Source: Planotetraspora phitsanulokensis (GTDB lineage Bacteria > Actinomycetota > Actinomycetes > Streptosporangiales > Streptosporangiaceae). From it: a stretch of DNA of 64,000 nt. Made by a program: the position numbers and the translations under genes. This document shows positions 1-64,000 of this stretch, in pieces. The number at the start of each line of letters is the position of its first letter. The stretch's first letter is position 1. The notes under the pieces were generated by a model. The model was not told the origin of the DNA. It did no database searches and was given only the letters and a program-made list of their open reading frames with translations. Where the stretch lies: assembly GCF_016863295.1 (NCBI RefSeq), contig NZ_BOOP01000019.1, positions 186,001-250,000 of the forward strand, in the 5' to 3' direction.

Positions 1-616
1 CGTCGGCGGCCGCGGCGTCCATCGCGGTCGCGAGCAGCGCGGAGCCGAGGCCCGCGGGCGAGCCGGCCGGATGGCGGGCGATGTCGGAGACCATGGGGGT
101 GCCGCGCCAGTCGTTGACGAGCACACCTCCGACCACCGTGTCGTCCGCGTCCACCGCGAGCCTGCTGCACGGAAGCAGGTCACCCACGAGTTCCCCGCTG
201 AGCAGCGGCACCAGATGCTCGGACAATGTCCGCGCCTCGTCACGCGGCTGATGATCGGGATGGCCCGGCGGATAGGCCGCCATCCACGTCGGGAGCAGGT
301 CCTCCGGTGAGCGGTCGCACGGCACGAACCGGAACCCGCTCGGTGGCCGGACCTTCGCCGGCGTCCTGCCGCGCAGATCGCAGGACATCGTGTGCGCGTG
401 CCGTACGAGCCGGGCGCCCCTTTCGAGCAGTTCGCCGGACAGGTCCTCCGACGCCGAGACGAACCAGCCGGGCCACCGCGCCATGATGAGATCGGCCGCG
501 CTGGACCCGAGCACCTCCAGGACACCGGCCCACGGGCTGCCGTCCCGGGTGCCCTCCACGTAGCCGAGCACGGGGCTTCCGTCGTCGCCGGCCAGGATCC
601 GCCGCTCGTCCTCCAT
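1..616 (-). CDS. GNAT-type acetyltransferase, 3' end beyond the window
   Basis: The gene reads leftward and runs off the left edge, so only about 205 N-terminal residues are visible, starting MEDERRILAGDDGSPVLG. The visible C-terminal part has the look of a GNAT fold: a beta strand (LAVDADDTVVGGVLV), then DWRGTPMVSDIARHPAGSPAGLGSALLATAMDAA. The last stretch fits the acetyl-CoA pyrophosphate loop and helix (Q/R-x-x-G-x-G/A-like, here AGLGSALL). The substrate cannot be read. It is divergent from the XRE-family regulator that starts 143 bp away, so the regulator may control it. The ATG at 616 has only a weak ribosome-binding site. The assignment is by fold pattern; no family was recognised beyond GNAT. 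Confidence 0.65.
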   Translation of the reverse strand, partial: MEDERRILAGDDGSPVLGYVEGTRDGSPWAGVLEVLGSSAADLIMARWPGWFVSASEDLSGELLERGARLVRHAHTMSCDLRGRTPAKVRPPSGFRFVPCDRSPEDLLPTWMAAYPPGHPDHQPRDEARTLSEHLVPLLSGELVGDLLPCSRLAVDADDTVVGGVLVNDWRGTPMVSDIARHPAGSPAGLGSALLATAMDAAAAD

Positions 617-712
617 AGCTGAAGAGTCGCGCAGCCTGAGCCTCCGGGCAACGGATTTCCACCCGACGGCCCGGCGCGACTTGCGCGTCGCCGGCGGACG
701 AGCGCCCAGCAT

Positions 713-729
713 GGGTGTGACGCACCCAC
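713..729. promoter_or_regulatory. Inverted repeat between the divergent GNAT and XRE genes
   Basis: TGGGTG and CACCCA flank a 5-bp spacer, 30 bp before the regulator's start. A short perfect palindrome in a divergent promoter region is a plausible autoregulatory site for the XRE/MmyB protein, but only one copy is seen. Confidence 0.3.
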
Positions 730-758
730 TGTCGTCGCAGGTCAAGCGAAATAGCCTG

Positions 759-1598
759 ATGAGCATGGAAAACGACAGGCTCCTCGGCGACTTCCTCCGC
801 AGCCGGCGCGAGGCGACGTCACTCGGGGACGTCGGCCTGCCGCCCAGTGGCCGGCGGCGCACCCCCGGATTGCGTCGCGAAGAGCTCGCGATGCTCGCCG
901 GCATGAGCACCGACTACTACATCCGGCTGGAGCAGGGGCGCGAGCGCAATCCGTCCCAGCAGGTGCTGACCGCCCTCGCCGACGCCCTGCGCCTCGACGC
1001 CGACGCGGCCGACTACATGTACGAGCTCGTGCACACACGCGCGTGGCCGCCCCGGCCCGAGACCCGCGGACCGGAGCAGGTCAGCCCGGCCCTTCTCCAG
1101 CTCATGGCCGGGTGGCGCGACAATCCGGCGTTCGTCATCGGGCGCGGCCTGAACGTCCTGGCCGCCACGCCTCTGACCGTCCTGCTCTACGACAGAGTGG
1201 ACCACAAGGAGAACTGCCTGAAGCTGGTCTTCTTCTGCCCGGAGTCGCGGGACCTCTATCTGGACTGGGAGGAGGCCGCCGCGTACAAGGTGGCCGAGCT
1301 GCGCGCGGCGGTCGGAAGGAATCCCGGCGACCCGGACCTCGTCGAGCTCGTCGAGGAGCTGTCCGCGCACAGTGAGGACTTCCGCGTCCTGTGGGCGCGC
1401 CACGACGTGCGGACCAGGCGCAACCAGGTCAAGCAGTTCTACCACCGCGACGTCGGCCCGGTGACGTTGCACTGGGACGTGTTCACGGTGAACAGCGCCC
1501 CCAGTCAGCAGCTCATCGTCATGGGCGCCGAGCCCGACAGCACGTCGGAGCGTGCGCTCGCCCACCTGAACAGATCGCTCATAAAGGCCTCCGCCTGA
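759..1598 (+). CDS. XRE-family regulator with MmyB-like sensor domain
   Basis: A DNA-binding transcriptional regulator of about 279 residues. Residues 3-80 hold the helix-turn-helix: LGDFLRSRREA, then RRTPGLRREELAMLAGMSTD with YYIRLEQGRERNPSQQVL, the classic hallmark of the MmyB-like group common in actinomycetes. Residues 100-270 match the MmyB-like ligand-binding region (PAFVIGRGLNVLAATPL, DWEEAAAYKVAELRAAVGR, FRVLWARHDV, HRDVGPVTLHWD). ATG codons at 759 and 765 are both possible; the upstream in-frame ATG at 681 lies inside the divergent promoter region and is less likely. The group often binds lipids or small molecules and regulates a neighbouring dehydrogenase or transporter; here the neighbour is the GNAT gene. 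Confidence 0.85.
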   Translation: MSMENDRLLGDFLRSRREATSLGDVGLPPSGRRRTPGLRREELAMLAGMSTDYYIRLEQGRERNPSQQVLTALADALRLDADAADYMYELVHTRAWPPRPETRGPEQVSPALLQLMAGWRDNPAFVIGRGLNVLAATPLTVLLYDRVDHKENCLKLVFFCPESRDLYLDWEEAAAYKVAELRAAVGRNPGDPDLVELVEELSAHSEDFRVLWARHDVRTRRNQVKQFYHRDVGPVTLHWDVFTVNSAPSQQLIVMGAEPDSTSERALAHLNRSLIKASA

Positions 1599-1677
1599 GT
1601 CCTCAGGTGGTCTGCGTCCCTTCCGGGGCGCGCCGTCCTTCAAGAGCGATCGGCAGCCTTCGGTGCGGTGGCGCCGC

Positions 1678-2232
1678 TCAGGAACCGCCGAGCTCGTCTT
1701 TCCGGCGGTAGAGATCACGCAGGACGCCGACCTCCCCGCCGTGGTGCACGATCTCGTCGAAGACGTGCAGCGCCAGGTCGACCGTCGAGTCCTTGGCGTA
1801 GAAGCCGAAGGCCGGGCCGATGGGGCTCCACCACCGCCGCTCGTCGATCCCGCCGATGCCCTCGCGCCAGTCCCGGTAGGCGGCGTCCAGGAAGGCGCGG
1901 GCGTCCGTCGCCGAGGAGGCGTACCGCATGTCGTCGACCGTGATCTTCCCGTCGGCGAACAGCCGGTCGCCGAAGCCGATGAAGGTCCCCCCGATGTGCC
2001 CGATGCGCCACGCGATCGTGGTGACGGGCGGCGGGTCAGGGGTGGGCTCGCCCGTCGGACCTGCCCCGTCGCCCTCGATCCGCCATCGCCCGGTGTCGTC
2101 CTGGCGCACCGACCAGCAGCCGGGAACGGGTTCCCAGAAGTACTCGTCGTCGGTCAGGCCGTCGAGGCGATCGAGGAAGCGACTCCAGACGAAGTCGAAC
2201 GCCTTCTCCAGCGAGTTTCCGATGTCGGCCAT
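1678..2232 (-). CDS. DinB-fold protein
   Basis: A soluble protein of 184 residues with the four-helix DinB/YfiT-like pattern. The start (MADIGNSLEKAFDFVWSRFL) is a helix with hydrophobic spacing, followed by LDGLTDDEYFWEPVPGCWSV, a frequent DinB-family segment. Metal-binding histidines are expected in three helices: H in IAWRIGHIGGTF, and the pair in VFDEIVHHGGEVGVLRDLY match the usual positions. Related proteins include metal-dependent thiol transferases (bacillithiol or mycothiol S-transferases), which fits an actinomycete using mycothiol, but no substrate is shown. ATG at 2232 was chosen over 2334 because the 34 extra residues are low-complexity and enter the terminator of the next gene. 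Confidence 0.75.
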   Translation of the reverse strand: MADIGNSLEKAFDFVWSRFLDRLDGLTDDEYFWEPVPGCWSVRQDDTGRWRIEGDGAGPTGEPTPDPPPVTTIAWRIGHIGGTFIGFGDRLFADGKITVDDMRYASSATDARAFLDAAYRDWREGIGGIDERRWWSPIGPAFGFYAKDSTVDLALHVFDEIVHHGGEVGVLRDLYRRKDELGGS

Positions 2233-2273
2233 GCCGCAGTCTTCTTCAGGTCCGCTCGGGGGGTCAACCGCGT

Positions 2274-2303
2274 GAGGCCCTTCCGGCGAACCGGAAGGGC
2301 CTC
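2274..2303 (-). terminator. Hairpin downstream of the secreted-protein gene
   Basis: A perfect 13-bp stem (GAGGCCCTTCCGG with its complement) closes on a CGAA loop, 60 bp after the stop of the leftward gene. No T-run follows, as is usual for actinomycete terminators. Confidence 0.75.
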
Positions 2304-2362
2304 GTGATGGAGCCGCCTCGCAGTGGGACTCCATCGATCATCCGCCGATCAGGGTGTGGGGC

Positions 2363-3325
2363 TCACTGCTGGAAGTGGCCGGGGCCGAGCACCTTCCAGG
2401 AGGAGCCGTTCGGGTCGCTGATCGAGCGATACGGCGCGGCGAAGCTGAACGCCTGCGAGGTGGAGCGCTTGATCGCCCACAGGGTGGGCGTGCCGCCCGA
2501 GCGGTCCCAGGCGATGCCCTGGCCCTCGACGTCGGGCAGGGTGACCGTCGCGACCCACTCGAGCTCGGGGCCGGCGGTCGGGAGGTTCATGACGTACGCC
2601 TCGCCGAGGTCGTGCCCGGTGAGCCAGAGGCGGCCGTCGGGTCCCCACGATCCACCGGAGTTGCTCATCGGCTTGAACCGGTCGAGGATCGCCTTGGGGA
2701 TGTTCCAGGACTCGACGACCTGGAAGTGGTCGTCGAGCTTGACGATCTGGGTGTTGTAGGTCTCACCGTACGGCTCGGTCTCGCCGTCAGGCACCTGGTC
2801 GTAGTTGGCGAAGCCCGCCCACCAGGCCCCGTCGTGCCGGTCCAGCCAGGTCAGCGAGCCGCGGTAGATGCCGAAGCTGTAGGTGTCGACGTGCCGCATC
2901 GTCTTGGTGTCGAACACCTCGATCGAGCTCTCCATCGGCGACTCGTCGTAGTTGGAGTGCGCGGCGTACAGCTTGTCGCCGACCACCACGGCGCTGTCCA
3001 TGTGGATGATCGGGCCGCCGGGGTCGGACACGAACTGCAGCAACGGCTTGCCGGTCGCCCTGTCGTGCTTGGTGATCTTACGGTTGTCGACCACGTAGAA
3101 GTACTTCTTGTCGACGGCGACGGCCTGGTTCGCGTCGAAGGTGTCGTAGGACCTGGCGAGGGTGGCGGTGAACACCGGGGGCTCGACGACCGCGGCGGCC
3201 GACGCGCCGGTCAGGACATGCGCCGGCTGGGCGGCCTGGGCGGGGGTCAGGCCCGCGCTCAGGGCGAGGGCGCCGACCGTGATCGAGGCCGCCAGTCCGG
3301 TGGCGATCTTCGCTCGGGTGGACAT
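2363..3325 (-). CDS. Secreted protein, probable beta-propeller, function unknown
   Basis: An exported protein of about 320 residues. The signal peptide has a short positive N-region (MSTRAK), a hydrophobic core to residue 24 (IATGLAASITVGALALSAGL) and a cleavage site after AQA. The mature part shows repeating strand patterns typical of propeller folds: AVAVDKKYFYVVDNRKITKHDRATG, DSAVVVGDKLYAAHSNY, EVFDTKTMRHVDTYSF, GPDGRLWLTGHDLGEAYVMNL, GIAWDRSGGTPTLWAI. Similar to cell-surface NHL/YncE-like or olfactomedin-like proteins but with no catalytic signature seen. Of the adjacent ATG codons at 3328 and 3325, the second has GGAGG at proper spacing. It is transcribed alone between a YiaA-like gene and the DinB gene. 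Confidence 0.7.
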   Translation of the reverse strand: MSTRAKIATGLAASITVGALALSAGLTPAQAAQPAHVLTGASAAAVVEPPVFTATLARSYDTFDANQAVAVDKKYFYVVDNRKITKHDRATGKPLLQFVSDPGGPIIHMDSAVVVGDKLYAAHSNYDESPMESSIEVFDTKTMRHVDTYSFGIYRGSLTWLDRHDGAWWAGFANYDQVPDGETEPYGETYNTQIVKLDDHFQVVESWNIPKAILDRFKPMSNSGGSWGPDGRLWLTGHDLGEAYVMNLPTAGPELEWVATVTLPDVEGQGIAWDRSGGTPTLWAIKRSTSQAFSFAAPYRSISDPNGSSWKVLGPGHFQQ

Positions 3326-3508
3326 CATTTCCTCCAAGGGCACTTCGCGTGAGGGAGGGCGGACGATCACCCGGTCGCGACCGGCGAGCGGTGCGGACCG
3401 GGCGAACGAGACGCCTGACTCAGACCGAAATGACCTTTCCGGTCGTGATGTTCTTGTGCGCGAACACGACTCAACCGATCGGTGAACCCGTCAGGAAGGG
3501 CCGCACCG

Positions 3509-3799
3509 TCAGTCGACCTTGTAGGGGTCGTGTTCGGCCAGCAGTTTGTCGAGCCTGGCCTGGTCGACCCGGCCGACGAGGGTGCTCTCCTCCTGCCGGT
3601 CCCTGACGCACTTGGCGAGGGTGAACGTCGACGTCACGACGTAGAGCAGGCCCAGGCCCAGGAACGATCGGACCCAGCCGCTCACCGGAATGTACGCGAT
3701 GCCCACCGCGAGCGCGGTCACCGAGACCCCGAACGAGATCACAGCCTGCACGTAGAACGCGGTCGTCGTGGTCTGGCGCGTTTGCACTGTTGGTGTCAT
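3509..3799 (-). CDS. YiaA/YiaB-like two-helix membrane protein
   Basis: A 96-residue membrane protein. After a short Thr-rich N-terminus (MTPTVQTRQTTTTAF) come two transmembrane helices, YVQAVISFGVSVTALAVGIAYI and WVRSFLGLGLLYVVTSTFTL, then a charged tail (AKCVRDRQEESTLVGRVDQARLDKLL) typical of the YiaAB family. The cytoplasmic tail ends HDPYKVD. The family's role is unknown; in other bacteria it is linked to envelope or stress responses. ATG at 3799 was preferred to 3943 because the upstream 48 residues lack homology-like features and the two-helix unit is complete without them. Confidence 0.8.
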   Translation of the reverse strand: MTPTVQTRQTTTTAFYVQAVISFGVSVTALAVGIAYIPVSGWVRSFLGLGLLYVVTSTFTLAKCVRDRQEESTLVGRVDQARLDKLLAEHDPYKVD

Positions 3800-4016
3800 A
3801 TGGCCATCGTCGGGACCGCCGATGAGCGTGTCCTGAGTGCGGCTACTCAGCCGACGTGAGTAGGTGCACCCTCCGGTGTCCGATCCAGTGCGACTCGCGA
3901 ATACCGGACTTGTTTTCCAAATGCCGCAATGTCGGCCATTCAACCGGCGCTGAGATTACTGTCGAAATCGCACACGAGCCGATGTGACCCGAAGCCAGGT
4001 GATTGGAGCATCGCCG

Positions 4017-5021
4017 ATGCCACTGAGGTCCTATGGTGTGCTGGCGGCTCGCGCCGTCGACCGCCGCCGTGAGGGAACCACCGACACCCCGCACTTCCAG
4101 ATCCATCTGCTCGACGCCGGCGGCACCGCCTATCGGGCCGCGGTCAACGTCCAGTCGCAGCAGGCCCCCTCCGAGTTGCTCTACCTCGCCGACGAGGACT
4201 TCGCCCACCCCGTCACGGCGCTCCTGCCGGAGGTGGGCAGCGGGTGGTCGGCGCTCGCGTCACGACCGGGCGGCGCGAGCCTGGACTTCATCCGCGGCAA
4301 CCTGTTCGACCCCGCGCTCATGCGTCCGCTCCCGCCGGAGCTTCCCGGCCAGGACAACGACCTGGCCGACAAACTCGACCACTACGTCCAGCGGGCGATC
4401 GGCGACCCGGCCGCCGGCGTGTACGTCTTCGGCGAGCGATGGGGTCCCGAGCCCTCCACCCGCGACAAGGTGTTCGGCTTCCTGCCGGGCAACGGCGTCC
4501 ACGACGTGCACATGAACCAGGGCAACAGCGCAAGCTTCCGGAGGGACGACGGCGTCTGGCAGGACGGGGGGCTGCTGATCCACCTGCCCGCCGAACAACG
4601 GTGGATCGCGATCTTCCTCGCCTTCCAGTCCCAGGCCTGGCACACCGACGACACGACCGGGCACGCCGTCGACGAGGCGCCGCCACGGCCGGTTCCGGGC
4701 GACCGGGCGCTCCGCATCCTCGCCGCACTCGTCAATCCGAACGGCCCCGCCCCCGAACCCGAGACCGTCACCCTCCTGAACACCTCACCCGAGCCGATCG
4801 ACCTCGAGGGCTGGCGCCTGACCGACCAGGGAAGACGTACGCTCCCCCTCACCGGGCTCATCGGCCCGGGGGCGGCCCTCTGTCTTCCCGTCACCGCAGG
4901 ACTCCAGTTGGCCAACGGCGGCGGGGCGATCACCCTGCTCGACCCCGCCGGTCTCAAGGCCGACGGCGTCTCCTACACCAAACAGCAGGCGGCCCGGGAA
5001 GGATGGACGATCACCTTCTGA
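4017..5021 (+). CDS. DUF2278 (YukJ-like) protein with C-terminal lamin-tail domain
   Basis: A protein of 334 residues with two parts. Residues 1-220 match DUF2278: MPLRSYGVLAARAVDRRREG, then HFQIHLLDAGGTAYRAAVNVQSQ, GASLDFIRGNLFDPALM, LDHYVQRAI, VYVFGERWGP, NGVHDVHMNQGNS and GGLLIHLPAEQRWIAIFLAFQSQAWHTDD. Residues 230-334 form a lamin-tail-like domain: ILAALVNPNGPAPEPETVTLLN, IDLEGWRLTD, LPLTGLIGPGAALCLPV, LANGGGAITLLDPAG. This combination is known for DUF2278 proteins; the activity is not. No signal peptide is seen, so it is probably cytoplasmic. ATG at 4017 has GGAG upstream and begins at the conserved MPLxxYG; 3984 would add 11 residues. Confidence 0.8.
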   Translation: MPLRSYGVLAARAVDRRREGTTDTPHFQIHLLDAGGTAYRAAVNVQSQQAPSELLYLADEDFAHPVTALLPEVGSGWSALASRPGGASLDFIRGNLFDPALMRPLPPELPGQDNDLADKLDHYVQRAIGDPAAGVYVFGERWGPEPSTRDKVFGFLPGNGVHDVHMNQGNSASFRRDDGVWQDGGLLIHLPAEQRWIAIFLAFQSQAWHTDDTTGHAVDEAPPRPVPGDRALRILAALVNPNGPAPEPETVTLLNTSPEPIDLEGWRLTDQGRRTLPLTGLIGPGAALCLPVTAGLQLANGGGAITLLDPAGLKADGVSYTKQQAAREGWTITF

Positions 5022-5056
5022 GCCCCGGCGGGAGGAAGAGCTTGCCAGGCTGAGCC

Positions 5057-5087
5057 GGTGCTCGCGGGAGTCTCGTTCCCGGGCACC
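5057..5087. terminator. Imperfect hairpin between convergent genes
   Basis: GGTGC...CGGGA pairs with TCCCG...GCACC with a bulge, placed between the DUF2278 gene and the leftward SDR gene, so it could end both transcripts. Confidence 0.45.
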
Positions 5088-5150
5088 GCACCACCGCTCG
5101 GACCCACGAGCGGCTTCGAGTGATGGGCATCCACGGCCTCCCGAGACGGA

Positions 5151-6038
5151 TCACGCGATGAGCTGCCCGTCCTGCTCGTGGAGAGGCGTGCCGCCGTACC
5201 AGGGCAGCACGCCGCCGAAGCGGACGAGCTCGCCGTAGAACTCCGGGTCGACCCGCTCGGAGAGCAACAGGTCGAGCACCGCCCTCGCGGCCCGCGCCGG
5301 GGTCTGGGCCTGGCTGAAGTCCGCGAACCACGGCCGCGACAGCCGCGTGTCCACGAGCCCGGGGCAGACGGCCGCGATCAGAGTGCCCTCGGGCACGTCA
5401 CGTGTCCGCCGCTGCGCCGCGACCGCGCGCACCGCTGCGACCTGGGCCACCTTGGACGGCACGTTGAGCCAGCGCGGCCAGCCCAGATCCTCGGCCGTAC
5501 CGGCGTGGACGGCGGTGCGCCAGGACTCGACGGCCTGCTCGACCTCGTCGAGCGACGTGCCGTCGAACAAGGGGTGGAGCCGAGGGTCCAGATGGCCGAG
5601 GGTGCCCAGGGAACTCGCCACGACGACCATCCGTCCGCCGGAGCGCAACACCGGGCCGAACGAGCGCAGCATGGCGTGCGTGCCGCCGTTGGCGACCGCG
5701 ATGAACTCGTCGGCCTGCTCGGACTGCGACCGCTCGGGAGTGAGCAGGGCGCTCGCGTTGGACACCACGATGTCCACTCCGCCGTGCCGTTCGTCGAGCT
5801 CGGCGGCCATCGCGGCCACCGCCCGGGCGTCGGTCACGTCGAGCACCCGGCCCTCCACCCGGCTCCTCGTTCCTGGAGCCCCGGCGACGAGCGACACGGC
5901 GTCCGCCACCCGCCGGCCGTCGCGTCCGGTGAGCAGGACCGTGTCGCCGGGCCCCATCCGGGCGGCCAGCCCCTCGACGAGTGCGAAGCCGATCCCCTGG
6001 TTGGCCCCGGTGACCAGGGCGATACGTGCGATCTCCAT
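5151..6038 (-). CDS. Short-chain dehydrogenase/reductase lacking the usual catalytic Tyr
   Basis: A Rossmann-fold oxidoreductase of 295 residues related to carbonyl reductases. The nucleotide-binding motif TGANQGIG is at residues 10-17, the acidic strand end is LDVTDARAV, and the NNAG-equivalent reads VVSNASALL. The active-site Ser lies in MVVVASSLGTLG. The catalytic YxxxK motif is changed: the Lys is present in LNVPSKVAQVAAVRAV, but the Tyr position is Asn. CPGLVDTRLSRPWF is the usual post-catalytic loop. The change suggests altered or lost oxidoreductase chemistry, or a Tyr supplied from elsewhere. It is divergent from a LysR regulator 71 bp away, the standard layout for a LysR target. Confidence 0.85.
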   Translation of the reverse strand: MEIARIALVTGANQGIGFALVEGLAARMGPGDTVLLTGRDGRRVADAVSLVAGAPGTRSRVEGRVLDVTDARAVAAMAAELDERHGGVDIVVSNASALLTPERSQSEQADEFIAVANGGTHAMLRSFGPVLRSGGRMVVVASSLGTLGHLDPRLHPLFDGTSLDEVEQAVESWRTAVHAGTAEDLGWPRWLNVPSKVAQVAAVRAVAAQRRTRDVPEGTLIAAVCPGLVDTRLSRPWFADFSQAQTPARAARAVLDLLLSERVDPEFYGELVRFGGVLPWYGGTPLHEQDGQLIA

Positions 6039-6062
6039 GCGCCCAGGCTAGGAAGCGTTTCA

Positions 6063-6104
6063 GGCATGCGTCCAACGAAAGTTATGCACATCTGGTATGC
6101 GTAA
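6063..6104. promoter_or_regulatory. Candidate LysR operator in the SDR/lysR intergenic region
   Basis: TTATGC (6082-6087) and GCGTAA (6099-6104) form an inverted repeat with an 11-bp spacer, matching the T-N11-A LysR box. The 9-mers GGCATGCGT (6063) and GGTATGCGT (6094) also form a direct repeat with a 31-bp period, about three helix turns. Both lie in the only gap between the divergent genes. Confidence 0.55.
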
Positions 6105-6109
6105 AGTTC

Positions 6110-7033
6110 ATGGACTTCACCGACGCCTCGCTGACCGAGCTCCGGGTCTTCCGCGAGGTGGCCGAGCGGGGCACGCTCACCGCCGCGGCCGCCGCGCTGG
6201 GCTACACCCAGTCCGCCGTCTCCCGCCAGATCTCCGCACTGGAACGGGCGGCAGGGGTCCCGCTGCTGGAGCGGCGCCATGACGGGGTACGGCTGACCGC
6301 CGCCGGGCACATCGTGCTGCGGCGGGCCACGACGGTGCTCGACCAGATCGACGCCACGGCACGCGAACTCGCGGGCCTGCCCACCGAGGCCGGCACCGTG
6401 CGCCTCGGCTGGTTCACCAGCGCGGGCGCCGTCCTGGTGCCCCGGGCCGTCGCCGGGTTGCGCCGCAGTCACCCCGCCATCAGGGTCGTCACGCGGGAGG
6501 GCAGCACGCCCGCGCTCATCCGTGCGCTGCGGGCCGGTACTGTGGATCTCGCGGTGCTGGCCTCGGCGCCGCCGTTCCGCCCGCCCGACGCCGAGTCGCC
6601 TCCGCTGGAGGTGCAGACGCTCACCGAGCGCAGTCTCCGCCTGGCGGTGCCCGCCGCCCATCCGTTCGCCCGGCGTGATTCCGTCGACGTCGCCGACCTG
6701 AGGGGCCAGCGCTGGATCGCGAGCGCGTCCTCGGGCGATGAGCAGCTGATGGGAGTCTGGCCCGGGCTGGACGAACGACCCGAGATCGCCCACACCGCCC
6801 GCGACTGGATGGCCAAGCTCCATCTCGTCGCCGCCGGATGCGGACTGACCACCGTGCCTCCCTCACTCGCGCCCGCCGCGCCTCCGGGGGTGCGGATCGT
6901 GGCGGTGCACGGCGGCCCTCAGGAACTGCGACGCGTCGTGCTGGCGCGGCTGTCCCGCCCGCTGACAGAGCCTGTCGCCCGGCTCACCGACGCCCTGCAC
7001 GCGGCGGCGGCCGAGTCGGGCACACCCGGGTAG
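6110..7033 (+). CDS. LysR-family transcriptional regulator
   Basis: A 307-residue regulator. Residues 6-65 hold the LysR winged helix: TELRVFREVAERGTLTAAAAALGYTQSAVSRQISALERAAG, then LLERRHDGVRLTAAGHIVL. Residues 90-300 are the periplasmic-binding-like effector domain, opening with GTVRLGWFTSAGAVLVPRAV and including TREGSTPALIRALRAGTVDLAVLA. The effector is unknown. The start at ATG 6110 places MDFTDASLTELRVF at the usual distance from the helix; an upstream in-frame ATG at 6026 would overlap the divergent SDR gene. It likely regulates the SDR gene and itself through the operator candidate between them. Confidence 0.9.
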   Translation: MDFTDASLTELRVFREVAERGTLTAAAAALGYTQSAVSRQISALERAAGVPLLERRHDGVRLTAAGHIVLRRATTVLDQIDATARELAGLPTEAGTVRLGWFTSAGAVLVPRAVAGLRRSHPAIRVVTREGSTPALIRALRAGTVDLAVLASAPPFRPPDAESPPLEVQTLTERSLRLAVPAAHPFARRDSVDVADLRGQRWIASASSGDEQLMGVWPGLDERPEIAHTARDWMAKLHLVAAGCGLTTVPPSLAPAAPPGVRIVAVHGGPQELRRVVLARLSRPLTEPVARLTDALHAAAAESGTPG

Positions 7034-7057
7034 CACGGCCGGGAATTCTGTGTGGAC

Positions 7058-7073
7058 GTCCGGCCTTCCGGAC
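7058..7073 (+). terminator. Short hairpin after the lysR gene
   Basis: GTCCGG and CCGGAC close on a CCTT loop, 25 bp after the stop. It is short and has no T-run, so it may be weak. Confidence 0.4.
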
Positions 7074-7189
7074 GGGCCCGCCAGTCGACGGCGTATTTAC
7101 CGAAATATCGCGGTAACCGCCCTCCCGGATGATCCGGTGGGGGACTCGATCACGATCCCAAGAACGCGAGACGCCAGGTGGAAGCAGAC

Positions 7190-7990
7190 ATGTCCGACGA
7201 GCCGATCTACCGCGTACGGGCGGGCGTGCCGGCCTCCGCTGTGGTCCTGCACGTGCCGCACGGCTCTCGTGCCCTCACCGCCGCCGCCCGTCAGAGCATC
7301 GTCCTCGACGACGACGCCCTGGCCGTGGAGTTGGACCACATGACCGACGCCCATACCGGGCTCATCGCCGCCCGCGCCGCGAACGCCTCCGCCCTGACTC
7401 CGTGGCTGCTGGAGAACCGCTACTCCCGGCTGGTCGTGGATCCCGAACGTTTCCCCGACGAGCGTGAGGAGATGCGGGCCGTGGGCATGGGCGCCGTCTA
7501 CACCCGCACCGCGCACGGCCGGCGGCTTCGCCCCGACGACGACGCCCGCGACGAGGCTCTCCTCGCCCGGCATTACCGGCCGTACGCCGCCGCCATGGCC
7601 GGCCTGGTCGACGCACGACTTGCCGCGACCGGCCACGCCGTCATCATCGACGTCCACTCCTACCCCAGCCGGCCGCTGCCGTACGAGTTGCACGGTGACG
7701 GCCCGCGCCCCGCGATCTGCCTCGGCACGGACTCCTTCCACACCCCTGCCGAATTGGTGCAGGCCGCCCGCGACGCGTTCTCCGGCTTCCGGGACATCAA
7801 GCTGAACACCCCCTTCGCCGGTTGCTACGTGCCTCTCAAGCACTACCGGCAGCAACCCTCGGTCAGCGCGCTCATGGTCGAGATCCGCCGCGACACCTAC
7901 ATGAGCGAACCCGGCGGCCCACTGCGCGAGGGCGTCGACCACCTCGCCAGGGCACTGGCCGACCTCGTCGACGCGGTGTCGTCCGCCTAG
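7190..7990 (+). CDS. N-formylglutamate amidohydrolase-family protein
   Basis: A soluble zinc-dependent amidohydrolase-like protein of 266 residues. Family signatures are in order: VVLHVPHGSR near the N-terminus (metal-binding His), AVELDHMTDAHTG, ENRYSRLVVDPERFPDE (substrate-binding Asn/Arg segment), RTAHGRRLRP, HYRPYAAAMAGLV, VIIDVHSYPSRPLP (second metal His) and MVEIRRDTYM near the C-terminus. The family hydrolyses N-formyl-L-glutamate in histidine breakdown, but stand-alone copies like this one, with no hut genes beside it, may act on other N-acyl amino acids. ATG at 7190 has AGGTGG eight bases upstream; the GTG at 7178 overlaps that site. It is monocistronic. Confidence 0.85.
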   Translation: MSDEPIYRVRAGVPASAVVLHVPHGSRALTAAARQSIVLDDDALAVELDHMTDAHTGLIAARAANASALTPWLLENRYSRLVVDPERFPDEREEMRAVGMGAVYTRTAHGRRLRPDDDARDEALLARHYRPYAAAMAGLVDARLAATGHAVIIDVHSYPSRPLPYELHGDGPRPAICLGTDSFHTPAELVQAARDAFSGFRDIKLNTPFAGCYVPLKHYRQQPSVSALMVEIRRDTYMSEPGGPLREGVDHLARALADLVDAVSSA

Positions 7991-8421
7991 ACGATCATCA
8001 CGGTCCCGACTGCAGCATGGTCCCGGCTCCTGTCGTCGACCCCTTCGGGTCATGCTCGCACTCAGGCCGTGTTCTGATCGTCCATCGTGGACATACGCGA
8101 TCTAGACATTTCGGTAGGAGTCGTCGAAGATCTGCTCCGTGCGGAGCTCCGACTCCAAAACCGCTGCCATCCGCGCGATCAGCCGAATCCCGATATTCGG
8201 GGTGGGACACGGCCGGAAGTATGGACCGTTCCATCCGTACGCCCGGGACGCGGGGCATGGCGCTGTACGGGTGGCACGGCGCTGACACGACGGCAATGGC
8301 CGTCCGTCGACCGGGCCTGGGGCGGTGTGGCTGCGGAACGGGTCGGCTCAACAGGGTTCGTCATCGCGCTGAGCAGTGACGGCAGGTAATGGCGCTCAGC
8401 CAGATCAAGCAGGTGAATCTG
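7991..8421. other. Intergenic stretch without a supported gene
   Basis: No frame here has convincing protein features on either strand. A leftward frame around 8100-8200 (IGIRLIARMAAVLESELRTEQ) has a protein-like look but no start, domain or ribosome-binding site, and may be a decayed gene. The last part holds the promoter of the following lipoprotein gene. Confidence 0.5.
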
Positions 8422-8937
8422 ATGCGGTGGGTATGGACGGCGGCGGTGGCGTCGCTCGCGGTGGCGACCCTCGGAGCGTGCAGCGGCACGGCCGACCACA
8501 CTTCGACCGGAGTGGCGACCAGCTACTTCCAGCGAGTGGGCCATCGCGACTACGCGGGCGCGTGCCAACTGCTCACGGACAGCCTGAAGGTCAAGCTCCA
8601 CGACTGCCCTACCGCCCTGGAACGCCAGCACGACAACCTCACCAGCACGGAACAAGCCGACCTGGACGACGCGACCGTGAGACGCGCCATCGACACCGGC
8701 AAGGACACGGTTGAGGTGCGTACGCAGGACATCGGGGAGCGGGGACGGCCGACGCCCACGAACACGCGCAAGGGCAAGCCGACGCCGAAGGTGAAGACCA
8801 CCTTCCTGCGCTCGCGCGCCGCGTCCGACATGACCGACAACAAGGGGCTCGTCCTGATGAAGGTCGGCGGCTCCGGGAGATCTCCGACTGCGGACTGTGA
8901 CCGTACGGGCCCCCGCGCATATCCCGCACAGCCGTGA
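8422..8937 (+). CDS. Small lipoprotein, function unknown
   Basis: A predicted exported lipoprotein of about 171 residues. The signal is MRWVWTAAVASLAVATLGAC, with the lipobox LGAC at residues 17-20 and Ser-Gly next. The mature part opens with VATSYFQRVGHRDYAGACQLLTDSLK, a pattern seen in many actinomycete lipoproteins of the NTF2/DUF4878 kind, where a small alpha+beta domain follows the anchor. The second half is charged and repetitive (RGRPTPTNTRKGKPTPKVKT), probably disordered. The last 25 residues lose this character, so a recent frameshift near the 3' end is possible. ATG at 8422 fits the signal better than 8389. Confidence 0.6.
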   Translation: MRWVWTAAVASLAVATLGACSGTADHTSTGVATSYFQRVGHRDYAGACQLLTDSLKVKLHDCPTALERQHDNLTSTEQADLDDATVRRAIDTGKDTVEVRTQDIGERGRPTPTNTRKGKPTPKVKTTFLRSRAASDMTDNKGLVLMKVGGSGRSPTADCDRTGPRAYPAQP

Positions 8938-9290
8938 AATCCCCCTCAGGCACATCCATCCTGGGCTTCCCGCTGGTCGTGAGTCGTACGCGCGTCCGTT
9001 GCCGTACCTCGACACCACTTGCAGAGCGGTCCACATGATCGAGATCGATGGCCAGAACGCCGCCTGCGCCGACCTGGTGGAGGCCATCCCCGCGTGAGAT
9101 CGCGGCGGTCGCGGGAGGCGACCCCTGACACCCTCCTGAACATTCCGCTAACGCAGCGTGTCCCTCTTGCACGTACACGTAACAGGTGGCGGCATTTAGG
9201 CGATTTTCCCTAGGCCCTTCCCCGCAGAAGAGAGAGTCCTGGCGCCCCCGATCCCAATGCCCCTGATGTTCGATCTAGGAGCAAAGTCCT
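8938..9290. other. Intergenic stretch, promoter region of the nuclease gene
   Basis: No coding frame is supported. The 3' part must hold the promoter and leader of the ExeM-type nuclease gene; its AGGAG ribosome-binding site is just before 9291. No clear riboswitch or terminator fold was found. Confidence 0.4.
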
Positions 9291-11738
9291 GTGGCAATCC
9301 CCAGAACACGTCGGCTTGTCGCGGCGGCGAGTCTGCCGCTGATGGTCGCGGCGACCATGGCACTACAACCCGGCACCGCGAACGCCCTCTCATCCGACGT
9401 CGTCATCTCCGCTGTGTACGGCGGCGGCGGCAATGCCCAAGCCGTCATCAAGAACGACTACATCGAGCTGGCCAACACCACCGACCACCCCATCGACGTC
9501 TCGGCCTGGAGCGTTCAGTACGCCTCGGCCGCGGGCGCCGTCTTTCAGATGACCAATCTGACCGGCAGCATCCCCGCGCACGGCAGGTACCTGGTCCAGG
9601 AGGCTGCGGGCGCCGGCGGCACCCTGGCGCTGCCCACGCCCGACGCCATCGGCTCGATCCCCATGTCCGCGACCTCTGGTGTCGTCGCGCTGGTCACGGC
9701 CCAAATCCTGCTGGTGGGCTGCGGCATCAGCTGCGCGACTGCTCCGAACGTCAAGGACCTGGTCGGTTACGGCGCGACCGCGAACGTCGAGACGGCCGCC
9801 GCGCCCGGGCTCACGAACACCACGGCCAACGCCCGCAGCGGAGCGCTGATCGACACCGACAACAACGCCGCCGACTTCACCGCCGGCGTGCCGAAGGCCA
9901 CCAACTCCGCGGGTACCACGGTCACCGCGGACGACTCGGGCGGCCCAGGCGACCCGACCCCCGGCACCGTGCGCATCCATGACATCCAGGGCACGGGCCG
10001 GATCTCCCCGATCGTCGGGCAGAACGTCACGAACGTCCCGGGCATCGTCACGGCCGTCCGGGTGACCGGCAACGCGCGCGGTTTCTGGTTCCAGGACCCC
10101 GGCGCCGACGCCGACGCCCTGTCCAGCGAGGGCATGTTCGTCTTCATGGGCTCGACGTCGCCGGCGGTGGCCATCGGGGACTCCGTCCTGGTCTCCGGCC
10201 GCGTCACCGAGTTCCGCCCTGCCGCCGGCGCGCAGAGCCTCACCGAACTCGGCGGCACGATCACCACCACCAAGCTCAGCAGCGGCAACGCGCTGCCCGC
10301 GGCCGTACCGGTCGCCTTACCCGACGCCTACACCAAGAGCGGCAGCCTCGAGGCCCAACCTTTGGAGCCGTCCTCCTACGTGCTGGACTGGCTGGAGATC
10401 CACGAGGGCATGCGGGTCACCATCGCCCAGGACACCCGCCTGGTCAGCCCGGTCAACACGGAGTTCTCCGAGCTGTGGGTGACCCTCAAGCCGGGCCAGA
10501 ACCCGACCCCGCGCGGTGGTTCCATCTACAAGACCTACGACGATCCCAACAGCGGCCGCCTGATGATCGTCGCACTGAACGGCGCGCCCGCCGCCAACGT
10601 CGGCTCCACGCTGGCCGTCGGCACCACTGGACCGGTGGACTACCAGTCGTTCGGCGGTTACGTCGTGCAGGCCACCCAGCTCGGCACGATCACCGAGGGC
10701 GGCCTCAAGCGCCAGAAGGTGCTCCCGCCGACGAAGAAGCACGACCTGTCCGTCGCGACCTACAACGTCGAGAACCTCACCGCCACCGACCCGGACACCA
10801 AGTTCACGCGACTGGCCGAGGCGGTCGTCACCAACCTCGGCGCGCCCGACATCCTCGCCCTGGAGGAAATCCAGGACAACAACGGCACCACCGACAACGG
10901 CGTCGTCGCAGCCGACCAGACCATCGCGAAGTTCACCGCGGCCATCCGGGCCGCGGGCGGCCCCACGTACGCATGGCGCTCCATCGACCCGAACAACGAC
11001 ACCGACGGCGGCGCACCCGGTGGCAACATCCGCCAAGGGTTCCTGTTCAATCCCGGGCAGGTGACATTCGTCGACCGCCCCGGCGGTGACGCCGACACAG
11101 CCGTGTCCGTCATCCGCAAGCACGGGGCCGGCAACCAGATCTCCCTGTCGGTCTCACCCGGCCGGATCAACCCGACCAGCGACGCCTGGGCCACCAGCCG
11201 CAAGCCACTCGTCGGCGAGTTCCGCTACCACGGCAACCAGCAACTGTTCGTCATCGCCAACCACTTCAACTCCAAGGGCGGCGACGCCCCGCTGAGCGCC
11301 GCCGTCCAGCCCCCGGTCCGCAGCAGCGAAGTCCAGCGCATCGCCCAGGCAACCGAGGTCCACAACTTCGTCAAGGACCTGTCCGACAAGAGCGGCGGCA
11401 GCGCCCAGGTCATCGTGCTGGGCGATCTCAACGACTACCAGTTCAGCCCCGCCATCCAGACCCTCACCGGCAACGGCACCGTCCTGAAGACCCTGATCGA
11501 CACCCTGCCCGCCGACCAGCGCTACAGCTACATCTTCGATGGCAACTCCCAGGTCCTCGACCACATCCTCATCAGCCCCGCCATCAAGGGCTACTCCTAC
11601 GGCGTCGTCCACATCAACGCCGAATTCTCCGACCAGGCCAGTGACCACGATCCCCAGATCGTCCGCATCCTCGCCGGCTGCAACGGACACCGGCTCCCCG
11701 CCCGCTGCCTCCCCGGTAGCCCTGTAGTAGACGAGTAA
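9291..11738 (+). CDS. Secreted ExeM/NucH-family endonuclease with lamin-tail domain
   Basis: A large extracellular nuclease of 815 residues. The signal peptide (RRLVAAASLPLMVAATMALQ...ANA) ends near residue 32. Residues 35-195 are a lamin-tail domain (VVISAVYGGGGNAQAVIKNDYIELAN, IDVSAWSVQY, IPAHGRYLVQE). Residues 230-470 are an OB-like region common to this family (IHDIQGTGRISPIVGQNV, ITTTK). Residues 480-790 are the endonuclease/exonuclease/phosphatase domain with every catalytic motif: ATYNVENL, DILALEEIQD, IANHFNSKGGD, VLGDLNDY and SDQASDHDPQ. These enzymes degrade extracellular DNA for nutrients or biofilm control. It begins at a GTG with AGGAG upstream and has a strong terminator. The last 18 residues (NGHRLPARCLPGSPVVDE) are unlike the family end. 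Confidence 0.92.
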   Translation: MAIPRTRRLVAAASLPLMVAATMALQPGTANALSSDVVISAVYGGGGNAQAVIKNDYIELANTTDHPIDVSAWSVQYASAAGAVFQMTNLTGSIPAHGRYLVQEAAGAGGTLALPTPDAIGSIPMSATSGVVALVTAQILLVGCGISCATAPNVKDLVGYGATANVETAAAPGLTNTTANARSGALIDTDNNAADFTAGVPKATNSAGTTVTADDSGGPGDPTPGTVRIHDIQGTGRISPIVGQNVTNVPGIVTAVRVTGNARGFWFQDPGADADALSSEGMFVFMGSTSPAVAIGDSVLVSGRVTEFRPAAGAQSLTELGGTITTTKLSSGNALPAAVPVALPDAYTKSGSLEAQPLEPSSYVLDWLEIHEGMRVTIAQDTRLVSPVNTEFSELWVTLKPGQNPTPRGGSIYKTYDDPNSGRLMIVALNGAPAANVGSTLAVGTTGPVDYQSFGGYVVQATQLGTITEGGLKRQKVLPPTKKHDLSVATYNVENLTATDPDTKFTRLAEAVVTNLGAPDILALEEIQDNNGTTDNGVVAADQTIAKFTAAIRAAGGPTYAWRSIDPNNDTDGGAPGGNIRQGFLFNPGQVTFVDRPGGDADTAVSVIRKHGAGNQISLSVSPGRINPTSDAWATSRKPLVGEFRYHGNQQLFVIANHFNSKGGDAPLSAAVQPPVRSSEVQRIAQATEVHNFVKDLSDKSGGSAQVIVLGDLNDYQFSPAIQTLTGNGTVLKTLIDTLPADQRYSYIFDGNSQVLDHILISPAIKGYSYGVVHINAEFSDQASDHDPQIVRILAGCNGHRLPARCLPGSPVVDE

Positions 11739-11744
11739 CCCACA

Positions 11745-11776
11745 AAGCGCCCGCCCATGAAGGGCGGGCGCTTTTC
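11745..11776 (+). terminator. Strong terminator of the nuclease gene
   Basis: A perfect 12-bp stem (AAGCGCCCGCCC and its complement) with a 5-nt loop, followed by TTTTC, 6 bp after the stop. Confidence 0.9.
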
Positions 11777-11783
11777 TCGCGGT

Positions 11784-12023
11784 CTTCACGCGACGGCGGT
11801 GCTGCCGGCCCTGTTGGCCGCTACCTCCCCCGACGCACGCGGCGCTCGCCTCTACGGTCCCAGCGGTCTCGGGAACCTGTCCGGCGCGCCCGCCGAACAG
11901 ACCGTCTACTCCCGGCTTCGCAGCGAGGACGACACCAACCGCATTTGGCAGAGTTCCGAGGAGCTCACCGGCACCTCTTTCCCGGTTGCGCTGTCCATGA
12001 CCGATCCGAGGGGCGGCAGGTGA
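11784..12023 (+). pseudogene. C-terminal stump of a short-chain dehydrogenase
   Basis: This open frame begins inside the nuclease terminator and has no start signal, but its translation is a typical SDR C-terminus of the protochlorophyllide-reductase-like group: LHATAVLPALLAATSPDARG, then ARLYGPSGLGNLSGAPAEQT, LRSEDDTNRIWQSSEELTG. The phrase GPSG...GxPxE and the ending WxxSEELTG are characteristic of that group. The Rossmann half and active site are missing, so it is the remnant of a gene whose 5' part was lost, probably when the nuclease gene arrived. Confidence 0.7.
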
Positions 12024-12098
12024 GAGACTCACCGGGGTCGACCGCCGGGGCCGACTTTACTCACAGGCCGTGACCTGCAGCGGGAGATTCACGACGGC

Positions 12099-12653
12099 TC
12101 AGCCCGCCCGCGTCTGCCCCATGATCGCCGATCCAGGAGCATCAGGGTCCTCACTGGTGATCAGCACCCAGACGCCTTCGGCGTACTCCTGGCGGGAGAT
12201 CCTGCCGTCGCCGTCGGTGTCCAGTTGAGCGAAAGCACCCTCGGCCACCCCGTGGGGGACACCCAACGCGCTGAAGAGGCGATCGAGTTCCGGCGCCGAG
12301 ATGAAACCGTCTTCGTCGATGTCGGCGGCGTCGAAGCCGGCGCACGACAGCGCTAGGGTCATCTGCTGGAACTGCGGATGGCCCGCGACCAAGTGGTCCA
12401 CCGCCTGGACGAATTCCGCCTCGCTCACCGCGGCATCGCCATCGAGGTCGGCGTCCTCGCGGACGTGTTCCCACCAGTCCGCGCACAACTGCTGAAGGGC
12501 CTGATGCTGACGCGAGCCCGGGTCGAGGGCCAACGCGGCACATGCCCCGTCCGCGATGCGCTTGAAGTCATCGGCAGCGATCTGCCCGTCGCCAGTGCTG
12601 TCAAGCAGGGCGAACAGGGCAGCGACGTTGGACTCACGGAGAGAACGGGTCAC
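12099..12653 (-). CDS. Four-EF-hand calcium-binding protein (calerythrin-like)
   Basis: A 184-residue cytoplasmic protein with four EF-hand loops. The loops are DSTGDGQIAADD (about residues 18-29), DADLDGDAAVSE (about 67-78), DIDEDGFISAPE (about 115-126) and DTDGDGRISRQE (about 145-156). Positions 1, 3, 5 and 12 carry acidic or liganding residues, and each loop has a Gly at position 6 and a hydrophobic residue at position 8, so all four could bind calcium; loop 1 has Asp instead of Glu at position 12. Such calerythrin-like proteins of actinomycetes are thought to buffer or sense calcium, with no partner shown here. It is monocistronic. Confidence 0.88.
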   Translation of the reverse strand: MTRSLRESNVAALFALLDSTGDGQIAADDFKRIADGACAALALDPGSRQHQALQQLCADWWEHVREDADLDGDAAVSEAEFVQAVDHLVAGHPQFQQMTLALSCAGFDAADIDEDGFISAPELDRLFSALGVPHGVAEGAFAQLDTDGDGRISRQEYAEGVWVLITSEDPDAPGSAIMGQTRAG

Positions 12654-13022
12654 AGGAGTACCTCCCGGATCGAACGGCGTGGATCAGGACCGCTCCCTAA
12701 GTATCCGGATGGCTCCGTTCAGTGACAGATGGTGTCGTGGTAGCGACGCGGCAACACTAATGTGCCTTGAGAGACCGCGTGCGAGTAGTACGCCGGTGTT
12801 CACGAAGGACCGGCCTCAGGGAGAGAGTCCGACACCAGAGGCTCTACGCCCGGATACCAGGACGGGCGACTATGGGTGTCAAGCCATGTGGATCGTCATC
12901 CACGCCTCAGCACATCATCTCCGATGATCCCGAATCTTTCCGCCGATGCCGCCGCCGACGCGGATGCGACGCGAGCAGCCGTAGAGGGCCGGGGATGACC
13001 ATGCATAGCCGGACACATAGCA

Positions 13023-13061
13023 AGAGGCCCGCCGCCGCGTTTCCGCAGGTGACGGGCCTCT
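13023..13061 (-). terminator. Hairpin beside the tRNA-like remnant
   Basis: AGAGGCCCG and CGGGCCTCT form a 9-bp stem over a GC-rich loop, just after the 3' end of the tRNA-Tyr-like sequence on the minus strand. tRNA genes here are followed by similar hairpins. Confidence 0.6.
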
Positions 13062-13073
13062 TCAGGCTTGTGT

Positions 13074-13149
13074 GACAGGTCCAGGGTCCGAACCTGGGTA
13101 GGTTGAGCCGACGGTTTACAGTCCCGTCGCGGTCACGTCTTGACCTGCG
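13074..13149 (-). pseudogene. Decayed tRNA-Tyr(GTA)-like sequence
   Basis: Read on the minus strand, this stretch has a T-arm with a 5-bp stem (CCAGG/CCTGG) and 7-nt loop TTCGGAC, a 13-nt class-II variable region, an anticodon-like loop containing CTGTAAA with anticodon GTA inside a GACGG/CCGTC stem, and acceptor halves CGCAGGT and ACCTGTC that pair at five of seven positions. Against it being functional: the anticodon loop is 9 nt, the D-arm is too short, T-loop A58 is G, and no CCA follows. It looks like a degenerate tRNA, perhaps an old integration site. Confidence 0.45.
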
Positions 13150-13234
13150 ATTTCTCTCAAAACCACCCCATCCTGGCCGCGTATCGGCGTCGCGACGACA
13201 TCCCAGCTTGGTACCTCCCTTCAGAGGCCACGGG

Positions 13235-13897
13235 TTACAGGCTGCGGGCGGTGATGTCACCGTTCGAGGTGGTGGCCTGGATCTCGAGTTCAGCGGTGCC
13301 GTCGTTCTTGAGAGCGTTGGCGATACGGCCGTGGCTGGTACCGGCGTCCAGAGCCGCCGAGACTCCGGCGGCGGCGCCGACCGAGATGTCGCCGGACTGG
13401 GTGCGCAGCACGACCTTGCCGCCCGTGGCCTCGGCGATCCGGATGTCGCCCCGTGCGGTGCTGATCTGCGCGGGGCCGCCCAACCGGCCGACCTCGACAT
13501 CGCCGTCGACCGCGGTGAGGCGCATGCCCGCAGCCTCGTCGATCGTGATCTGGCTGTACGCGCCTTCGAAGTCGACGTCGCCGAGGCGGCCGACGGTCCG
13601 CAGTTCAGCACTGGCCGCCTTAGCCTCGACGCGGGACCCGGCAGGCAGCCTGACCGTCACCTCGATGGACCCAGACGGGCCGAAGTACTGGTTCTTCACC
13701 GGGGTCTCGATCCGCAGGACGCCGTCGGCGTACGCGACCGTGGTCTGCTCCGCCGCATTCACGTCGCGGCTCTTCGAGGCGTTCGCGGGCAGGACCTCGA
13801 CCGTGGTGTCGGTACGGTCGGCGGCGATGAACTGGACGCGTCCCGCGGGGATGTGCAGGAGGGCGAAGATCGGGGCGGGGGTGTCGAACGTCTGCAT
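13235..13897 (-). CDS. DUF4097-family beta-strand repeat protein
   Basis: A 220-residue protein of the DUF4097/DUF4098 adhesin-like family. The start MQTFDTPAPIFALLHIPAGRVQFIAADRTDTTVEVLP is the family's N-terminal strand pair; then come repeating strands typical of a beta-helix-like fold: SGSIEVTVRLPAGSRVEAKAA, AELRTVGRLGDVDFEGAYSQ, AVDGDVEVGRLGG, TARGDIRIAEATGG, TQSGDISVGAA, TTSNGDITAR. The GD-I/V spacing every 20 or so residues is the hallmark. No signal peptide is present, as in many actinomycete members, which often pair with a PadR or TetR regulator; none is adjacent here. Of two consecutive ATG codons, 13897 has AAGGAG at better spacing. Confidence 0.85.
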   Translation of the reverse strand: MQTFDTPAPIFALLHIPAGRVQFIAADRTDTTVEVLPANASKSRDVNAAEQTTVAYADGVLRIETPVKNQYFGPSGSIEVTVRLPAGSRVEAKAASAELRTVGRLGDVDFEGAYSQITIDEAAGMRLTAVDGDVEVGRLGGPAQISTARGDIRIAEATGGKVVLRTQSGDISVGAAAGVSAALDAGTSHGRIANALKNDGTAELEIQATTSNGDITARSL

Positions 13898-14197
13898 CAT
13901 GTGCTCCTTGTGTTGGTGTGGCCCAGTTCGCAACCCCGAGGCCGCGTCGCTGAACCGTTCATGGCATTCACCATCGCCGACCGCACTGATACTGGGCTGT
14001 CGCCGTCCTGACGCCGCCGCTGATATACGGCGGGAAGTAGCCGGCCGGGCATGACCCCGTGGCCGCGTAGTGCAGACAGTCGATGAAAGTGGAGTTCGGC
14101 CCCGGGGCATGATCCCGGCCTGCTCTCACCCACCACAGGGTTGCGCACGTTCGGCCCGGCGGAGGATGACGGCGTGGCCCGCGATAGCGTCCCGAGG

Positions 14198-14989
14198 ATG
14201 GAGATACGCCTGGCCGGTGACGGTGACGTCGCCGAAATCGCCCGCATCGCAACCGCCAACGGGGACGGCGACGGCGCGAATCCGCGGTATGTCGCCCATC
14301 TCCGCGGTAACGGCGGGTTCCTGGTCGCGGTGACCGGGGGCGAGGTGGCCGGATACTGCGCCACCCGCCGGTTCGCCGGGGCGACGATGTTGTGCGACCT
14401 GTTCGTCGACCCCGCCCGGCACGGCCGCGGCGTGGGTCGCAGCCTGCTCGAGGCGGCATTTCCTGGCTCAGGAGCGAGGTTCACCTTCGCCTCGCAGGAC
14501 CCTCGGGCGATGCCCCTGTACCTGCGTCACGGCATGCGGCCGCGATGGCCGCTGCTCTATCTCAGCGGCCCGCCAGGCCGCGGCGCGGAGCCGTCCGCGC
14601 GCAGAGTCGACGTCGTCGACGCGGGCGCCGCCGAGTCGCTGCTCACCGGCGTGGACCGCACGGCCGACTACGCCTACTGGGCCGTCACGCCGGGGACGAA
14701 CGGAGTGCTCGTGTACGACGACGGCGGCGCGGTCGCCGCCGCGGGAGTGGCCGGGCCCGACAACCTGATCCACCTGACCACCGCCGGCAGCCACGACCCC
14801 GCCGCCGCCCTGCGGAGCGCCCTCACCGTCTTCGACGCCCCGACGGTACGGCTCTGCCTGCCCGGCCCCCATCCGGCGGTCGAGGACCTCTTGCGAGCCC
14901 GCTGGCGGATCGACACCTACGACCACCACATGTCGAGCGTCGCCGACATCATCGGCTCCGACCGGGTCCTGTCACCGTCTCTCGCCTGA
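14198..14989 (+). CDS. GNAT-family N-acetyltransferase
   Basis: A 263-residue acetyltransferase, probably a tandem GNAT-like protein. The N-terminal half (1-130) is a full GNAT core: MEIRLAGDGDVAEIARIATANG, GGFLVAVTGGEVAGYCATR, MLCDLFVDPARHGRGVGRSLLEAA with the acetyl-CoA loop RHGRGVG, then RFTFASQDPRAMPLYLRHGM, the C-terminal helix and strand. Residues 135-263 look like a second, degenerate GNAT-like half with no loop (VLVYDDGGAVAAAGVAG, TVRLCLPGPHPAVEDLLRARWRI). The substrate is unknown. ATG at 14198 sits directly before the core; 14141 would add 19 residues without structure. Confidence 0.85.
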   Translation: MEIRLAGDGDVAEIARIATANGDGDGANPRYVAHLRGNGGFLVAVTGGEVAGYCATRRFAGATMLCDLFVDPARHGRGVGRSLLEAAFPGSGARFTFASQDPRAMPLYLRHGMRPRWPLLYLSGPPGRGAEPSARRVDVVDAGAAESLLTGVDRTADYAYWAVTPGTNGVLVYDDGGAVAAAGVAGPDNLIHLTTAGSHDPAAALRSALTVFDAPTVRLCLPGPHPAVEDLLRARWRIDTYDHHMSSVADIIGSDRVLSPSLA

Positions 14990-15071
14990 AGTCGTCCGGC
15001 GGCCGGGGAGTGCTCATCCGACCAGGAGAGGCGATGCGGCGCAGCCTCTCGCGGGCGTCCGCAGTCGGTGA

Positions 15072-15728
15072 TCAGGCGATCCGGTAGCCGACTCCTCGCG
15101 CCGTCGCGATGACCGGCGGGTCGCCGAGCTTGCGCCGCAGCCGGCCTACCGTGACCGTGACGGTGTTGGTGAAACTGTCGGCGTTTTCGTCCCATACCTG
15201 CTCGAGCAGGGTTTCGGTGCTCAGGAAGCCCGGGCTTGCCCGCAGCAGCGCATCGAGCACGGCGAACTCCTTCACTGAGAGGTCAAGCTGCCGCCCGTCA
15301 CGAACAGCGGTTCGGCGTACCGGGTCCAGCGCGATCCCGGCCACGTGCAGCATGCGGGGCCGCGCGTCCGGTTTGCGGCGGGCCAGCGCCTGGATGCGCA
15401 GGATCAGCTCCGGGAAGTGGAACGGCTTGGCGAGATAGTCGTCCGCGCCCAGGGTCAACCCGCTGACCCGGTCGCCGGGCGCACTGGCCGCGGTCAGCAT
15501 CAGCACCATCGGCCGGTCCGGCCGCTCGGTGATCATCTGGCACAGAGTATCGCCGTGCAGACTGGGCAGGTCCCGGTCCAGGACCACCACGTCGTACGCG
15601 GTGAGGTCCAGCTTGGCGGCGGCGGTAAGCCCGTCGTACGCCAGGTCAACGGCCATCCCCTGGTCGCGTAGCCCTTCGGCGACGACCTCGGCGAGGGCGT
15701 CGTCGTCTTCGGCCACCAGGATCCTCAC
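15072..15728 (-). CDS. OmpR/PhoB-type response regulator
   Basis: A two-component response regulator of 218 residues. The receiver domain (1-115) has the acidic pair and phospho-acceptor in VRILVAEDDDALAE and VVVLDRDLPSLHG, Thr in VLMLTAASAPGDRV and Lys in LGADDYLAKPFHFPEL. Residues 125-215 are the winged-helix domain: LDLSVKEFAVLDALLRASPGFLSTETLLEQVWDE, TVTVGRLRRKLGD, ATARGVGYRI. The GTG start overlaps the kinase stop by four bases (GTGA), so the two are translationally coupled. The kinase comes first in the transcript, the reverse of the usual order. The likely target is the divergent ABC-permease-like gene. Confidence 0.93.
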   Translation of the reverse strand: MRILVAEDDDALAEVVAEGLRDQGMAVDLAYDGLTAAAKLDLTAYDVVVLDRDLPSLHGDTLCQMITERPDRPMVLMLTAASAPGDRVSGLTLGADDYLAKPFHFPELILRIQALARRKPDARPRMLHVAGIALDPVRRTAVRDGRQLDLSVKEFAVLDALLRASPGFLSTETLLEQVWDENADSFTNTVTVTVGRLRRKLGDPPVIATARGVGYRIA

Positions 15729-16885
15729 GTCCCCACTGGCACTTTCGCGGCCGGAAGGGTGATCGACACGCGTAGGCCGCCCTCTGCCCGGGCAAGCAGG
15801 GCGAGCCGGCCGCCGTGGGCGGCGGCCACGGCCGCCACAATCGACAGGCCCAGACCCGAGGAGCCGGTACGTTCGCCGCCGAGCCGCTCGAAAGGCTGCG
15901 CCAACCGGTCGACCTTCCGCTGGTCGAGGACGGGCCCGCCGGTCTCGACGATCAGCGCCGTCTCCTGCGCTTTCGCGAACCCGGTGATCTCGATCCATCC
16001 GCCGTTCGCGTTGTGGGTCACGGCGTTGTCGACGACGTTGCCCACCAGCCGCGCCAGCAGCGCCGGGCTGCCCTCGGCCGCCGTTGCCGGCGGCACGTCC
16101 ACCGTCAAACTCAGCCCCTTCCGCCGCACGTCTGCGGACCGTTCCCGCAGTGCGGCGTCGATGAGGTCGCCGAGGTCGACCGGTGCGGCGTCGGCCAGCG
16201 CGCCATGCTGCGCCCGGGCCAGCACGAGGAACCCGTCGAGCAGGTGATCGACCCGGTCAAGTTGCCGACGCAGACGGTCCGCGAGCGCCACCGTCGAGGC
16301 GGCAGGGTCGGGCTTGGCGACCGCGACGTCCAGCGACGCCCGCATCGTCGCCAGCGGCGTACGCAGCTCATGGGACGCGTTGGCGACGAAGCGCCGCTGC
16401 GCGGTGAACGATGCCTCAAGCCGTCCGAGCAACTCATCGATGGTGTCGGCGAGGTCCTTCACCTCGTCCGCCGGACCGGTGACGGCCAGCCGCTGACCCA
16501 GGCTGTCGGCGGAGATGCGCCGGGTGACAGCCGCGATGAGCCGCAGCGGCCGCAGGACCCGCTTGGCCAGGACCCGGCCGAGCAGCAACGAGACGACTGC
16601 CATCACGATCAGCGCCAGCAGCGAGCCGGCCAGCAGCTGGCTGGACTGCTGCGCATGCACCGCGGCCAGTTGGTCCTCCAACTCCCGGACGCGCTGCTGT
16701 GCCGCAGTGACGCTGCCCTGGTCGGGGAGATTTCCAGCCGGGGAGACGTTGCTCAGGCTGCCGCCGGAGAGCAGGAAGACCAGGCCCAGCAGCCCGACAC
16801 CCGACAGGAGGAACACAACGGCGTACAACATCGTGAACCGTGCTCCCACGGTCCCACTGCGCAGCCCGATCATGCTGCCCAGCAT
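15725..16885 (-). CDS. Sensor histidine kinase
   Basis: A membrane histidine kinase of about 386 residues. TM1 is residues 18-42 (FTMLYAVVFLLSGVGLLGLVFLL), followed by a short extracytoplasmic sensor of about 40 residues rich in Gln, then TM2 (LLAGSLLALIVMAVVSLLL). HAMP follows (RVLRPLRLIAAVTRRISADSLGQRLAVTGPADEV), then the HisKA box FVANASHELRTPLATMRAS with the phospho-His, the N-box LVGNVVDNAVTHNANGG, and G-boxes GGPVLDQRKVDRLAQPFERLGG and SSGLGLSIVAAVAAAHGG. The D of the usual DxGxG motif is Glu (VETGGP), a conservative change. The small sensor suggests detection of a membrane-proximal signal such as an antibiotic or peptide. It is coupled to the regulator by overlap. Confidence 0.93.
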   Translation of the reverse strand: MLGSMIGLRSGTVGARFTMLYAVVFLLSGVGLLGLVFLLSGGSLSNVSPAGNLPDQGSVTAAQQRVRELEDQLAAVHAQQSSQLLAGSLLALIVMAVVSLLLGRVLAKRVLRPLRLIAAVTRRISADSLGQRLAVTGPADEVKDLADTIDELLGRLEASFTAQRRFVANASHELRTPLATMRASLDVAVAKPDPAASTVALADRLRRQLDRVDHLLDGFLVLARAQHGALADAAPVDLGDLIDAALRERSADVRRKGLSLTVDVPPATAAEGSPALLARLVGNVVDNAVTHNANGGWIEITGFAKAQETALIVETGGPVLDQRKVDRLAQPFERLGGERTGSSGLGLSIVAAVAAAHGGRLALLARAEGGLRVSITLPAAKVPVGT

Positions 16886-16960
16886 GCCCTGGGAAAGCTA
16901 ACAACAGAATGACAGCACCGCTTCGGGTCGTGTTACGCACCGATCCGTAGAACCGACGGC

Positions 16961-18448
16961 ATGTCGACCACCGAACTCCTCCGGCGGGAATGGACCGCGT
17001 TCCGCCGCCCGGGGCGCCTGATCGCCCTGGCTGCCGCTGCCCTCACCGTCATCGCACTGGGTCTGCTGTTCACGCTCAACAGCCACTCGTCCTGCCCGGG
17101 TCCTTGCCCGGCCGTGCCGGTCGCCGGTGACGGCTCCATCGTCAGTGACGAATTCTGGTTCCTGCATCGTGACCTGAGCCGCGAGGGCAGCATCACTGTC
17201 CGGATGACCTCGATGACCGGGACGATCACCTATCCACCGCCGAAACATGACCAGATCGTGTCCGGGCTGGTGCCGTGGGCGAAAGCCGGGATCATCGTCA
17301 AGGACGGCGTGCGGCAGGGCTCGCAGTACGCGGCACTCATGATGACCGGTAGCCACGGCGTTCGCTTCCAGCACGACTACCGGAACGACGTCGCCGGCAG
17401 CGCTGGAGACGTCTCGGCGCAGTCCCCCCGCTGGCTGCGCCTGACCCGCTCAGGCAACATGATCACTGGCTCCGAGTCCTCCGACGGCAGCGAGTGGCAC
17501 ACCGTCGCAGCCGCGACACTCGACGGGCTGCCGGACACCGTGCAGGTCGGCCTCTTCGCCACCTCCCCCGGCGACCTCACGCTCCGCAAGATCGGCCTCG
17601 GCGGCGCGATCGAGGAGGTCCGGTTCACCCAGGCCGTCGGCGTCTTCGACAACGTCACCGTCGAGGGCGGTGCCACCGGCAAGTGGGACAGCGACTCGGT
17701 AGGCGAGATGAACCACACCGACTGGGAGAAATACCACAACCCATCGGGAGCCGTGGAGAAGGACGGCGTCATCACGATCAGCGGCACCGGCGACATCGGG
17801 CCGCTCGGTGAGGAGGGCACGCGTAGCGTCGAGAACACGCTGCTCGGCCTGCCGGTCGCGCTGATCATCGTGGTCATCGTCGCGGCTCGCTACGGCACCC
17901 GCACGGCCGGCGAGGCGGCATCCCGGCGAGTGATCGTCGCCCGGGCACTCGTCGTCGCGGGGGCCAACTTCGTCACCGGTCTGGTGGCGGTCGGCATCGT
18001 CCTCCCGGCGGGCATAGCGAGCCTGAAAGGCAACGGCATCGTGGTGCCGTCGCTGCCGGTGCTGACCGGCGCTCGGGTGATCGTCGGCCTCGCGGCGGTG
18101 CTCGCGCTCTGCGCCGTCGTCGCATACGGGCTCGGCGTGCGGCTGCACCGCGGCTGGTCAGCGATCCTCATCGGAGTGTCGCTGATCGCTCTACCGTATG
18201 CTGTCACGGCGTTCCCGCTGCTCCCCGACGCGGTCTCCGACTGGCTGCTGCAGCTCACGCCGGCCGCCGGATTCGCGGTCAAGCAGACGACAGTGGAGTA
18301 TCCGCAGGTGACGGAACACTACGCGCCGTCGGCCGGGTACTTCCCGCTCCCCTGGTGGGCGGGGCTCACCCTGCTCTGCGCGTACACCGTAATCAGCATG
18401 CTGATCGCCGTCGACCGTAAGCAGGCCGAAAAGACCGACTGGCGATAG
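16961..18448 (+). CDS. ABC-2-like permease with a large extracellular lectin-fold insert
   Basis: A 495-residue membrane protein. TM1 is residues 20-38 (LIALAAAALTVIALGLLFT); residues 40-285 are outside, with a Cys pair (SSCPGPCPAVP) and a DUF1349-like concanavalin fold: SDEFWFLHRDLSREGSITVRM, VPWAKAGIIVKDGVRQGSQY, GVRFQHDYRND, SPRWLRLTRSGNMITGSESSD, LPDTVQVGLFATSPGD, FDNVTVEG. Residues 286-480 hold six or so transmembrane helices. The N-terminus (TELLRREWTAFRRPGR) matches ABC-2-type permeases. No ABC ATPase gene is beside it, so either it works with one elsewhere or the pair was broken by the element to its right. Divergent from the kinase gene, it is a likely target of that system. Confidence 0.75.
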   Translation: MSTTELLRREWTAFRRPGRLIALAAAALTVIALGLLFTLNSHSSCPGPCPAVPVAGDGSIVSDEFWFLHRDLSREGSITVRMTSMTGTITYPPPKHDQIVSGLVPWAKAGIIVKDGVRQGSQYAALMMTGSHGVRFQHDYRNDVAGSAGDVSAQSPRWLRLTRSGNMITGSESSDGSEWHTVAAATLDGLPDTVQVGLFATSPGDLTLRKIGLGGAIEEVRFTQAVGVFDNVTVEGGATGKWDSDSVGEMNHTDWEKYHNPSGAVEKDGVITISGTGDIGPLGEEGTRSVENTLLGLPVALIIVVIVAARYGTRTAGEAASRRVIVARALVVAGANFVTGLVAVGIVLPAGIASLKGNGIVVPSLPVLTGARVIVGLAAVLALCAVVAYGLGVRLHRGWSAILIGVSLIALPYAVTAFPLLPDAVSDWLLQLTPAAGFAVKQTTVEYPQVTEHYAPSAGYFPLPWWAGLTLLCAYTVISMLIAVDRKQAEKTDWR

Positions 18449-18502
18449 TGGACGGTGCCGGGGGCCCGGTCCCGTTGCTGTACGAACTGCTGTACGCCCA
18501 CG

Positions 18503-18534
18503 AAAAAGGCCCTCCCGGATCATCCGGGAGGGCC
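18503..18534 (-). terminator. Terminator of the truncated tRNA-Thr copy
   Basis: A near-perfect 13-bp palindrome (GGCCCTCCCGGAT and its complement) next to an A-run that reads TTTTT on the minus strand. It directly follows the tRNA-Thr 3' remnant and was probably the original chromosomal terminator of that tRNA. Confidence 0.8.
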
Positions 18535-18540
18535 TCTGGC

Positions 18541-18587
18541 CTGGAGCCGCCTAAGGGAATCGAGCCCTTGACCCCTTCATTACGAGT
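18541..18587 (-). repeat. Attachment-site remnant: 3' 47 bp of tRNA-Thr(CGT)
   Basis: These 47 bases match 25671-25717 (the CCA end up to the anticodon loop of tRNA-Thr) with one mismatch, at 18564. Upstream of 18587 the match to the tRNA stops abruptly. Duplication of the tRNA 3' end from the anticodon loop is the standard outcome of tyrosine-recombinase integration. Confidence 0.85.
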
Positions 18588-19163
18588 TAGAACACGAGCG
18601 TCCAAGGCCATCCACCGGCGTCAGAAAAGCCTGCTCAAGCCGCATGGAACCAGCTTCGGAGTCCATGAGGATCCAGAACCGTCCACGGCCGTTGTTAGCA
18701 ATCGCGTTAGCAGGATCCTTCGAGGAACTCGTCGCGCATCTCAGGAGGGCCGTCTTCCGTGGAACCGTCGCCAGCGTCAAGCTCGGCATGCGGGTCCAGG
18801 TTAGGACCTACGCGATAGTTCGGCTCACGACCTCAAAAGGGCGCCAATGCCGCGCAGGCGGCCTCACGATCTTCGGCGGTTACGCCGCCACCGCCCTCGA
18901 TGGCACAACACCCCACACGTCGCCGGGTAGCCCGGCGACGCCCAGCAAGAGATCTTTGAGATCGAACTGACGACTGCGGTCGCCTACGCGCGATCCGGGC
19001 TGTGGCCTGGAGCGACAACAGAAGCCCTCGCTGGCTGGGCACGCACTTCCCGTAACCCCGCGGCGTTCGAGGCCCACCCCTGCGATTGCTGCGGTCGCAC
19101 AAGCCGCCAACTCCCACAAGAGGTCACTCCGGCGAGTGACGGCGTCGCTGTCCGGAGTTGCCG

Positions 19164-19424
19164 TGTAGACGGTCGCGATGCCGATCTCGAACCCTGCGGC
19201 GAGCTGGGCGTACGTGTCGCCGCATCGCAGGTGGGCCAGGGCGAGCAGGGCCTGACGGCCGACGGGCAGACGCCGCCATCGCGTGCCGATCTCCCGCGGT
19301 GTGCGGCCAGTTGCCTCATCAGGTGCCGCAGCGTGCGGCTGGACAGGTCGATCGACGGCGGGTAGACACGCACGCGAAGCTTCTGGCGGACACGGTGATC
19401 TTGGTCGAGAACCCATCCACCAGG
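19164..19424 (-). pseudogene. IS5-family transposase, N-terminal stump with frameshift
   Basis: The minus strand reads RVYPPSIDLSSRTLRHLMRQLAAHRG, then in another frame REIGTRWRRLPVGRQALLAL, AHLRCGDTYAQLAAGFEIGIATVY, which is the N-terminal helix-turn-helix part of an actinomycete IS5-group transposase. At least one frameshift separates the parts and the catalytic DDE half is missing. Its first 95 bp are an inverted, diverged copy of 20433-20529. Confidence 0.75.
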
Positions 19425-19480
19425 CACAGCCCATGCCCACCAACACCCCGACGGCACAGCCAGGTTGGAAAGGGCTCATC

Positions 19481-20365
19481 ATGTTGGGCATGGATCATCA
19501 GGGGCAGTTTCGGCGTGCAGCGCTTGAGTTGGGCATCCCGGACGACGAGATCAGCAGGTTCAGCCAGCACCTCCGTTTGACGATCCGGTTGGGCGGGGGT
19601 TCCGGTGGCTTTCCGGTCGGGCAGTTCGGTGGGTTGCCCCGGCTGCCGGTGGGCATGAACTGGCCGTCCGCCGGAAACTGTCCGTTGCCGTTCGTCTTTT
19701 CCGTCGATTGTGGGGCGCTGCCGAGAGTCGACGGCTTCGACCTGCCGGCAGACGGGACGCTGCTCTTCTTCCTGGCCCACGAGAAGGACCATCTGGACGA
19801 TACCGGGAGGTACGCGCGAGTCGTGTACGTACAGGACGGCACCGATACCGTGGTCGCAGAATGCCCGGACTCCGGGATCGTCGGCGAGCAGTACGACGTC
19901 AGCGCCACGCTCCGCGCCGAGCTGCCCCCCTGGTTCGGGACGGACGAAGACGAGGACGAGGACGAGGACTGGGACGACCTGTCGCCCTTCCAGCAGCAGT
20001 TGGCCCGTGACCTGGAGCGTGACGTGCCGCATCTGGACGAACTCCGTGCCCTGGCCCACGACCTCTGGCCGGGCGGAGGCCGTGCCCACATCGGCGGGTA
20101 TGTCAACGATGAGGTGATCAACGACATTGCGGAGCAGACCCTCGCGGGGCGCGAGCAGGCCGGCGAGATCGTCATCCCGATGGCGAAATGGTATTCCCAT
20201 GTGGAGAAGGAGAAGCACCGGCTGACGAGCGAATGGATGTCACTCGCTGTTTTTACCGTGGATTTCGCGTCGGCCTATTACACCGCGCATTTTGTGATCC
20301 GCCACGACGACCTGGCCGCCGCTCGGGTGGACAAGGCGCTTTGCCTAACCACGTTCAGCGATTAG
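19481..20365 (+). CDS. YwqG-like (DUF1963) protein
   Basis: A cytoplasmic protein of 294 residues matching the YwqG/DUF1963 family. Family features are the opening around residue 40 (GFPVGQFGGLPRLPVGMNWPS), then PLPFVFSVDCGALPRVDGFDLPADGTLLFFLAHE, VVYVQDGTDTV and, near the C-terminus, IGGYVNDEVINDIAEQ. The family has no known activity; members often sit in toxin-immunity or polymorphic loci. An acidic run (DEDEDEDEDWDD) at about residue 150 is a lineage insert. ATG at 19481 has AAGGG at good spacing. It sits inside the integrative relic and is flanked on both sides by inverted transposase stumps, which may have carried it in. Confidence 0.75.
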   Translation: MLGMDHQGQFRRAALELGIPDDEISRFSQHLRLTIRLGGGSGGFPVGQFGGLPRLPVGMNWPSAGNCPLPFVFSVDCGALPRVDGFDLPADGTLLFFLAHEKDHLDDTGRYARVVYVQDGTDTVVAECPDSGIVGEQYDVSATLRAELPPWFGTDEDEDEDEDWDDLSPFQQQLARDLERDVPHLDELRALAHDLWPGGGRAHIGGYVNDEVINDIAEQTLAGREQAGEIVIPMAKWYSHVEKEKHRLTSEWMSLAVFTVDFASAYYTAHFVIRHDDLAAARVDKALCLTTFSD

Positions 20366-20432
20366 AACACCGAGCCCTTTCCGAGCTGGCGGTGTGACCG
20401 CGAGTTGGACAGTCCCGCACGACGACGAAGCT

Positions 20433-20529
20433 CCTGGTAGACGGGGTGTCGACCAAGATCACCCGTGTCTGTCAGGAGCTACGCGTGCTTGTCTACCCAT
20501 CCTCGATCGATCTGTCCAGCCGCACCTTG
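20433..20529 (+). pseudogene. Second IS5-family transposase stump
   Basis: The plus strand reads STKITRVCQELRVLVYPSS, IDLSSRTL, the very start of an IS5-group transposase, then breaks abruptly. It is an inverted and diverged copy of the first part of the stump at 19164-19424, so the two 5' ends face the YwqG-like gene from both sides. Confidence 0.7.
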
Positions 20530-20814
20530 GACATGCACCCACTGAGCAGGGGTGAGCGGCACGAGCCGCACCGTGGCACGGCCACCAGGTTCGAGGGTGG
20601 GCTGCCCTTCCACCCACAGGCCGGCGATGTTCCATGCCGGCTCCTCTGTCGGCGTCCGGTTCCCGATGTCCCACATCGGCCACAGAACACCCGCGCCGTC
20701 GATGGGCGTCGTGCGCCGCGCCTCCGAGGCCGGGCGAAGTTCGAGTTCCGCGCGGACAACCCCGTTGCCGACCTCGGCGGGATGTGGAAGCCGTCGCGCG
20801 GGAACTGAGAAAGA
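20530..20814 (-). pseudogene. Hypothetical gene fragment cut by the transposase stump
   Basis: The minus strand has a protein-like frame: SFSVPARRLPHPAEVGNG, VVRAELELRPASEARRTTPI, VLWPMWDIGNRTPTEEPAWN, IAGLWVEGQPTLEPGGRATV, RLVPLTPAQW. The GNRT...PAWN and LxPGGxATVRLxPLxPxxW patterns recur in small actinomycete hypotheticals. The frame ends where the transposase stump begins and has no start codon with a ribosome-binding site, so it looks truncated at both ends. Confidence 0.5.
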
Positions 20815-21137
20815 CACACCCGTGGCTCGCGGCGATCGCTTTCGGCTCGGACGACGACTGGCAGGACTGCCCAGGCGTCTCGCCACACGCTGCCACACCG
20901 CAGGCTCGACGGGTTGAGCTGTCCTGGTGCGACGACTCCCCGGGCGACGGGCGGTCTCTCGAACACACCTGCATGTGCGTGATGACGGTCTACGAACTGA
21001 TGTCGTACGGCGGGGTCTGCAGGATCCGACGCACCACCGAACGACGGGACGTGCCTTCGGTTTCGTACGCCGGGTGGTGGCGCCGCTTGGACGCCTACAT
21101 GTGGTGGAGTCGGCTACTCGCCGGCCTTGCCCGATAG
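20802..21137 (+). pseudogene. C-terminal fragment of a hypothetical protein
   Basis: A plus-strand frame with high GC at third codon positions reads ELRKTHPWLAAIAFGSDDDW, VELSWCDDSPGDGRSLEHTC, TVYELMSYGGVCRIRRTTER, VSYAGWWRRLDAYMWWSRLL, ending at a stop at 21137. The aromatic-rich C-terminus resembles actinomycete hypotheticals ending in WWxxLLxGxAR. No start or ribosome-binding site is present, and its 5' end meets the preceding leftward fragment, so it is probably the remnant of a longer gene. Confidence 0.4.
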
Positions 21138-21354
21138 CACGTATCCACGCTGGAGCTACTCGCGCACCCCGACTTCCTGCTTGCAAACCAGCGCCAGTCA
21201 CGACGTAGAGGGCTCCTCGCCCTGTTCGGTCGTGTGGTGGTGCATGCCAGCGTGAGATGCTGTGCGGCCCTGTTGCTGTACTTTCCTGCTGTACAGCAGT
21301 GCCTGGGCAAGCCGCACAACGAGCAATTGTCAATAGCTGTGGATCAGTAGCTGT

Positions 21355-21676
21355 TCACCATGACTCGTGGTTCAGGTGAATGAGCCCTTCGATGGAGCTC
21401 AGGCGGTCCTGCAGGACCGGGTCGGGGGCTGGGCTGATGGTGAGCAGGAGCACCTCGGTCATCGGGTTCCGGCGCATAGAGGTCGTCTTCTTCGTCGTCG
21501 CCGGGAATCGGGTTGGGCTGGATTTCGATCTTCCCGTCGTAGCTCTCGGCGCGAAGGTAGACGCCCCGGTAGTCGCTCTCACGCTCGGTGAAGACCAGCC
21601 CGAGGCGGTCACTGACGAGCCGGACCAGCTCGCTGGCGGTGTGGGCGCTGGTGCCGTAAGTGTGGTGGTCGGTCAT
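21355..21676 (-). pseudogene. Frameshifted small hypothetical protein
   Basis: The first 65 residues (MTDHHTYGTSAHTASELVRL, SDYRGVYLRAESYDGKIEIQ, PNPIPGDDEEDDLYAP) read in one frame; the rest (MTEVLLLTISPAPDPVLQDR, LSSIEGLIHLNHESW) reads in another. Together they give a coherent protein of about 105 residues, so one indel near 21470 has split it. The start has no strong ribosome-binding site. No function is recognised. Confidence 0.6.
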
Positions 21677-22048
21677 GATGCGCCAGACTCTATGCCGCAT
21701 GGGCGGCGATGCTCATGTGCGGACCGCTTCGTTATCAGGCAACCAACGCAGCCCTCTGGCCTGGCACCTCATAGGGATTGAACTGCCGGAACCGTCCACC
21801 ACGGTCCCCGCTCGTCCGCTGGTGTCCGTCCCGATTGTCACCCAGTTGGTCACCCGCTTCTTGCGCGACTCGATCAGCACGCAGCCCGCCGCTAGCCACC
21901 AACTGGTGTTCAACGCCGCACCGGCGGTTCGCCGAACCTGCCACCCCGGACGAGGGCGTCAGCTGCGATCTCTTCGACTGTCGAGCAGGGGCCGGGACGT
22001 GGTCCCGGCCCCTGGGGGGTCCGACGATTGAGGCTGCTGGCGAAGGGG
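21677..22048. other. Gene-poor stretch of the integrative relic
   Basis: No supported gene. A 21-bp GTCAC-type repeat copy lies at 21835-21855. A minus-strand frame across it (VTNWVTIGTDTSG) looks protein-like only because of that repeat. Confidence 0.4.
21835..21855 (+). repeat. GTCAC...GTCAC repeat, copy 1
   Basis: TTGTCACCCAGTTGGTCACC; the same 21-bp pattern recurs at 24375 and 24758. Confidence 0.5.
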
Positions 22049-23671
22049 TTAGTGGTGGCGGTTGCCGCCGTCGCTGCGCCGGCGCTGCAGCGTGAACTGC
22101 TCGAACACCTTCAGCTCACCTGTCGGGGTGATCACGTTGTAATAGGTGACATAGATCCGGGTCATGTCGCCCGGGTGGCGGCCCGGGTCGACGGCGAACT
22201 CGGCGAAGCCGTAGGGGTGCATGTCGTCGCGGACACCGATCCAGACCGCGGCCTCCTGCTCCTTGACCGAGTTGAACTTGCCGACGTGCTCCGTCTGGAC
22301 GTACGCCGAGTGGTGGCCGTGGCCGTCGAAGTCGTCCATCGTGAAGCTGGTGTTGGTGACGCCGGAGACGCCGCCGCCGCCGAGGACCATGTGCGTGGTA
22401 CCGAACTCGCTCTCGACGACGTCGGTGGCGCTCTGGCTCGGGTTGGGCGTGAGGGTTGCGCTGCCCGGCACGACACCACGGACGGCCAGCGAGCGCTCGT
22501 AGTCGTGCTCGTGGCCGCACACGACCAGGTCGACGCCGTACTTGTCGAACAGCGGGCCGTACGCCGCACGCAGCGCCAGGTCGGGGCCGTTCGCCGCGGT
22601 CGCGGAGCTGATCATCACCTGGTGCATGCAGACAACGATCCAGTCGATGTCCTTGGAGGCACGAGCCGCCTTGAGCTCCTTCTCCAGCCAGGCGAGCTGA
22701 CGACCGCCGGAGTAGCCGCGGTTGTAGATGTCGCCACCCTCCTGCAGCGCGATCTCGTCGTTCTGCAGGGCGATGACCCGGACCGCGCCCACCGTGAAGG
22801 CATACCAGAGGTTGTCCAGCTCGGGGTCGGTCTCGGTCGAGGGCAGCTCGAAGTAGGTCTGGAACGCGTCGAAGCCGAGCACGCCGTTGCCGGCCTCGAT
22901 CTCGTGGTTGCCGGCGCACGGCATCCACGGACGGAACCGCGCCGAGCGGCTGTTGTTGGTCAGGTAGTGGTTCCATGTGCGAACCCGGTCGGGGCCGCTG
23001 TTCGCGTAGCACAGGTCGCCGTTGAGCAGGTGGAACAGCGGACCGACCTTCTCCACGCCCGTGACGATGTCACCGGCGGCCGGAGTGGCGTTGGGCTCGA
23101 AGTCGCGGCCCGAGGCGTCGACCGGGTTCGAACCGTTCTTCCACGTCACCGTCGGCGAACCCTGGTCGCCGAAGCTGGTGAACGTGAACGGCGCTCGACC
23201 CGACGGCGCTGTGTGGAACGTGCCCGCGTCCGGCGTCGCGCCGTCGTGCTGGGCGGCGTAGAGGTAGTCGGTGTCGGACTTGAGCTTGCTCAGCAGCGCG
23301 TGGTGCGCCCAGACGGTCTTGCCCGAGTGTCCGTCGGTGTAGGACTTCGTGACCGCGGACGCCGTGGACCCGAAGCCTCCGTTGAGCGTGCCGTAGACGA
23401 CCCGCGGGTTCTTCACCTCCTCATCGGTGATCCACGAGACCACCATCTGGCTGCGCGGGTCGCCACCGAACTGGAGGTGCAGGCCCTGGACCGGCGTGGA
23501 GCCCGAGCCGTTCCTGAGGCTTCGTACCGCCGACGAGGCCGGGTACGCCTCGGCCTCGGCGGCACGTGCACCGAGCAGCATCGGCCCGGCCGCGACACCA
23601 GAGGCTGCCGCCCCGAACACGCCGAGCGCGTTGCGGCGCGAGATTCGAGTCTGCTTTCGTTCTTCGGACAT
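22049..23671 (-). CDS. Tat-exported purple acid phosphatase-like metallophosphoesterase
   Basis: An exported phosphoesterase of 540 residues. The N-terminus (RISRRNALGVFGAAASGVAAG) has a twin-arginine motif, so it is probably folded with metals before export. Residues 55-165 are the purple-acid-phosphatase N-terminal Fn3-like domain (VQGLHLQFGGDPRSQMVVSW, VVYGTLNGG, HHALLSKLKSDTDYLYAAQH). The catalytic domain carries TFTSFGDQG, HLLNGDLCY (GD-x-x-Y), MPCAGNHE (GNHE), WIVVCMHQVM and VVCGHEHDYERS (GHEHxYER), all metal-ligand motifs of the family. It releases phosphate from organic esters outside the cell. It is intact while its neighbours in the integrative relic are broken, so selection may keep it. 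Confidence 0.92.
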   Translation of the reverse strand: MSEERKQTRISRRNALGVFGAAASGVAAGPMLLGARAAEAEAYPASSAVRSLRNGSGSTPVQGLHLQFGGDPRSQMVVSWITDEEVKNPRVVYGTLNGGFGSTASAVTKSYTDGHSGKTVWAHHALLSKLKSDTDYLYAAQHDGATPDAGTFHTAPSGRAPFTFTSFGDQGSPTVTWKNGSNPVDASGRDFEPNATPAAGDIVTGVEKVGPLFHLLNGDLCYANSGPDRVRTWNHYLTNNSRSARFRPWMPCAGNHEIEAGNGVLGFDAFQTYFELPSTETDPELDNLWYAFTVGAVRVIALQNDEIALQEGGDIYNRGYSGGRQLAWLEKELKAARASKDIDWIVVCMHQVMISSATAANGPDLALRAAYGPLFDKYGVDLVVCGHEHDYERSLAVRGVVPGSATLTPNPSQSATDVVESEFGTTHMVLGGGGVSGVTNTSFTMDDFDGHGHHSAYVQTEHVGKFNSVKEQEAAVWIGVRDDMHPYGFAEFAVDPGRHPGDMTRIYVTYYNVITPTGELKVFEQFTLQRRRSDGGNRHH

Positions 23672-24389
23672 TCCCGTGGCCTATCAGTCGTCGGAGGCTA
23701 ATCGAGCACCGAGGGATGGCAGCAGTCCGAGCCCGAGAGGGCCGCGGGAGGCCAGCGGCGCACGTCGCAGATGCTAGGGAGCAGGCTGATTAACACGGCT
23801 ACGCAGGCATGAACGACAGATGGCAGTCACGGCAACGGACAGCAGCACAGGCCACGCCCTGGGCCATTACCGATGGCCACTGACGCTCGCAACATCCGTG
23901 CCGTTGATAAGGCGGGAGGGGATGCGAACCCAACCCGCAGACCTGGCTGCCATCCCGTCTGCCGCCGACCCGCTCTCCGGGGAGCGGGCCGCCGCCCGGT
24001 CCGCCACGTCAAGCGGACCTTGACGCACGTTCTGACGCTGGCGGGCCGGGCGGGGGTCTGCTCGGCTTGCCAGGGTCGTCGGCTGGCGGGATGGCCCTGC
24101 GCAACCACCCACGTACCGCAAGGCGCGGACGGAGCCCCGGCCATGCCCCGGCAGCTCCCCCCGTAGGCCTGGTGCTGCCCCAACTGACATGGCCACAGGC
24201 CTGATCGTCCCGCCGGAGAGGGCAGCCGGATGGGGAACCGCCCAAGCCAGCCGAACGCTCCCTAGGAACCTCTTCCTTATCGGGGAACAGGGACGCCGGA
24301 ACTGCCCGGCTACGTTGCCAACCTGCGTTGAGCGTCCATCATCTTCCGCCACTGTCCAGCGTCGTCCGTTGGCGTTGTCACGCAGTTCG
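23672..24389. other. Gene-poor stretch of the integrative relic
   Basis: About 700 bp with no supported gene. It contains a hairpin at 23969-23988 and, at about 23887-23990, a T-arm-like sequence (GTTCGCATC on the minus strand) that does not complete into a tRNA. A second copy of the GTCAC repeat is at 24375. Confidence 0.4.
23969..23988. terminator. Small hairpin in the integrative relic
   Basis: CCCGCTC and GAGCGGG over a 6-nt loop, with no clear gene ending at it. Confidence 0.3.
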
Positions 24390-24395
24390 TCACGC
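24375..24395 (+). repeat. GTCAC...GTCAC repeat, copy 2
   Basis: TTGTCACGCAGTTCGTCACG, overlapping the stop of the small hypothetical gene. Confidence 0.5.
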
Positions 24396-24734
24396 AGAGA
24401 CATCCCCTCTGCGACTCGCTGGGCCGAGGTCACGTCCGTCGAGTAACTCGATGTCGGTGATGGCCGTCGCGGTCGGGTTCAAGCTCAGCCAGATGACGGA
24501 CTCGCCGTCGCGTTCCAACTCCACCATCCAGGAATTCGACGAACCCGGTGGAGCGGTCAAGAGGTTGGTGCATGTGGCGCTACAGGTGCACACGCCGTAG
24601 AACAGCAGGTCTTCCACCGCGTCCGCCAGGGGGTCGTTCTCGTTCTGGACTCGCAGCAGCGCGATGATGTCAGCGGTGAGGTCGGGAAACACATCCACCA
24701 GGTGCGGGTGCTGTCCGGGAGTCACAGCGTGCAC
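24390..24734 (-). CDS. Small conserved hypothetical protein
   Basis: A cytoplasmic protein of about 114 residues with the pattern of a recurring actinomycete hypothetical: LTADIIALLRVQNENDPLAD, AVEDLLFYGVCTCSATCTNL, LTAPPGSSNSWMVELERDGE and VIWLSLNPTATAITDIELLD. The Cys-rich segment (VCTCSATC) sits where other members have CRC-D-D-x-C. No function is known. GTG codons at 24734 or 24725 are the likely starts; ATG at 24764 would put the N-terminus in the GTCAC repeat. It is one of few intact small genes in the relic. Confidence 0.6.
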   Translation of the reverse strand: MHAVTPGQHPHLVDVFPDLTADIIALLRVQNENDPLADAVEDLLFYGVCTCSATCTNLLTAPPGSSNSWMVELERDGESVIWLSLNPTATAITDIELLDGRDLGPASRRGDVSA

Positions 24735-24757
24735 GATACACAAAGCAGCGCTGCCGC

Positions 24758-24778
24758 AATTCACTCAGTTGGTCACGC
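24758..24778 (+). repeat. GTCAC...GTCAC repeat, copy 3
   Basis: AATTCACTCAGTTGGTCACG, the most diverged copy, directly upstream of the small hypothetical gene. Confidence 0.45.
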
Positions 24779-25429
24779 GTCGAACCTACGCGCGTGAGGG
24801 GTTTGACGAATCGTTGCGGTGGTGCAGAATCGGCGGGGCAAGATCAATTTGGGGGGGCAATTACACTGGCCAGCCAATTCGGGAGGGGCACCGCCCCTGC
24901 CCGCGATTCTCCCTCCCATGCCCCCCAAGCTGATCTTGGAGGGGTCCCCGTCGATTTGGCTCCGAAACGATTCGGTGAACCCCGGCCACCAGCTCGCTTC
25001 CGCCGCCCCTCTCTTCCTCCCCCTTCGCTCATCGGCGCCTGTCGGTTTCCGGGTCTCATCGGCTCTGCGCGTGCCGATGGCTATGACTGTCCGCCAAGTC
25101 GGGAGACCTTCATCCGCACAAGCCGTAATGCCGTCAATCTGATGCTCACGCCGCTTGTCGGCGTGGTGCGCGCCGCCACCGGCGGGACCGGCCGAAGAGC
25201 CGCAGCCAGCCGGTGGGCGGGCGCGCGGCCAACAGGTAGACCTTGTGTCCGTGCCCATCTCGTGAGTGCGGGCCGTGATGACAAGCTGGTCAGCGCTGTG
25301 CTTTCCTCGTTCGACCCCTCCGCGGTGCCTGCCGGAAGCAGCAAACCAAACAGCTCCTCCACCGATCCATCTCCCGGCGTGCCCGTCCTCCTCGCGGGCC
25401 GCCTTCAATCGGATCGTCGAGCCTGCCCC
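24779..25429. other. Gene-poor stretch with G-runs, right part of the integrative relic
   Basis: No frame has protein-like features. The stretch has runs of G and C, including a run of eight Gs near 24850 and GGGAGGGGCACCGCCCC near 24880, which could fold. It leads into the integrase fragment; the 5' part of the integrase and any excisionase gene have been lost here. Confidence 0.4.
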
Positions 25430-25604
25430 CTCCTTTACCGCGTCTCTCCTCCGCGCACCGATGCTCCGCCGAAGGCGGCTTGAAGAGATCTCCCGGCTGG
25501 CCGGCCACAGCAGCACAGCCGTAACCGAGTTGGTCTACCGCAAGCAGATCCGGCCCGTGCTCCAGGGCGGCGCGGTCGTCATGGACCGCATCTTCAAATC
25601 ATGA
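25430..25604 (+). pseudogene. C-terminal fragment of a tyrosine recombinase (integrase)
   Basis: The last 43 residues of the frame (RRRRLEEISRLAGHSSTAVT, ELVYRKQIRPVLQGGAVVMD, RIF) match the end of actinomycete phage/AICE-type tyrosine integrases: LEEISRLAGHSSTxVTExVY contains the conserved GH and the active-site Tyr (VYRKQIRPV), and GAxVMDxIF is the usual C-terminus. The region upstream of the GH motif is scrambled and no start exists. It sits 68 bp from the tRNA-Thr 3' end, exactly where the integrase of such an element is expected. Confidence 0.7.
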
Positions 25605-25636
25605 TCGAAAAGGGTAGTCACTCAGATAGACACCCA

Positions 25637-25667
25637 AGAGGCCCCCATGATCATCATGAGGGCCTCT
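25637..25667 (-). terminator. Terminator of tRNA-Thr(CGT)
   Basis: AGAGGCCC and GGGCCTCT form the outer stem, with a further ATGATCAT palindrome inside, directly after the tRNA 3' end on the minus strand. Confidence 0.7.
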
Positions 25668-25671
25668 GAAC

Positions 25672-25748
25672 TGGAGCCGCCTAAGGGAATCGAACCCTTG
25701 ACCCCTTCATTACGAGTGAAGTGCTCTGGCCGACTGAGCTAAGGCGGC
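25672..25748 (-). tRNA. tRNA-Thr (anticodon CGT)
   Basis: A full cloverleaf: acceptor GCCGCCT/AGGCGGC, D-arm AGCTCAGTCGGCCAGAGC, anticodon stem CTTCA/TGAAG with loop CTCGTAA, T-arm with GGTTCGATTCC, and a discriminator T followed by encoded CCA. Its 3' 47 bp are duplicated at 18541, marking it as an integration site that was regenerated on integration. Confidence 0.95.
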
Positions 25749-25838
25749 ATGCCGCAGAACGGCAGGGCAAGTCTACAGGTTCGGCGGGGGTTCTCGTGCA
25801 CCCTGATCGCCCCCGCCGACCGAAGGATTTCAGAGCTA

Positions 25839-27380
25839 TCAGGCCTCCGGGCACACCATGCCCTTCTTGGGCACCTGTAGCGAGATCAGATAGTCGTCGA
25901 CCGCCTTGTCGACGCAGGCCGAGCCCGTCCGATAGGCGGTGTGCCCGTCGCCGTCGTAGCCCAGCAGGACTCCCGAGGACAGCTCCGAGGCCAGCCCCTT
26001 CGCCCATTCGTACGGCGTGGCGGGATCACGAACCGTGCCCACGACGAGGATGGGCGGGGCCCCCTCGGCCTTGAGCGGCTTGACACTGTCCGCGCCGTCG
26101 GCACCCGCCGCCTTCACCGGCCAGAACGAGCAGGGGAACGACCCCCACATCACGAAGGACCCGAAATGCGGAGCCGCCTTGGCGGCGTCGACGGCGGCCT
26201 TCTCATAGGTGGCCGTGCCCTTCGGGTACGGATGGTCCACGCAGTTGATCGCCATGTTCGACTCGGTCTGGTTGGAGTAGACGCCATTCGGCCCCCTGTC
26301 CACCAGGACGTCCGCCATCCGGAGAAGATCGGAACCGTTCCCCTTGAAGGCCTGCCCGAGGGCCGCCCGTAGCCTCGGCCACTGCTGGTGGTCGTACAGC
26401 GGGGTGACGATGCCGAGCACCGTCCAGGCCTCGCCGATCACGCGGCCGTCCCCGAGATCGTTGCGCAAGGGGCGCTCGTCCGCCTTCTGCAGCAGGCCCG
26501 CGACCTCAGCCATCGCACCGTCGACCGTACGGCTGGTGAAGGGGCACCCGTTGGCCCGCAGACAGTCTTCGGTGAAGGCCTTGAGCGCCACCTCGAACCC
26601 CTGTGCCTGGACCTTGTTGGCCGAGAACGAGGAGACCGCCGGGTCGACGGCGCCGTCCAGGACGAGGGCTCGCACCCTCTTCGGGAACAGATCGGCGTAC
26701 AGCGCGCCGAGGTAGGTGCCGTAGGACTTGCCGAGATACGTCAGCCCGGTGTCGCCGACGACCCCACGCAGCACGTCCATGTCCCTGGCCGCGTTGGCCG
26801 TGCCGACGAACGGGAGCAGGCTCCCCGATTTCGCCTGGCAGGCGTCGGCGAAGGACTTCGAGCCCTTCTCCTGAGCCGCGATCTCGCCCGGCGTGTCCGG
26901 ACTTCCGTCCAGACCCACATAGGAGTCCAGTTCCTGGCTCGACATGCACCTGACCGGGGCCGACTCCCCCACTCCGCGCGGGTCGAAGCCGACGATGTCG
27001 AACCGGGCGCGCAGGTCGTCGGTGAACAGGAACGGGGCCGCCCGCGTGTACTCGATTCCCGACGCGCCCGGCCCGCCGGGGTTGATGAACAGCGACCCCA
27101 TGCGCTCGCCCGATGCGGGCAGCCGGATCGCACTGATCTCGATCTGCTCCCCGGACGGCTTCGCGTAGTCGAGCGGCACCTTCACCTTCGCGCACTCGAA
27201 GCCCTCACCGCAGTCCGCCCAGTCGGGCGTCTGGCTGTAGAAGGACTGCAGAGCAGGGGTCGGCGCCGTCCTGGCGTCGTTCCCGGTCTTCGCCGGAGCT
27301 TCCTGGCTCGTCGAGCACGCGCCCAGGAGCGCAGCGGTCAGCAGGGCCGCTGTGCCAGCGGCCAAGATTCGGTTGGTCAC
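25839..27380 (-). CDS. TAP-family alpha/beta-hydrolase lipoprotein
   Basis: An exported hydrolase of 513 residues of the tripeptidyl-aminopeptidase (SlpD/E) type. The signal is MTNRILAAGTAALLTAALLGAC with the lipobox LGAC, so it is anchored to the outer face of the membrane. The alpha/beta core has the oxyanion loop FINPGGPGASG, the nucleophile elbow YLGKSYGTYLG (Ser), the acid in ILVVGTVRDPATPYEWA and the His in GYDGDGHTAY, followed by the conserved CVDKAVDDYL of the TAP-like C-terminal domain. The family trims N-terminal tripeptides from secreted proteins. The GTG start overlaps the ricT-like stop by four bases. Confidence 0.93.
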   Translation of the reverse strand: MTNRILAAGTAALLTAALLGACSTSQEAPAKTGNDARTAPTPALQSFYSQTPDWADCGEGFECAKVKVPLDYAKPSGEQIEISAIRLPASGERMGSLFINPGGPGASGIEYTRAAPFLFTDDLRARFDIVGFDPRGVGESAPVRCMSSQELDSYVGLDGSPDTPGEIAAQEKGSKSFADACQAKSGSLLPFVGTANAARDMDVLRGVVGDTGLTYLGKSYGTYLGALYADLFPKRVRALVLDGAVDPAVSSFSANKVQAQGFEVALKAFTEDCLRANGCPFTSRTVDGAMAEVAGLLQKADERPLRNDLGDGRVIGEAWTVLGIVTPLYDHQQWPRLRAALGQAFKGNGSDLLRMADVLVDRGPNGVYSNQTESNMAINCVDHPYPKGTATYEKAAVDAAKAAPHFGSFVMWGSFPCSFWPVKAAGADGADSVKPLKAEGAPPILVVGTVRDPATPYEWAKGLASELSSGVLLGYDGDGHTAYRTGSACVDKAVDDYLISLQVPKKGMVCPEA

Positions 27381-28204
27381 GCCTCATCCGTCCCGTAGGC
27401 CGAGTCATACGCCTTGCGCGGAGCGCAGACACTCGCCTTGGAACAGGCACAGCGCCGACCCCCGTCGTTCAGTCGTACGATCACCGAGTCTGACGGAACG
27501 TTGTGGCCGACGACGGTTCCCGGGCCTTCCGGCGTGTCCACAGCGAGCCCGGTACGTGGGGCAGAAGCCCTGAATTCCTGGTAGAGCGGGTGCTCGTACT
27601 TCAGACAGCACATCAGCCGGCCGCACGCTCCCGCGATTCTGAGCGGATTGACCGGAAGATCCTGATCCTTGGCCATGCGGACCGACACGGGCTCGAAGTC
27701 CTTCAGGAAGGTCGCACAGCACAGATCGCGGCCGCACGGGCCTATGCCGCCCTGGAGCCGCGCCTCGTCTCGCGGGCCGATCTGGCGTAACTCCACCCTG
27801 GCGCGCAGGTTCCTGGCGAGATCACGGACGAGCGCCCGGAAGTCGACCCGGTGCGGCGCGGAGAAGTAGACGGTGTAGACGTTGTCGGCGTCCAGATAGT
27901 CGACGCCGACCACCTTCATCGGCAGTTCGTGCCGCTTGATCAGTCGTTTGGAGACGCTCCGGGCCTCGGCCCGGCGGCGGCGGTTCCCCTCGTCACGGCT
28001 CAGATGCTCGGAGCCGGCGATCCCCTGGCAGACCGGAAGGCCGTCGACGTCCTCGCTCACGTATTGCGGCGCCCACACGCACTCGGCCACCTCGGGGCCG
28101 GTGTCGGTCGGCACCAGCACCTTGTCGCCCACCTTGGGGCTGTGGCCACCGGGGTCGAGATAGTAGAGCCGACCGTAACGGGTGAAGCTCACGGCCATGA
28201 TCAT
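27377..28204 (-). CDS. PSP1/RicT-like regulatory iron-sulfur protein
   Basis: A 275-residue cytoplasmic protein with the PSP1 domain, the actinomycete relative of RicT (YaaT). It reads MAVSFTRYGRLYYLDPGGHS, then PKVGDKVLVPTDTGPEVAEC, KVVGVDYLDADNVYTVYFSA, HRVDFRALVRDLARNLRARV and ELRQIGPRDEARLQGGIGPC. The Cys clusters GPCGRDLCC and CGRLMCCLKYEHPLYQEF match those that hold an iron-sulfur cluster in RicT. RicT works in RNA-processing and development in Bacillus; its actinomycete role is less clear. ATG 28204 and 28198 (MIMAVSF) are both possible. It overlaps the next gene, and holB lies just upstream in the same direction, the usual core arrangement. Confidence 0.9.
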   Translation of the reverse strand: MIMAVSFTRYGRLYYLDPGGHSPKVGDKVLVPTDTGPEVAECVWAPQYVSEDVDGLPVCQGIAGSEHLSRDEGNRRRRAEARSVSKRLIKRHELPMKVVGVDYLDADNVYTVYFSAPHRVDFRALVRDLARNLRARVELRQIGPRDEARLQGGIGPCGRDLCCATFLKDFEPVSVRMAKDQDLPVNPLRIAGACGRLMCCLKYEHPLYQEFRASAPRTGLAVDTPEGPGTVVGHNVPSDSVIVRLNDGGRRCACSKASVCAPRKAYDSAYGTDEA

Positions 28205-28407
28205 GCCCAAGAGCCGGCCCTCCTCGATCTCGTACGGCTTCCGCCGTGCCCCCCACCATACGTGGCGCTCACCACAACCGGTCAGGGCCTCCGGTCGACT
28301 CCCTCCGGAATCATCGTGGCGAAAGCTCCCAGATCCGCATGATTCCGACCGCGCGATCAGTCGGATTCCGGGCAGTCCAGATATTCCGAGGTGGAGATCC
28401 GCCTGAA

Positions 28408-29592
28408 TCAGACGAGATGGGGATCGCGGAGCGCCAGGGCCATGGCCTCCACGGCGATCTGGGGGTTCACGTTGGCCGCCAGTCGCTCGCGGCACAACAT
28501 GATCGCATCCGTACGGCGAAGCGTGTCGACGGGCGAGGACTTCCGCGCCAGCGCCTCCACCTCGTGCCGCCGGTCCTCGTTGGCCAACTCGACCTGCGCC
28601 CCGAACTGGACGGCCAGCACATCGCGATAGAACGCCACGAGGTCGAGCAGGGCGAGATCCAGAGAGTCCCGCTTGATCCGGGTGGCCCGCGACTTCTGCA
28701 TGGTCTCGAGCTCTTTCAGCGCTCCGGCCCCTCCTCGGACCAGGCCCTTGTTGAGCCCCTTGCCGGACGAGCCCTCGCCGTACACCTTGCGCAACTCGGC
28801 CGTCTCGACCTCGTTCAGAGCCGTCGTCGCCGCGTCCGCGTCCGCGGTCGAGGTCTTCACCAGCCGCTCCGCCGCGACGATGCAGTCCCCCACGCCGGAC
28901 AACGACTGGGGGATCGAGAGCACATCCTCCCTACGCCGCCGTACCCCGTCGTCGAGGGCCAGCCGCCGCGCCCGCCCGATGTGCCCCTGGGCCGCGCGCG
29001 CGGCGAACAGAGCAGTATCGGGAGAGACGTCGTCCCTGGTCATCAGCATGTGGGCGACGGCCTCGGTCGAAGGGGTGCTCAGGGTCACGACGCGGCAGCG
29101 GGAGCGAATCGTGATGATCATGTCGTCGGGCGAGGGGGCGCACAGCAGCCAGACCGTCCTCGGCGGCGGCTCCTCGATGGCCTTCAGCAACGCGTTGGCC
29201 GCGGCCTCCGTCGCCCGGTCGGCGTCCTCGAAGAGCACGATCCGCCAGCGGCCGAGCGTCGGCGCCCCGGCGCCCTTGAGCACGAGGTCGCGCGTCTGCT
29301 TCGCACTGTAGGAGAGCCCCTCAGGGCGGACCCAGGTCACGTCGGGATGGGAGCCGACGTCGACCTGATGGCAGGCGTCACAGTGGCCACAACCCTGGTC
29401 CGGGCACAGAAGCGCGGCGGCGAAGGCTCGGGCGGCGTTGGAGCGTCCCGATCCGGGCGGCCCGGTGAACAACCAGGCGTGGGTCATGCCGGCGCCACGT
29501 CCTCCGGCGAGGGCGTCGGCCGCAGCCGCGGCCGCCTTCTGGAGTACGGCGACAGCCCGCTCCTGCCCCACCAGATCGCCGAAGACACTCAC
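28408..29592 (-). CDS. holB: DNA polymerase III subunit delta'
   Basis: The delta' subunit of the clamp loader, 394 residues. Domain I starts MSVFGDLVGQERAVAVLQKA and has a P-loop GPPGSGRSNAARAF in which the Walker Lys is Arg, as expected for delta', which does not hydrolyse ATP. The four-Cys zinc finger CPDQGCGHCDACHQV follows, then VLFEDADRATEAAANALLKAI, EEPPPRTVWLLCAPSPDD and the arginine-finger region TIRSRCRVVTL. The C-terminal collar region (residues 230-394) is alpha-helical. It sits upstream of the ricT-like gene and downstream of the tmk fusion, the conserved order in actinomycetes. Confidence 0.95.
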   Translation of the reverse strand: MSVFGDLVGQERAVAVLQKAAAAAADALAGGRGAGMTHAWLFTGPPGSGRSNAARAFAAALLCPDQGCGHCDACHQVDVGSHPDVTWVRPEGLSYSAKQTRDLVLKGAGAPTLGRWRIVLFEDADRATEAAANALLKAIEEPPPRTVWLLCAPSPDDMIITIRSRCRVVTLSTPSTEAVAHMLMTRDDVSPDTALFAARAAQGHIGRARRLALDDGVRRRREDVLSIPQSLSGVGDCIVAAERLVKTSTADADAATTALNEVETAELRKVYGEGSSGKGLNKGLVRGGAGALKELETMQKSRATRIKRDSLDLALLDLVAFYRDVLAVQFGAQVELANEDRRHEVEALARKSSPVDTLRRTDAIMLCRERLAANVNPQIAVEAMALALRDPHLV

Positions 29593-29640
29593 CCCATCAA
29601 CCTACCCTCCTGATCTTGCCCAAGCCTCCACCCTTTCCCG

Positions 29641-29672
29641 CGTGATCATGCACAGGTTCGTGGATGATCACG
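29641..29672 (-). terminator. Long hairpin after the tmk fusion
   Basis: A 13-bp stem with one mismatch (CGTGATCATGCAC with GTGGATGATCACG) over a 6-nt loop, 29 bp after the stop of the leftward tmk gene. Confidence 0.6.
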
Positions 29673-29700
29673 GCCGAGGGGTTTTGGCAAGGGGAGGGGG

Positions 29701-31758
29701 TCAGTCGCGGATGGCGGGGATGGTGCCGGTGGCGGCTTCGGCCTCGTGAGGGACGGGGTCGGGGAGGATCTCCCGGACCCGATCCTGGATGAGGCGGGAC
29801 ACCTCGGACTGCGCGAGCGTTCCGTCGACCACGAGATACCGGTCCGGGGCCGCGGCGGCCAGCGCCCGGAACTCCCGCCGGACCCGCTCGTGGAACTCCA
29901 TGGGCTCGGCCTCGATCCGGTCGGCGGGGGAGGCCATCCGGCGCAGCCCGACCGACGGCGGCACATCGATCAGGACGGTCAGGTCGGGCAGCAGCCCGCC
30001 CGTCGCCCATGAGTTGATCTGAGCGACCTCCTCGGGCTCGAGAGCCCGGCCGGCCCCCTGGTAGGCGAGGGACGAGTCGACATAACGGTCCGTCACGACG
30101 GTGGACCCCCGCTGAAGAGCCGGCCGGATGACCTTCTCGACGTGCTCGGCCCGGTCGGCGGCGTACAGCAGGGTCTCGGAGCGGGCGGACAGGCCCTGGT
30201 GGGTGGCGTCGAGCAGGATGGCCCTCAGCCGCATGCCGACCTTGGTCGAACCGGGCTCCCGGGTCTGGACGACGTCGAAGCCCTGGTCGCGCAGCCAGAT
30301 GGCGAGCAGGCGCGACTGGGTGGTCTTGCCCGAGCCTTCGCCGCCCTCGAACGCCACGAAGAACCCGCGGGGCTGCTCCTCGGCTTCGGGAACGAACTTC
30401 TCGCCCTTCAGCGCCGCCATGAGGTCGACGCCGATGGGGATCCCCCGGCGGTCGTCCATGTGCCGGAACGCGAGCAGACCGACGATCACGGCCAGCAGGG
30501 CGGAGAGCAGGAGCACCACGTTGGAGCCGTCGAACTGGTAGCTGATCCCGCCGACGGTGATGACGTGCATGCCGAAGACCGCGGCCAGACCCGAGGCCAC
30601 GGCCACGACCACCAGCAGCACGACGCGGGCCAGCGACTGCAGGAACGAGAAGGTCCGGCCGCGCAGGGCGTCCTCGACCTCCAGCCCGATCATCGTGTAA
30701 CCGATGATCCAGGCGATGCCGGCGCACGCTCCGAGCAGCACGGTCAGCATGACGACGATCACGAGGTCGTGGATCAACGCGATGGCCGCGAGCGTCAGCC
30801 CGGCCACGATGATGGACAGCCCGAACATGCGGCGCCGGGAGAGCCCGCCGAGCAGGCGCAGCCCGAAGAACATCCCGAGGCCCATGCCGAGGAACACCGC
30901 GCAGAAGACCGCGCCGTATCCCGCGTCGCCCCCGTGAAGGGCGCTGACGTAGGCCTTTCCGACACCGACGACCGCGCCACCGGCGGCGAACGCGCCGAGC
31001 ATTCCGATGATCAGGCCCTTGACGACCCGGTTGCCGCCGACGAAGCGCCAGCCGTCCACGATCTGCCCGAGGATCGAGGCGGTGGAGGCCTGGCGGGTGT
31101 GGTCCTTGGGGATGCTCCGCAACGTGAAGATCAGGACGGCCGAGGCCAGGTACGCGACGGCGTTGATGCCGAGCGTCAGATCGGTCGGCTGCACGCCGGA
31201 GGCCGGGAACGCGGTCGCCACCATGGTCGTCAGGGCCGACACGACGGCAAACAGGGCCGCGGCGACGGGGGCGGTGCCGTAGGTGACCAGGAGGTTGAAC
31301 TGGTTGGCCTCCTCCAGCCTCTCCTTGGGCACGAGGTTGGGGATGGTCGCGTCCTTCGCGGGCACCCAGAAGAGGTTGACGCACTCCACCAGGAACGCGG
31401 CGATGAGCACCCACTGGTAGCTGCCGACCAGCGGAATCGACAACACGACGGCGAACCTGACGATGTCGGCCACGACCATCGTCAGGCGCCGGTCGAAGCG
31501 ATCGGCCACCGTCCCGGCGATCGGCCCGAGCAGGATCGCGGGCAACATCTTGGCGACGAAGACGCCGCCGACGGCCAGGCTCTGCGCCTGGAAGCCCGAG
31601 CCTTGGGTGAGGTTACCCGCGAGGGCCGTCAGCGCGATGATGTTGAGCCAGTCGCCGAGGCTGCACACCCCCATCGCCGTCCAAAGCCTGCGGAACGGCG
31701 CTATCGCCAGAACGTGCGACGTCTTGCGTCGCTGGGCTGCCCGGCCAGGGGTGCTCAT
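29701..31758 (-). CDS. tmk: MFS transporter-thymidylate kinase fusion
   Basis: A 685-residue bifunctional protein. Residues 1-445 are a 12-helix MFS transporter of unknown substrate, starting MSTPGRAAQRRKTSHVLAIA, with helices such as FRRLWTAMGVCSLGDWLNII, a GTVADRFDRRLTMVVAD loop typical of MFS loop 2-3, and later helices including AYVSALHGGDAGYGAVFCAV. Residues 470-685 are dTMP kinase: GFFVAFEGGEGSGKTTQSRL with the P-loop GGEGSGKTT, VVQTREPGSTKVGM (DRX-equivalent base-binding), VVTDRYVDSSLAYQGAGR (catalytic DRY/F), and the lid VEDPADRIEAE. Fusion of tmk to an MFS module is a known actinomycete arrangement; why the two are joined is unclear. It is transcribed toward holB. Confidence 0.93.
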   Translation of the reverse strand: MSTPGRAAQRRKTSHVLAIAPFRRLWTAMGVCSLGDWLNIIALTALAGNLTQGSGFQAQSLAVGGVFVAKMLPAILLGPIAGTVADRFDRRLTMVVADIVRFAVVLSIPLVGSYQWVLIAAFLVECVNLFWVPAKDATIPNLVPKERLEEANQFNLLVTYGTAPVAAALFAVVSALTTMVATAFPASGVQPTDLTLGINAVAYLASAVLIFTLRSIPKDHTRQASTASILGQIVDGWRFVGGNRVVKGLIIGMLGAFAAGGAVVGVGKAYVSALHGGDAGYGAVFCAVFLGMGLGMFFGLRLLGGLSRRRMFGLSIIVAGLTLAAIALIHDLVIVVMLTVLLGACAGIAWIIGYTMIGLEVEDALRGRTFSFLQSLARVVLLVVVAVASGLAAVFGMHVITVGGISYQFDGSNVVLLLSALLAVIVGLLAFRHMDDRRGIPIGVDLMAALKGEKFVPEAEEQPRGFFVAFEGGEGSGKTTQSRLLAIWLRDQGFDVVQTREPGSTKVGMRLRAILLDATHQGLSARSETLLYAADRAEHVEKVIRPALQRGSTVVTDRYVDSSLAYQGAGRALEPEEVAQINSWATGGLLPDLTVLIDVPPSVGLRRMASPADRIEAEPMEFHERVRREFRALAAAAPDRYLVVDGTLAQSEVSRLIQDRVREILPDPVPHEAEAATGTIPAIRD

Positions 31759-31939
31759 GATGTCAGCGTATCCAGGTGCTCGCTGGGCTGTATGGGGGAC
31801 GAGCGGGCCGGACAGGCCCTGCCTGCTCGTCGCCTGAGGGTATTACGTCCCGCCGTGTCCCGCACTGTGGACGCGAGGAACGGTCACCTTCTTCTATCCC
31901 TTTCCTACAGATATGCCCAGGGCCTAACCCGCCGGGGAC

Positions 31940-33286
31940 TCAGGCGTGCAGTTCGACGAGGGTGATCTCGGGCGGAGCGCCGACACGGACCGGCGGTCCC
32001 CAGTAACCGGCTCCCCTGGTGACGTACACCTGAGTCTCGCCACCGCCCGTCCGGGGGAACGCCGCCAGACCCGCCACCACGGGCTGCTGCAGCTTGACGA
32101 CCAGGTTGAACGGCGCGATCTGGCCGCCGTGGGTGTGCCCGGAAAGCTGCAGGTCGACGCCGTGGCCGGCGGCCGTCTCGACCTGGACCGGCTGGTGCGC
32201 GAGCAACACGACCGGCCTTGCGGCGTCCCGGCCGGCCAGCGCCTTGTCGAAGTCGGGGCCGTCTCCGTACGACGCGCCGTTGAGGTCGTTGACCCCGGCG
32301 AGATCGAGCACGGCCCCGTTGTGGCTGATCTCAACTCGCTCGTTGCGCAACGACCGTACGCCCAGGGAGTCGAGCTCCTCGATCCATTCCTGGGGCCCTT
32401 CAGAGGTGTAGTACTCGTGGTTGCCGGTCACGAAATACGCCCCGTAGCGGGATTCCAGATCCTTGAGCGGGGCGGCCAGCGCGCCGAGCTCGGCGACGCT
32501 GCCGTCGACCAGGTCTCCCACGATCGTGACCACGTCCGCCTGGAGCCCGTTGATCATCCTGGTGATGCGCTCGGTGTGGCCGATTCCCGTCAGCGGGCCG
32601 AGGTGGATGTCGCTGACCACGGCGATGCGCAGCCCGTTCATCCGCGGGTCCAGCCGGGGCAGGCGGATCGGGACCCGCTCGACGACCGGGTCGCCCAGAG
32701 CGGTGGCCACGCCGTATCCGACGGTGGCGAGCGCGCCCACGCCGACGACCGCGGAGGCCGTGCGGGCGATGAACATCCGCCGGTCGATCCGGCCGGGCGC
32801 GGGGACGGCGGGAGCCGCGTCTTCCTGGCGGCCGTCCTGCGATGTGACGTCAGCGGAGGCGGGAGACGAGGCCCCCGAGGCGACCTCTGAAGTGGACGCT
32901 CCGGAAGCCGCCAGGGCCGCCACCGGCAACTCGTTCTGGGAGGCAGGGGCGGCCGCACCGGCCGCAGACGCCTCGCGGCGCTCGATCCGCCGCACCACCA
33001 GCAGGGCGAGGGCGCGCGGAATCTCCAGGACCAGCGAGAACACCAGCAGATAGAACATGATCGCCAGCCACAGGTATCCCGGCCAGGCGATGAAGTGCTC
33101 GAATCCGGTGCCGAAGATCCGGCCGCCGGCACGGGTCAGCACCAGCGGGGCGGCCAGCAGGAACAAGGCCCACACCGCCACCCGCCGCGTACGCGATCCC
33201 GGCGCCGTCGCCGGCCGGATCACGCGTCGCCACAGGTAGTAGTGCACGACCGCCACGGCCACCACGATGGCGATCCCAAACCCCAC
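31940..33286 (-). CDS. Membrane metallophosphoesterase
   Basis: A 448-residue protein. The first 90 residues hold three transmembrane helices (GFGIAIVVAVAVVHYYLW, VAVWALFLLAAPLVLTRAGG, WLAIMFYLLVFSLVLEIPRA), followed by a low-complexity Ala/Ser linker to about residue 165 and a further hydrophobic stretch (TASAVVGVGALATVGYGVAT). Residues 185-448 are a calcineurin-like phosphoesterase: IAVVSDIHLGPL (D-x-H), VVTIVGDLVDGS (GD), FVTGNHEYY (GNHE), VLLAHQPV and LSGHTHGGQIAPFN (GHTH). These motifs form the dimetal site. The family acts on phospho-lipids, nucleotides or cell-wall precursors at the outer membrane face. It is upstream of the tmk fusion, with a 181-bp gap. Confidence 0.9.
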   Translation of the reverse strand: MGFGIAIVVAVAVVHYYLWRRVIRPATAPGSRTRRVAVWALFLLAAPLVLTRAGGRIFGTGFEHFIAWPGYLWLAIMFYLLVFSLVLEIPRALALLVVRRIERREASAAGAAAPASQNELPVAALAASGASTSEVASGASSPASADVTSQDGRQEDAAPAVPAPGRIDRRMFIARTASAVVGVGALATVGYGVATALGDPVVERVPIRLPRLDPRMNGLRIAVVSDIHLGPLTGIGHTERITRMINGLQADVVTIVGDLVDGSVAELGALAAPLKDLESRYGAYFVTGNHEYYTSEGPQEWIEELDSLGVRSLRNERVEISHNGAVLDLAGVNDLNGASYGDGPDFDKALAGRDAARPVVLLAHQPVQVETAAGHGVDLQLSGHTHGGQIAPFNLVVKLQQPVVAGLAAFPRTGGGETQVYVTRGAGYWGPPVRVGAPPEITLVELHA

Positions 33287-33369
33287 GACGGACTCCCCTC
33301 GACCCGGCTGACGACGATGCTACGAGCTACCGCCGACAAGCGCGCCGCACACGCGGACCCGCCGCCGCC

Positions 33370-36045
33370 CTAGGACTTGGCGGCGGGCTTCTTCGTGGTC
33401 GTCTTCGCCCTGGTAGAGGTCCGCTTCGGAGCCGGCGCCCGCTCCCTGCGCTCGGCGAGCAGTTCGGCCGCACGCTCAATCGTGATCTCTTCGACACCGT
33501 CGCCCTTGCGGAGGGACGCGTTGGTCTCCCCGTCGGTGACGTAGGGCCCGAAGCGGCCCTCCTTCACCACGACCGGCTTCTTCGAGTTCGGATCCACGCC
33601 GAGCTCCCGCAGTGGCGGGGCGGCCGCCGCACGGCCGCGCCCACGCGGCTTCGGCTGTGCGAACAACTCCTTGGCCTGCTCGATCGTGACCGTCAGCAGG
33701 TCGTCCTCCGACGCGAGAGACCTGGAGTCCGTGCCCTTCTTGATGTACGGGCCGAACCTGCCGTTCTGCGCGGTCACCTCCTCGCCGTCGATCTCACCGA
33801 CCACGCGGGGAAGCGTCAGCAACATCAGCGCCTGCTGAAGAGTGATCGTGTCCAGGGACATCGTCTTGAACAGCGAGCCGGTGCGCGGCTTGACGACGTC
33901 GGCCTTCCTGGTCCGCTTCTTCGTGTCGGCGGGCGGCTGCTCCTCCGGCAGGATCTCGGTGACGTACGGGCCGAACCGGCCGTCCTTGGCCACGATCGTG
34001 CGGCCGGTGGCCGGGTCGACACCGAGCTCGCGATCGCCGTTCGGACGCGAGAAGAGCTCCTCGGCCTTGTCGGCGGTCAGCTCGTCGGGGGTCATGTCCT
34101 CCGGGATGTTCACCCGGGCGCCCTCGCGGTCGAGGTACGGCCCGTACCGGCCGACCCTGATCACGATGTCGCTGCCCCTGATCGGGAACGAGCTGATCTC
34201 CTTGGCGTCGATCTCGCCGAGGTCGGTGACCATCTCCTTGAGTCCCTCGTCGCCCTCTTCGCCGTAGTAGAACCGGCGCAGCTCGGGAACCCGCTCCGCC
34301 CGGTCGTTGGCGATGTCGTCGAGGACCTTCTCCATGTCGGCGGTGAAGTCGTAGTCGACGAGGTTGCCGAAGTGCTGCTCCAGCAGGTTGACCACGGCGA
34401 AGGCCAGGAACGACGGCACCAGCGCGGTGCCCTTCTTGAAGACGTACCCCCGGTCGAGGATCGTCCCGATGATCGACGCGTACGTCGACGGGCGGCCGAT
34501 CTCGCGGTCTTCCAGCTCCTTGACCAGCGACGCCTCGGTGTAGCGGGCGGGCGGCTTGGTCGAGTGGCCCAGCGCGGTCAGGTCCCTGGCCGTCAGGCGG
34601 TCGCCCTCGGTCAGGTTCGGCAGGCGCTTCTCCGAGTCGTCCCTGTCGGTGGACGGGTCGTCGGCTCCCTCGACGTACGCCTTGAGGAACCCGTAGAACG
34701 TGATCGTCCGGCCGGTGGCGCTGAACTCGACGTTCTCCCCGGTGCTGGACGCGCCGGCGACCTTGACCGACACCGACTCGCCGACGGCGTCCTTCATCTG
34801 GGAGGCGACCGTCCGCTGCCAGATCAGCTCGTACAGGCGGAACATGTCGCCGGACAACCCGGTCTCACCGGGCGTGCGGAACTCCTCGCCGGACGGGCGG
34901 ATCGCCTCGTGGGCCTCCTGGGCGTTCTTGACCTTGCTCGTGTAGACCCGCGGCTTGTCGGGCACGTAGGCCGAGCCGTACAGCTTGATGGCCTGGCCCC
35001 GCGCGGCGGCGACGGCCGTCTCCGACAGCGTGATGCTGTCGGTACGCATGTAGGTGATGAAGCCGTTCTCGTAGAGCCGCTGGGCGATCTGCATCGTGTA
35101 CTTCGCGGAGAAGCCCAGCTTGCGGCTCGCCTCCTGCTGCAGCGTCGTGGTCCGGAACGGCGCGTACGGCTTTCGCGTGTACGGCTTGCGCTCGACGGAT
35201 CGGACGGCGTAGGAGGTGGCGGAGAGCCTGCCCGCCAGGGCTCTGGCGGACGCCTCGTCGAGGTGGAGGACGCCCGTGCCCTTCAGCGTGCCCTGCGACG
35301 TGAAGTCGCGGCCCTGGGCGACGCGCTTGCCGTCGACCCCGGTCAGCGAGGCCGTGAAGGTGCTCGGGTCGTCGGACGAGCGGCCCGTGTCGAACAGCGC
35401 CTGCAGGTCCCAGTAGTTGGCGGCGGTGAACGCCATGCGCTCCCGCTCACGCTCGACCACGAGCCGCGTCGCCACCGACTGCACCCGGCCGGCCGACAAC
35501 TTCGGCTTGACCTTCTTCCACAGGACGGGGCTGACCTCGTAGCCGTAGAGACGGTCGAGGATGCGGCGGGTCTCCTGGGCGTCGACCAACCGGAGGTTGA
35601 GGTCGCGCGGGTTGGACACCGCGTCCTGGATGGCGTGCGGGGTGATCTCGTGGAAGACCATCCGGTGCACCGGGATCTTGGGCTTGAGCACCTCGCGGAG
35701 GTGCCACGCGATGGCCTCGCCCTCGCGGTCCTCGTCAGTGGCGAGGTAGAGCTCGTCGGCCTCCTTGAGCAGCTGCTTCAGCTTGGAGACCTGAGACCTC
35801 TTGTCAGGGTTGACGACGTACAGCGGCTCGAACTCATGGTCGACGTTGACACCGAGACGCGCCCAGGCCTCACCCTTGAACTTCTCCGGGATGTCATCGG
35901 CCTTCTCCGGAAGGTCACGGATGTGCCCGATGCTGGACTCCACGATGTAGCCGCGCCCGAGGTACCCGGCGATCGTCTTCGCCTTGGCAGGCGACTCGAC
36001 GATCACCAGGCGGGTTCCGCCGGCGTTGCCGTTATTGGCTGGCAC
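33370..36045 (-). CDS. topA: DNA topoisomerase I (type IA)
   Basis: An 891-residue type IA topoisomerase. The TOPRIM domain opens RLVIVESPAKAKTIAGYLGR and has YLATDEDREGEAIAWHLREV with the acidic triad. The active-site region has the catalytic Tyr in YENGFITYMRTDSITLSETA (about residue 330). The usual helices with SAGRVQSVATRLV and ARYTEASLVKELEDREIGRPSTYASIIGT follow. The C-terminus has three repeats, IVAKDGRFGPYVTEI, TAQNGRFGPYIKKG and VVKEGRFGPYVTDG, and ends in a Lys/Ala-rich tail, as in mycobacterial TopA, instead of zinc fingers. It relaxes negative supercoils. Confidence 0.97.
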   Translation of the reverse strand: MPANNGNAGGTRLVIVESPAKAKTIAGYLGRGYIVESSIGHIRDLPEKADDIPEKFKGEAWARLGVNVDHEFEPLYVVNPDKRSQVSKLKQLLKEADELYLATDEDREGEAIAWHLREVLKPKIPVHRMVFHEITPHAIQDAVSNPRDLNLRLVDAQETRRILDRLYGYEVSPVLWKKVKPKLSAGRVQSVATRLVVERERERMAFTAANYWDLQALFDTGRSSDDPSTFTASLTGVDGKRVAQGRDFTSQGTLKGTGVLHLDEASARALAGRLSATSYAVRSVERKPYTRKPYAPFRTTTLQQEASRKLGFSAKYTMQIAQRLYENGFITYMRTDSITLSETAVAAARGQAIKLYGSAYVPDKPRVYTSKVKNAQEAHEAIRPSGEEFRTPGETGLSGDMFRLYELIWQRTVASQMKDAVGESVSVKVAGASSTGENVEFSATGRTITFYGFLKAYVEGADDPSTDRDDSEKRLPNLTEGDRLTARDLTALGHSTKPPARYTEASLVKELEDREIGRPSTYASIIGTILDRGYVFKKGTALVPSFLAFAVVNLLEQHFGNLVDYDFTADMEKVLDDIANDRAERVPELRRFYYGEEGDEGLKEMVTDLGEIDAKEISSFPIRGSDIVIRVGRYGPYLDREGARVNIPEDMTPDELTADKAEELFSRPNGDRELGVDPATGRTIVAKDGRFGPYVTEILPEEQPPADTKKRTRKADVVKPRTGSLFKTMSLDTITLQQALMLLTLPRVVGEIDGEEVTAQNGRFGPYIKKGTDSRSLASEDDLLTVTIEQAKELFAQPKPRGRGRAAAAPPLRELGVDPNSKKPVVVKEGRFGPYVTDGETNASLRKGDGVEEITIERAAELLAERRERAPAPKRTSTRAKTTTKKPAAKS

Positions 36046-36328
36046 GCTGCTTCCTACCTCGCTGTTCGCTGTTCGTTCCCCGTGCTTTCGGGCCTTGCGT
36101 TCCCGACCACTGGCGTCCTTCGTCCCTCTGACCCCGGGCGGCCCGGCGCCTGCCGCCTCGTTCGTCCCCGGTCAGGGAGCCGATTTGAAGGTACCTGGAT
36201 CCGCAAGTCCTTCCCCCTCGGGCTACCCGGTTCTGTCCGGGGATCTAACCCGCCTGGACCCGTTATCCACGAGGACGCAGAATAGAGCCGTTCGGGTTCC
36301 CTAGCACGCCCCTCGGAGACTAATCGCT

Positions 36329-36514
36329 GTGCTGGATTACTCCTACATGGACATCTATCTGCCACGCGGCACCCCGCGGGAGATAGCCAGGCAGATGCTG
36401 ACAGAGCACGCCCAGCACGGAAGCTGGGAGATCGACCGGCTGCGCCTGTATCCCGATGGGAGCAGACGTGTCCGCCTGCGGCGCAAAGTCATCCGCGCAG
36501 TTCGCACCATGTGA
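36329..36514 (+). CDS. DUF5703-family small protein
   Basis: A 61-residue basic protein of the actinomycete DUF5703 family: MLDYSYMDIYLPRGTPREIA, RQMLTEHAQHGSWEIDRLRL, YPDGSRRVRLRRKVIRAVRT, M. The family's signature is the LPRG...AR-x-LLTEHAxxGxWEIxRLRLYPDGSRRVxLRR run, which this matches almost end to end. Its role is unknown, but it is nearly always found near topA in actinomycetes, as here, where it is divergent from topA with 283 bp between. GTG start. Confidence 0.9.
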   Translation: MLDYSYMDIYLPRGTPREIARQMLTEHAQHGSWEIDRLRLYPDGSRRVRLRRKVIRAVRTM

Positions 36515-36844
36515 GTAATACTCACGCGACGGACCGGCCAAATGCGCTTTGCCCGCCCCGGGCCGCGCCCCCGGAACGGGCAAAGCATCTTTGCTCACCA
36601 CCGCCTGGGCGGCGGGGGAGCGTCTCTGGTCGTCCGCGCCAGGGGCGGAACGGGCGGCTGATGTGCCGTCCCTCACCCTGACGTGGACGAGTGATATTTG
36701 TTACTTTCCGCCAGTACGACCTCTACCGAGGGTGCTTCCGGCGAAAAGCTGTGAAGGGCTTGGCGCCACATCCAGCCGGAACGAGTTCCGGCTGGGATCA
36801 GTTCCGGCCGGGTCGTCCCCGGCCGGAGTCGCTTCGGACAGACG
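36515..36844. other. Intergenic stretch with GC-rich hairpins
   Basis: No gene is supported. It holds the chaplin-protein terminator at 36804 and several CCGGC-type repeats around 36775-36850. Confidence 0.4.
36804..36826 (-). terminator. Terminator of the chaplin-repeat gene
   Basis: CCGGCCGGG and CCCGGCCGG close on a TCGTC loop, 19 bp after the stop. Confidence 0.75.
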
Positions 36845-38629
36845 TCACTTCCGGCCGACGCGGACGCGCCGGGTCACGGCGAACAGGCTCGCCGAAGCGG
36901 CGAACATGGCACCAAGGAGCAGGGCGGCGAGCGAACCGGAGTTCATGCCGGTCACGCCGACCGGCTGCTCCGCGCTCATCAGACCGAGGTTCTTGAGGGG
37001 CAGCGCGTCGGTCGTCTCGTCGAGGTCGCCCGTCGGCAGCGTGTCGGTCACGCCGCTGACGGTGTTCTTGCCCGTGAGGGTCCGCGCCGTCTTGTCCAGG
37101 CTGCCGCTGGGCAGCGCGTCGGGAGCGCCCGGCAGCGCCGGGAGGCCCGTCATGCTCGGCAGGTCGCCGACGGCCGGCGCCGACGGAGTCGCCGCGGCGC
37201 TCATCTGCCGCACGCCGTTGGCCTCCTTCAGCCCCGACAGGGCCGGAACGGCGGGGAGCGCGGACATCCCGTCACGGGACGCGGCCTGGTGCTGGGGACG
37301 GCCCCAGCCGCGGTGGTCGTACCGGCCGTGGTTCGAGCCGACCTGGGCGCCGCCCAGGCAGCCTGCCGCGGCGTCGCCCAGAACGGCGACGGCGTTCCCG
37401 CACACGTTCACCGGAGCCGTGATCGGGGCGATGATCTGGTTGCCCGCGAGGATTCCGTACCGACCCGAGGTGGTGTTGCGGCCTCCGCCGACACCGCCGA
37501 GCACCGAGGCGCCGCCGGCGCAGTTCGCGTTCGACCGGCCCAGCACCGCGACGGCGTTGCCGCAGAGGTTGACGGGGGCGGTGATGGGCGCCACGACCTG
37601 GTTCCCGCCAAGGATCGACGAGCCGCCCGAGGTGACGTTGTGGCCCGACCCGCTCTGGGCCCACCAGGCGCCCTTCACGGACGCGCCGCCCTTGCAGCCG
37701 CCGAAGGCGTCGCCGAGCAGAGCAACGGCGTTGCCGCAGATGTTGATCGGCAGGGTGATCGGCGCGACCACCTGGTTGCCGCCCCCGATGGAGGAACGGC
37801 CGTCGGTGACGTTGCGACCGCTCCAGCCGCCGGGCGTGGGGTACTTGACGCCGGCGCCGCCGCCGCAGCTCGCGCTGCCGTTGCCGATCGCGTTGCCGCA
37901 GACGTTCACCGGAGCGGTGATCGGCGCGACCACCTGGTTGCCGCCGCCCACGGAGGAACGGCCGTCGGTGACGTTGCGGCCGGTCGAGCCGCCGTTGCCC
38001 TTCCAACCGCCCTTCCAGCCCCCGTGACCGCCGCCCTTCCAGCCGCCGTAGCCGCCGTGACCGTGGCCGCCGCCGGAGACGGACGCGCCGCCCTGGCAGC
38101 CGGAGAACGACCTGCCGAGGACCGCGACGGAGTTGCCGCAGACGTTGATCGGCGCGGTGATGGGAGCGATGATCTGGTTGCCGCCCAGGATCGACGAGCG
38201 GCCCGAGGTGACGTTGTGACCCGCTCCACCCCTGCCGGAGCCCTGGACCGACGCGCCGCCCTTGCAGCCCGCGTCGGCGTTTCCGAAGATCGCCACGGAG
38301 TTGCCGCAGGCGTTGATCGGCGCCGTGATCGGCGCGTTGACCTGGTTGCCGCCCAGGATGCTGTGCGCGCCCGAGGTCCGGCCCGAGATGCCTCCGCCGT
38401 TCCCGCCCTGGACCGACGCTCCGCCCTTCGAGGACGCGTCGGCGTCGCCGGCGATGGCCACGGCGTTCCCGCTGATGTCGATAGGCACGGTTATCGGCAG
38501 GTTGAGCTGGTTGCCGCCACCGATCGAGCCGTCGCCCACGGTGTCGGCGTGAGCCGTGCCGCTGCCGAGGGCCATGACGCCGGCCGCGAGAAACGCTGCG
38601 GGGGCTGAGCCCTTCGCCCACGTTCGCAT
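36845..38629 (-). CDS. Seven-repeat chaplin-domain surface protein
   Basis: A secreted and membrane-attached protein of 594 residues built from seven chaplin units. The signal peptide (SAPAAFLAAGVMALGSGTAHA) ends near residue 28. Repeats start at about residues 38, 93, 149, 229, 283, 341 and 395; a typical unit is GGNQVVAPITLPINICGNAV followed by AL-x-GD-x-x-GCKGGASV, with two Cys that form the chaplin disulfide. Repeat 1 lacks both Cys (IDISGNAV, ADASSKGG). Spacers of the type RNVTDGRSS/HNVTSGRSS precede most units. Residues 460-560 are low complexity, and 563-588 form a C-terminal membrane anchor with a basic tail (RRVRVGRK); no clear LPXTG motif is seen. Streptomyces chaplins have one or two units, so this is unusually long. 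Confidence 0.9.
   Translation of the reverse strand: MRTWAKGSAPAAFLAAGVMALGSGTAHADTVGDGSIGGGNQLNLPITVPIDISGNAVAIAGDADASSKGGASVQGGNGGGISGRTSGAHSILGGNQVNAPITAPINACGNSVAIFGNADAGCKGGASVQGSGRGGAGHNVTSGRSSILGGNQIIAPITAPINVCGNSVAVLGRSFSGCQGGASVSGGGHGHGGYGGWKGGGHGGWKGGWKGNGGSTGRNVTDGRSSVGGGNQVVAPITAPVNVCGNAIGNGSASCGGGAGVKYPTPGGWSGRNVTDGRSSIGGGNQVVAPITLPINICGNAVALLGDAFGGCKGGASVKGAWWAQSGSGHNVTSGGSSILGGNQVVAPITAPVNLCGNAVAVLGRSNANCAGGASVLGGVGGGRNTTSGRYGILAGNQIIAPITAPVNVCGNAVAVLGDAAAGCLGGAQVGSNHGRYDHRGWGRPQHQAASRDGMSALPAVPALSGLKEANGVRQMSAAATPSAPAVGDLPSMTGLPALPGAPDALPSGSLDKTARTLTGKNTVSGVTDTLPTGDLDETTDALPLKNLGLMSAEQPVGVTGMNSGSLAALLLGAMFAASASLFAVTRRVRVGRK
37340..38518 (-). repeat. Seven chaplin-domain repeats
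   Basis: Seven related units, spaced 54-80 residues apart, lie inside the chaplin-repeat gene. Units 2-7 share the CGNxVAxxG...C pair; unit 1 has no Cys. The spacers vary from Gly-rich to GWKGG-rich. Confidence 0.85.
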
Positions 38630-38838
38630 AATGAATGCTCCTATGTCGTTCTTTAGGGGGTTTCCTGACAGCTCGAGACATGCGTCCAGGCCAAGGCACC
38701 ACTGGACCGTGGATCGTCGGTCACGAGATGGAGAGATTCCGCGTCACCCGCGCGGAGCCCGCCGGGCCGTGGGTGAACGGCTCAGGGCAGGCGTCGGCAC
38801 CGGCCACCGTCGAAGGGGGAGCCGGCGCTGAGGCGGGA

Positions 38839-39462
38839 TCAGTCTGGAGAGAAAGAAGGGTCGTCCGCCGCTGTGCGGACGACCGGAGGAACCACTGCCG
38901 CCAAAGGGGCGGGCAGCGAAGTGAGACGCGGCTCGAGAACCGGCCGCGCGAGATCCCCGAACATGGAGGATCCACTGCCCGTCTGCGGAACCAGCCCATG
39001 GTTTTCCGGGGCGTGGTCCGCAGTGGACGGTGAGGGGAGCACGGGCTTCGATTGACTGGTCATCCCGTCGACCGTGCGCCCCGCCATGGCCGCGGCATTC
39101 GCCGGGGCGTCGTCACTCACCGTGGGGAAATCACCGGAGCTTCCCGTGGACCCCCTGTAGGCGTCGGCCGCGGGCGACCCGCTGGAGTCCGCCGTGGGGA
39201 GAACATCGGAGAGCGCCGATCCGGCGGCGACATGCGAGAGGGCCGTCTGCGCCACGGACGTCGCCGTGCCGAAGACACCGAAGATCACACCGAGCAGCCA
39301 TCCGACGGCGATCAGCCCGCCGATGACCAGAAGGGGACCCAGACGGGAACCGGCCGCGAACCGCGCCATCCGGTCGCCCCTGCCGGACTCGGGGGCGTCG
39401 ACCGCGCACCGGACAGCGGCGGGCACAGACGTCCCCCACTGCAGTTCCGGCGTGCGCGTCAC
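38839..39462 (-). CDS. Membrane protein upstream of the chaplin-repeat gene
   Basis: A 207-residue protein with one transmembrane helix (LGPLLVIGGLIAVGWLLGVIFGVFG, about residues 42-66) after a cytoplasmic N-terminus, then an extracellular tail of about 140 residues rich in Ala, Ser and Pro (TADSSGSPAADAYRGSTGSS, SQSKPVLPSPSTADHAPENH). No domain is recognised. It lies 209 bp upstream of the chaplin gene on the same strand, so the two may be co-expressed and this could be an assembly or anchoring helper. GTG at 39462 is used; ATG at 39369 (MARFAAGSRLGPLL) is also possible and would place the helix near the N-terminus. Confidence 0.55.
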   Translation of the reverse strand: MTRTPELQWGTSVPAAVRCAVDAPESGRGDRMARFAAGSRLGPLLVIGGLIAVGWLLGVIFGVFGTATSVAQTALSHVAAGSALSDVLPTADSSGSPAADAYRGSTGSSGDFPTVSDDAPANAAAMAGRTVDGMTSQSKPVLPSPSTADHAPENHGLVPQTGSGSSMFGDLARPVLEPRLTSLPAPLAAVVPPVVRTAADDPSFSPD

Positions 39463-39556
39463 ACGACCTCCCGAGTCCGTGGAGTCCGCCCGGTGCGGAT
39501 CCCGCCCTCAACGCAGAGTCACTGTAGCCGCACACCACGTGATCACAAGAGATTTC

Positions 39557-40867
39557 TCAGCAGTAATCGAGGAATCGGTCAAGAACTCGGACCCCAAATC
39601 GGAGCGAATCCACCGGAACCCGCTCGTCGATGCCATGAAACATCCCGGAGAAGTCCAAGTCCGGGGGAAGTTGAAGGGGCGCGAAACCGAACCCGCGGAT
39701 CCCCAGACGGCTGAAGGCCTTGAGATCCGTCCCCCCACTGAGCGTGTACGGCACGACCTTCGCGCCCGGGTCCTCCTCGTGCAGGGCGCCGGCCATCGCC
39801 TTGACCAGGTCCCCGGTGAACGGGGTCTCGACCGCCACGTCGTGGTAGACGAACTCCCGGGTGACGTTCGGGCCGAGCAGTTCGTCGACCGTCTGGAAGA
39901 ACTCGTCCTCGTAGCCGGGGAGGAACCTCCCGTCGACATGGGCGGTCGCCGACTGCGGGATGACGTTGGCCTTGTATCCCGCCGCGAGTATGGTCGGGTT
40001 GGCCGTGTTGCGCAGCGTGGCGCCGATCATCCGGGCCAGGAGGCCGAGCTCGGCCACCGCCGCCTCCGCGTCCTCGGCCTTCACCTCGACCTCGAAGACC
40101 TCGTCGAAGAAGGCCTGGACCGTGGAGGTGAGCCGTACGGGCCACTCGTAACGGCCGAGACGCCCGACCGCCTCGGCGAGCTCGGTGACCGCGTTCTCGT
40201 CGTTCAGCATCGAGCCGTGGCCGGCCCGGCCCTTGGCCGTCAGCCGCATCCAGGCGATGCCCTTCTCCGCCGCCTCGATCAGATAGAGCCGGCGCGAGCC
40301 TCCGTCCTGCGCGCCCATGGTCACGCTGAAGCCGCCGACCTCCCCGATCGCCTCCGTGCACCCCTCGAAGAGGTCACGGTGGTTCTCGACCAGCCACTGG
40401 GCGCCGTAGTTGCCGCCCGCCTCCTCGTCGGCCGTGAAGGCGAGGACGACGTCACGCGGGGGCTTGCGTCCCGCACTGAGGCGCTGCCGCACGACGGCAA
40501 GGATCATGGCGTCCATGTTCTTCATGTCGACCGCGCCGCGCCCCCAGACGCAGTCGTCGGCGACCTCGCCGCTCAGCGGGTGGTGCCGCCAGTCGGCCGC
40601 GTTGAACGGCACCACGTCCAGGTGCCCGTGGAGCAGCAGGCCGTCCCTGCCGGGGTCGGCCCCCTCGATGCGGGCGATCACATTGGCCCGCCCGCTGTCG
40701 GACTCGAGGATCTCCGGCTCCAGGCCCACTTCGGCGAGCTTGGCGGCCACGTATTCCGCGGCCTTCCGCTCTCCGGGACCGGAATTGTCCCCGGCGTTCG
40801 TCGAGTCGATCCGGATGAGGTCACCACACAACTCGACGACTTCGTCCTCGCCGTTCAATGGGGTCAT
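39557..40867 (-). CDS. M20-family metallopeptidase
   Basis: A dimetal peptidase or dipeptidase of 436 residues. The catalytic domain has LLLHGHLDVVPFNAADWRHH (metal His and catalytic Asp), VWGRGAVDMKNMDAMILAVV (bridging Asp), VLAFTADEEAGGNYGAQWLV (general base Glu), and LSGGTDLKAFSRLGIRGFGF (final metal ligands and binding loop). The dimerisation domain is residues 180-310 (WMRLTAKGRAGHGSML...ARMIGATLRNTANPTILAAG). Actinomycete members act on peptides or N-acyl amino acids. ATG 40867 has GAGGAGG upstream. Confidence 0.92.
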   Translation of the reverse strand: MTPLNGEDEVVELCGDLIRIDSTNAGDNSGPGERKAAEYVAAKLAEVGLEPEILESDSGRANVIARIEGADPGRDGLLLHGHLDVVPFNAADWRHHPLSGEVADDCVWGRGAVDMKNMDAMILAVVRQRLSAGRKPPRDVVLAFTADEEAGGNYGAQWLVENHRDLFEGCTEAIGEVGGFSVTMGAQDGGSRRLYLIEAAEKGIAWMRLTAKGRAGHGSMLNDENAVTELAEAVGRLGRYEWPVRLTSTVQAFFDEVFEVEVKAEDAEAAVAELGLLARMIGATLRNTANPTILAAGYKANVIPQSATAHVDGRFLPGYEDEFFQTVDELLGPNVTREFVYHDVAVETPFTGDLVKAMAGALHEEDPGAKVVPYTLSGGTDLKAFSRLGIRGFGFAPLQLPPDLDFSGMFHGIDERVPVDSLRFGVRVLDRFLDYC

Positions 40868-41083
40868 TGCGCCTCCTCGCGCTCGCTGCCGGGCCGGCTT
40901 GCGATCTCGTACGGCATGCGGCCGGAACGGCTCGCGCCTCCATCCTGCCGTCGGCCGTCCCGGATCATCACCACGGGCCGGGCGCAAGCCGTACCCGGCC
41001 TGATTCTCGGTATGAACCAGCCATGGGACAGTGCTAACCTGTATCAGCCGACGCGGGATGACGGTCTCGCGTGCAGGCACCAC

Positions 41084-41172
41084 GTCCGGGTGGCGGAATA
41101 GGCAGACGCGCTAGCTTGAGGTGCTAGTGCCCAGTGATGGGCATGGGGGTTCAAGTCCCCCCTCGGACACCA
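41084..41172 (+). tRNA. tRNA-Leu (anticodon GAG)
   Basis: A class-II tRNA: acceptor GTCCGGG pairing with CTCGGAC, D-arm TGGCGGAATAGGCAGACGC, anticodon stem CTAGC/GCTAG with loop TTGAGGT, long variable arm TGCCCAGTGATGGGCA, T-arm with GGTTCAAGTCC, and encoded CCA. Reads CUC/CUU codons. Confidence 0.97.
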
Positions 41173-41178
41173 ATCTCG

Positions 41179-41216
41179 GTCCCGAATCTGTGCAGGTCAC
41201 AGGCTCGGGACTTTTT
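41179..41216 (+). terminator. Terminator of tRNA-Leu
   Basis: GTCCCGA and TCGGGAC with an inner CTGTG/CACAG stem, followed by TTTTT. Confidence 0.9.
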
Positions 41217-41362
41217 CATTTCCCGGGGGCGGCGGCGTCCCCGGACGCGAATCCCGACTCCCATCGATTTCCGGGCGCGCCCTCATGAAGGGCATACCGA
41301 GCCCCCACGCCCTCGATCCCCCGCACATCATCGGTCACACGGATAACCGAGCCGAATCGGGA

Positions 41363-41383
41363 ATTGAGTCGGGTCGACTCATG
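41363..41383. promoter_or_regulatory. HAIR-like operator before hsp20
   Basis: ATTGAGT-N7-ACTCATG, close to the HspR-binding HAIR consensus (CTTGAGT-N7-ACTCAAG), 56 bp before the Hsp20 start. HspR represses heat-shock genes in actinomycetes. Confidence 0.65.
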
Positions 41384-41438
41384 TTTGGTACCCTCGCCGG
41401 CCGCAAGGGCCGGCGAGTGACGGATCGTGGAGGATCAC

Positions 41439-41921
41439 ATGAGCAGCCTGACCCTGTGGAGCAGGCGCGACCCGTTCGCGGAATTCGACCGCGTGGTGCG
41501 CAGAGCGTTCGGTCCCTACTTCGCGCCGGCGACTCCCCTGAGCACGACCCGGCCGACCGGCTTCACCCCGGCCGCGGAGGTCACCCGGGACGGGGACGAC
41601 GCGGTGGTCCGCGTCGAACTTCCCGGCATCGACGTCGACAAGGACGTCGCGGTCGAGGTCGACCGTGGACGGCTGGTCGTCCGCGGCGAGCGGCGCGACG
41701 AGAAGAGCGAGGAGCGCGACGGGCGCACCCTGCGGGAGGTGCGGTACGGCTCGTTCCAGCGGTCGTTCGCTCTCCCGGCGCACGTGACCGCCGACGCGGT
41801 GACGGCGTCGTACGACGCGGGCGTCCTGAGCGTCCGGGTGGCCGGCGCCCACGCCGGAGCGGAGCCGCGGCGAATCGCCGTCACCTCCGGCGGCGAGGAC
41901 GGCAAGCAGATCGCCGCATGA
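41439..41921 (+). CDS. Hsp20/alpha-crystallin small heat-shock protein
   Basis: A 160-residue small heat-shock protein. The alpha-crystallin domain spans residues 45-145: GFTPAAEVTRDGDDAVVRVE, LPGIDVDKDVAVEVDRGRLV, VRGERRDEKSEERDGRTLRE, VRYGSFQRSFALPAHVTADA, VTASYDAGVLSVRVAG. A-x-x-x-n-G-v-L (ASYDAGVL) is the family's hallmark. It is an ATP-independent holdase. The start at ATG 41439 has GGAGG upstream, and a HAIR-like box suggests repression by HspR. Confidence 0.95.
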   Translation: MSSLTLWSRRDPFAEFDRVVRRAFGPYFAPATPLSTTRPTGFTPAAEVTRDGDDAVVRVELPGIDVDKDVAVEVDRGRLVVRGERRDEKSEERDGRTLREVRYGSFQRSFALPAHVTADAVTASYDAGVLSVRVAGAHAGAEPRRIAVTSGGEDGKQIAA

Positions 41922-41952
41922 CATGGCACGCACCGACCGGCAACCCCTGACG

Positions 41953-41987
41953 AACGGGCCCGGCCCCCACGTGGGGCCGGGCCCGTT
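41953..41987 (+). terminator. Terminator of hsp20
   Basis: A perfect 15-bp stem (AACGGGCCCGGCCCC and its complement) over a 5-nt loop. Confidence 0.88.
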
Positions 41988-42109
41988 CATCGTTTGGGCG
42001 CGTTCGGAGGGCGCCGCCGTCCACACTCGCGCCGCGTACGCCGCGGAGCGACGGAAACGCACCGGGTGGAGACCCGACCAATATGCCGGGCAGCGGCGCC
42101 GTCAAACGG

Positions 42110-43096
42110 TCAGAGCGCCCTCTTCATCCACATGTCGTTGTAACCCCTCAGCGTGATCACCAGATAGACCACGAACGCGGCGACCGACGCGGGGCTGTAC
42201 AGCGTGGGGGCCGCGTCGGTGTAGTAGTTACCGCCGATCGTGGGGTGCCACGGGTAGGTCAGCTGATCGTCCGTCAGGGTCGCCAGCCGGATCAGCCCAT
42301 CGGTTCCCCGCGCCGCCAACTCGATGACGTTCGGATAGTCCGGATCCGCAGCGGCGGCGACCCTCACCGTCGTCTGGACGTCTCCCGTGACCCGCCACCC
42401 GTCGAACCTGTTGTTGGTCGGATTCCATGTCTGCCGGTACACGCGGTTGTCGTTGCCGCGGTGAAGCAGAAGGACTTGCTGAATCCCGCCGCCGCCGTAC
42501 TGCACGGCGGTGAGCGGAGAGGCGGAGGTGCCGTTTCCCGGGATCTCCGTGCTCAGAACACGCCAACTGCCGTCATATTCGAGCCGATAGAAGCGGTTGT
42601 TCATGCCGGTATAGAAGACGTGCAACCGCCCGTTCAGCACGACGAGCGAGGGGGAGCCCAGCGACGTCACCGTCGGTATGGACATCCAGGGGGTCCACTG
42701 ATTGTTCTGGTCGTCGGTGAGGATGGCGTAATAAATTCTGTTATCGGAGCTCCCACGGATGAACACGTGAAGCAGGCCGTTGTAGGCGATCGCCGTGGGA
42801 GCGAACGGCGTCCTCCATCCACCCGGGATGGGCCTGAAGTTCGATGTGTTGATTCCCGGGTTGACCGACCAGGAGACCGTGCCGTCCGCGTTTCTGATGA
42901 CCGTGATGACGCGGCCGGGAATCGAGACCACGGCCGGTGTGGTGGACGTCGTGCCGCCGTAACCACCGACGAACGGGCCGTAATCGCTCTCTGCCGCCTG
43001 CGCGCCCGGCGCGACGGCCACGGAGAAGAGCAGCAGGAGGACCGACATCATCGCCCCCAGGAGTTTCCTCCCGGAGCGTTTTCTGATGAGGTTCAC
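42110..43096 (-). CDS. Secreted PLL-like beta-propeller lectin
   Basis: An exported protein of about 328 residues. The signal peptide (VNLIRKRSGRKLLGAMMSVLLLLFSVAVAPGAQA) has an N-region of basic residues and ends near residue 34. The mature protein has the repeating blades of the PLL/tachylectin-like propeller: VVSIPGRVITVIRNADGTVSWSVNPGI, TAIAYNGLLHVFIRGSSDNRIYYAI, SLVVLNGRLHVFYTGMNNRFYRL, TAVQYGGGGIQQVLLLHRGN and the D-N-R-x-Y turn repeated three times (DNRIYY, NNRFYR, DNRVYR). Such lectins bind sugars; here the target is unknown. The GTG start at 43096 has AAAGGA upstream. It is monocistronic beside the glycosyltransferase gene. Confidence 0.75.
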   Translation of the reverse strand: MNLIRKRSGRKLLGAMMSVLLLLFSVAVAPGAQAAESDYGPFVGGYGGTTSTTPAVVSIPGRVITVIRNADGTVSWSVNPGINTSNFRPIPGGWRTPFAPTAIAYNGLLHVFIRGSSDNRIYYAILTDDQNNQWTPWMSIPTVTSLGSPSLVVLNGRLHVFYTGMNNRFYRLEYDGSWRVLSTEIPGNGTSASPLTAVQYGGGGIQQVLLLHRGNDNRVYRQTWNPTNNRFDGWRVTGDVQTTVRVAAAADPDYPNVIELAARGTDGLIRLATLTDDQLTYPWHPTIGGNYYTDAAPTLYSPASVAAFVVYLVITLRGYNDMWMKRAL

Positions 43097-43210
43097 TTGT
43101 TTCCTTTCTGAGGTGCATGGCGATGCCCGGGATGAGGGCATGCCGGAGAAGCCGTGGAGCGCATGCGCTCCCGGCCGGGTTGGTTCAGATACCGGGTGGT
43201 GTCAGGCCGT

Positions 43211-44431
43211 CTACCGGGCCGGTCCTTCGACGAGGTCGGCGATCGACTGGAGCGCGTCGAAGCGGCCGAACTCCTCGCGTAGTTCCTGGGCGCGGGCCCG
43301 GTAGGAGGGCGTGGACAGGACGGTGTCCACAGCCGTGCGGAGCGCGGCGTCGTCGGGCGTGGCGGTGCCCAGGTTGACGCCCGTGCCGCTCCACTCGACC
43401 CGGGCGGCGATCCGCGGCTTGTCCTCGGTCGCGCCCCCGACGACCAGGGGGACGCCGTGCCGGAGGGCGGTGTGCACTCCGCCGTAGCCGCCGTTGGTGA
43501 CAAGGACGTCGGCGTGCGGCAGCAGCAGGTCGAAGGGGATGAAGTCGGCGACGCGGGCGTTGGCCGGCACCTCCCCCATGGCGGCCCGCACCAGCTCGGC
43601 GCCGCCCGAGCGCGCGGTGGCGGCCACGACGAGGGCGTCCGAATCGGCGAGGACGCGCAGTGTGGGGACGACCAGCTCTTCCAGGTCGGTGTTGGCGAAC
43701 GTCCCCTGCGTGGTGACCACCACAGGACGGTCGTCGAGGAGTTCCTTCCACCACGACGGCCGGTCGAAGGCCGGGGCGGGGGCCGGCGGCAGCGGGCCGA
43801 CGAAGCGGAAGGAACCGGGCAGGTCATCGCGGGGGAACTCGAACCCCGGCACGGTCAGCTGCAGGTAGTGGTCGGGGACGCTCATCAGGCCGGCGAGCAC
43901 GAACCCGGGCAGGGTGACCCCCACAGACCGGAACAGTTCCCCCAGGTGCCGTTGCGCGTCGACCTCGACCTCGGGCCCCCAGCCGGTCGCCGGGAATGTC
44001 GGGGAGACGCCCAGGGCGACGGTGGTCGGACGGGACCTCCGCTCGGCTGCCAGGGACAGCGGCAGCGCCCCGATGAACAGCGCATCGCTGATCACGGCGG
44101 TGGCGGGGAACTCCGCCAGGAGGCTCCGCAGCGCATCGTACTGGGCCGGGACCGGGTCGCCGAAGACGTGCTTCACGTCGAATCCGAGCTGAGCCGGGCC
44201 GGGAGGCAACTGGCCCCGCCCCGGGAAGTCCCGGTCCATCTGCCCCTCGTCGATGTCGGCCTCCGCGGGGAGCGGGACGAAGCGCGCGCCGGCGGCCTCC
44301 GTCCGCTTCTTGAACTTCGTGCCCGTGAGCACGGCCACCTCATGACCGCGGCGTATCAGGTCCGCGGCGACGGTCAGAATCGGCGCCACATGCCCGTGGA
44401 AGGGCGAGGCGGCAAGGATGATCTCGGCCAC
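43211..44431 (-). CDS. MGT-type glycosyltransferase
   Basis: A GT1-family glycosyltransferase of 406 residues, of the macrolide-glycosyltransferase type. The N-terminal acceptor domain opens VAEIILAASPFHGHVAPILTVAADLIRRGHEVAVLTGTKF, the usual first Rossmann strand with the conserved FHGHVxP His. The C-terminal donor-binding domain has PVVVTTQGTFANTDLEELV, DFIPFDLLLPHADVLVTNGG and the PSPG-like motif YGGVHTALRHGVPLVVGGAT, EDKPRIAARVEWSGTGVNLG. Enzymes of this type add sugars to macrolides for self-protection, but no acceptor can be read. It is divergent from the SARP gene, and a CTGTGAACTC repeat overlaps its start, so it may be under SARP control. GTG 44431 has GGAG upstream. Confidence 0.93.
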   Translation of the reverse strand: MAEIILAASPFHGHVAPILTVAADLIRRGHEVAVLTGTKFKKRTEAAGARFVPLPAEADIDEGQMDRDFPGRGQLPPGPAQLGFDVKHVFGDPVPAQYDALRSLLAEFPATAVISDALFIGALPLSLAAERRSRPTTVALGVSPTFPATGWGPEVEVDAQRHLGELFRSVGVTLPGFVLAGLMSVPDHYLQLTVPGFEFPRDDLPGSFRFVGPLPPAPAPAFDRPSWWKELLDDRPVVVTTQGTFANTDLEELVVPTLRVLADSDALVVAATARSGGAELVRAAMGEVPANARVADFIPFDLLLPHADVLVTNGGYGGVHTALRHGVPLVVGGATEDKPRIAARVEWSGTGVNLGTATPDDAALRTAVDTVLSTPSYRARAQELREEFGRFDALQSIADLVEGPAR

Positions 44432-44482
44432 TGTGAACTCCGTTGTCAGGAAGAGGAACAACGAGCTGTGAACTCGCGTTCA
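44431..44482. promoter_or_regulatory. Candidate operator in the glycosyltransferase/SARP gap
   Basis: CTGTGAACTC occurs at 44431-44440 and 44466-44475, a direct repeat with a 35-bp period. The second copy is part of the palindrome TGAAC-TCGC-GTTCA at 44469-44482. A related CTGTGAACAA, inverted, lies at 47450-47459 before the next operon. Confidence 0.5.
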
Positions 44483-44577
44483 TAACTGGGCCGTGATCGT
44501 AGGTCGGGCCTTGTGTGCAAGAAGTGATCGAACGGCGGCGCCGTCAGTCACACAGAAGACGGAATCGGGAGTCCATT

Positions 44578-47442
44578 GTGTCGGGCGAGGTGACGGCGTC
44601 AGGTCAGGCGTCACCGGAAACGGTGCGGTTCACGGTGCTGGGGCCGGTGCGGGCGTGGCGGGACGGCCTCGAGCTCGATCCGGGTCCTCCCCAGCAGCGG
44701 GCGATGCTGGCTCTGCTCCTTGTGCACGCGGGCCGGCCGGTGGGTCTCGGCGAGGTCGTCGACGTCCTGTGGGGACAGGATCCGCCGGCCAGCGCGGTCA
44801 ACGTGGTGCACCGGTACGTCGGAATGGTGCGCCGGCTGCTCGAACCGGGCCTCGCCGTACGTGAGGAGGGGCGGTGGCTCGTCCGTGGCGCCGGCGGCTA
44901 CCGCCTCGATGTCGGCCCGGAAGAGGTGGACCTGCTGCGTTTCCGCCGCATGACCGAGGAGGCCCGCCGGGAAGGCTCGCTGGACCTGCTGACGGAAGCG
45001 CTGGCATTGTGGCAGGGCCCGGCCGCCGCGGGGATCCCCGCGGAGGTGCGGGCGCACCCCGTGTTCGCCGCTCTGGACCGCGAGCAGCTGGCCACTGTGC
45101 AGGAGACCGCCGACCTGGCGCTGCGCCTGGGCGCGGCCGAGCAGGTGCTGACGGCCTTGTGGGAGGCCTCGACGCGGCATCCGCTGGACGAACCCCTGCA
45201 GGCGAGGCTGGTGCTGGCTCTCGCCGCGGCCGGTCGTCAGGCGGAGGCGCTCGAGACCTGGCAGGCCGTCCGTTCCCGGTTGGCCGACGAGCTGGGCATC
45301 GATCCCGGGCCGGAGTTGCGGGCCGCGCAGGAGCAGGTCCTCCGGGGCCAGGCCGCCGACGCGACCGGACCGGCCCGCCGTACGACACGGGAGCCCGCCC
45401 AGCAGCCCGCCCGGCCGACGCAGTTGCCGTCGGACCTCGCGGCCTTCGCCGGGCGGCGGGCCGACCTCGAGCAGGTCCTCGCCCTTCTCCCCGAGGACGG
45501 GCGGACCTCCGAGACGGTGGTGATCAGCGCGATCGGCGGCATGGGCGGGATCGGCAAGAGCACGCTTGCGGTGCACTGGGCGCATCGGATCGCCCACCGT
45601 TTCCCCGACGGTCAGCTGTACGTGAACCTGCGCGGCTTCGACCCCACCGGGTCCGTCCTGGACACCGGCGAGGCCCTGCGTGGTTTCGTGGAGGCTCTCG
45701 GGGTGCCGCCCCACCGGATTCCGGGCGGGCTCGACGCCCAGGCCGCCCTCTATCGAAGCCTGCTGACCGACCGCAAGGTCCTGGTCCTGCTCGACAACGC
45801 CCGCGACGCGGAGCACGTGCGTCCGCTCCTCCCCGGCAGCCCCGGGTGCCTGGCGGTGATCACCAGTCGTGACCGCCTGTCCGGCCTGGTCGCCACCGAG
45901 AGCGCCCATCCGCTGATCCTGGACCCGCTCACGCCCGAGGAGGCCCGCGAGACGCTCGTCCGGCGTCTCGGCCGGGACCGGATCGCGTCCGCGCCCGACG
46001 CCGTCGACGAGATCATCGCTCGCTGCGCCGGCCTGCCGCTCGCCCTGGCCGTCGTGGCCGCCAGCGCGGCCACCCGTCCCGGCTTCCCCCTCACGGCGAT
46101 CGCCGGGGAGCTACGCGAGGCGGACGGCAGCCTCGACGCCTTCGCCGATCCCGACCCGGCCAGCGACGTGCGGGCGGTCTTCTCGTGGTCCTACCGGGCG
46201 CTCAGCGCCGACGCCGCCCGGCTGTTCCGGTTCCTGGCCCTGCATCCGGGCCCCGACATCACCGCGTGGGCCGCCGCCTGCGTCGCGGGGCTTCCCGTAC
46301 GGCGCACGCGCCTGCTGCTCGCCGAGCTCACGGGCGCGCACCTCGTCACCGAGCACACACCTGGCCGCTACACCTGCCACGACCTGCTCCGCGCCTATGC
46401 CGGCGAGCTCACCCTCGCCCATGACCCGGAGACCGAGCGGCGCGCGGTCGTGCGCCGCGTGTCCGACCATTACCTGCGCACCGCGCACGCGGCGGGCCGG
46501 CTGTTCTCCCCCTACTGGAGCGTGACCCTCCTGCCGCCGCCGGAGCCCGGCGTGCTCGCCGAGGACTTCGACGACGACCGGCAAGCCCTTGCCTGGTTCA
46601 ATCGCGAGCGTTCCGTGCTCCTGTCCGTGGTCGAACAGGCCTCACGGAACGGCTTGGACACCTACACGTGGCAGCTGGCGTGGACCTTGGAGCGGTTCTT
46701 CGACCGTCAGGGCCACTGGCACGACTTCCTCGCCGTACAGCACGCCGGGCTGGCCGCGGCCGTACGGGCGGGGGAACGGACCGCGCAGGCCCACATCCAT
46801 CGGGGGCTGGCCCGCGCATCCGCCCGGCTGGGACGGTACGACGCCGCCAACACCCATGTACGGCAGGCTCTCGACCTGTTCACCGAACTCGGCGACCGAT
46901 CGGGACTGGCCCACGCCCACCGGAGCCACGGCTGGCTACTCGACCAGCAGGGGCGGCACGCGGAAGCGCTCGACGCGGCGGGGCGCGCGCTCGATCTGTA
47001 CCGGGCCGCCGGGAACCGCCCCGCGGAGGGCAGCGCGCTGCACGCCCTGGGGTGGACGCACGCCCTGCTCGGCGACCACGAGCAGGCGGCCGCCTACTTC
47101 GAGCAGGCACTCGCCGCGACGGAACCGATCAACCGTTACGGCGCCGGAGGCACGCTGGACAGCCTCGGCTACGCCCACCACCACCTCGGCGACCACTCGC
47201 GCGCCGCCGCCTGCTACGAGGACGCCCTGCGCCTGTACCGGGAGGTCGGCGACCATTTCCACGAGGCGGGCACGCTCAACCGGCTCGGTGACACCCATCT
47301 CGCCGGCGGCGACCCGGCCGCGGCTCAGGCCGTCTGGCGGCGGGCACTGACCGTTTTCGCCGCCGCCGACCCCACGGTCGCGGACGAGATCCGCGCCAAG
47401 CTGCGCGACGCCGAGCGGGCGACGGGCGCGGTGAACGCCTGA
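44578..47442 (+). CDS. AfsR/SARP-family regulator (BTAD-NB-ARC-TPR)
   Basis: A large regulator of about 954 residues. Residues 15-105 are the OmpR-like winged helix of SARPs: RFTVLGPVRAWRDGLELDPG, PPQQRAMLALLLVHAGRPVG, LGEVVDVLWGQDPPASAVNV. Residues 110-255 are the bacterial transcriptional activation domain (BTAD). Residues 280-600 are NB-ARC: the Walker A region GGMGGIGKSTLAVHWAHRIA, VLVLLDNARDAEHVRPLLPG and GLPLALAVVA. The remainder (about 650-954) is TPR-like helices, for example AHIHRGLARASARLGRYDAA. SARP-STAND regulators activate secondary metabolism on sensing a small molecule or a nucleotide. GTG 44578 has GGGAG upstream; a GTG at 44515 is less likely. It is divergent from the glycosyltransferase gene. 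Confidence 0.92.
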   Translation: MSGEVTASGQASPETVRFTVLGPVRAWRDGLELDPGPPQQRAMLALLLVHAGRPVGLGEVVDVLWGQDPPASAVNVVHRYVGMVRRLLEPGLAVREEGRWLVRGAGGYRLDVGPEEVDLLRFRRMTEEARREGSLDLLTEALALWQGPAAAGIPAEVRAHPVFAALDREQLATVQETADLALRLGAAEQVLTALWEASTRHPLDEPLQARLVLALAAAGRQAEALETWQAVRSRLADELGIDPGPELRAAQEQVLRGQAADATGPARRTTREPAQQPARPTQLPSDLAAFAGRRADLEQVLALLPEDGRTSETVVISAIGGMGGIGKSTLAVHWAHRIAHRFPDGQLYVNLRGFDPTGSVLDTGEALRGFVEALGVPPHRIPGGLDAQAALYRSLLTDRKVLVLLDNARDAEHVRPLLPGSPGCLAVITSRDRLSGLVATESAHPLILDPLTPEEARETLVRRLGRDRIASAPDAVDEIIARCAGLPLALAVVAASAATRPGFPLTAIAGELREADGSLDAFADPDPASDVRAVFSWSYRALSADAARLFRFLALHPGPDITAWAAACVAGLPVRRTRLLLAELTGAHLVTEHTPGRYTCHDLLRAYAGELTLAHDPETERRAVVRRVSDHYLRTAHAAGRLFSPYWSVTLLPPPEPGVLAEDFDDDRQALAWFNRERSVLLSVVEQASRNGLDTYTWQLAWTLERFFDRQGHWHDFLAVQHAGLAAAVRAGERTAQAHIHRGLARASARLGRYDAANTHVRQALDLFTELGDRSGLAHAHRSHGWLLDQQGRHAEALDAAGRALDLYRAAGNRPAEGSALHALGWTHALLGDHEQAAAYFEQALAATEPINRYGAGGTLDSLGYAHHHLGDHSRAAACYEDALRLYREVGDHFHEAGTLNRLGDTHLAGGDPAAAQAVWRRALTVFAAADPTVADEIRAKLRDAERATGAVNA

Positions 47443-47449
47443 TCACTTC

Positions 47450-47459
47450 TTGTTCACAG
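47450..47459. promoter_or_regulatory. Third CTGTGAAC element
   Basis: TTGTTCACAG, the inverted form of CTGTGAACAA, 78 bp before the hydrolase-methyltransferase operon. It matches the first eight bases of the repeats at 44431 and 44466. Confidence 0.4.
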
Positions 47460-47537
47460 GACGCTCCCTAGATTTCCGGCGAATCGCGGGAGACCAGGAG
47501 GGTCTCCCGACCATCGCAGATCGCTGGGGGATGGACC

Positions 47538-48365
47538 TTGAGCTACTTCACCGTGGGTGACGGGCGGCTGTTCTACACCGATGAGGGCTCCGGGGGCGAG
47601 ACCGTGCTCTTCGTACACGGGGGCACGTGCGACTCGCATGACTGGGCCGCACAACTGGACCCGTTCGCCGCCCGGCATCGGGTGATCGCTCCGGATCTTC
47701 GCGGCCACGGCCGGTCGTCACAGGCCGCGGGGGGCTTCACTCCGCATGACTTCGCGGGCGACCTCGCCCTGCTGCTCGACGGCCTCGGCACCGGGCCCGT
47801 CGTGGTGGTGGGCCACTCGCTGGGAGCGGCCGCCGCCTCGGTGCTCGCCGTCGAACGCCCGGACCTCGTCCGCGCAGTCGTCGCCGTCGACCCTGCCTAC
47901 GGGTTCGACGCCGAGTTCGCCGCGGGCGTCGCGGCGGCCTTCCGCGGCCCCGACCCGGTCTCCGTGGCCGTCGCCGTGCTGGGCGGCATGGAAGGCCTTC
48001 AGGTGGAGCCCGCGCTTGAATGGCTACCGACCTGGCACCGCCGCCGGGTGCTGGGCACCTCCCCCGAGACGGTCTCCGGAGTGTTCCTCGGCCTGTTCGA
48101 ACCCAACGAGGTGACGCTCCGTCCCGCCGCCGATGACTATCTGCGCCGCCGGGCCTGCCCGGTGCTGACCGTGTCCGCGAACGCCTCCCTGAAGGCGAAG
48201 GGCATCGACCTCGACTGGGAGGAGTCGGTCAGCCCGCATCCGTACAGCACGGCGGTGGCCTGGGACGGGGTCGGCCACTGGATCCAGCAGGAACGGGCGG
48301 CGGAGTTCAACGCGCTGGTCCTCGACTGGATGGCCGGGCTGCCCGGGACGGAGGACACGAGGTGA
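47538..48365 (+). CDS. Alpha/beta-fold hydrolase
   Basis: A 275-residue alpha/beta hydrolase. It opens YFTVGDGRLFYTDEGSGGETVLFVHGGTCDSHDW with the oxyanion HGG motif, and has VIAPDLRGHGRSSQ, the nucleophile elbow VVVVGHSLGAAAASVLAVER (GHSLG), the acid in DDYLRRRACPVLTVSANASL and His in WDGVGHWIQQERAAEF. Residues 115-195 form the cap. It is a probable esterase, haloperoxidase-like or lactonase-type enzyme; the family does not fix the substrate. The TTG start has GGGGGA upstream. The methyltransferase GTG overlaps its stop by four bases, so the two form a coupled operon. Confidence 0.9.
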   Translation: MSYFTVGDGRLFYTDEGSGGETVLFVHGGTCDSHDWAAQLDPFAARHRVIAPDLRGHGRSSQAAGGFTPHDFAGDLALLLDGLGTGPVVVVGHSLGAAAASVLAVERPDLVRAVVAVDPAYGFDAEFAAGVAAAFRGPDPVSVAVAVLGGMEGLQVEPALEWLPTWHRRRVLGTSPETVSGVFLGLFEPNEVTLRPAADDYLRRRACPVLTVSANASLKAKGIDLDWEESVSPHPYSTAVAWDGVGHWIQQERAAEFNALVLDWMAGLPGTEDTR

Positions 48366-49189
48366 CGGGCGATTCGACGTATGTGCTCGGCAGCACGGAT
48401 CTCGAACATCGCCGTCTGATGGTTCAGGGGCGCGTCCTGCGCCCGTGGACCGAGCGGTTCCTGCGTGCCGCCGGTCTGCGGCCGGGCATGTCCGTCCTCG
48501 ATCTCGGCTCGGGCGTGGGCGACGTGTCGCTGCTGGCGGCGGAGATCGTCGGCCCGCGCGGCCGGGTCCTGGGGGTCGACCGCGATCCGGTGGCCGTGGA
48601 GAAGGCGCGGGGGCGCGCGGCGACCGAAGGCTTCGGCGAAACGGTCACCTTCGAGGTGACGGCTCTGGAGGATCTCGCGGGGTCGCTGAGCTTCGACGCC
48701 GTCGTCGGCCGGTTCGTGCTCCTCTACCAGCGGGACCCCGCGGACGTGTTGCGGAAGTTCACCCGCTTTCTGCGTCCCGGCGGCATCGTGGCCTTCCACG
48801 AGATCGACCTGACGAACGAGAACAGCAGTTGGCCGCCATGCCCGACCTGGGACGACAGCTATCAGCTGCTCGCCGAGGTCTACTGGGCCCATGGGACGCC
48901 TCCGGACTTCGGGCGGCGCCTGAACCGGACCTTCCTGGACGCGGGCCTGCCCGGCCCCGAGATCGAGGCCGTGGGCATCGTCGGCGCGGACGAGGGATCG
49001 CCTCTGTTCGACTGGATGGCCCAATCGCTGCGGAGCCTCAAGCCGGCGCTGAGGAAATGGGACCTCGCCCTTCCTGAAGGCCTCGACCTCGACGAGGGGC
49101 TGGCGGACGCGTTACGCAAGGCCGTGTTCGCGCAGGGAAGCCAGGTCATGGGGCCGATCCAGTACGGGGCCTGGACACGCATTCCGTAG
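48362..49189 (+). CDS. Class I SAM-dependent methyltransferase
   Basis: A 275-residue class I methyltransferase. The SAM-binding motif I is SVLDLGSGVGDVSLLAAEIV (residues 44-63), followed by RVLGVDRDPVAVEKARGRAA (motif II acidic residue), VTFEVTALEDLAGSLSFDAV and VGRFVLLYQRDPADVLRKFT. The C-terminal part (LTNENSSWPPCPTWDDSYQL, LKPALRKWDLALPEGLDLDE) covers the acceptor pocket. The family includes natural-product O- and N-methyltransferases, and the neighbours (SARP, glycosyltransferase, hydrolase) suggest a tailoring role. GTG start overlapping the hydrolase stop. Confidence 0.92.
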   Translation: MTGDSTYVLGSTDLEHRRLMVQGRVLRPWTERFLRAAGLRPGMSVLDLGSGVGDVSLLAAEIVGPRGRVLGVDRDPVAVEKARGRAATEGFGETVTFEVTALEDLAGSLSFDAVVGRFVLLYQRDPADVLRKFTRFLRPGGIVAFHEIDLTNENSSWPPCPTWDDSYQLLAEVYWAHGTPPDFGRRLNRTFLDAGLPGPEIEAVGIVGADEGSPLFDWMAQSLRSLKPALRKWDLALPEGLDLDEGLADALRKAVFAQGSQVMGPIQYGAWTRIP

Positions 49190-49212
49190 AGCTGAACCAG
49201 TGTGCGTGTGCG

Positions 49213-49235
49213 GCCGGTGGTTTCGCGCCGCCGGC
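49213..49235 (+). terminator. Terminator of the hydrolase-methyltransferase operon
   Basis: GCCGGTGG and CCGCCGGC form an 8-bp stem with one T-G pair and a 7-nt loop, 24 bp after the stop. Confidence 0.65.
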
Positions 49236-49384
49236 TGTACACGTGCCGTGCGCGATGCGCGTGACCGATATGCGACCCATGCCGCAATAGATAAGTTCGA
49301 GTCACATGCGCATTAATGATGTTGTTTTGTCACTTTGGAACGATATTCTGCTGCCTCTCTCCGCCCCCCATTGAAGAGGCAGCC

Positions 49385-50965
49385 TTGCGCCGTACTCTCC
49401 TGGGCCTGCTCGGCGTCCTCATGGCAGTGAGCCTGGCAGCCCCGTCCGCCCATGCAGACACGACGAAGATCAGAACCTGGATCAGGTTCACTCCCGGCGT
49501 CTACCTGACCTATGACCGGACGGCCACCGTCACCGGAACGGTCGGGACATATCTGCCCAAGGGCGGTGGCGCCCCACTGGCCGACCAGACGGTATTGATC
49601 AACTGCAGTAACGGCGGCTGCCCGTTCCACGAGGTGACGACCGACGCAGCCGGGAACTTCACCGTCGAAGTGCACGGCGATCAGGGGATCGACGTGACTG
49701 CGCAGGTGTCCGACACCGATGCCCTTGAAGAATCGATAGCGACGACCTGGATAGAGCCGAAGACGTTCGCCTGGCTCGAAGCGTCGTTCAGCCCGGCGGC
49801 GATCCCGCCCTCCCGTACGACCACCCTCTCGGGCAGGCTCAGGTACCTCGGGCGCGACGAAGTCACCTGGAAGCCGCTGCCGGGACGAACGATTCACATC
49901 GAAGGGGCGGGGATCAGCACTGAGGCCACGACCGGCGCGGACGGCTCCTTCTCCAAGAAGGTGACGTTCCCGAAGATGCCGGCGCCCGCCTTCCCCATGT
50001 CGAGTGTGCCGGTCGAATTCTGGTGGACTCCGACCACGACGATCGACAAGACCTTCTTCGACAGGGACGCCACCATGTCGGCCGACGTCTACCCTGCGAA
50101 GGTCACGTCGATCGTCGATTTCGGCGGCCTGCTGAACCCCTCAGGCACGGTGACGCTGAAGGGCGGGGTCGCCGGAGAGGTGAACAAGCTCCCGCTCAAG
50201 ATCCAGTACAGCAAGGACGGCTCCACCAACTGGACGGACCTCCGGACCATCCAGGCCCAGGGGCCGTTCAGCACGACGTTCACCCCTCCTGCCGTGCCCG
50301 CGTACTACCGCGCGCAGATCGTGACCGCCGACAACTACCTCGGCTCGACCAGCCGTGTCGTGAAGGTCGGCACCTCGGTCACCTCGGTCGGCGGTTTCAC
50401 CGCCTCGGTGAACGCGAATCACGTGGCGACGGTGCGAGGGACGGTCGGTCCGAGCGGACTGAAGGTGCCGGTGCGGATCGAGTACTCCTCCAACGGCAAG
50501 ACCGGGTGGCACACGGCCAAGGTCCTGACCGCGGGCGGGGCGTTCTCCACGACGCTCAAGACGCCTCTGAACACGGGGTACTACCGGGCCGAGATCCTTT
50601 CGGCGAAGTACTACAAGGGCTCGACGAGCCGGGTGGTCAAGGCCGGGCGGACGCCGACCCGGATCGCCGGGGTGAAGGTGTCGGCGACCAGGGTCAAGAA
50701 GAACACCTACTTCACGATCAAGGGCACCCTGCAGCGGTACCTGTCGGGCTGGAAGGGGTTCAAGGGCCAGCGAGTCCGGCTCGTCTTCCACATCAAGGGC
50801 AGCAAGGCCCTCCACCTGTACGCCCGGCCCCTCACCGGCACCGGCGGGAAGTTCACCGCCAAGATCAAGGCCACCCGAGAGGCCTACTGGACCACCACCT
50901 ACCTGGGCGCGACCGGCTACTACGCCTACAACTCCCCCAAGTACATCCGCGTCACTCTCCGCTGA
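49385..50965 (+). CDS. Large secreted Ig-like repeat protein
   Basis: A secreted protein of about 526 residues. The signal (LRRTLLGLLGVLMAVSLAAPSAHA) ends near residue 24. The mature protein has Ig-like or bacterial adhesion repeats: TVTGTVGTYLPKGGGAPLAD, TTDAAGNFTVEVHGDQGIDV, TVTLKGGVAGEVNKLPLKIQ, TVRGTVGPSGLKVPVRIEYS, YFTIKGTLQRYLSGWKGFKG. Similar strand units recur five or so times and the last ends VRLVFHIKGSKALHLYARPL. The C-terminus is Tyr-rich with no anchor. The TTG start at 49385 has GAGG upstream; a GTG/ATG start is not available. It is followed by another secreted repeat protein, so the two may act together at the surface. Confidence 0.7.
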   Translation: MRRTLLGLLGVLMAVSLAAPSAHADTTKIRTWIRFTPGVYLTYDRTATVTGTVGTYLPKGGGAPLADQTVLINCSNGGCPFHEVTTDAAGNFTVEVHGDQGIDVTAQVSDTDALEESIATTWIEPKTFAWLEASFSPAAIPPSRTTTLSGRLRYLGRDEVTWKPLPGRTIHIEGAGISTEATTGADGSFSKKVTFPKMPAPAFPMSSVPVEFWWTPTTTIDKTFFDRDATMSADVYPAKVTSIVDFGGLLNPSGTVTLKGGVAGEVNKLPLKIQYSKDGSTNWTDLRTIQAQGPFSTTFTPPAVPAYYRAQIVTADNYLGSTSRVVKVGTSVTSVGGFTASVNANHVATVRGTVGPSGLKVPVRIEYSSNGKTGWHTAKVLTAGGAFSTTLKTPLNTGYYRAEILSAKYYKGSTSRVVKAGRTPTRIAGVKVSATRVKKNTYFTIKGTLQRYLSGWKGFKGQRVRLVFHIKGSKALHLYARPLTGTGGKFTAKIKATREAYWTTTYLGATGYYAYNSPKYIRVTLR

Positions 50966-50978
50966 ACCACACCACGCG

Positions 50979-51008
50979 GGGCTCTGGAGGTGCCTTCCTC
51001 CGGAGCCC
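50979..51008 (+). terminator. Terminator of the Ig-like repeat gene
   Basis: GGGCTCTGGAGG and CCTCCGGAGCCC, a 12-bp stem with one T-G pair and a 6-nt loop. Confidence 0.7.
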
Positions 51009-51039
51009 GACGCCTTCGTAACATCACAAAGGGGGACCT

Positions 51040-53211
51040 GTGGGGTCATCCACCCACGTTCCGACCGAGGCGCCACGTGGCCGAGGCCGTTCCAATCTCG
51101 CCGCCCGAGCGGCGGCCATCGCACTGGCGATCGCCGTCACGGCCGTGCCGCTCGGCGCGAGCGCACCGCAGGCCCAGGCCGCGGCGGCCCAGGAGATCGT
51201 GATCACGCCGGACAGCGGCAAGATCGTAGGCTTGAACCTCTCCCGTGGCGTCGTCCGCACGGTGAACGATCTCGAGGGCACGTTGTTCCTGAGCGAACAG
51301 AACATCCGCACCGGAAAGGTGCCGGTCCTCGGAAGATGGACCCCGCCCGGGAAGTCGATTTCCTCCGCAGTCCGATGTGCGCCGGGCCTGGACTGCGTCC
51401 GGGCCGTGGACGGCAATTATTACGGGGTCTCCTATCTGATCGTGTCCGGCGGGCACACCACGCTCGAGACCGACGTGGCGCCCGGGAGCGCCCTCGCCAC
51501 GCGAACCCCGGTGCCCGGCATCGGTGGCCAGGTGAGAGATGCCTCTCCTGATTTCGTGGTGGTCGACGGAGGCACGCCGAAGAGGCAGTACTTGGTCGCC
51601 TCCGACTTCCACGAGGTGACTCGCAGCCGTCCGGTGCAAGCTGCCGCGGTCTGGTACGAAACCTTGTGGAGCGCGTCCACGAGCACTCCAGGCACGCTGA
51701 TCGCCGAACTGTACCCGGACCGGCCCACTCCCAGAGCGCCGAGCCGTACGGTGCGGACCGGCGTGTCCTGTGTGCCCACCGAACTGGAGGCGACCGCCCG
51801 CTGGCTCTACTGGTCATGCGGGTACGGCAAGCAGGCCGGAGTGTACGACCTGACGAAGAACCGCGGCTTCAGGGTGCCCTCGGGTCAGGCCCTGCTCGGC
51901 GACGGCTACGTCGTGCGGCATGACCGGGCGACGGGAACACTCAAGCTGACCGACTTCCACACCGGCGCCCCGGTCGCGGAGCGGACCATCGCCACGCTTC
52001 CCGCCGGGAAGGTGGCCGACGAGCGCAGGATCACCTGGGCCGTGGACAAGTACGGCGGCCACATCGCCTACCTGGACGGCGCGGGCCGCGTGCATGTAAT
52101 GGCAGACGGGGTGCCGGACTCCGCGCCGGTGATCGCCCAAGAGAGCAGCAACCTGCGCGTCACGCCGGGGGACAAGTACTTCGGGCTTTGGTCGGACGCG
52201 ATCTACCTGAGCCGCCCGGTGGATTCCTGGCAGGTGCAAATCGCCAACCGAATCACCAAGCGTCTGGTTGCGACATCTGATGGTGGCGCCGAACCCGGGC
52301 CCCCATACATCTACCCCTCCTGGAACGGCAAGGATCCGAAGGGCGCGGTCGTCGACAGCGGGACCTACACCTGGGAGTTGACCGTCAAGTACGGCGGAGG
52401 AACCCTTCCCGTGAAGGTCGGGAGCGGCGTGCTCCAGGTGGACTGCGGCCGACTGCTGACCCATGTCTATGACTGCGATGGCATCCCCGACCTGCTGGCC
52501 ATCCGCACGAACGGCACGACCTACTCATGGACGGGGCTCACCACCGGGACCCTGCGCAACGTGGGCCACACCGCGACCTGGCCGGCCTCATCCACGCTGG
52601 TGCCGATCGGCGACCTCAACGGCGATAGGAAGGCGGATCTGCTGGTCCGCGACTCCAAGGGCAACGTGCGCATCTACTGGGGCAGGGGTGACGGCGCCTT
52701 CGCCCCGTCGTACAAGTCGACCGCGATCAGCACCGGGTGGAACAGGTACAACGTGCTGACCTCCCCCGGCGACCTGACCGGTGACGGGCGGGACGACCTG
52801 GTCGTCCGCGACACTGCGGGGGTGCTGTGGCTCTACCCCGCCAACAGCAGGAGCGGATACAACACCCGAATCAAGATCGGCTCCGGGCAGGGCGGCTACA
52901 CCGCCATGGTCGGCGTCGGCGACCTCAACGGCGACGGCAGAGGCGACCTGGTGGCCCGCGACGCCGCAGGCAACCTCTACCGGATGCTCGGCGCCAACGG
53001 CCGCTTCGGCGCACGCGTCAAGATCGGTGCGGGCTTCAAGGCCTACAACGCCATCATCGGCATCGGCGACCTCAACCAGGACGGCAAAAACGACCTGCTG
53101 ACCCGGGACAGCGCAGGCAACCTCTACCGCTACTCCGGCAACGGCAAGGGCGCGATCAGCACCAAGGTCAAGATCGGCTCTGGCTGGAACACCTACAAGA
53201 AGCTCGTCTGA
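51040..53211 (+). CDS. Secreted FG-GAP/VCBS repeat protein
   Basis: A secreted protein of 723 residues. The signal (NLAARAAAIALAIAVTAVPLGASAPQAQA) ends near residue 48. Residues 50-470 are a probable beta-propeller of unknown role (VVVDGGTPKRQYLVASDFHE, VSCVPTELEATARWLYWSCG). Residues 490-720 hold FG-GAP/VCBS repeats with calcium-binding loops: IGDLNGDRKADLLVRDSKGN, PGDLTGDGRDDLVVRDTAGV, VGDLNGDGRGDLVARDAAGN and IGDLNQDGKNDLLTRDSAGN. DxNxDGxxD is the hallmark. Such proteins are often lectin-like or adhesion proteins. GTG start with GGGGGA upstream; it ends at a strong terminator. Confidence 0.85.
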   Translation: MGSSTHVPTEAPRGRGRSNLAARAAAIALAIAVTAVPLGASAPQAQAAAAQEIVITPDSGKIVGLNLSRGVVRTVNDLEGTLFLSEQNIRTGKVPVLGRWTPPGKSISSAVRCAPGLDCVRAVDGNYYGVSYLIVSGGHTTLETDVAPGSALATRTPVPGIGGQVRDASPDFVVVDGGTPKRQYLVASDFHEVTRSRPVQAAAVWYETLWSASTSTPGTLIAELYPDRPTPRAPSRTVRTGVSCVPTELEATARWLYWSCGYGKQAGVYDLTKNRGFRVPSGQALLGDGYVVRHDRATGTLKLTDFHTGAPVAERTIATLPAGKVADERRITWAVDKYGGHIAYLDGAGRVHVMADGVPDSAPVIAQESSNLRVTPGDKYFGLWSDAIYLSRPVDSWQVQIANRITKRLVATSDGGAEPGPPYIYPSWNGKDPKGAVVDSGTYTWELTVKYGGGTLPVKVGSGVLQVDCGRLLTHVYDCDGIPDLLAIRTNGTTYSWTGLTTGTLRNVGHTATWPASSTLVPIGDLNGDRKADLLVRDSKGNVRIYWGRGDGAFAPSYKSTAISTGWNRYNVLTSPGDLTGDGRDDLVVRDTAGVLWLYPANSRSGYNTRIKIGSGQGGYTAMVGVGDLNGDGRGDLVARDAAGNLYRMLGANGRFGARVKIGAGFKAYNAIIGIGDLNQDGKNDLLTRDSAGNLYRYSGNGKGAISTKVKIGSGWNTYKKLV

Positions 53212-53226
53212 GACCCGCGGCTCCGG

Positions 53227-53254
53227 GCCGGGCACGTCACTCGACGTGCCCGGC
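53227..53254 (+). terminator. Terminator of the FG-GAP gene
   Basis: A perfect 12-bp stem (GCCGGGCACGTC and its complement) with an ACTC loop. Confidence 0.85.
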
Positions 53255-53364
53255 TCGCGCCGTTTCTGAGGGTTGACGCTCGATCAACTTGCTGGTGACA
53301 ATGTGGCCCCAAGCGTCTCTCGCGTAAGCCGGTCGGCACCCGGCGGACGTGGGAGAACAACTCG

Positions 53365-54357
53365 ATGTATGACGTGGTCGGCGCACGTGTTCGGTACCGG
53401 AAAGGATCGGCCCCGCGCTTGTCCCGACTCATGCGTTCTTCTCCTGCGCCATCCGCGACCACGACCGGGGCCGCGCGCCGACGGTTCGGCCGGCTGTCCC
53501 TCATGTTCCTCACGGCTCTCCTCAGTGGCGCCGTCCTGACGACCCTGTCGTCCTCTCCCGCGGCGGCCCACGGCCAACTGGGCATGACGAATCCCGCGAA
53601 GGACAGCACGGTCAGGGACCCGCTTGAGGCGGTCTTCCTCTACTTCACCGAGCCGCCCGCGCCCACCTCGTACTTCACGGTCACCACGCCGAGCGGCGTC
53701 CGGGTGGACCGGCAGTGGCTGACGGACGAGCCCAAGCGGCTCGACGAACCGGTCCGCGAGGACCACCTCATCGACGGCGTATGGGAGCCGAAGCTCTACC
53801 ACACCGGATATCCCGCGAAGATCCCCGTGGCGTACTGGCCCGAGCAGGGCGTCTACACCGCGAAGTACATGACGATCGCGTCGGACGGTGAGCACGTCCA
53901 GGGACAGGTCAGGTTCACCTACAAGGGCAGGATGACGGCGGCCCCCAAGGGCTGGCAGGCGCCGACGAACCAGCCGGACGCCGCCCTGCTCGCCGCGACC
54001 GGCACCGGGGCGGCGGCGGGGCCACAGGCCGGGGGGACGACGTCTCCCACTCCGACCGCGGGCTGCACTCCGCAGGGCGTACCGGAGACCGGGTGCGACA
54101 CGGGCGCTCCGTCGCCCGCGGCGGCTGCGCAGACCGCGGCCGAGGACGACTCCGACACCGGCGTGCTGGTCTGGCTGATCCCCGCCGTCCTCGTCGTGGC
54201 CGCCGGGTTCATGGTGGTCAGGGCCGCGCGGCGCCCCTCACCCGATGGCGCGCCTCCTGCCCGGCGAGTCCCCGGCCCGCCAGGAAGGTCACCTTTGGCC
54301 CAGCGCGCTGACGCGCCGCGAAGCGCTGGACGCGGCAAGGCCGCCAAGAGACGTTGA
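53365..54357 (+). CDS. CopC-like copper-resistance protein with membrane anchor
   Basis: An exported protein of about 330 residues. After a basic N-region the signal (LSLMFLTALLSGAVLTTLSSSPAAA) leads directly into HGQLGMTNPAKDSTVRDPLEAVFLYFTEPP, the CopC fold; the mature N-terminal His after AAA cleavage is the copper ligand of CopC. The domain continues with YFTVTTPSGVRVDRQW, IPVAYWPEQGVYTAKYMTIA and HVQGQVRFTYKG, though the second His site (usually HVxxG) reads EHVQGQ. A Pro/Thr/Ala linker (TTSPTPTAGC) follows, then one C-terminal transmembrane helix (GVLVWLIPAVLVVAAGFMVV) and a basic tail. First gene of the three-gene operon; ATG 53431 is an alternative start. Confidence 0.8.
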   Translation: MYDVVGARVRYRKGSAPRLSRLMRSSPAPSATTTGAARRRFGRLSLMFLTALLSGAVLTTLSSSPAAAHGQLGMTNPAKDSTVRDPLEAVFLYFTEPPAPTSYFTVTTPSGVRVDRQWLTDEPKRLDEPVREDHLIDGVWEPKLYHTGYPAKIPVAYWPEQGVYTAKYMTIASDGEHVQGQVRFTYKGRMTAAPKGWQAPTNQPDAALLAATGTGAAAGPQAGGTTSPTPTAGCTPQGVPETGCDTGAPSPAAAAQTAAEDDSDTGVLVWLIPAVLVVAAGFMVVRAARRPSPDGAPPARRVPGPPGRSPLAQRADAPRSAGRGKAAKRR

Positions 54358-54415
54358 ACCCCCGTTTCTCCCGTCCGTACAGGGATCTTCCCTCCTTCTC
54401 CTCAGGAGAGCAGTC

Positions 54416-54805
54416 ATGACGCCCGCCCCTGCCCGTCTCCGTTCCCTGCTCTCCGGCCTCGTGCTCGGCGCCGCCCTCCTGGGAGGCGTGTCCGCCTGCT
54501 CGGGATCGAGCGCCGACACCGCCCCCGCCTCCGCCACCGTGGGGGTCAAGGAGATCAACGTGACGATCGCCGCGAAGAGCGTGACACCGCCCCCGGGCCG
54601 GATCGACGTGACCAAGGGCCAGACCGTGCGGATAACCGTGACCAGTGACGTGGCCGACGAGGCGCACGTGCACGGCTACGACAAGGGCGCGAGCCTGCAG
54701 CCCGGCACCCCGGCCACGATCGAGTTCGTCGCCGACCAGGACGGTCTGTTCGAGGTCGAGACGCACGAGTCGGGCCTGCAGTTGTTCCAGCTCGCGGTTC
54801 GCTAG
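54416..54805 (+). CDS. Cupredoxin-domain lipoprotein
   Basis: A lipoprotein of 129 residues. The lipobox is SAC after LVLGAALLGGVSAC, at residues about 15-28. The mature part has a cupredoxin-like fold: VGVKEINVTIAAKSVTPPPG, RIDVTKGQTVRITVTSDVAD, EAHVHGYDKGASLQPGTPAT, IEFVADQDGLFEVETHESGL, QLFQLAVR. The His pair HVHGYD and the HxSxxQLFQLxV end are typical of this actinomycete family, which binds copper outside the membrane. It lies 58 bp after the CopC-like gene and 8 bp before a membrane protein gene, so it is the middle gene of a copper-handling operon. Confidence 0.88.
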   Translation: MTPAPARLRSLLSGLVLGAALLGGVSACSGSSADTAPASATVGVKEINVTIAAKSVTPPPGRIDVTKGQTVRITVTSDVADEAHVHGYDKGASLQPGTPATIEFVADQDGLFEVETHESGLQLFQLAVR

Positions 54806-54813
54806 GACGCGCG

Positions 54814-56130
54814 GTGCTGCTGGCTCACGGCGTCGGCGGGCGTCAGGACCTGCCGATCCCGTTCTCCGCCGCACTCGCGGGTGCGATCATCGCGCTGCTG
54901 GTGTCGTTCGCGGCGCTCGGCGTCCTGTGGACCGAACCCCGCCTGGGCGGGACGCTCGCGCGCGTTCGGCCGTTGTCCGGCCTGTTCCAGCGGGCGGTCT
55001 CCTCGAACGGCTGGGCCTGGACCTGGCGGATCGTGGGGCTCGTCGTCGCCGCGTACTTCTGCGTGGGGCTCGTCTTCGGTCCCGACGACGTGGACAACCC
55101 GACAGCCGGCGCCTTCTACGTGCTGTTCTGGGTCGGCCTCGTGCCGCTGTCGCTGCTGCTCGGGCCGGTGTGGCGGGCCCTCAACCCGCTGCGGACGCTG
55201 CACCTGCTGGCGTCCAGAGCGCTGCGGCGTGACCCCGACGCCGGGCTGCGGCCGCTGCCCGACGGGGTCGGCTACTGGCCGGCCGCCGCGGGGCTGTTCG
55301 CGTTCGTCTGGCTGGAACTGGTCGCCCCCGACCGGGCCACCCTGCCCGTCATCGGGATCTGGCTGGGCGCGTACGCCGTGATCATGCTGACGGGGGCGGT
55401 GGTCTTCGGGGCGCGGTGGTTCGACAAGGCGGACGCGTTCGAGGCCTACAGCGACCTCATCGGCAGGCTCGCCCCCGTGGTGAGGCGGGACGACGGCCAG
55501 GTGGCATGGCGGAACTCCCTCGACGGGATGTCCGGGCTGCGGCCTGCTCCCGGTCTGCCGGTGCTCGTGGTGATGCTTCTCGGCTCGACGATGTACGACA
55601 GCCTCTCCGGGGCCCCGGTCTGGGTGCGGTTCGTGCAGGACAGCCCGCTGCCCGCTCCCGTCGTCGGCACGGCGGGCCTCGTCCTCGTCATCGGCCTCGT
55701 GCTCGGGGCGTTCCTCGGCACGACCGCCCTGGCCGGGCGACGTGGCGCGACCGAGCCTCGCGTCATGGCGGGCGAGCTCGCCCACTCGATCGTGCCGATC
55801 GCCGTCGGCTATCTGATCGCGCACTACTACACGCTCTTCCTGCTCGAAGGGCAGCGGACGATCGCGCTGCTCTCCGATCCTCTGGTCACCGGCGCCGACT
55901 GGCTGGGCACGGCCGGCTGGACCGTCGGCGGCCTGGGCAACACCCCCGCCGGCATCGCCATGCTCCAGGTGACGGTCATCATCATCGGCCACGTGCTCGG
56001 GACGGTGCTGGCCCACGACCGCGCGCTGGCGCTGCTCCCGCGGCGCACCGCGGTCACGGGCCAGATCCCCCTGTTGGCGCTGATGGTGCTCTACACCGTG
56101 ATGGGGTTGCTGCTCCTGTTCGCCGCATGA
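54814..56130 (+). CDS. Polytopic membrane protein of the copper operon
   Basis: A 438-residue membrane protein with about eleven helices, among them FSAALAGAIIALLVSFAALG, WRIVGLVVAAYFCVGLVFG, FYVLFWVGLVPLSLLLGPVW, VIGIWLGAYAVIMLTGAVVF, VVGTAGLVLVIGLVLGAFLG and VGYLIAHYYTLFLLEG. It opens LLAHGVGGRQDLPIP, which keeps the AHGxGGRxDLPxP pattern of a group sometimes annotated as fenitrothion hydrolase, an annotation I would not rely on. There is no catalytic motif. Its place after a CopC-like and a cupredoxin protein suggests copper transport or delivery. GTG start, with a strong terminator after it. Confidence 0.75.
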   Translation: MLLAHGVGGRQDLPIPFSAALAGAIIALLVSFAALGVLWTEPRLGGTLARVRPLSGLFQRAVSSNGWAWTWRIVGLVVAAYFCVGLVFGPDDVDNPTAGAFYVLFWVGLVPLSLLLGPVWRALNPLRTLHLLASRALRRDPDAGLRPLPDGVGYWPAAAGLFAFVWLELVAPDRATLPVIGIWLGAYAVIMLTGAVVFGARWFDKADAFEAYSDLIGRLAPVVRRDDGQVAWRNSLDGMSGLRPAPGLPVLVVMLLGSTMYDSLSGAPVWVRFVQDSPLPAPVVGTAGLVLVIGLVLGAFLGTTALAGRRGATEPRVMAGELAHSIVPIAVGYLIAHYYTLFLLEGQRTIALLSDPLVTGADWLGTAGWTVGGLGNTPAGIAMLQVTVIIIGHVLGTVLAHDRALALLPRRTAVTGQIPLLALMVLYTVMGLLLLFAA

Positions 56131-56176
56131 AGCCGTCCGGACATTCCACATAGGCGTCGAAGGAATGGCCGGAATT

Positions 56177-56213
56177 GCGATCGCCCCATTCCCCTAATCG
56201 GGCGATCGCTTTT
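56177..56213 (+). terminator. Terminator of the copper operon
   Basis: GCGATCGCCC and GGGCGATCGC over a 13-nt loop, followed by TTTT. Confidence 0.88.
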
Positions 56214-56263
56214 CATGTCATCTCACCTCAGTTTTCCCAGCACTTTCATTGCGGTGAGGAATA

Positions 56264-56289
56264 TTCGTCAGAAACCGCTATATGACGAA
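56264..56289. promoter_or_regulatory. Candidate operator before the alpha/beta hydrolase
   Basis: TTCGTCA-N12-TGACGAA, a perfect 7+7 palindrome 46 bp before the hydrolase start. No regulator gene is adjacent. Confidence 0.4.
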
Positions 56290-56334
56290 AGCCGCCAATA
56301 AGGGAGCATTGCGATCGGGAGACGGGGAGGTGCC

Positions 56335-57201
56335 TTGACGAGTTTCGTGAAGGCTCATGACGGACGGACGCTGGCAGTCGACGAGAGGGGTGAGCCCGAC
56401 GGGAGCCCGGTCTTCCTGTTACACGGCACACCGGGGAGCAGGCTGGGGCCGTTTCCGCGCGCGTCGGTCCTCTATCGGCTCGGCATCAGGCTGATCAGCT
56501 ACGACCGGCCCGGATACGGCCTGTCCGACCGGAGGAGGGGCCGTACCGTGGCGGACGCCGCGGCGGACGTGGAGGCCATCGCCGACGCCCTGCACATCGA
56601 CTCCTTCGCGGTGATCGGCCGCTCCGGAGGGGCCCCGCACGCGCTGGCCTGCGCCGGACTGCTGCCCGAGAGGACGACGCGGGTGGCCGCCCTCGTTCCG
56701 CTGGCGCCCCGGGAGGCCGAAGGGCTGGACTGGTTCAACGGCATGACGCCGTCCAACGTGATCACGTACAAGGCCGCGGAGACCGGTCACGCCGCCATGA
56801 TGGAACTGCTCTCTCCCGACGCGGAGCAGATCCGAGCGGATCCGACCCGGCTCGTGCCCGCCCTCGACGACGACCTTCCCGAGCCGGACAGGTACGTCAT
56901 GGCGGACTTCGGAATCCGCATGATGCTCGCTCTCAATTTCGCGGAGGCCGTACGGACCTCGGCGGCGGGGTGGGTCGACGACGCGCTCGCGTTCAGCTCT
57001 CCATGGGGATTCCAACCGGCGGACATCTCCGTACCGACGCTGTTGTGGCACGGGGACGAGGACGTGTTCTCACCCGTCGACCACTCCCGCTGGCTCGGCC
57101 GGCAGATTCCCGGGGCCCACGTGGTCATTCAGGAGGGCGCCGCGCATTTCGGCGCCCTCCGCGTCATGCCCGACGTGCTGTCCTGGCTGTCGGCCGCCTG
57201 A
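56335..57201 (+). CDS. Alpha/beta-fold hydrolase
   Basis: A 288-residue alpha/beta hydrolase. It has FLLHGTPGSRLGPFP (oxyanion HGTP), LISYDRPGYGLSDRR, the elbow FAVIGRSGGAPHALACAGLL with the nucleophile in GRSGG, an unusual but family-consistent elbow, the acid in TLLWHGDEDVFSPVDHSRWL and the His in IQEGAAHFGALR. The helical cap is residues 130-195. Actinomycete copies of this type are proline iminopeptidase-like or esterase-like; the substrate is unknown. TTG start with GGGGAGG upstream. It is convergent with the FxsT-type gene, with 2 bp between the stops. Confidence 0.88.
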   Translation: MTSFVKAHDGRTLAVDERGEPDGSPVFLLHGTPGSRLGPFPRASVLYRLGIRLISYDRPGYGLSDRRRGRTVADAAADVEAIADALHIDSFAVIGRSGGAPHALACAGLLPERTTRVAALVPLAPREAEGLDWFNGMTPSNVITYKAAETGHAAMMELLSPDAEQIRADPTRLVPALDDDLPEPDRYVMADFGIRMMLALNFAEAVRTSAAGWVDDALAFSSPWGFQPADISVPTLLWHGDEDVFSPVDHSRWLGRQIPGAHVVIQEGAAHFGALRVMPDVLSWLSAA

Positions 57202-57203
57202 CC

Positions 57204-60200
57204 TCAGAACGGCTGCGGCTCGATGTCCCTGTTGGTCCGCCGCCACTCCCTGAGATAGGTCAGGGTCGGGTGGCCGTCGCCCAGGATCCGGCCGTTGACG
57301 GGGAGCAGGCGAGCGCGGATGCGCTCCGCCTGGGTGGTCCGTCCGCTGGACCACAACGTCACCGCGAGGTTGGCCTCGCAGGCGAGTGTGTCCGGGTGCG
57401 TGTCGCCGAGCTTTTCGCGGAGACCCTCGAGGGTCTGTCGTTCCAGCGCCTCGGCCTCCGGGAGGCGTTGCTCGTCGGCCAGACAGTTGGCGAGATTGAT
57501 CGCCGCCGACAGGGTGAAGGGATGATCCTCCCCCAGGTGGGAGCGCAGCCCTTCGTACGATGTCCTCGCGATGCTCTCCGCCCTGTCGGTCTCGCCGGTT
57601 CCGCGCAGGTAGATCGCCAGGTTGTTCAGAGCGATATACGTCCCCGGATGGCTTTCGCCCAAAGTGTCCCGATAGATGCGGGCGATCTCGTCCGCCAGAT
57701 CTCGCGCGCCCGCCTTGTCGCCCAAAGCGGACATGCAGGAGGCGAGCTCGAGCCGCGCCGCGAGTGCGTCAGGGGTGCCCGCGTACCGCTGCGTGTACCT
57801 CTCGTCCGTGTCCTTCGCCAGGTTCCACGCCTCCTGCTGCTCCCCCGCCCTGCGGAGCGAGACGGCGAGGCTCTTGGCCGCCCGCAACGTGTCCACGAAG
57901 GACTCGCCGAGTGACTCCCGATAGAGCTGCAGGGTTGTCCGCAGGAGGTCCACCGAATCGCGGTAGAGGCCGATCTCACGCAGGTCGCGAGCCAGCTGGG
58001 CGGCGGAGAACAGGGTGTAGGGATGGTTGTTGCCGAGCACCCTCATGCGGCGCTGGCGGGTGTCGTGGTCGAGGTCGCGCGCGCTCGCGGCGTCGCCGAC
58101 CAGCCGGTGGCACGTCGCGAGGTTGTTGGCCGAGGAGAGGGTACGCGGGTGGTCCTGGCCGAACAGCGTCTTCCACTGCTGATAGGTCACCCGGTCCAAC
58201 TCCAGCGCGCCCTGGTAGTCGCCGAGACCGCGCAGGTCGGCGCCGAGCCCGCCGGCGGTCATCAGCGTGTGCGGGTGGCGCTCCCCGACGACCTCGAGTT
58301 GCTGCTCCCGGACCCATTCGTCGAGGTCGCGCGCCTCCTCGTACTTGCCCTGCGAGCGCTTGACGTTCGCCACGTTGAACAGCAGGTGGAGCCGCTGCCT
58401 GTCGTGGATGCCGAACACGTCCTCCCAGAAGTTCGCGAGACGGTCGCCCAGCGCGAGGGCGCTGTCGAAGTCGCCGCGCTTCCAGAGGTACCGCACACGG
58501 TCGGTGAGCAACTGCCGGGTCTCCTCCTCCGTGCACTCGGTCGCACGGGAGGGCTGCAGGTGCTGCCAGATCAGGTCGTAGCGGATCCAGTTCTCCGGGT
58601 CGTCGACGTCGCCCTGACGCGGCCTCGCGCCCACGAGGATGCGATGGACCTCATGACAGGCCTGGACCTGCTCCTCCTCCGTCATCTGGCTGCGGATGAC
58701 CGCCTGCACCAGCCGGTGCACCTGAATCGTGTTGTTGGCCTGGTCGGCCTTGGCCAGGGCGAACCTGCCGATCTCCTGGATCACCCGGCCGAGGACCAGC
58801 TTCTCGCGCAGGGTGTCGTCGTACGGGAGCAGCGACTCCGTCATCTCATCGCTGTACAGGAGCTGCATCGAGATCGGCTCCGGCGCGAAGAAGGCGCACA
58901 GCTGGAGCAGACGCACCGAGGCGGGCGAGCTCTCCTGGAGCTGCCCGAGCGACAGGTTCCAGGTGACGGCGACCGGGTGGGGATAGTCGGCCGGCTGGCT
59001 CAGGGACAACACCCGGGCCGCCTCCGTCTCGAGCTGCTCCAGGAAGGTCGCGGCGGGGATGCCGGTCTCCGCCAACCACGCGGCGGCCTGCTCGACGGCG
59101 AGCGGCAGGTTCCCCAGGGCCTCGGCGACCCGGATCGCCTCGGACGGAGCCAGCCCCGGCACCCGGCGGCTGAGGTGCTCCAGGCTCTCCTCCTGGCTGA
59201 AGACGTCCACCTCGAGAGGTGCCGCAACGGCCGACCACGCCTGGTTGCGCGAGGTGATCAGGATGTGGCCCGAGGAGCCGCCGGGGAAGAACCCCCTCAG
59301 GTCATCGGGATCACCGGCGTTGTCGAATATCAGCAGCCACCGGCCGTACGGCTCGCCCAGGCGCAGGGACTCGCGGACGGCGGCGACGACTTCCGCGATG
59401 TTGTCGGCGACCGGGATGTGCAGCTGACGGGCCAGCTCCTCGAACGCCGCGTTGATGCGTTCGCGATCCTCTGACGAGATCCACCAGACCAGGTCGTAGT
59501 CGGCGCGGAAGCGGTGGGCGTACTCCAGCGCCACCTGCGTCTTGCCCACCCCGCCCAGGCCGTAGAGCGCCTGTGGGAGGACCACCGCCGAACTGCCGCC
59601 TACCAACTGGTCGCGCAGCTCGTCGAGGACGGCCCCTCGTCCGGTGAAGACGGCGTTGCGGTCGGAGACGTTCCAGACCACGGGCACGCTTCCGGGGTAG
59701 CGGGCTCCGAGCCCCGCCGTGTCCAGCGCCTGCCCCTCATCCGTCCGGCCGAACGCCTTGAGCACCCGCTCAGCGGCCGAGCGCTCGGAGATCCTGGTGA
59801 GATCGGAGAGCGCGCGGTCACCGAAGGGCGAGGGGAAGTGCGATTCGGACACGCGGATCGGGATCAGCTCGCCTCGGACGGCGCCCTCGGCGTTGGTGAG
59901 CCACTGCCAGACCTCCTGGCTGCGCGAGGAGCGGACGTAGGCGTCGGAGAGCACCACGACCGTGCGGGGCGCGTCGCCCGCGAAGTCCATGGCGTCGTCG
60001 GAGTCGACCTCGCGCAGGGTCACCCGGTAGCCGTAACGGTCCAGCAGGGCGGCGATCCAGTCCGTCCACATCCGGTCCTTCGACGTGTAACTGAGGTAGA
60101 CGTCGGTCGTGTGTGTGGGGTGACGGCGGGTGAAGGTGTCCAGGTAGCGGATCCGGGTGGGCTCCTCGAGGGGAGGGAAGGAGGTGACCTCCCCCTCGGT

Positions 60201-61094
60201 GATCATGCCGGTCAGCCGTTCGAAGGCCGCGAGTATCGAGCTGGGCCGGTTCGGTTCGTCGCCGAAGGTGGCCAGGATCTCCTCGAAGGCGTAGAAGGGC
60301 ATGTACGGGATCTCCACCGCACCCCAGTACTGGTCGAGCTGCTCCTGGATCATCCCGCGCGGGAACTTGTCGAATTTACGCTTGGCCAGACTGCGTCCCG
60401 CGTCGCATTTCTCCTTCTCCCCCGTCTCGATGCGCATGGGGACGGGCAGGATGCGGATGTTGCGGTCGCCGTAACGGTCGTCGATGTGGCGCGCCACCGA
60501 GGAGGTCCCCTCGATGCCCTGGTCGGACAGGGTGAAGCAGGCCACGAGGACGTCGGGCATCTGGACGGTGCAGATCTCCGCGATGTCGCTCAATCCGGTG
60601 CGGCTGTCGATCAGCACGTAGTCGTAGCAGGCCTTCATGTCCTCGCGCAGCGCGTCGAAGAACTGCCCGCCGCCCTGGCGCTCGTAGAAGGTGTCCCAGT
60701 CGAACCCCGAGACCAGGGAGGAGTAGTCGCGGTTCTGCCGGCCGGCCGAGATGAAGTCGAGCGTTCCCTCACCGGGGAACTCGAAGTCGAGCGACACGGC
60801 ATGCGGTTCGACCCGCGCGTACTCCCGGTGCCACTCGCGCGATCGGACCTCCCGTTTCATCGCCGCCCACTGGTAGGTCGTGATGAGGTCGATGACTCCC
60901 GAGGTGGTCGCCACCAGCCCGCTGTCCAGGAACGGCCGGTAGAACTTGTGCAGGCCGGGTGACTCCAGGTCCCAGTCGACGACCAGGACCCGCTTGCCGC
61001 TGCTGGCGAGGATCCACGCCGTGTTCGCCAGCGCCATCGTGCGTCCGGTGCCGCCTTTGTACGAGTAGAAGGTGACGATCCGGCCCTCGCTCAT
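57204..61094 (-). CDS. FxSxx-COOH system ParA-TIR-NB-ARC-TPR protein (FxsT)
   Basis: A 1,296-residue STAND-like protein. Residues 1-300 are a ParA/MinD-like ATPase: IVTFYSYKGGTGRTMALANT has the deviant Walker A KGGTGRT, and VLVVDWDLESPG and DYVLIDSRTGLSDIAEI follow the P-loop. Residues 331-445 are a TIR domain (VYLSYTSKDRMWTDWIAALL) in which the usual catalytic Glu position is Val (RSQEVWQW; E394-V395). Residues 480-760 are NB-ARC, with the P-loop YGLGGVGKTQVALEYAHRF and GNLPLAVEQAAAWLAETG. Residues 800-1290 hold TPR repeats of about 42 residues (LADEIARIYRDTLGESHPGT, LETLREKLGDTHPDTLACEA-type). This architecture matches the FxSxx-COOH tetratricopeptide protein. It is directly downstream of fxsC (stop TAG overlaps its ribosome-binding site). 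Confidence 0.88.
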   Translation of the reverse strand: MSEGRIVTFYSYKGGTGRTMALANTAWILASSGKRVLVVDWDLESPGLHKFYRPFLDSGLVATTSGVIDLITTYQWAAMKREVRSREWHREYARVEPHAVSLDFEFPGEGTLDFISAGRQNRDYSSLVSGFDWDTFYERQGGGQFFDALREDMKACYDYVLIDSRTGLSDIAEICTVQMPDVLVACFTLSDQGIEGTSSVARHIDDRYGDRNIRILPVPMRIETGEKEKCDAGRSLAKRKFDKFPRGMIQEQLDQYWGAVEIPYMPFYAFEEILATFGDEPNRPSSILAAFERLTGMITEGEVTSFPPLEEPTRIRYLDTFTRRHPTHTTDVYLSYTSKDRMWTDWIAALLDRYGYRVTLREVDSDDAMDFAGDAPRTVVVLSDAYVRSSRSQEVWQWLTNAEGAVRGELIPIRVSESHFPSPFGDRALSDLTRISERSAAERVLKAFGRTDEGQALDTAGLGARYPGSVPVVWNVSDRNAVFTGRGAVLDELRDQLVGGSSAVVLPQALYGLGGVGKTQVALEYAHRFRADYDLVWWISSEDRERINAAFEELARQLHIPVADNIAEVVAAVRESLRLGEPYGRWLLIFDNAGDPDDLRGFFPGGSSGHILITSRNQAWSAVAAPLEVDVFSQEESLEHLSRRVPGLAPSEAIRVAEALGNLPLAVEQAAAWLAETGIPAATFLEQLETEAARVLSLSQPADYPHPVAVTWNLSLGQLQESSPASVRLLQLCAFFAPEPISMQLLYSDEMTESLLPYDDTLREKLVLGRVIQEIGRFALAKADQANNTIQVHRLVQAVIRSQMTEEEQVQACHEVHRILVGARPRQGDVDDPENWIRYDLIWQHLQPSRATECTEEETRQLLTDRVRYLWKRGDFDSALALGDRLANFWEDVFGIHDRQRLHLLFNVANVKRSQGKYEEARDLDEWVREQQLEVVGERHPHTLMTAGGLGADLRGLGDYQGALELDRVTYQQWKTLFGQDHPRTLSSANNLATCHRLVGDAASARDLDHDTRQRRMRVLGNNHPYTLFSAAQLARDLREIGLYRDSVDLLRTTLQLYRESLGESFVDTLRAAKSLAVSLRRAGEQQEAWNLAKDTDERYTQRYAGTPDALAARLELASCMSALGDKAGARDLADEIARIYRDTLGESHPGTYIALNNLAIYLRGTGETDRAESIARTSYEGLRSHLGEDHPFTLSAAINLANCLADEQRLPEAEALERQTLEGLREKLGDTHPDTLACEANLAVTLWSSGRTTQAERIRARLLPVNGRILGDGHPTLTYLREWRRTNRDIEPQPF

Positions 61095-61096
61095 CG

Positions 61097-62311
61097 CTAC
61101 TCCTCTGGCCCGATCAGCCGGGGTCTGTCGACTCTCGCGCCCTCAGGGGGGTAGGCGGGCGCGTGCTTGAAGTACTGCTGGGTCGCCTTGTGCAGGGCCT
61201 CGGGCAACAGGCTCCTGAACGACTCGAGGCTCCGCACGTCCGTCTCGGCCGCCGGCTCCGCCAGTTTGTGCCCGAGAGCGTCCCTGAGATGTCCCTTCAG
61301 CCGCGGCTCGTGCTCGACGGTCTCCTGGTCGTCGCGGTTCCACGGCACCATGACGGAGATCCACTGCCGTCCTGGCCGGTTCACCGACCGCAGCGACTCC
61401 TGGCACTCCTCCTGTGTGGTGGCCCAGGGATCCACGAGCATCACCCCCGGAGACTGAGGGGTCTCCGCCGCGAGTCCGCCGCCGTGATCCTCGAGGGTGC
61501 CGACGTCGGGCAGGAAGCCGCGGGACCGTGCCACATCCACCGCGCAGTCGGCGAGCGGGCGCATCCCGTTGCGGCTTCGGAACGGGTCCCATTCGTACGG
61601 CGTGCGCCCGTAGTGGTAGGCGTCCCGCCCCTCGGGCAGGTGACGCAGGTCGGGGGCGACGACGGTGACGGTCACCGGGCGTTCCGGCATGTGGTCGGTG
61701 AACGCGCTCGGCACGGCCGTGTAGTCGCGGACCTTGCCGTACGGCATGGGCGACGACTCGGCCACCTCGATGATCCGCTGGGCCAGGCCCATGGTCGCCG
61801 ACTGGTACTGGTTCCGGTACTTGCTGAGCTTCATGATCCCGTAGAAGCCCTCGTCCGCGTAGCGGGAGCCGAGGTCGGAGTGGTTGAACTGGATCGCCTG
61901 GGCTGCTCTCGGCAGGGTCATCGTCCGCATGGGGGCCCAGATGGCCGGCACGATCGCCACCGGCCCGGTGTGGCCCGGGACGCGTTCGAGAAAGGCCGCC
62001 CATTCCTTGCCGCAATGCACGCTCTCGAAGTAGCGCGGCGAGTACAGGGGGACGAAAACCCGGCAGCTCGAGAGGCGTTCGGAAAGCATCTGGGGCCAGT
62101 TGTCGCCGACGCGTAATTCCCGGTCCATATAGCCGGCCGATCCGGCGGGCACCCGGGTCAGATGCATGATGTGCTCACAGAGCACCTTGAACAGCTTCTC
62201 CACCCATTGGTTGGGATCGCCCGCGTCCGTGAGGTCGTAGGGCGGCACGTGCGCGTAACTCAGGAAGAAGTACGGCCCCGTGGGCTGTGCCGAGGGCTGG
62301 GGACTCGCCAT
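61097..62311 (-). CDS. TIR-like protein FxsC
   Basis: A 404-residue protein of the FxsC type. Residues 12-150 are TIR-like: PYFFLSYAHVPPYDLTDAGD is the first strand, and RVFVPLYSPRYFESVHCGKE, WAAFLERV is the region that in TIR NADases holds the catalytic Glu: here C100-x-x-E103 is intact. Residues 160-210 (AIQFNHSDLGSRYADEGFYG) complete that domain, and residues 220-404 are the FxsC-specific C-terminus (VTVTVVAPDLRHLPEGRDAY, GVMLVDPWATTQEECQESLR, WISVMVPWNRDDQETVEHEP). It may form NAD-degrading or signalling assemblies with the FxsT-type protein; this is inference. GGAGG lies just before ATG 62311, and the gene is 85 bp after the fxsB stop. Confidence 0.88.
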   Translation of the reverse strand: MASPQPSAQPTGPYFFLSYAHVPPYDLTDAGDPNQWVEKLFKVLCEHIMHLTRVPAGSAGYMDRELRVGDNWPQMLSERLSSCRVFVPLYSPRYFESVHCGKEWAAFLERVPGHTGPVAIVPAIWAPMRTMTLPRAAQAIQFNHSDLGSRYADEGFYGIMKLSKYRNQYQSATMGLAQRIIEVAESSPMPYGKVRDYTAVPSAFTDHMPERPVTVTVVAPDLRHLPEGRDAYHYGRTPYEWDPFRSRNGMRPLADCAVDVARSRGFLPDVGTLEDHGGGLAAETPQSPGVMLVDPWATTQEECQESLRSVNRPGRQWISVMVPWNRDDQETVEHEPRLKGHLRDALGHKLAEPAAETDVRSLESFRSLLPEALHKATQQYFKHAPAYPPEGARVDRPRLIGPEE

Positions 62312-62341
62312 CCGCCTCCTTCCGGGCTTTCACTATAGAAA

Positions 62342-62367
62342 CACGGCCTTTGCGAGAAAAGGCCGTG
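62342..62367 (-). terminator. Hairpin between fxsB and fxsC
   Basis: CACGGCCTTT and AAAGGCCGTG, a 10-bp stem over a 6-nt loop, 30 bp after the fxsB stop. On the minus strand TTTCTATAG follows. It could cut transcripts after fxsB, or act as a partial terminator that sets fxsB above fxsCT. Confidence 0.6.
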
Positions 62368-62396
62368 ATCGAGAAACCCCGGAAAAAGTGTGGGTC

Positions 62397-64000
62397 CTAC
62401 TGCGCGCCCGACTTCGCTCGATGCCGTTCCGCCAGCTCCGCGGCCATGGCCGTCGCCTCAGCCGGAACCGGCTCCGCGAGCCAGGGCTCCACGGATCGCC
62501 GCATCCCGGCCACGAACCGCGTGCCCAGAGGCGTGAGTGCCTGCGACCCGGTGAGGGAGTCGATCGCGTCGGCGGTGTGCTTGCGCCACAGCGCGAACTG
62601 AACCTCAGGCCGGCCGCCGGCGGCGCGTCGCCGCGCTCTCCAGAAGTCGGAGACCGCCAGGTGGGCGTATGTGCCCTGCAGGAGACCCTCGAGCGGGCGG
62701 AGGTCGGGACGCCAGGGCGCGTAGTAGAGGCCCGCGTGCCCCCGGTCGTACAGGTCGACCATGTCGAGGACGGCTCCCAGCTTGACGTGCTGGAACTCGT
62801 GCATCAGCAGGAGGGCGAGCGTGGCCGGGTCCTCGGGCAGGGCGATGGCGACGGACCCGAACGCGTGCCTGGCCGCCGAACTGACGTCGCCACCGGCCGA
62901 GGGAGGGGCGAGTGGGACCACGGTGGACAGGGCGGCGCGCAACCCCGCCGCGTAGTCGGGGTGGTCCGTCTCGATCAGCGTCCAGGCGACGCTGAACGCC
63001 CGCTGCCACGCGTCGGCTTCCTCCTCGGACAGCCTTCCGGCCACCGGGTGACCGTGGCTGTGGCGGTGCGGATCGGTGTCCTCCAGCACGACGGTGAACC
63101 CGTTCGCCTCGAGCGTCCGCACCGGATGCCAGACGGCGTCCGGATGCCCCACGAGCGTGAACCGCTCGTCCTTCACGAGCAACCGGCCGTCGGAGCCCGG
63201 CGCCGCTTCGAACGCGCCCAACGTGGGGAGGTGGAACACCCCGTCCACGTCCTGCAGCACGATCTCCGCGTCGACGCCCGCCCTGACGGCGGCCGCTGCC
63301 GCGATATTCGCGAGGTAGCCGAGATGCCCCCCGCCGGTCAGGCACCGGGCGGCCCACTCCCTGACGTACGGATGGTCCAGCACCGTGTCGACGGCGCCGC
63401 GGTGTTCCGCGTCGAGCCGGGTCAGCAGGTCCCATCCGTCCGCGGCGGAGCCATGGGTGTGCACTCCGGCCAGGAGCCCGCGGCGCAGTGTCCGCTGTCC
63501 CGCGAGAAGGTGCTTCATGTCGGCCTCGCCGCCGTGCCCGGCGGCGAGTGCCTCGATCGTGTCGTTCGGCAGGGCGTGCGTTGGCATGGCGATCCTGTGC
63601 CTGACATGAGTGATGAGCTTGAGGAGATCGGCCGAGTAGACACTCGGATTCGCGAAGGCGGAGCCCGTCCGGTAGCGGTGCGCGTACAGGCCGCCGCCGC
63701 AACTGTCGACGACCGGGCACGCCCGGCACGTGTCGCACAATCCGCCGAGCCCCTGCTGCCGGGCCAGGATGCCGGTGTGGGCGGCCACGGCGTCGAGGTC
63801 GTCGGTGACGACGTTCAGCCCGGTCGAGGGCGCCCCGTCGAAGGCGACCTTCAGGGAGTCGGCCTGCTCGTAGGCCCCGTCCGTCTCGATGACGACGAGG
63901 TCGGTCGGTTCGAGGCCGAGCGACTCGGTGAGGCTGGACTCTCCCCGGCTGGTGCGCAGGATGGACTCGAACATGCGCACCGGCACCCTGGCCCCCTCTT
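62397..64000 (-). CDS. FxsB-type radical SAM/SPASM protein with HExxH extension, 5' end beyond the window
   Basis: About 534 residues of the C-terminal part are visible; the radical SAM core with its CxxxCxxC motif lies beyond the right edge, as the frame continues unbroken to 64000 (EGARVPVRMFESILRTSRGE). The SPASM region has the auxiliary-cluster Cys motif GLCDTCRACPVVDSCGGG (63690-63745). The rest is the HExxH extension: LALLLMHEFQHVKLGAVLDM (HEFQH at 62787-62801, intact), then LYYAPWRPDLRPLEGLLQGT and YAHLAVSDFW. Fusions of radical SAM and HExxH domains in this family are reported to form cyclophane crosslinks and beta-hydroxylate residues of FxsA peptides. The precursor fxsA should lie just to the right. 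Confidence 0.88.
   Translation of the reverse strand, partial: EGARVPVRMFESILRTSRGESSLTESLGLEPTDLVVIETDGAYEQADSLKVAFDGAPSTGLNVVTDDLDAVAAHTGILARQQGLGGLCDTCRACPVVDSCGGGLYAHRYRTGSAFANPSVYSADLLKLITHVRHRIAMPTHALPNDTIEALAAGHGGEADMKHLLAGQRTLRRGLLAGVHTHGSAADGWDLLTRLDAEHRGAVDTVLDHPYVREWAARCLTGGGHLGYLANIAAAAAVRAGVDAEIVLQDVDGVFHLPTLGAFEAAPGSDGRLLVKDERFTLVGHPDAVWHPVRTLEANGFTVVLEDTDPHRHSHGHPVAGRLSEEEADAWQRAFSVAWTLIETDHPDYAAGLRAALSTVVPLAPPSAGGDVSSAARHAFGSVAIALPEDPATLALLLMHEFQHVKLGAVLDMVDLYDRGHAGLYYAPWRPDLRPLEGLLQGTYAHLAVSDFWRARRRAAGGRPEVQFALWRKHTADAIDSLTGSQALTPLGTRFVAGMRRSVEPWLAEPVPAEATAMAAELAERHRAKSGAQ

What the first reader, a model, noticed from the sequence alone, without database searches (positions are those of the whole stretch)
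57204..64000. FxSxx-COOH peptide system at the window edge: maturase, TIR-like protein and a ParA-TIR-NB-ARC-TPR giant
Three genes on one strand encode an FxsB-type radical SAM/SPASM-HExxH maturase, FxsC and an FxsT-type protein. The set is known by name but, to my knowledge, no biological role has been shown. It pairs a crosslinked ribosomal peptide with TIR and STAND domains that in other bacteria work in immunity and signalling. The maturation product of FxsA may be the ligand of the STAND protein, giving a sensor or defence switch with a peptide messenger.
Basis: partly seen in the sequence, partly recalled or inferred. Interest (0 to 1): 0.8.

Follow-up and report, generated by a model that had tools for sequence, protein, structure and literature searches.

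The report
Peptide-linked bacterial NLR-like gene island
This is a known but functionally unexplained bacterial gene set that makes a small, probably crosslinked peptide next to an immune-receptor-like protein and a probable NAD-cleaving enzyme, and comparison with relatives points to an overlooked fifth gene and to features that make its role testable.

Summary
fxsT, fxsC and fxsB lie on the minus strand, and the missing peptide gene fxsA lies 14 bp upstream of fxsB, just outside the window, ending AFNSSI-COOH.

What I add. (1) An alpha/beta-hydrolase gene (56335-57201), tail-to-tail with fxsT, looks like a fifth component: in 76 of 80 FxsC loci; in 150 related genomes, in 29 of 29 with FxsC over cut-off and 2 of 121 without. 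(2) The five genes behave as one replaceable island. (3) The catalytic-glutamate motif is kept in 89 of 89 FxsC TIR domains but only loosely in FxsT. (4) Where FxsB keeps HExxH, FxsA has Ala two residues before Phe in 39 of 39, against 4 of 41 where it is lost. (5) SLATT/SLOG-like genes often neighbour the operon in relatives, not here.

Best model: the matured FxsA C-terminus is the ligand of FxsT, which controls FxsC as NADase. Inferred; no activity is shown.

The parts
56335..57201 (+). alpha/beta-hydrolase, 288 aa, convergent to fxsT (stop codons 2 bp apart); proposed fifth component. Predicted triad Ser97 (56623-56625), Asp243 (57061-57063), His271 (57145-57147)
   Evidence: Pfam Abhydrolase_1 66.7 bits; homologue in 76 of 80 named FxsC loci and 0 of 10 short-FxsB loci; triad residues kept in 105-106 of 106 sequences, some of them copies of one genome; hits of 326 bits or more in 29 of 29 genomes with FxsC over cut-off and 2 of 121 without
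57204..61094 (-). fxsT, 1296 aa: ParA-like ATPase - TIR - NB-ARC - TPR
   Evidence: NF040586 1060 bits, NF047398 151 bits, TIR_2, NB-ARC, TPR_10/TPR_12
60483..61082 (-). FxsT ParA-like domain with variant P-loop KGGTGRT (usual Lys replaced by Arg)
   Evidence: KGGTGRT in 30 of 30 FxsT; NF047398 'KGGVGR-motif variant AAA ATPase'
59790..60101 (-). FxsT TIR domain; catalytic-Glu position only loosely kept in the family (Glu394 present in the window's own protein)
   Evidence: TIR_2 54 bits; alignments; with the linker the least conserved part of FxsT
59160..59627 (-). FxsT NB-ARC (STAND NTPase) domain with Walker A and B motifs
   Evidence: PF00931; GxGGxGKT and FDNA in the 30 aligned FxsT
57273..58517 (-). 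FxsT TPR superhelix, about nine kinesin-light-chain-type repeats; proposed peptide-binding groove
   Evidence: TPR_12 and TPR_10; model pLDDT mostly 90-98 over this part; helix A conservation 0.754 against helix B 0.537
61097..62311 (-). fxsC, 404 aa: TIR domain plus a second alpha/beta domain (TIGR04276)
   Evidence: NF040588 193 bits, TIGR04276 139 bits; model pLDDT 82.1
62003..62005 (-). FxsC Glu103 codon, predicted NADase catalytic Glu (CGKEW)
   Evidence: G[KR]EW motif in 89 of 89 FxsC; aligns, at weak E-values, with the Glu of the C..EL motif of plant TIRs
62397..64000 (-). fxsB, 3' part; the gene runs to 64688 outside the window (763 aa, radical SAM/SPASM plus HExxH domain). The peptide gene fxsA, 57 aa, ending VAAFNSSI-COOH, follows outside the window at window-equivalent 64703-64876(-) = G000:C19:250703-250876 = L003:10703-10876
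   Evidence: TIGR04269 582 bits, TIGR04267 173 bits on the full gene from L003, TIGR04268 27.0 bits for fxsA
62787..62801 (-). FxsB HExxH motif (HEFQH, residues 630-634)
   Evidence: HExxH intact in 41 and lost in 42 of 83 distinct FxsB

Best explanation
A five-gene standalone FxSxx-COOH island that most likely works as an intracellular, peptide-licensed NLR-like switch. FxsB crosslinks Phe to the residue two places on in the C-terminus of FxsA (chemistry established for related enzymes, inferred here). Its aKG-HExxH domain then hydroxylates, or oxidatively cuts at, the Ala two residues before that Phe, freeing a short hydrophobic cyclophane peptide (inferred). The KLC-like TPR groove of FxsT reads this C-terminal ligand or its absence (inferred). 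The NB-ARC switch, with the variant ParA and degenerate TIR domains of FxsT, assembles FxsC, whose intact TIR cleaves NAD+ (inferred from the catalytic motif). The output is NAD loss or an ADP-ribose-type signal; in relatives carrying the SLOG-like/SLATT pair this would open a membrane pore. The alpha/beta-hydrolase convergent to fxsT is a constant partner, perhaps the enzyme that trims or destroys the peptide and so sets the threshold. Shown here: gene content, linkage, island behaviour, motif conservation. Not shown: any activity, interaction or phenotype.
For: Linkage: 70 of 80 FxsC loci hold FxsA, B, C, T and the hydrolase; six of the ten exceptions (L110, L136, L146, L158, L159, L171) lie at contig ends. 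Profile hydrolase/FxsC 29 of 29 against 2 of 121, Fisher p 6e-29; the 326-bit limit was set afterwards at a gap (next hit 243 bits), and genomes are related, so p is a guide only. FxsC TIR: Foldseek's first hits are plant NLR TIR domains, RUN1 on top (best E 1.4e-3), and the catalytic-Glu motif is in 89 of 89 (alignment). ParA P-loop altered in 30 of 30. TPR inner helices conserved; Foldseek's nearest are APPBP2 with a C-degron and KLC1 with cargo or C-terminal peptides. Ala at F-2 goes with HExxH (39 of 39 against 4 of 41), and HEXXH enzymes PosC/PflC cut peptide backbones at Ala (PMC12636437, passages). SLATT_3: 7 of the 12 genes found in 150 genomes lie within 1 kb of a long-FxsB match. Island swap in a congener.
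Against: No experiment. No SLOG-like or SLATT gene was found beside the window operon, and no SLATT_3 in its genome. In FxsT the position nearest the catalytic Glu is acidic in 23 of 30 and 25 of 35 sequences, and the window's own FxsT has Glu there, one residue out of register with FxsC: a residual FxsT activity is not excluded. Ala and HExxH status change few times on the tree (5 and 4 changes; 2 independent pairs on well-supported branches, not significant), and position F-1 carries more mutual information with HExxH status than F-2 (0.92 against 0.76). The characterised relative ChlBH hydroxylates Asp and His. TPR helix A is commonly better conserved than helix B (recalled), so a conserved groove is weak evidence. 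No FxsC Foldseek hit reaches E 0.001. L071 has FxsB, FxsT and hydrolase but no FxsC or recognised FxsA, and the hydrolase also sits beside a lone NB-TPR gene in G014.
Confidence: 0.38

Rival explanations
1. FxsT itself senses an invader (phage or other) and the matured peptide is the effector: a toxin or amplifying signal made in parallel, as suggested in 2020.
For: Kaur et al. 2020 (PMC7159879, passages) propose 'peptide toxin or signal'; island behaviour and SLATT neighbours fit a conflict system.
Against: The TPR part is conserved (mean top-residue frequency 0.647, helix A 0.754) where a direct pathogen sensor would be expected to vary fast; of the recurrent neighbour families that I annotated none is an exporter, though some recurrent families were not annotated.
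Confidence: 0.2
2. The set is an intercellular or developmental signal: the matured peptide is exported and re-read by FxsT in neighbours, controlling growth or differentiation.
For: FxsT resembles the NB-ARC/TPR regulator AfsR (64 bits); the named hosts are actinomycetes; an AAC(3)-fold acetyltransferase gene in 35 of 80 loci could cap a released peptide.
Against: No exporter among the neighbour families that I annotated; patchy distribution (FxsC over cut-off in 29 of 150 order genomes) and the island swap suit an accessory module better than core development.
Confidence: 0.2
3. An ordinary RiPP cluster making an antibiotic, with FxsT/FxsC as regulator and self-protection and the hydrolase as resistance or maturation enzyme.
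For: Radical SAM cyclophane chemistry is a RiPP hallmark (NCBIfam names; PMC11002830 passages).
Against: The core is short and nearly constant across genera, which is unlike diversifying antibiotics; a TIR with an intact catalytic motif would be an odd immunity gene.
Confidence: 0.15

Closest known systems
FxSxx-COOH systems (NCBIfam TIGR04268, TIGR04269, NF040586, NF040588/TIGR04276); 'standalone peptide-processing systems' of Kaur et al. 2020, PMC7159879
   Same: Peptide, radical SAM/SPASM maturase and a TPR STAND protein with a ParA-like domain that the paper calls inactive
   Different: In the passages seen (not every place shown, figures not held) no alpha/beta-hydrolase is named as partner of FxSxx systems; the HExxH domain is read there as a peptidase, now as an aKG hydroxylase; a split between a catalytic (FxsC) and a degenerate (FxsT) TIR is not stated there
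Thoeris (TIR ThsB plus SLOG- or macro-type ThsA; PMC11204291, start of abstract in listing)
   Same: A TIR with catalytic motif, in many relatives next to a SLOG-like protein and a membrane effector
   Different: No ThsA-like gene recognised here; the trigger would be a peptide-reading STAND protein; the effector in relatives would be SLATT
Plant TIR-NB-ARC receptors
   Same: TIR, NB-ARC and repeat domains; FxsC TIR most similar in fold to RUN1
   Different: The catalytic TIR is on a separate protein, the receptor's own TIR is degenerate, the repeats are TPR, and a maturase and its peptide are in the same operon
Fused radical SAM/aKG-HExxH maturase ChlBH (Morishita et al. 2024, not held; described in PMC12636437 passages)
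   Same: Same domain fusion as FxsB
   Different: ChlBH hydroxylates Asp and His; FxsA of HExxH-intact loci offer an invariant Ala before the cyclophane motif

Membership tests
FxSxx-COOH system | Peptide gene ending F-x-S-x-x-COOH beside the maturase gene | tested here: met
   fxsA ends AFNSSI, 14 bp upstream of fxsB; the family profile gives 27.0 bits against a cut-off of 28
FxSxx-COOH system | FxsB radical SAM/SPASM above curated cut-off | tested here: met
   TIGR04269 582.5 bits, cut-off 370
FxSxx-COOH system | FxsC and TPR protein FxsT above cut-off | tested here: met
   NF040588 192.9/130, TIGR04276 139.2/55, NF040586 1059.9/300
FxSxx-COOH system | Cyclophane crosslink on FxsA | not testable with these tools
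   Known for related enzymes (PMC11002830 passages)
TIR NADase (FxsC) | Catalytic Glu in the C..E[LW] motif | tested here: met
   89 of 89, aligned to the plant TIR Glu at weak E-values
TIR NADase (FxsC) | NAD+ cleavage | not testable with these tools
   Needs an enzyme assay
TIR NADase (FxsT) | Catalytic Glu conserved | tested here: inconclusive
   Nearest position: Glu 15, Asp 8, other or gap 7 of 30; Glu 19, Asp 6, other or gap 10 of 35 (the two sets share genomes). The window's FxsT has Glu394 there, one residue out of register with FxsC
Thoeris | ThsA-type effector (SIR2-SLOG or macro/TM) beside the TIR gene | tested here: not met
   No such hit among the genes scanned; no homologue of the SLOG-like protein in the L003 locus; no SLATT_3 in the genome. 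SIR2 and macro families were not searched genome-wide
Known anti-phage systems in PADLOC | System models recognise the proteins | tested here: not met
   Only partial hits: PDC-M28B to the ParA part of FxsT, pVip to the radical SAM part of FxsB, none to FxsC
STAND/NLR-type switch | NB-ARC Walker A/B motifs plus sensor repeats | tested here: met
Serine alpha/beta-hydrolase (fifth gene) | Ser-Asp-His triad | tested here: met
   Ser97 105/106, Asp243 106/106, His271 106/106; substrate class (peptidase, esterase) not tested

The most novel reading that the evidence does not exclude
A bacterial NLR that reads a post-translationally crosslinked endogenous peptide: FxsB oxidatively cuts FxsA at an invariant Ala, releasing an N-blocked cyclophane peptide that binds the FxsT TPR groove through its free C-terminus; FxsT then recruits a separate catalytic TIR (FxsC) by its own degenerate TIR, and a dedicated serine hydrolase turns the signal over. 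Invaders would be sensed by disturbing the radical SAM/2-oxoglutarate-dependent supply of that peptide (a guarded self-signal), with NAD loss or a SLOG/SLATT pore as output.
Probability: 0.15. Interest if true: 0.92.

Novelty: new member of a known kind. Interest (0 to 1): 0.6.

Why it matters
FxSxx-COOH systems occur in many actinomycetes (FxsB over cut-off in 92 of 150 order genomes), and my searches of the open library brought up no demonstrated role. A constant fifth gene, an apparent division of labour between two TIR domains, an Ala position that goes with the HExxH domain, and SLOG-like/SLATT neighbours turn a vague 'sensor or toxin' idea into single-residue predictions (FxsC E103, FxsB HExxH, FxsA Ala, hydrolase S97). 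If right, bacteria have an NLR-like receptor for a crosslinked ribosomal peptide.

Tried and rejected
Rejected: that the four genes alone are the unit (hydrolase linkage). Rejected: that the TIRs of FxsC and FxsT are under equal constraint. Considered and not adopted: the alpha-lytic-protease-like gene near 37 of 80 loci, seen only among loci L136-L182, so plain synteny is possible. Short-FxsB 'type II' loci (10 examined) have an HExxH homologue in another frame or gene, a shorter FxsT without the ParA hit, no FxsC hit and no hydrolase hit; no FxSxx peptide was found just upstream of fxsB there; not pursued. Ala(F-2) against HExxH loss: strong in raw counts, not significant with independent pairs. 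Plasmids: four records with FxsC, not followed up. The hydrolase's nearest solved relative is 9wlv, deposited as pimeloyl-ACP methyl ester carboxylesterase (234 bits); this gives no substrate. The profile of full-length FxsC found no PDB sequence at E 0.1.

Data handling: 91 distinct loci remained after removing identical copies from 111; counts (FxsT) were made before that step or on overlapping sets. FxsA was recognised in 80 of 83 distinct loci with a usable FxsB (not in L071, L134, L146). For L089 the script picked a wrong frame; I replaced it with the frame printed. FxsC loci are the best 80 of 401 relatives. In one search only 6 candidates per genome were scored. In one search three genomes (G025, G038, G126) have FxsC-like hits under the cut-off; they are counted as without FxsC and have no hydrolase hit at E 1e-40.
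Full report
What is there. The window is bases 186001-250000 of a 277,532-base contig; the nearest named loci are Planotetraspora (FxsC 93% identical), so the host is probably a Planotetraspora. On the minus strand lie fxsT (57204-61094), fxsC (61097-62311) and fxsB (62397-64688, cut by the window edge at 64000). All score above curated NCBIfam cut-offs. The contig beyond the edge shows fxsA, 57 aa, ending VAAFNSSI-COOH, 14 bp upstream of fxsB. It falls one bit short of the TIGR04268 cut-off (27.0 against 28), but frame, place and C-terminus fit; of 11,151 frames in 41 loci 47 end F-x-S-x-x, and by my count 22 of these are the frames upstream of fxsB.

How typical it is. In 150 genomes of the same order the FxsB family exceeds its cut-off in 92 and FxsT in 128. 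Two forms exist. The 31 best-scoring FxsB, in 30 genomes, are long (692-825 aa, with the HExxH extension): FxsT lies on the same strand in 30 of 31, FxsC in 29 of 31, the hydrolase in 30 of 31. A strict FxSxx peptide frame lies upstream of fxsB in 22 of 31; eight more have a variant end (FQASI in five, FSNFV, FNSAIG, FNSSLPPRD) and in one (L071) I recognised none. The other form has a short FxsB, a separate HExxH homologue and a shorter, convergent FxsT; ten such loci were examined and none gave an FxsC or hydrolase hit. A scan of named genomes with an FxsC alignment found 401 relatives, of which the best 80 were analysed: FxsT in 78 of 80, FxsB radical SAM part in 74 of 80 (two of them fragments at contig ends), and all five genes in 70 of 80. 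Of the ten incomplete ones, L110, L136, L146, L158, L159 and L171 lie at contig ends; L111, L134, L169 and L179 are real or unexplained exceptions, L169 being an FxsC without any of the others.

A fifth gene. The alpha/beta-hydrolase gene at 56335-57201(+), tail-to-tail with fxsT, has a close homologue in 76 of 80 named loci. In 68 it is convergent to fxsT (median gap 17 bp, range -31 to 2130); in eight Streptomyces loci, which form one group on the FxsB tree, it lies upstream on the operon's own strand, so linkage survived a rearrangement. By contrast the other flanking genes tested recur only within the genus. In the same 150 genomes hits of 326 bits or more occur in 31 genomes: all 29 with FxsC over cut-off plus G014 and G070; the next hit is 243 bits (Fisher p 6e-29, relatedness ignored and limit set at the gap). 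Weaker hits down to E 1e-40 bring the number of genomes to 40. G070 has FxsB and FxsT without FxsC (L071); in G014 the hydrolase is convergent to a lone NB-TPR gene, and in G145 two hydrolases are each convergent to an FxsT or a shortened FxsT. The hydrolase therefore follows FxsT most closely. The predicted triad Ser97, Asp243 and His271 is kept in 105 to 106 of 106 sequences and mean column identity over 35 sequences is 71%. NCBIfam has no specific name for it (best 59 bits against a cut-off of 256). In the passages of Kaur et al. 2020 that I saw, alpha/beta-hydrolases are paired with caspases or listed among effectors of other systems, not with FxSxx systems (one search shows 12 of 15 places, figures not held).

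A replaceable island. Four of the five Planotetraspora genomes held carry the locus at the same site. In the fifth (G104) the flanks align with ours at 77-90% identity, but window 56126-65383 (hydrolase through the region upstream of fxsA) is replaced by 5.66 kb without alignment at E 1e-10, in which Pfam recognises a sigma factor, an epimerase and a DUF4132 protein. G104 has its own fxs set plus hydrolase on another contig, with FxsB 51% identical to ours.

Two TIR domains with different fates. All 89 FxsC in the distinct-locus set keep the Y-F-...-G-[KR]-E-W motif. A profile of the FxsC TIR aligns this Glu with the Glu of the C..EL motif of plant TIRs L6/L7 and RUN1, at weak E-values (0.1 to 1.2); Foldseek ranks RUN1 TIR structures first for the FxsC model (E 1.4e-3, none at 1e-3 or better). 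In FxsT the nearest position is Glu in 15 and Asp in 8 of 30 sequences, Glu in 19 and Asp in 6 of 35 in an overlapping set, otherwise another residue or a gap; the window's own FxsT has Glu there, one residue out of register. The TIR, with the linker, is the least conserved part of FxsT. The ParA domain has KGGTGRT in 30 of 30. NB-ARC motifs are kept. I infer that FxsC is the main enzyme and FxsT the switch and scaffold; a residual FxsT activity is not excluded.

The receptor groove. FxsT residues 320-1296 were modelled (mean pLDDT 86.3; TPR part mostly 90-98). Over nine repeats, helix A columns have a mean top-residue frequency of 0.754 and helix B 0.537. The sensor is thus not hypervariable, which suits a constant ligand; part of this contrast is normal for TPRs (recalled). 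Foldseek's closest chains are APPBP2 bound to an RxxGP C-degron and KLC1 bound to cargo or C-terminal peptides. FxsA has exactly four residues after Phe in 78 of 80 loci, and the last residue is Leu, Ile, Val or Phe in 78 of 80.

Maturation. FxsB's HExxH is intact here (HEFQH) and in 41 of 83 distinct FxsB, and lost in 42. Ala stands two residues before the Phe in 39 of 39 FxsA from intact loci and 4 of 41 from loci that lost it; position F-1 (Ala in 32 of 39; Thr, Ile or Ser in 40 of 41) separates the groups even better. The tree needs only four changes of HExxH status, and independent pairs are too few for significance. In PMC12636437 (passages) the fused maturase ChlBH hydroxylates Asp and His, while HEXXH enzymes PosC and PflC cleave the backbone oxidatively at an Ala. 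I therefore propose, as a hypothesis, hydroxylation or scission at that Ala.

Neighbours in relatives. SLATT and a SLOG-like protein each occur in 48 of 80 loci in several orientations. Most of these are Streptomyces and may partly be plain synteny; among the 36 loci whose titles name Streptosporangiaceae genera, SLATT is present in 10. The SLOG reading rests on weak profile hits to DprA (E 0.0067) and YpsA (E 0.17) and on sequence pattern; Pfam gave no hit. In 150 genomes, 7 of the 12 SLATT_3 genes lie within 1 kb of a long-FxsB match (chance about 1e-23 for 2.5 kb under independence and an assumed 7.6 Mb per genome). SLOG-containing Thoeris effectors are activated by cADPR isomers (PMC11204291, start of abstract in listing), and SLATT was predicted to be a nucleotide-responsive pore (PMC7159879 passages). 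The window's genome has no SLATT_3 match. An AAC(3)-fold acetyltransferase gene, between fxsB and fxsC where both are present, occurs in 35 of 80 loci, not here.

Prior art. 'FxSxx-COOH' occurs in two papers of the library, one of which is Kaur et al. 2020, which describes standalone systems of this type and suggests that the peptide is a toxin or signal. Searches for FxsA/FxsB/FxsC and for FxSxx, SjiB, FxsT listed 20 of 94 and 15 of 54 papers, none about this system by title and abstract start; subscription papers such as Morishita et al. 2024 are not held. I found no experimental role.

Verdict. A complete member of a named family whose function is open. The new and checkable parts are the fifth gene, the TIR difference, the Ala/HExxH link and the SLOG-like/SLATT association.

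Noticed in passing
L120:9123-9965, L144:9120-9923, L139:9100-9924 and others: AAC(3)-fold (PF02522) acetyltransferase gene between fxsB and fxsC in 35 of 80 loci; the five scanned fall below NCBIfam's AAC_3 cut-off; possibly acylates the peptide.
   Followed up: partly
L139:5039-6592, L104:5850-6311, L150 and others: SLATT 2TM effector and SLOG-like genes near the fxs operon in 48 of 80 loci each, in several orientations; absent near the window operon.
   Followed up: partly
G094:C23:555390-556584, G134:C23:268981-270155, G145:C67:36835-38003: Two FxsC TIR matches in tandem at one locus.
   Followed up: no
G145:C25:24229-24765, G134:C15:116166-116687: FxsC-type TIR inside a 947-948 aa open frame, perhaps a fusion.
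   Followed up: no
L003:14424-15464 (window-equivalent 68424-69464): Repeated stretches of about 190-350 bp in the right flank, seen as multiple overlapping alignments with Planotetraspora relatives.
   Followed up: no
L093-L102: Short-FxsB loci with separate HExxH homologue and convergent shorter FxsT; no FxSxx peptide found just upstream of fxsB.
   Followed up: partly
L139:3738-4958 and 36 other loci among L136-L182: Alpha-lytic-protease-like gene near the operon.
   Followed up: no
NCBIfam NF041717 hit of FxsT (34 bits, cut-off 1125): Another cyclophane RiPP family (Haa) also has a named TPR partner, HaaT, weakly similar to the NB-ARC part of FxsT: such pairing may recur.
   Followed up: no
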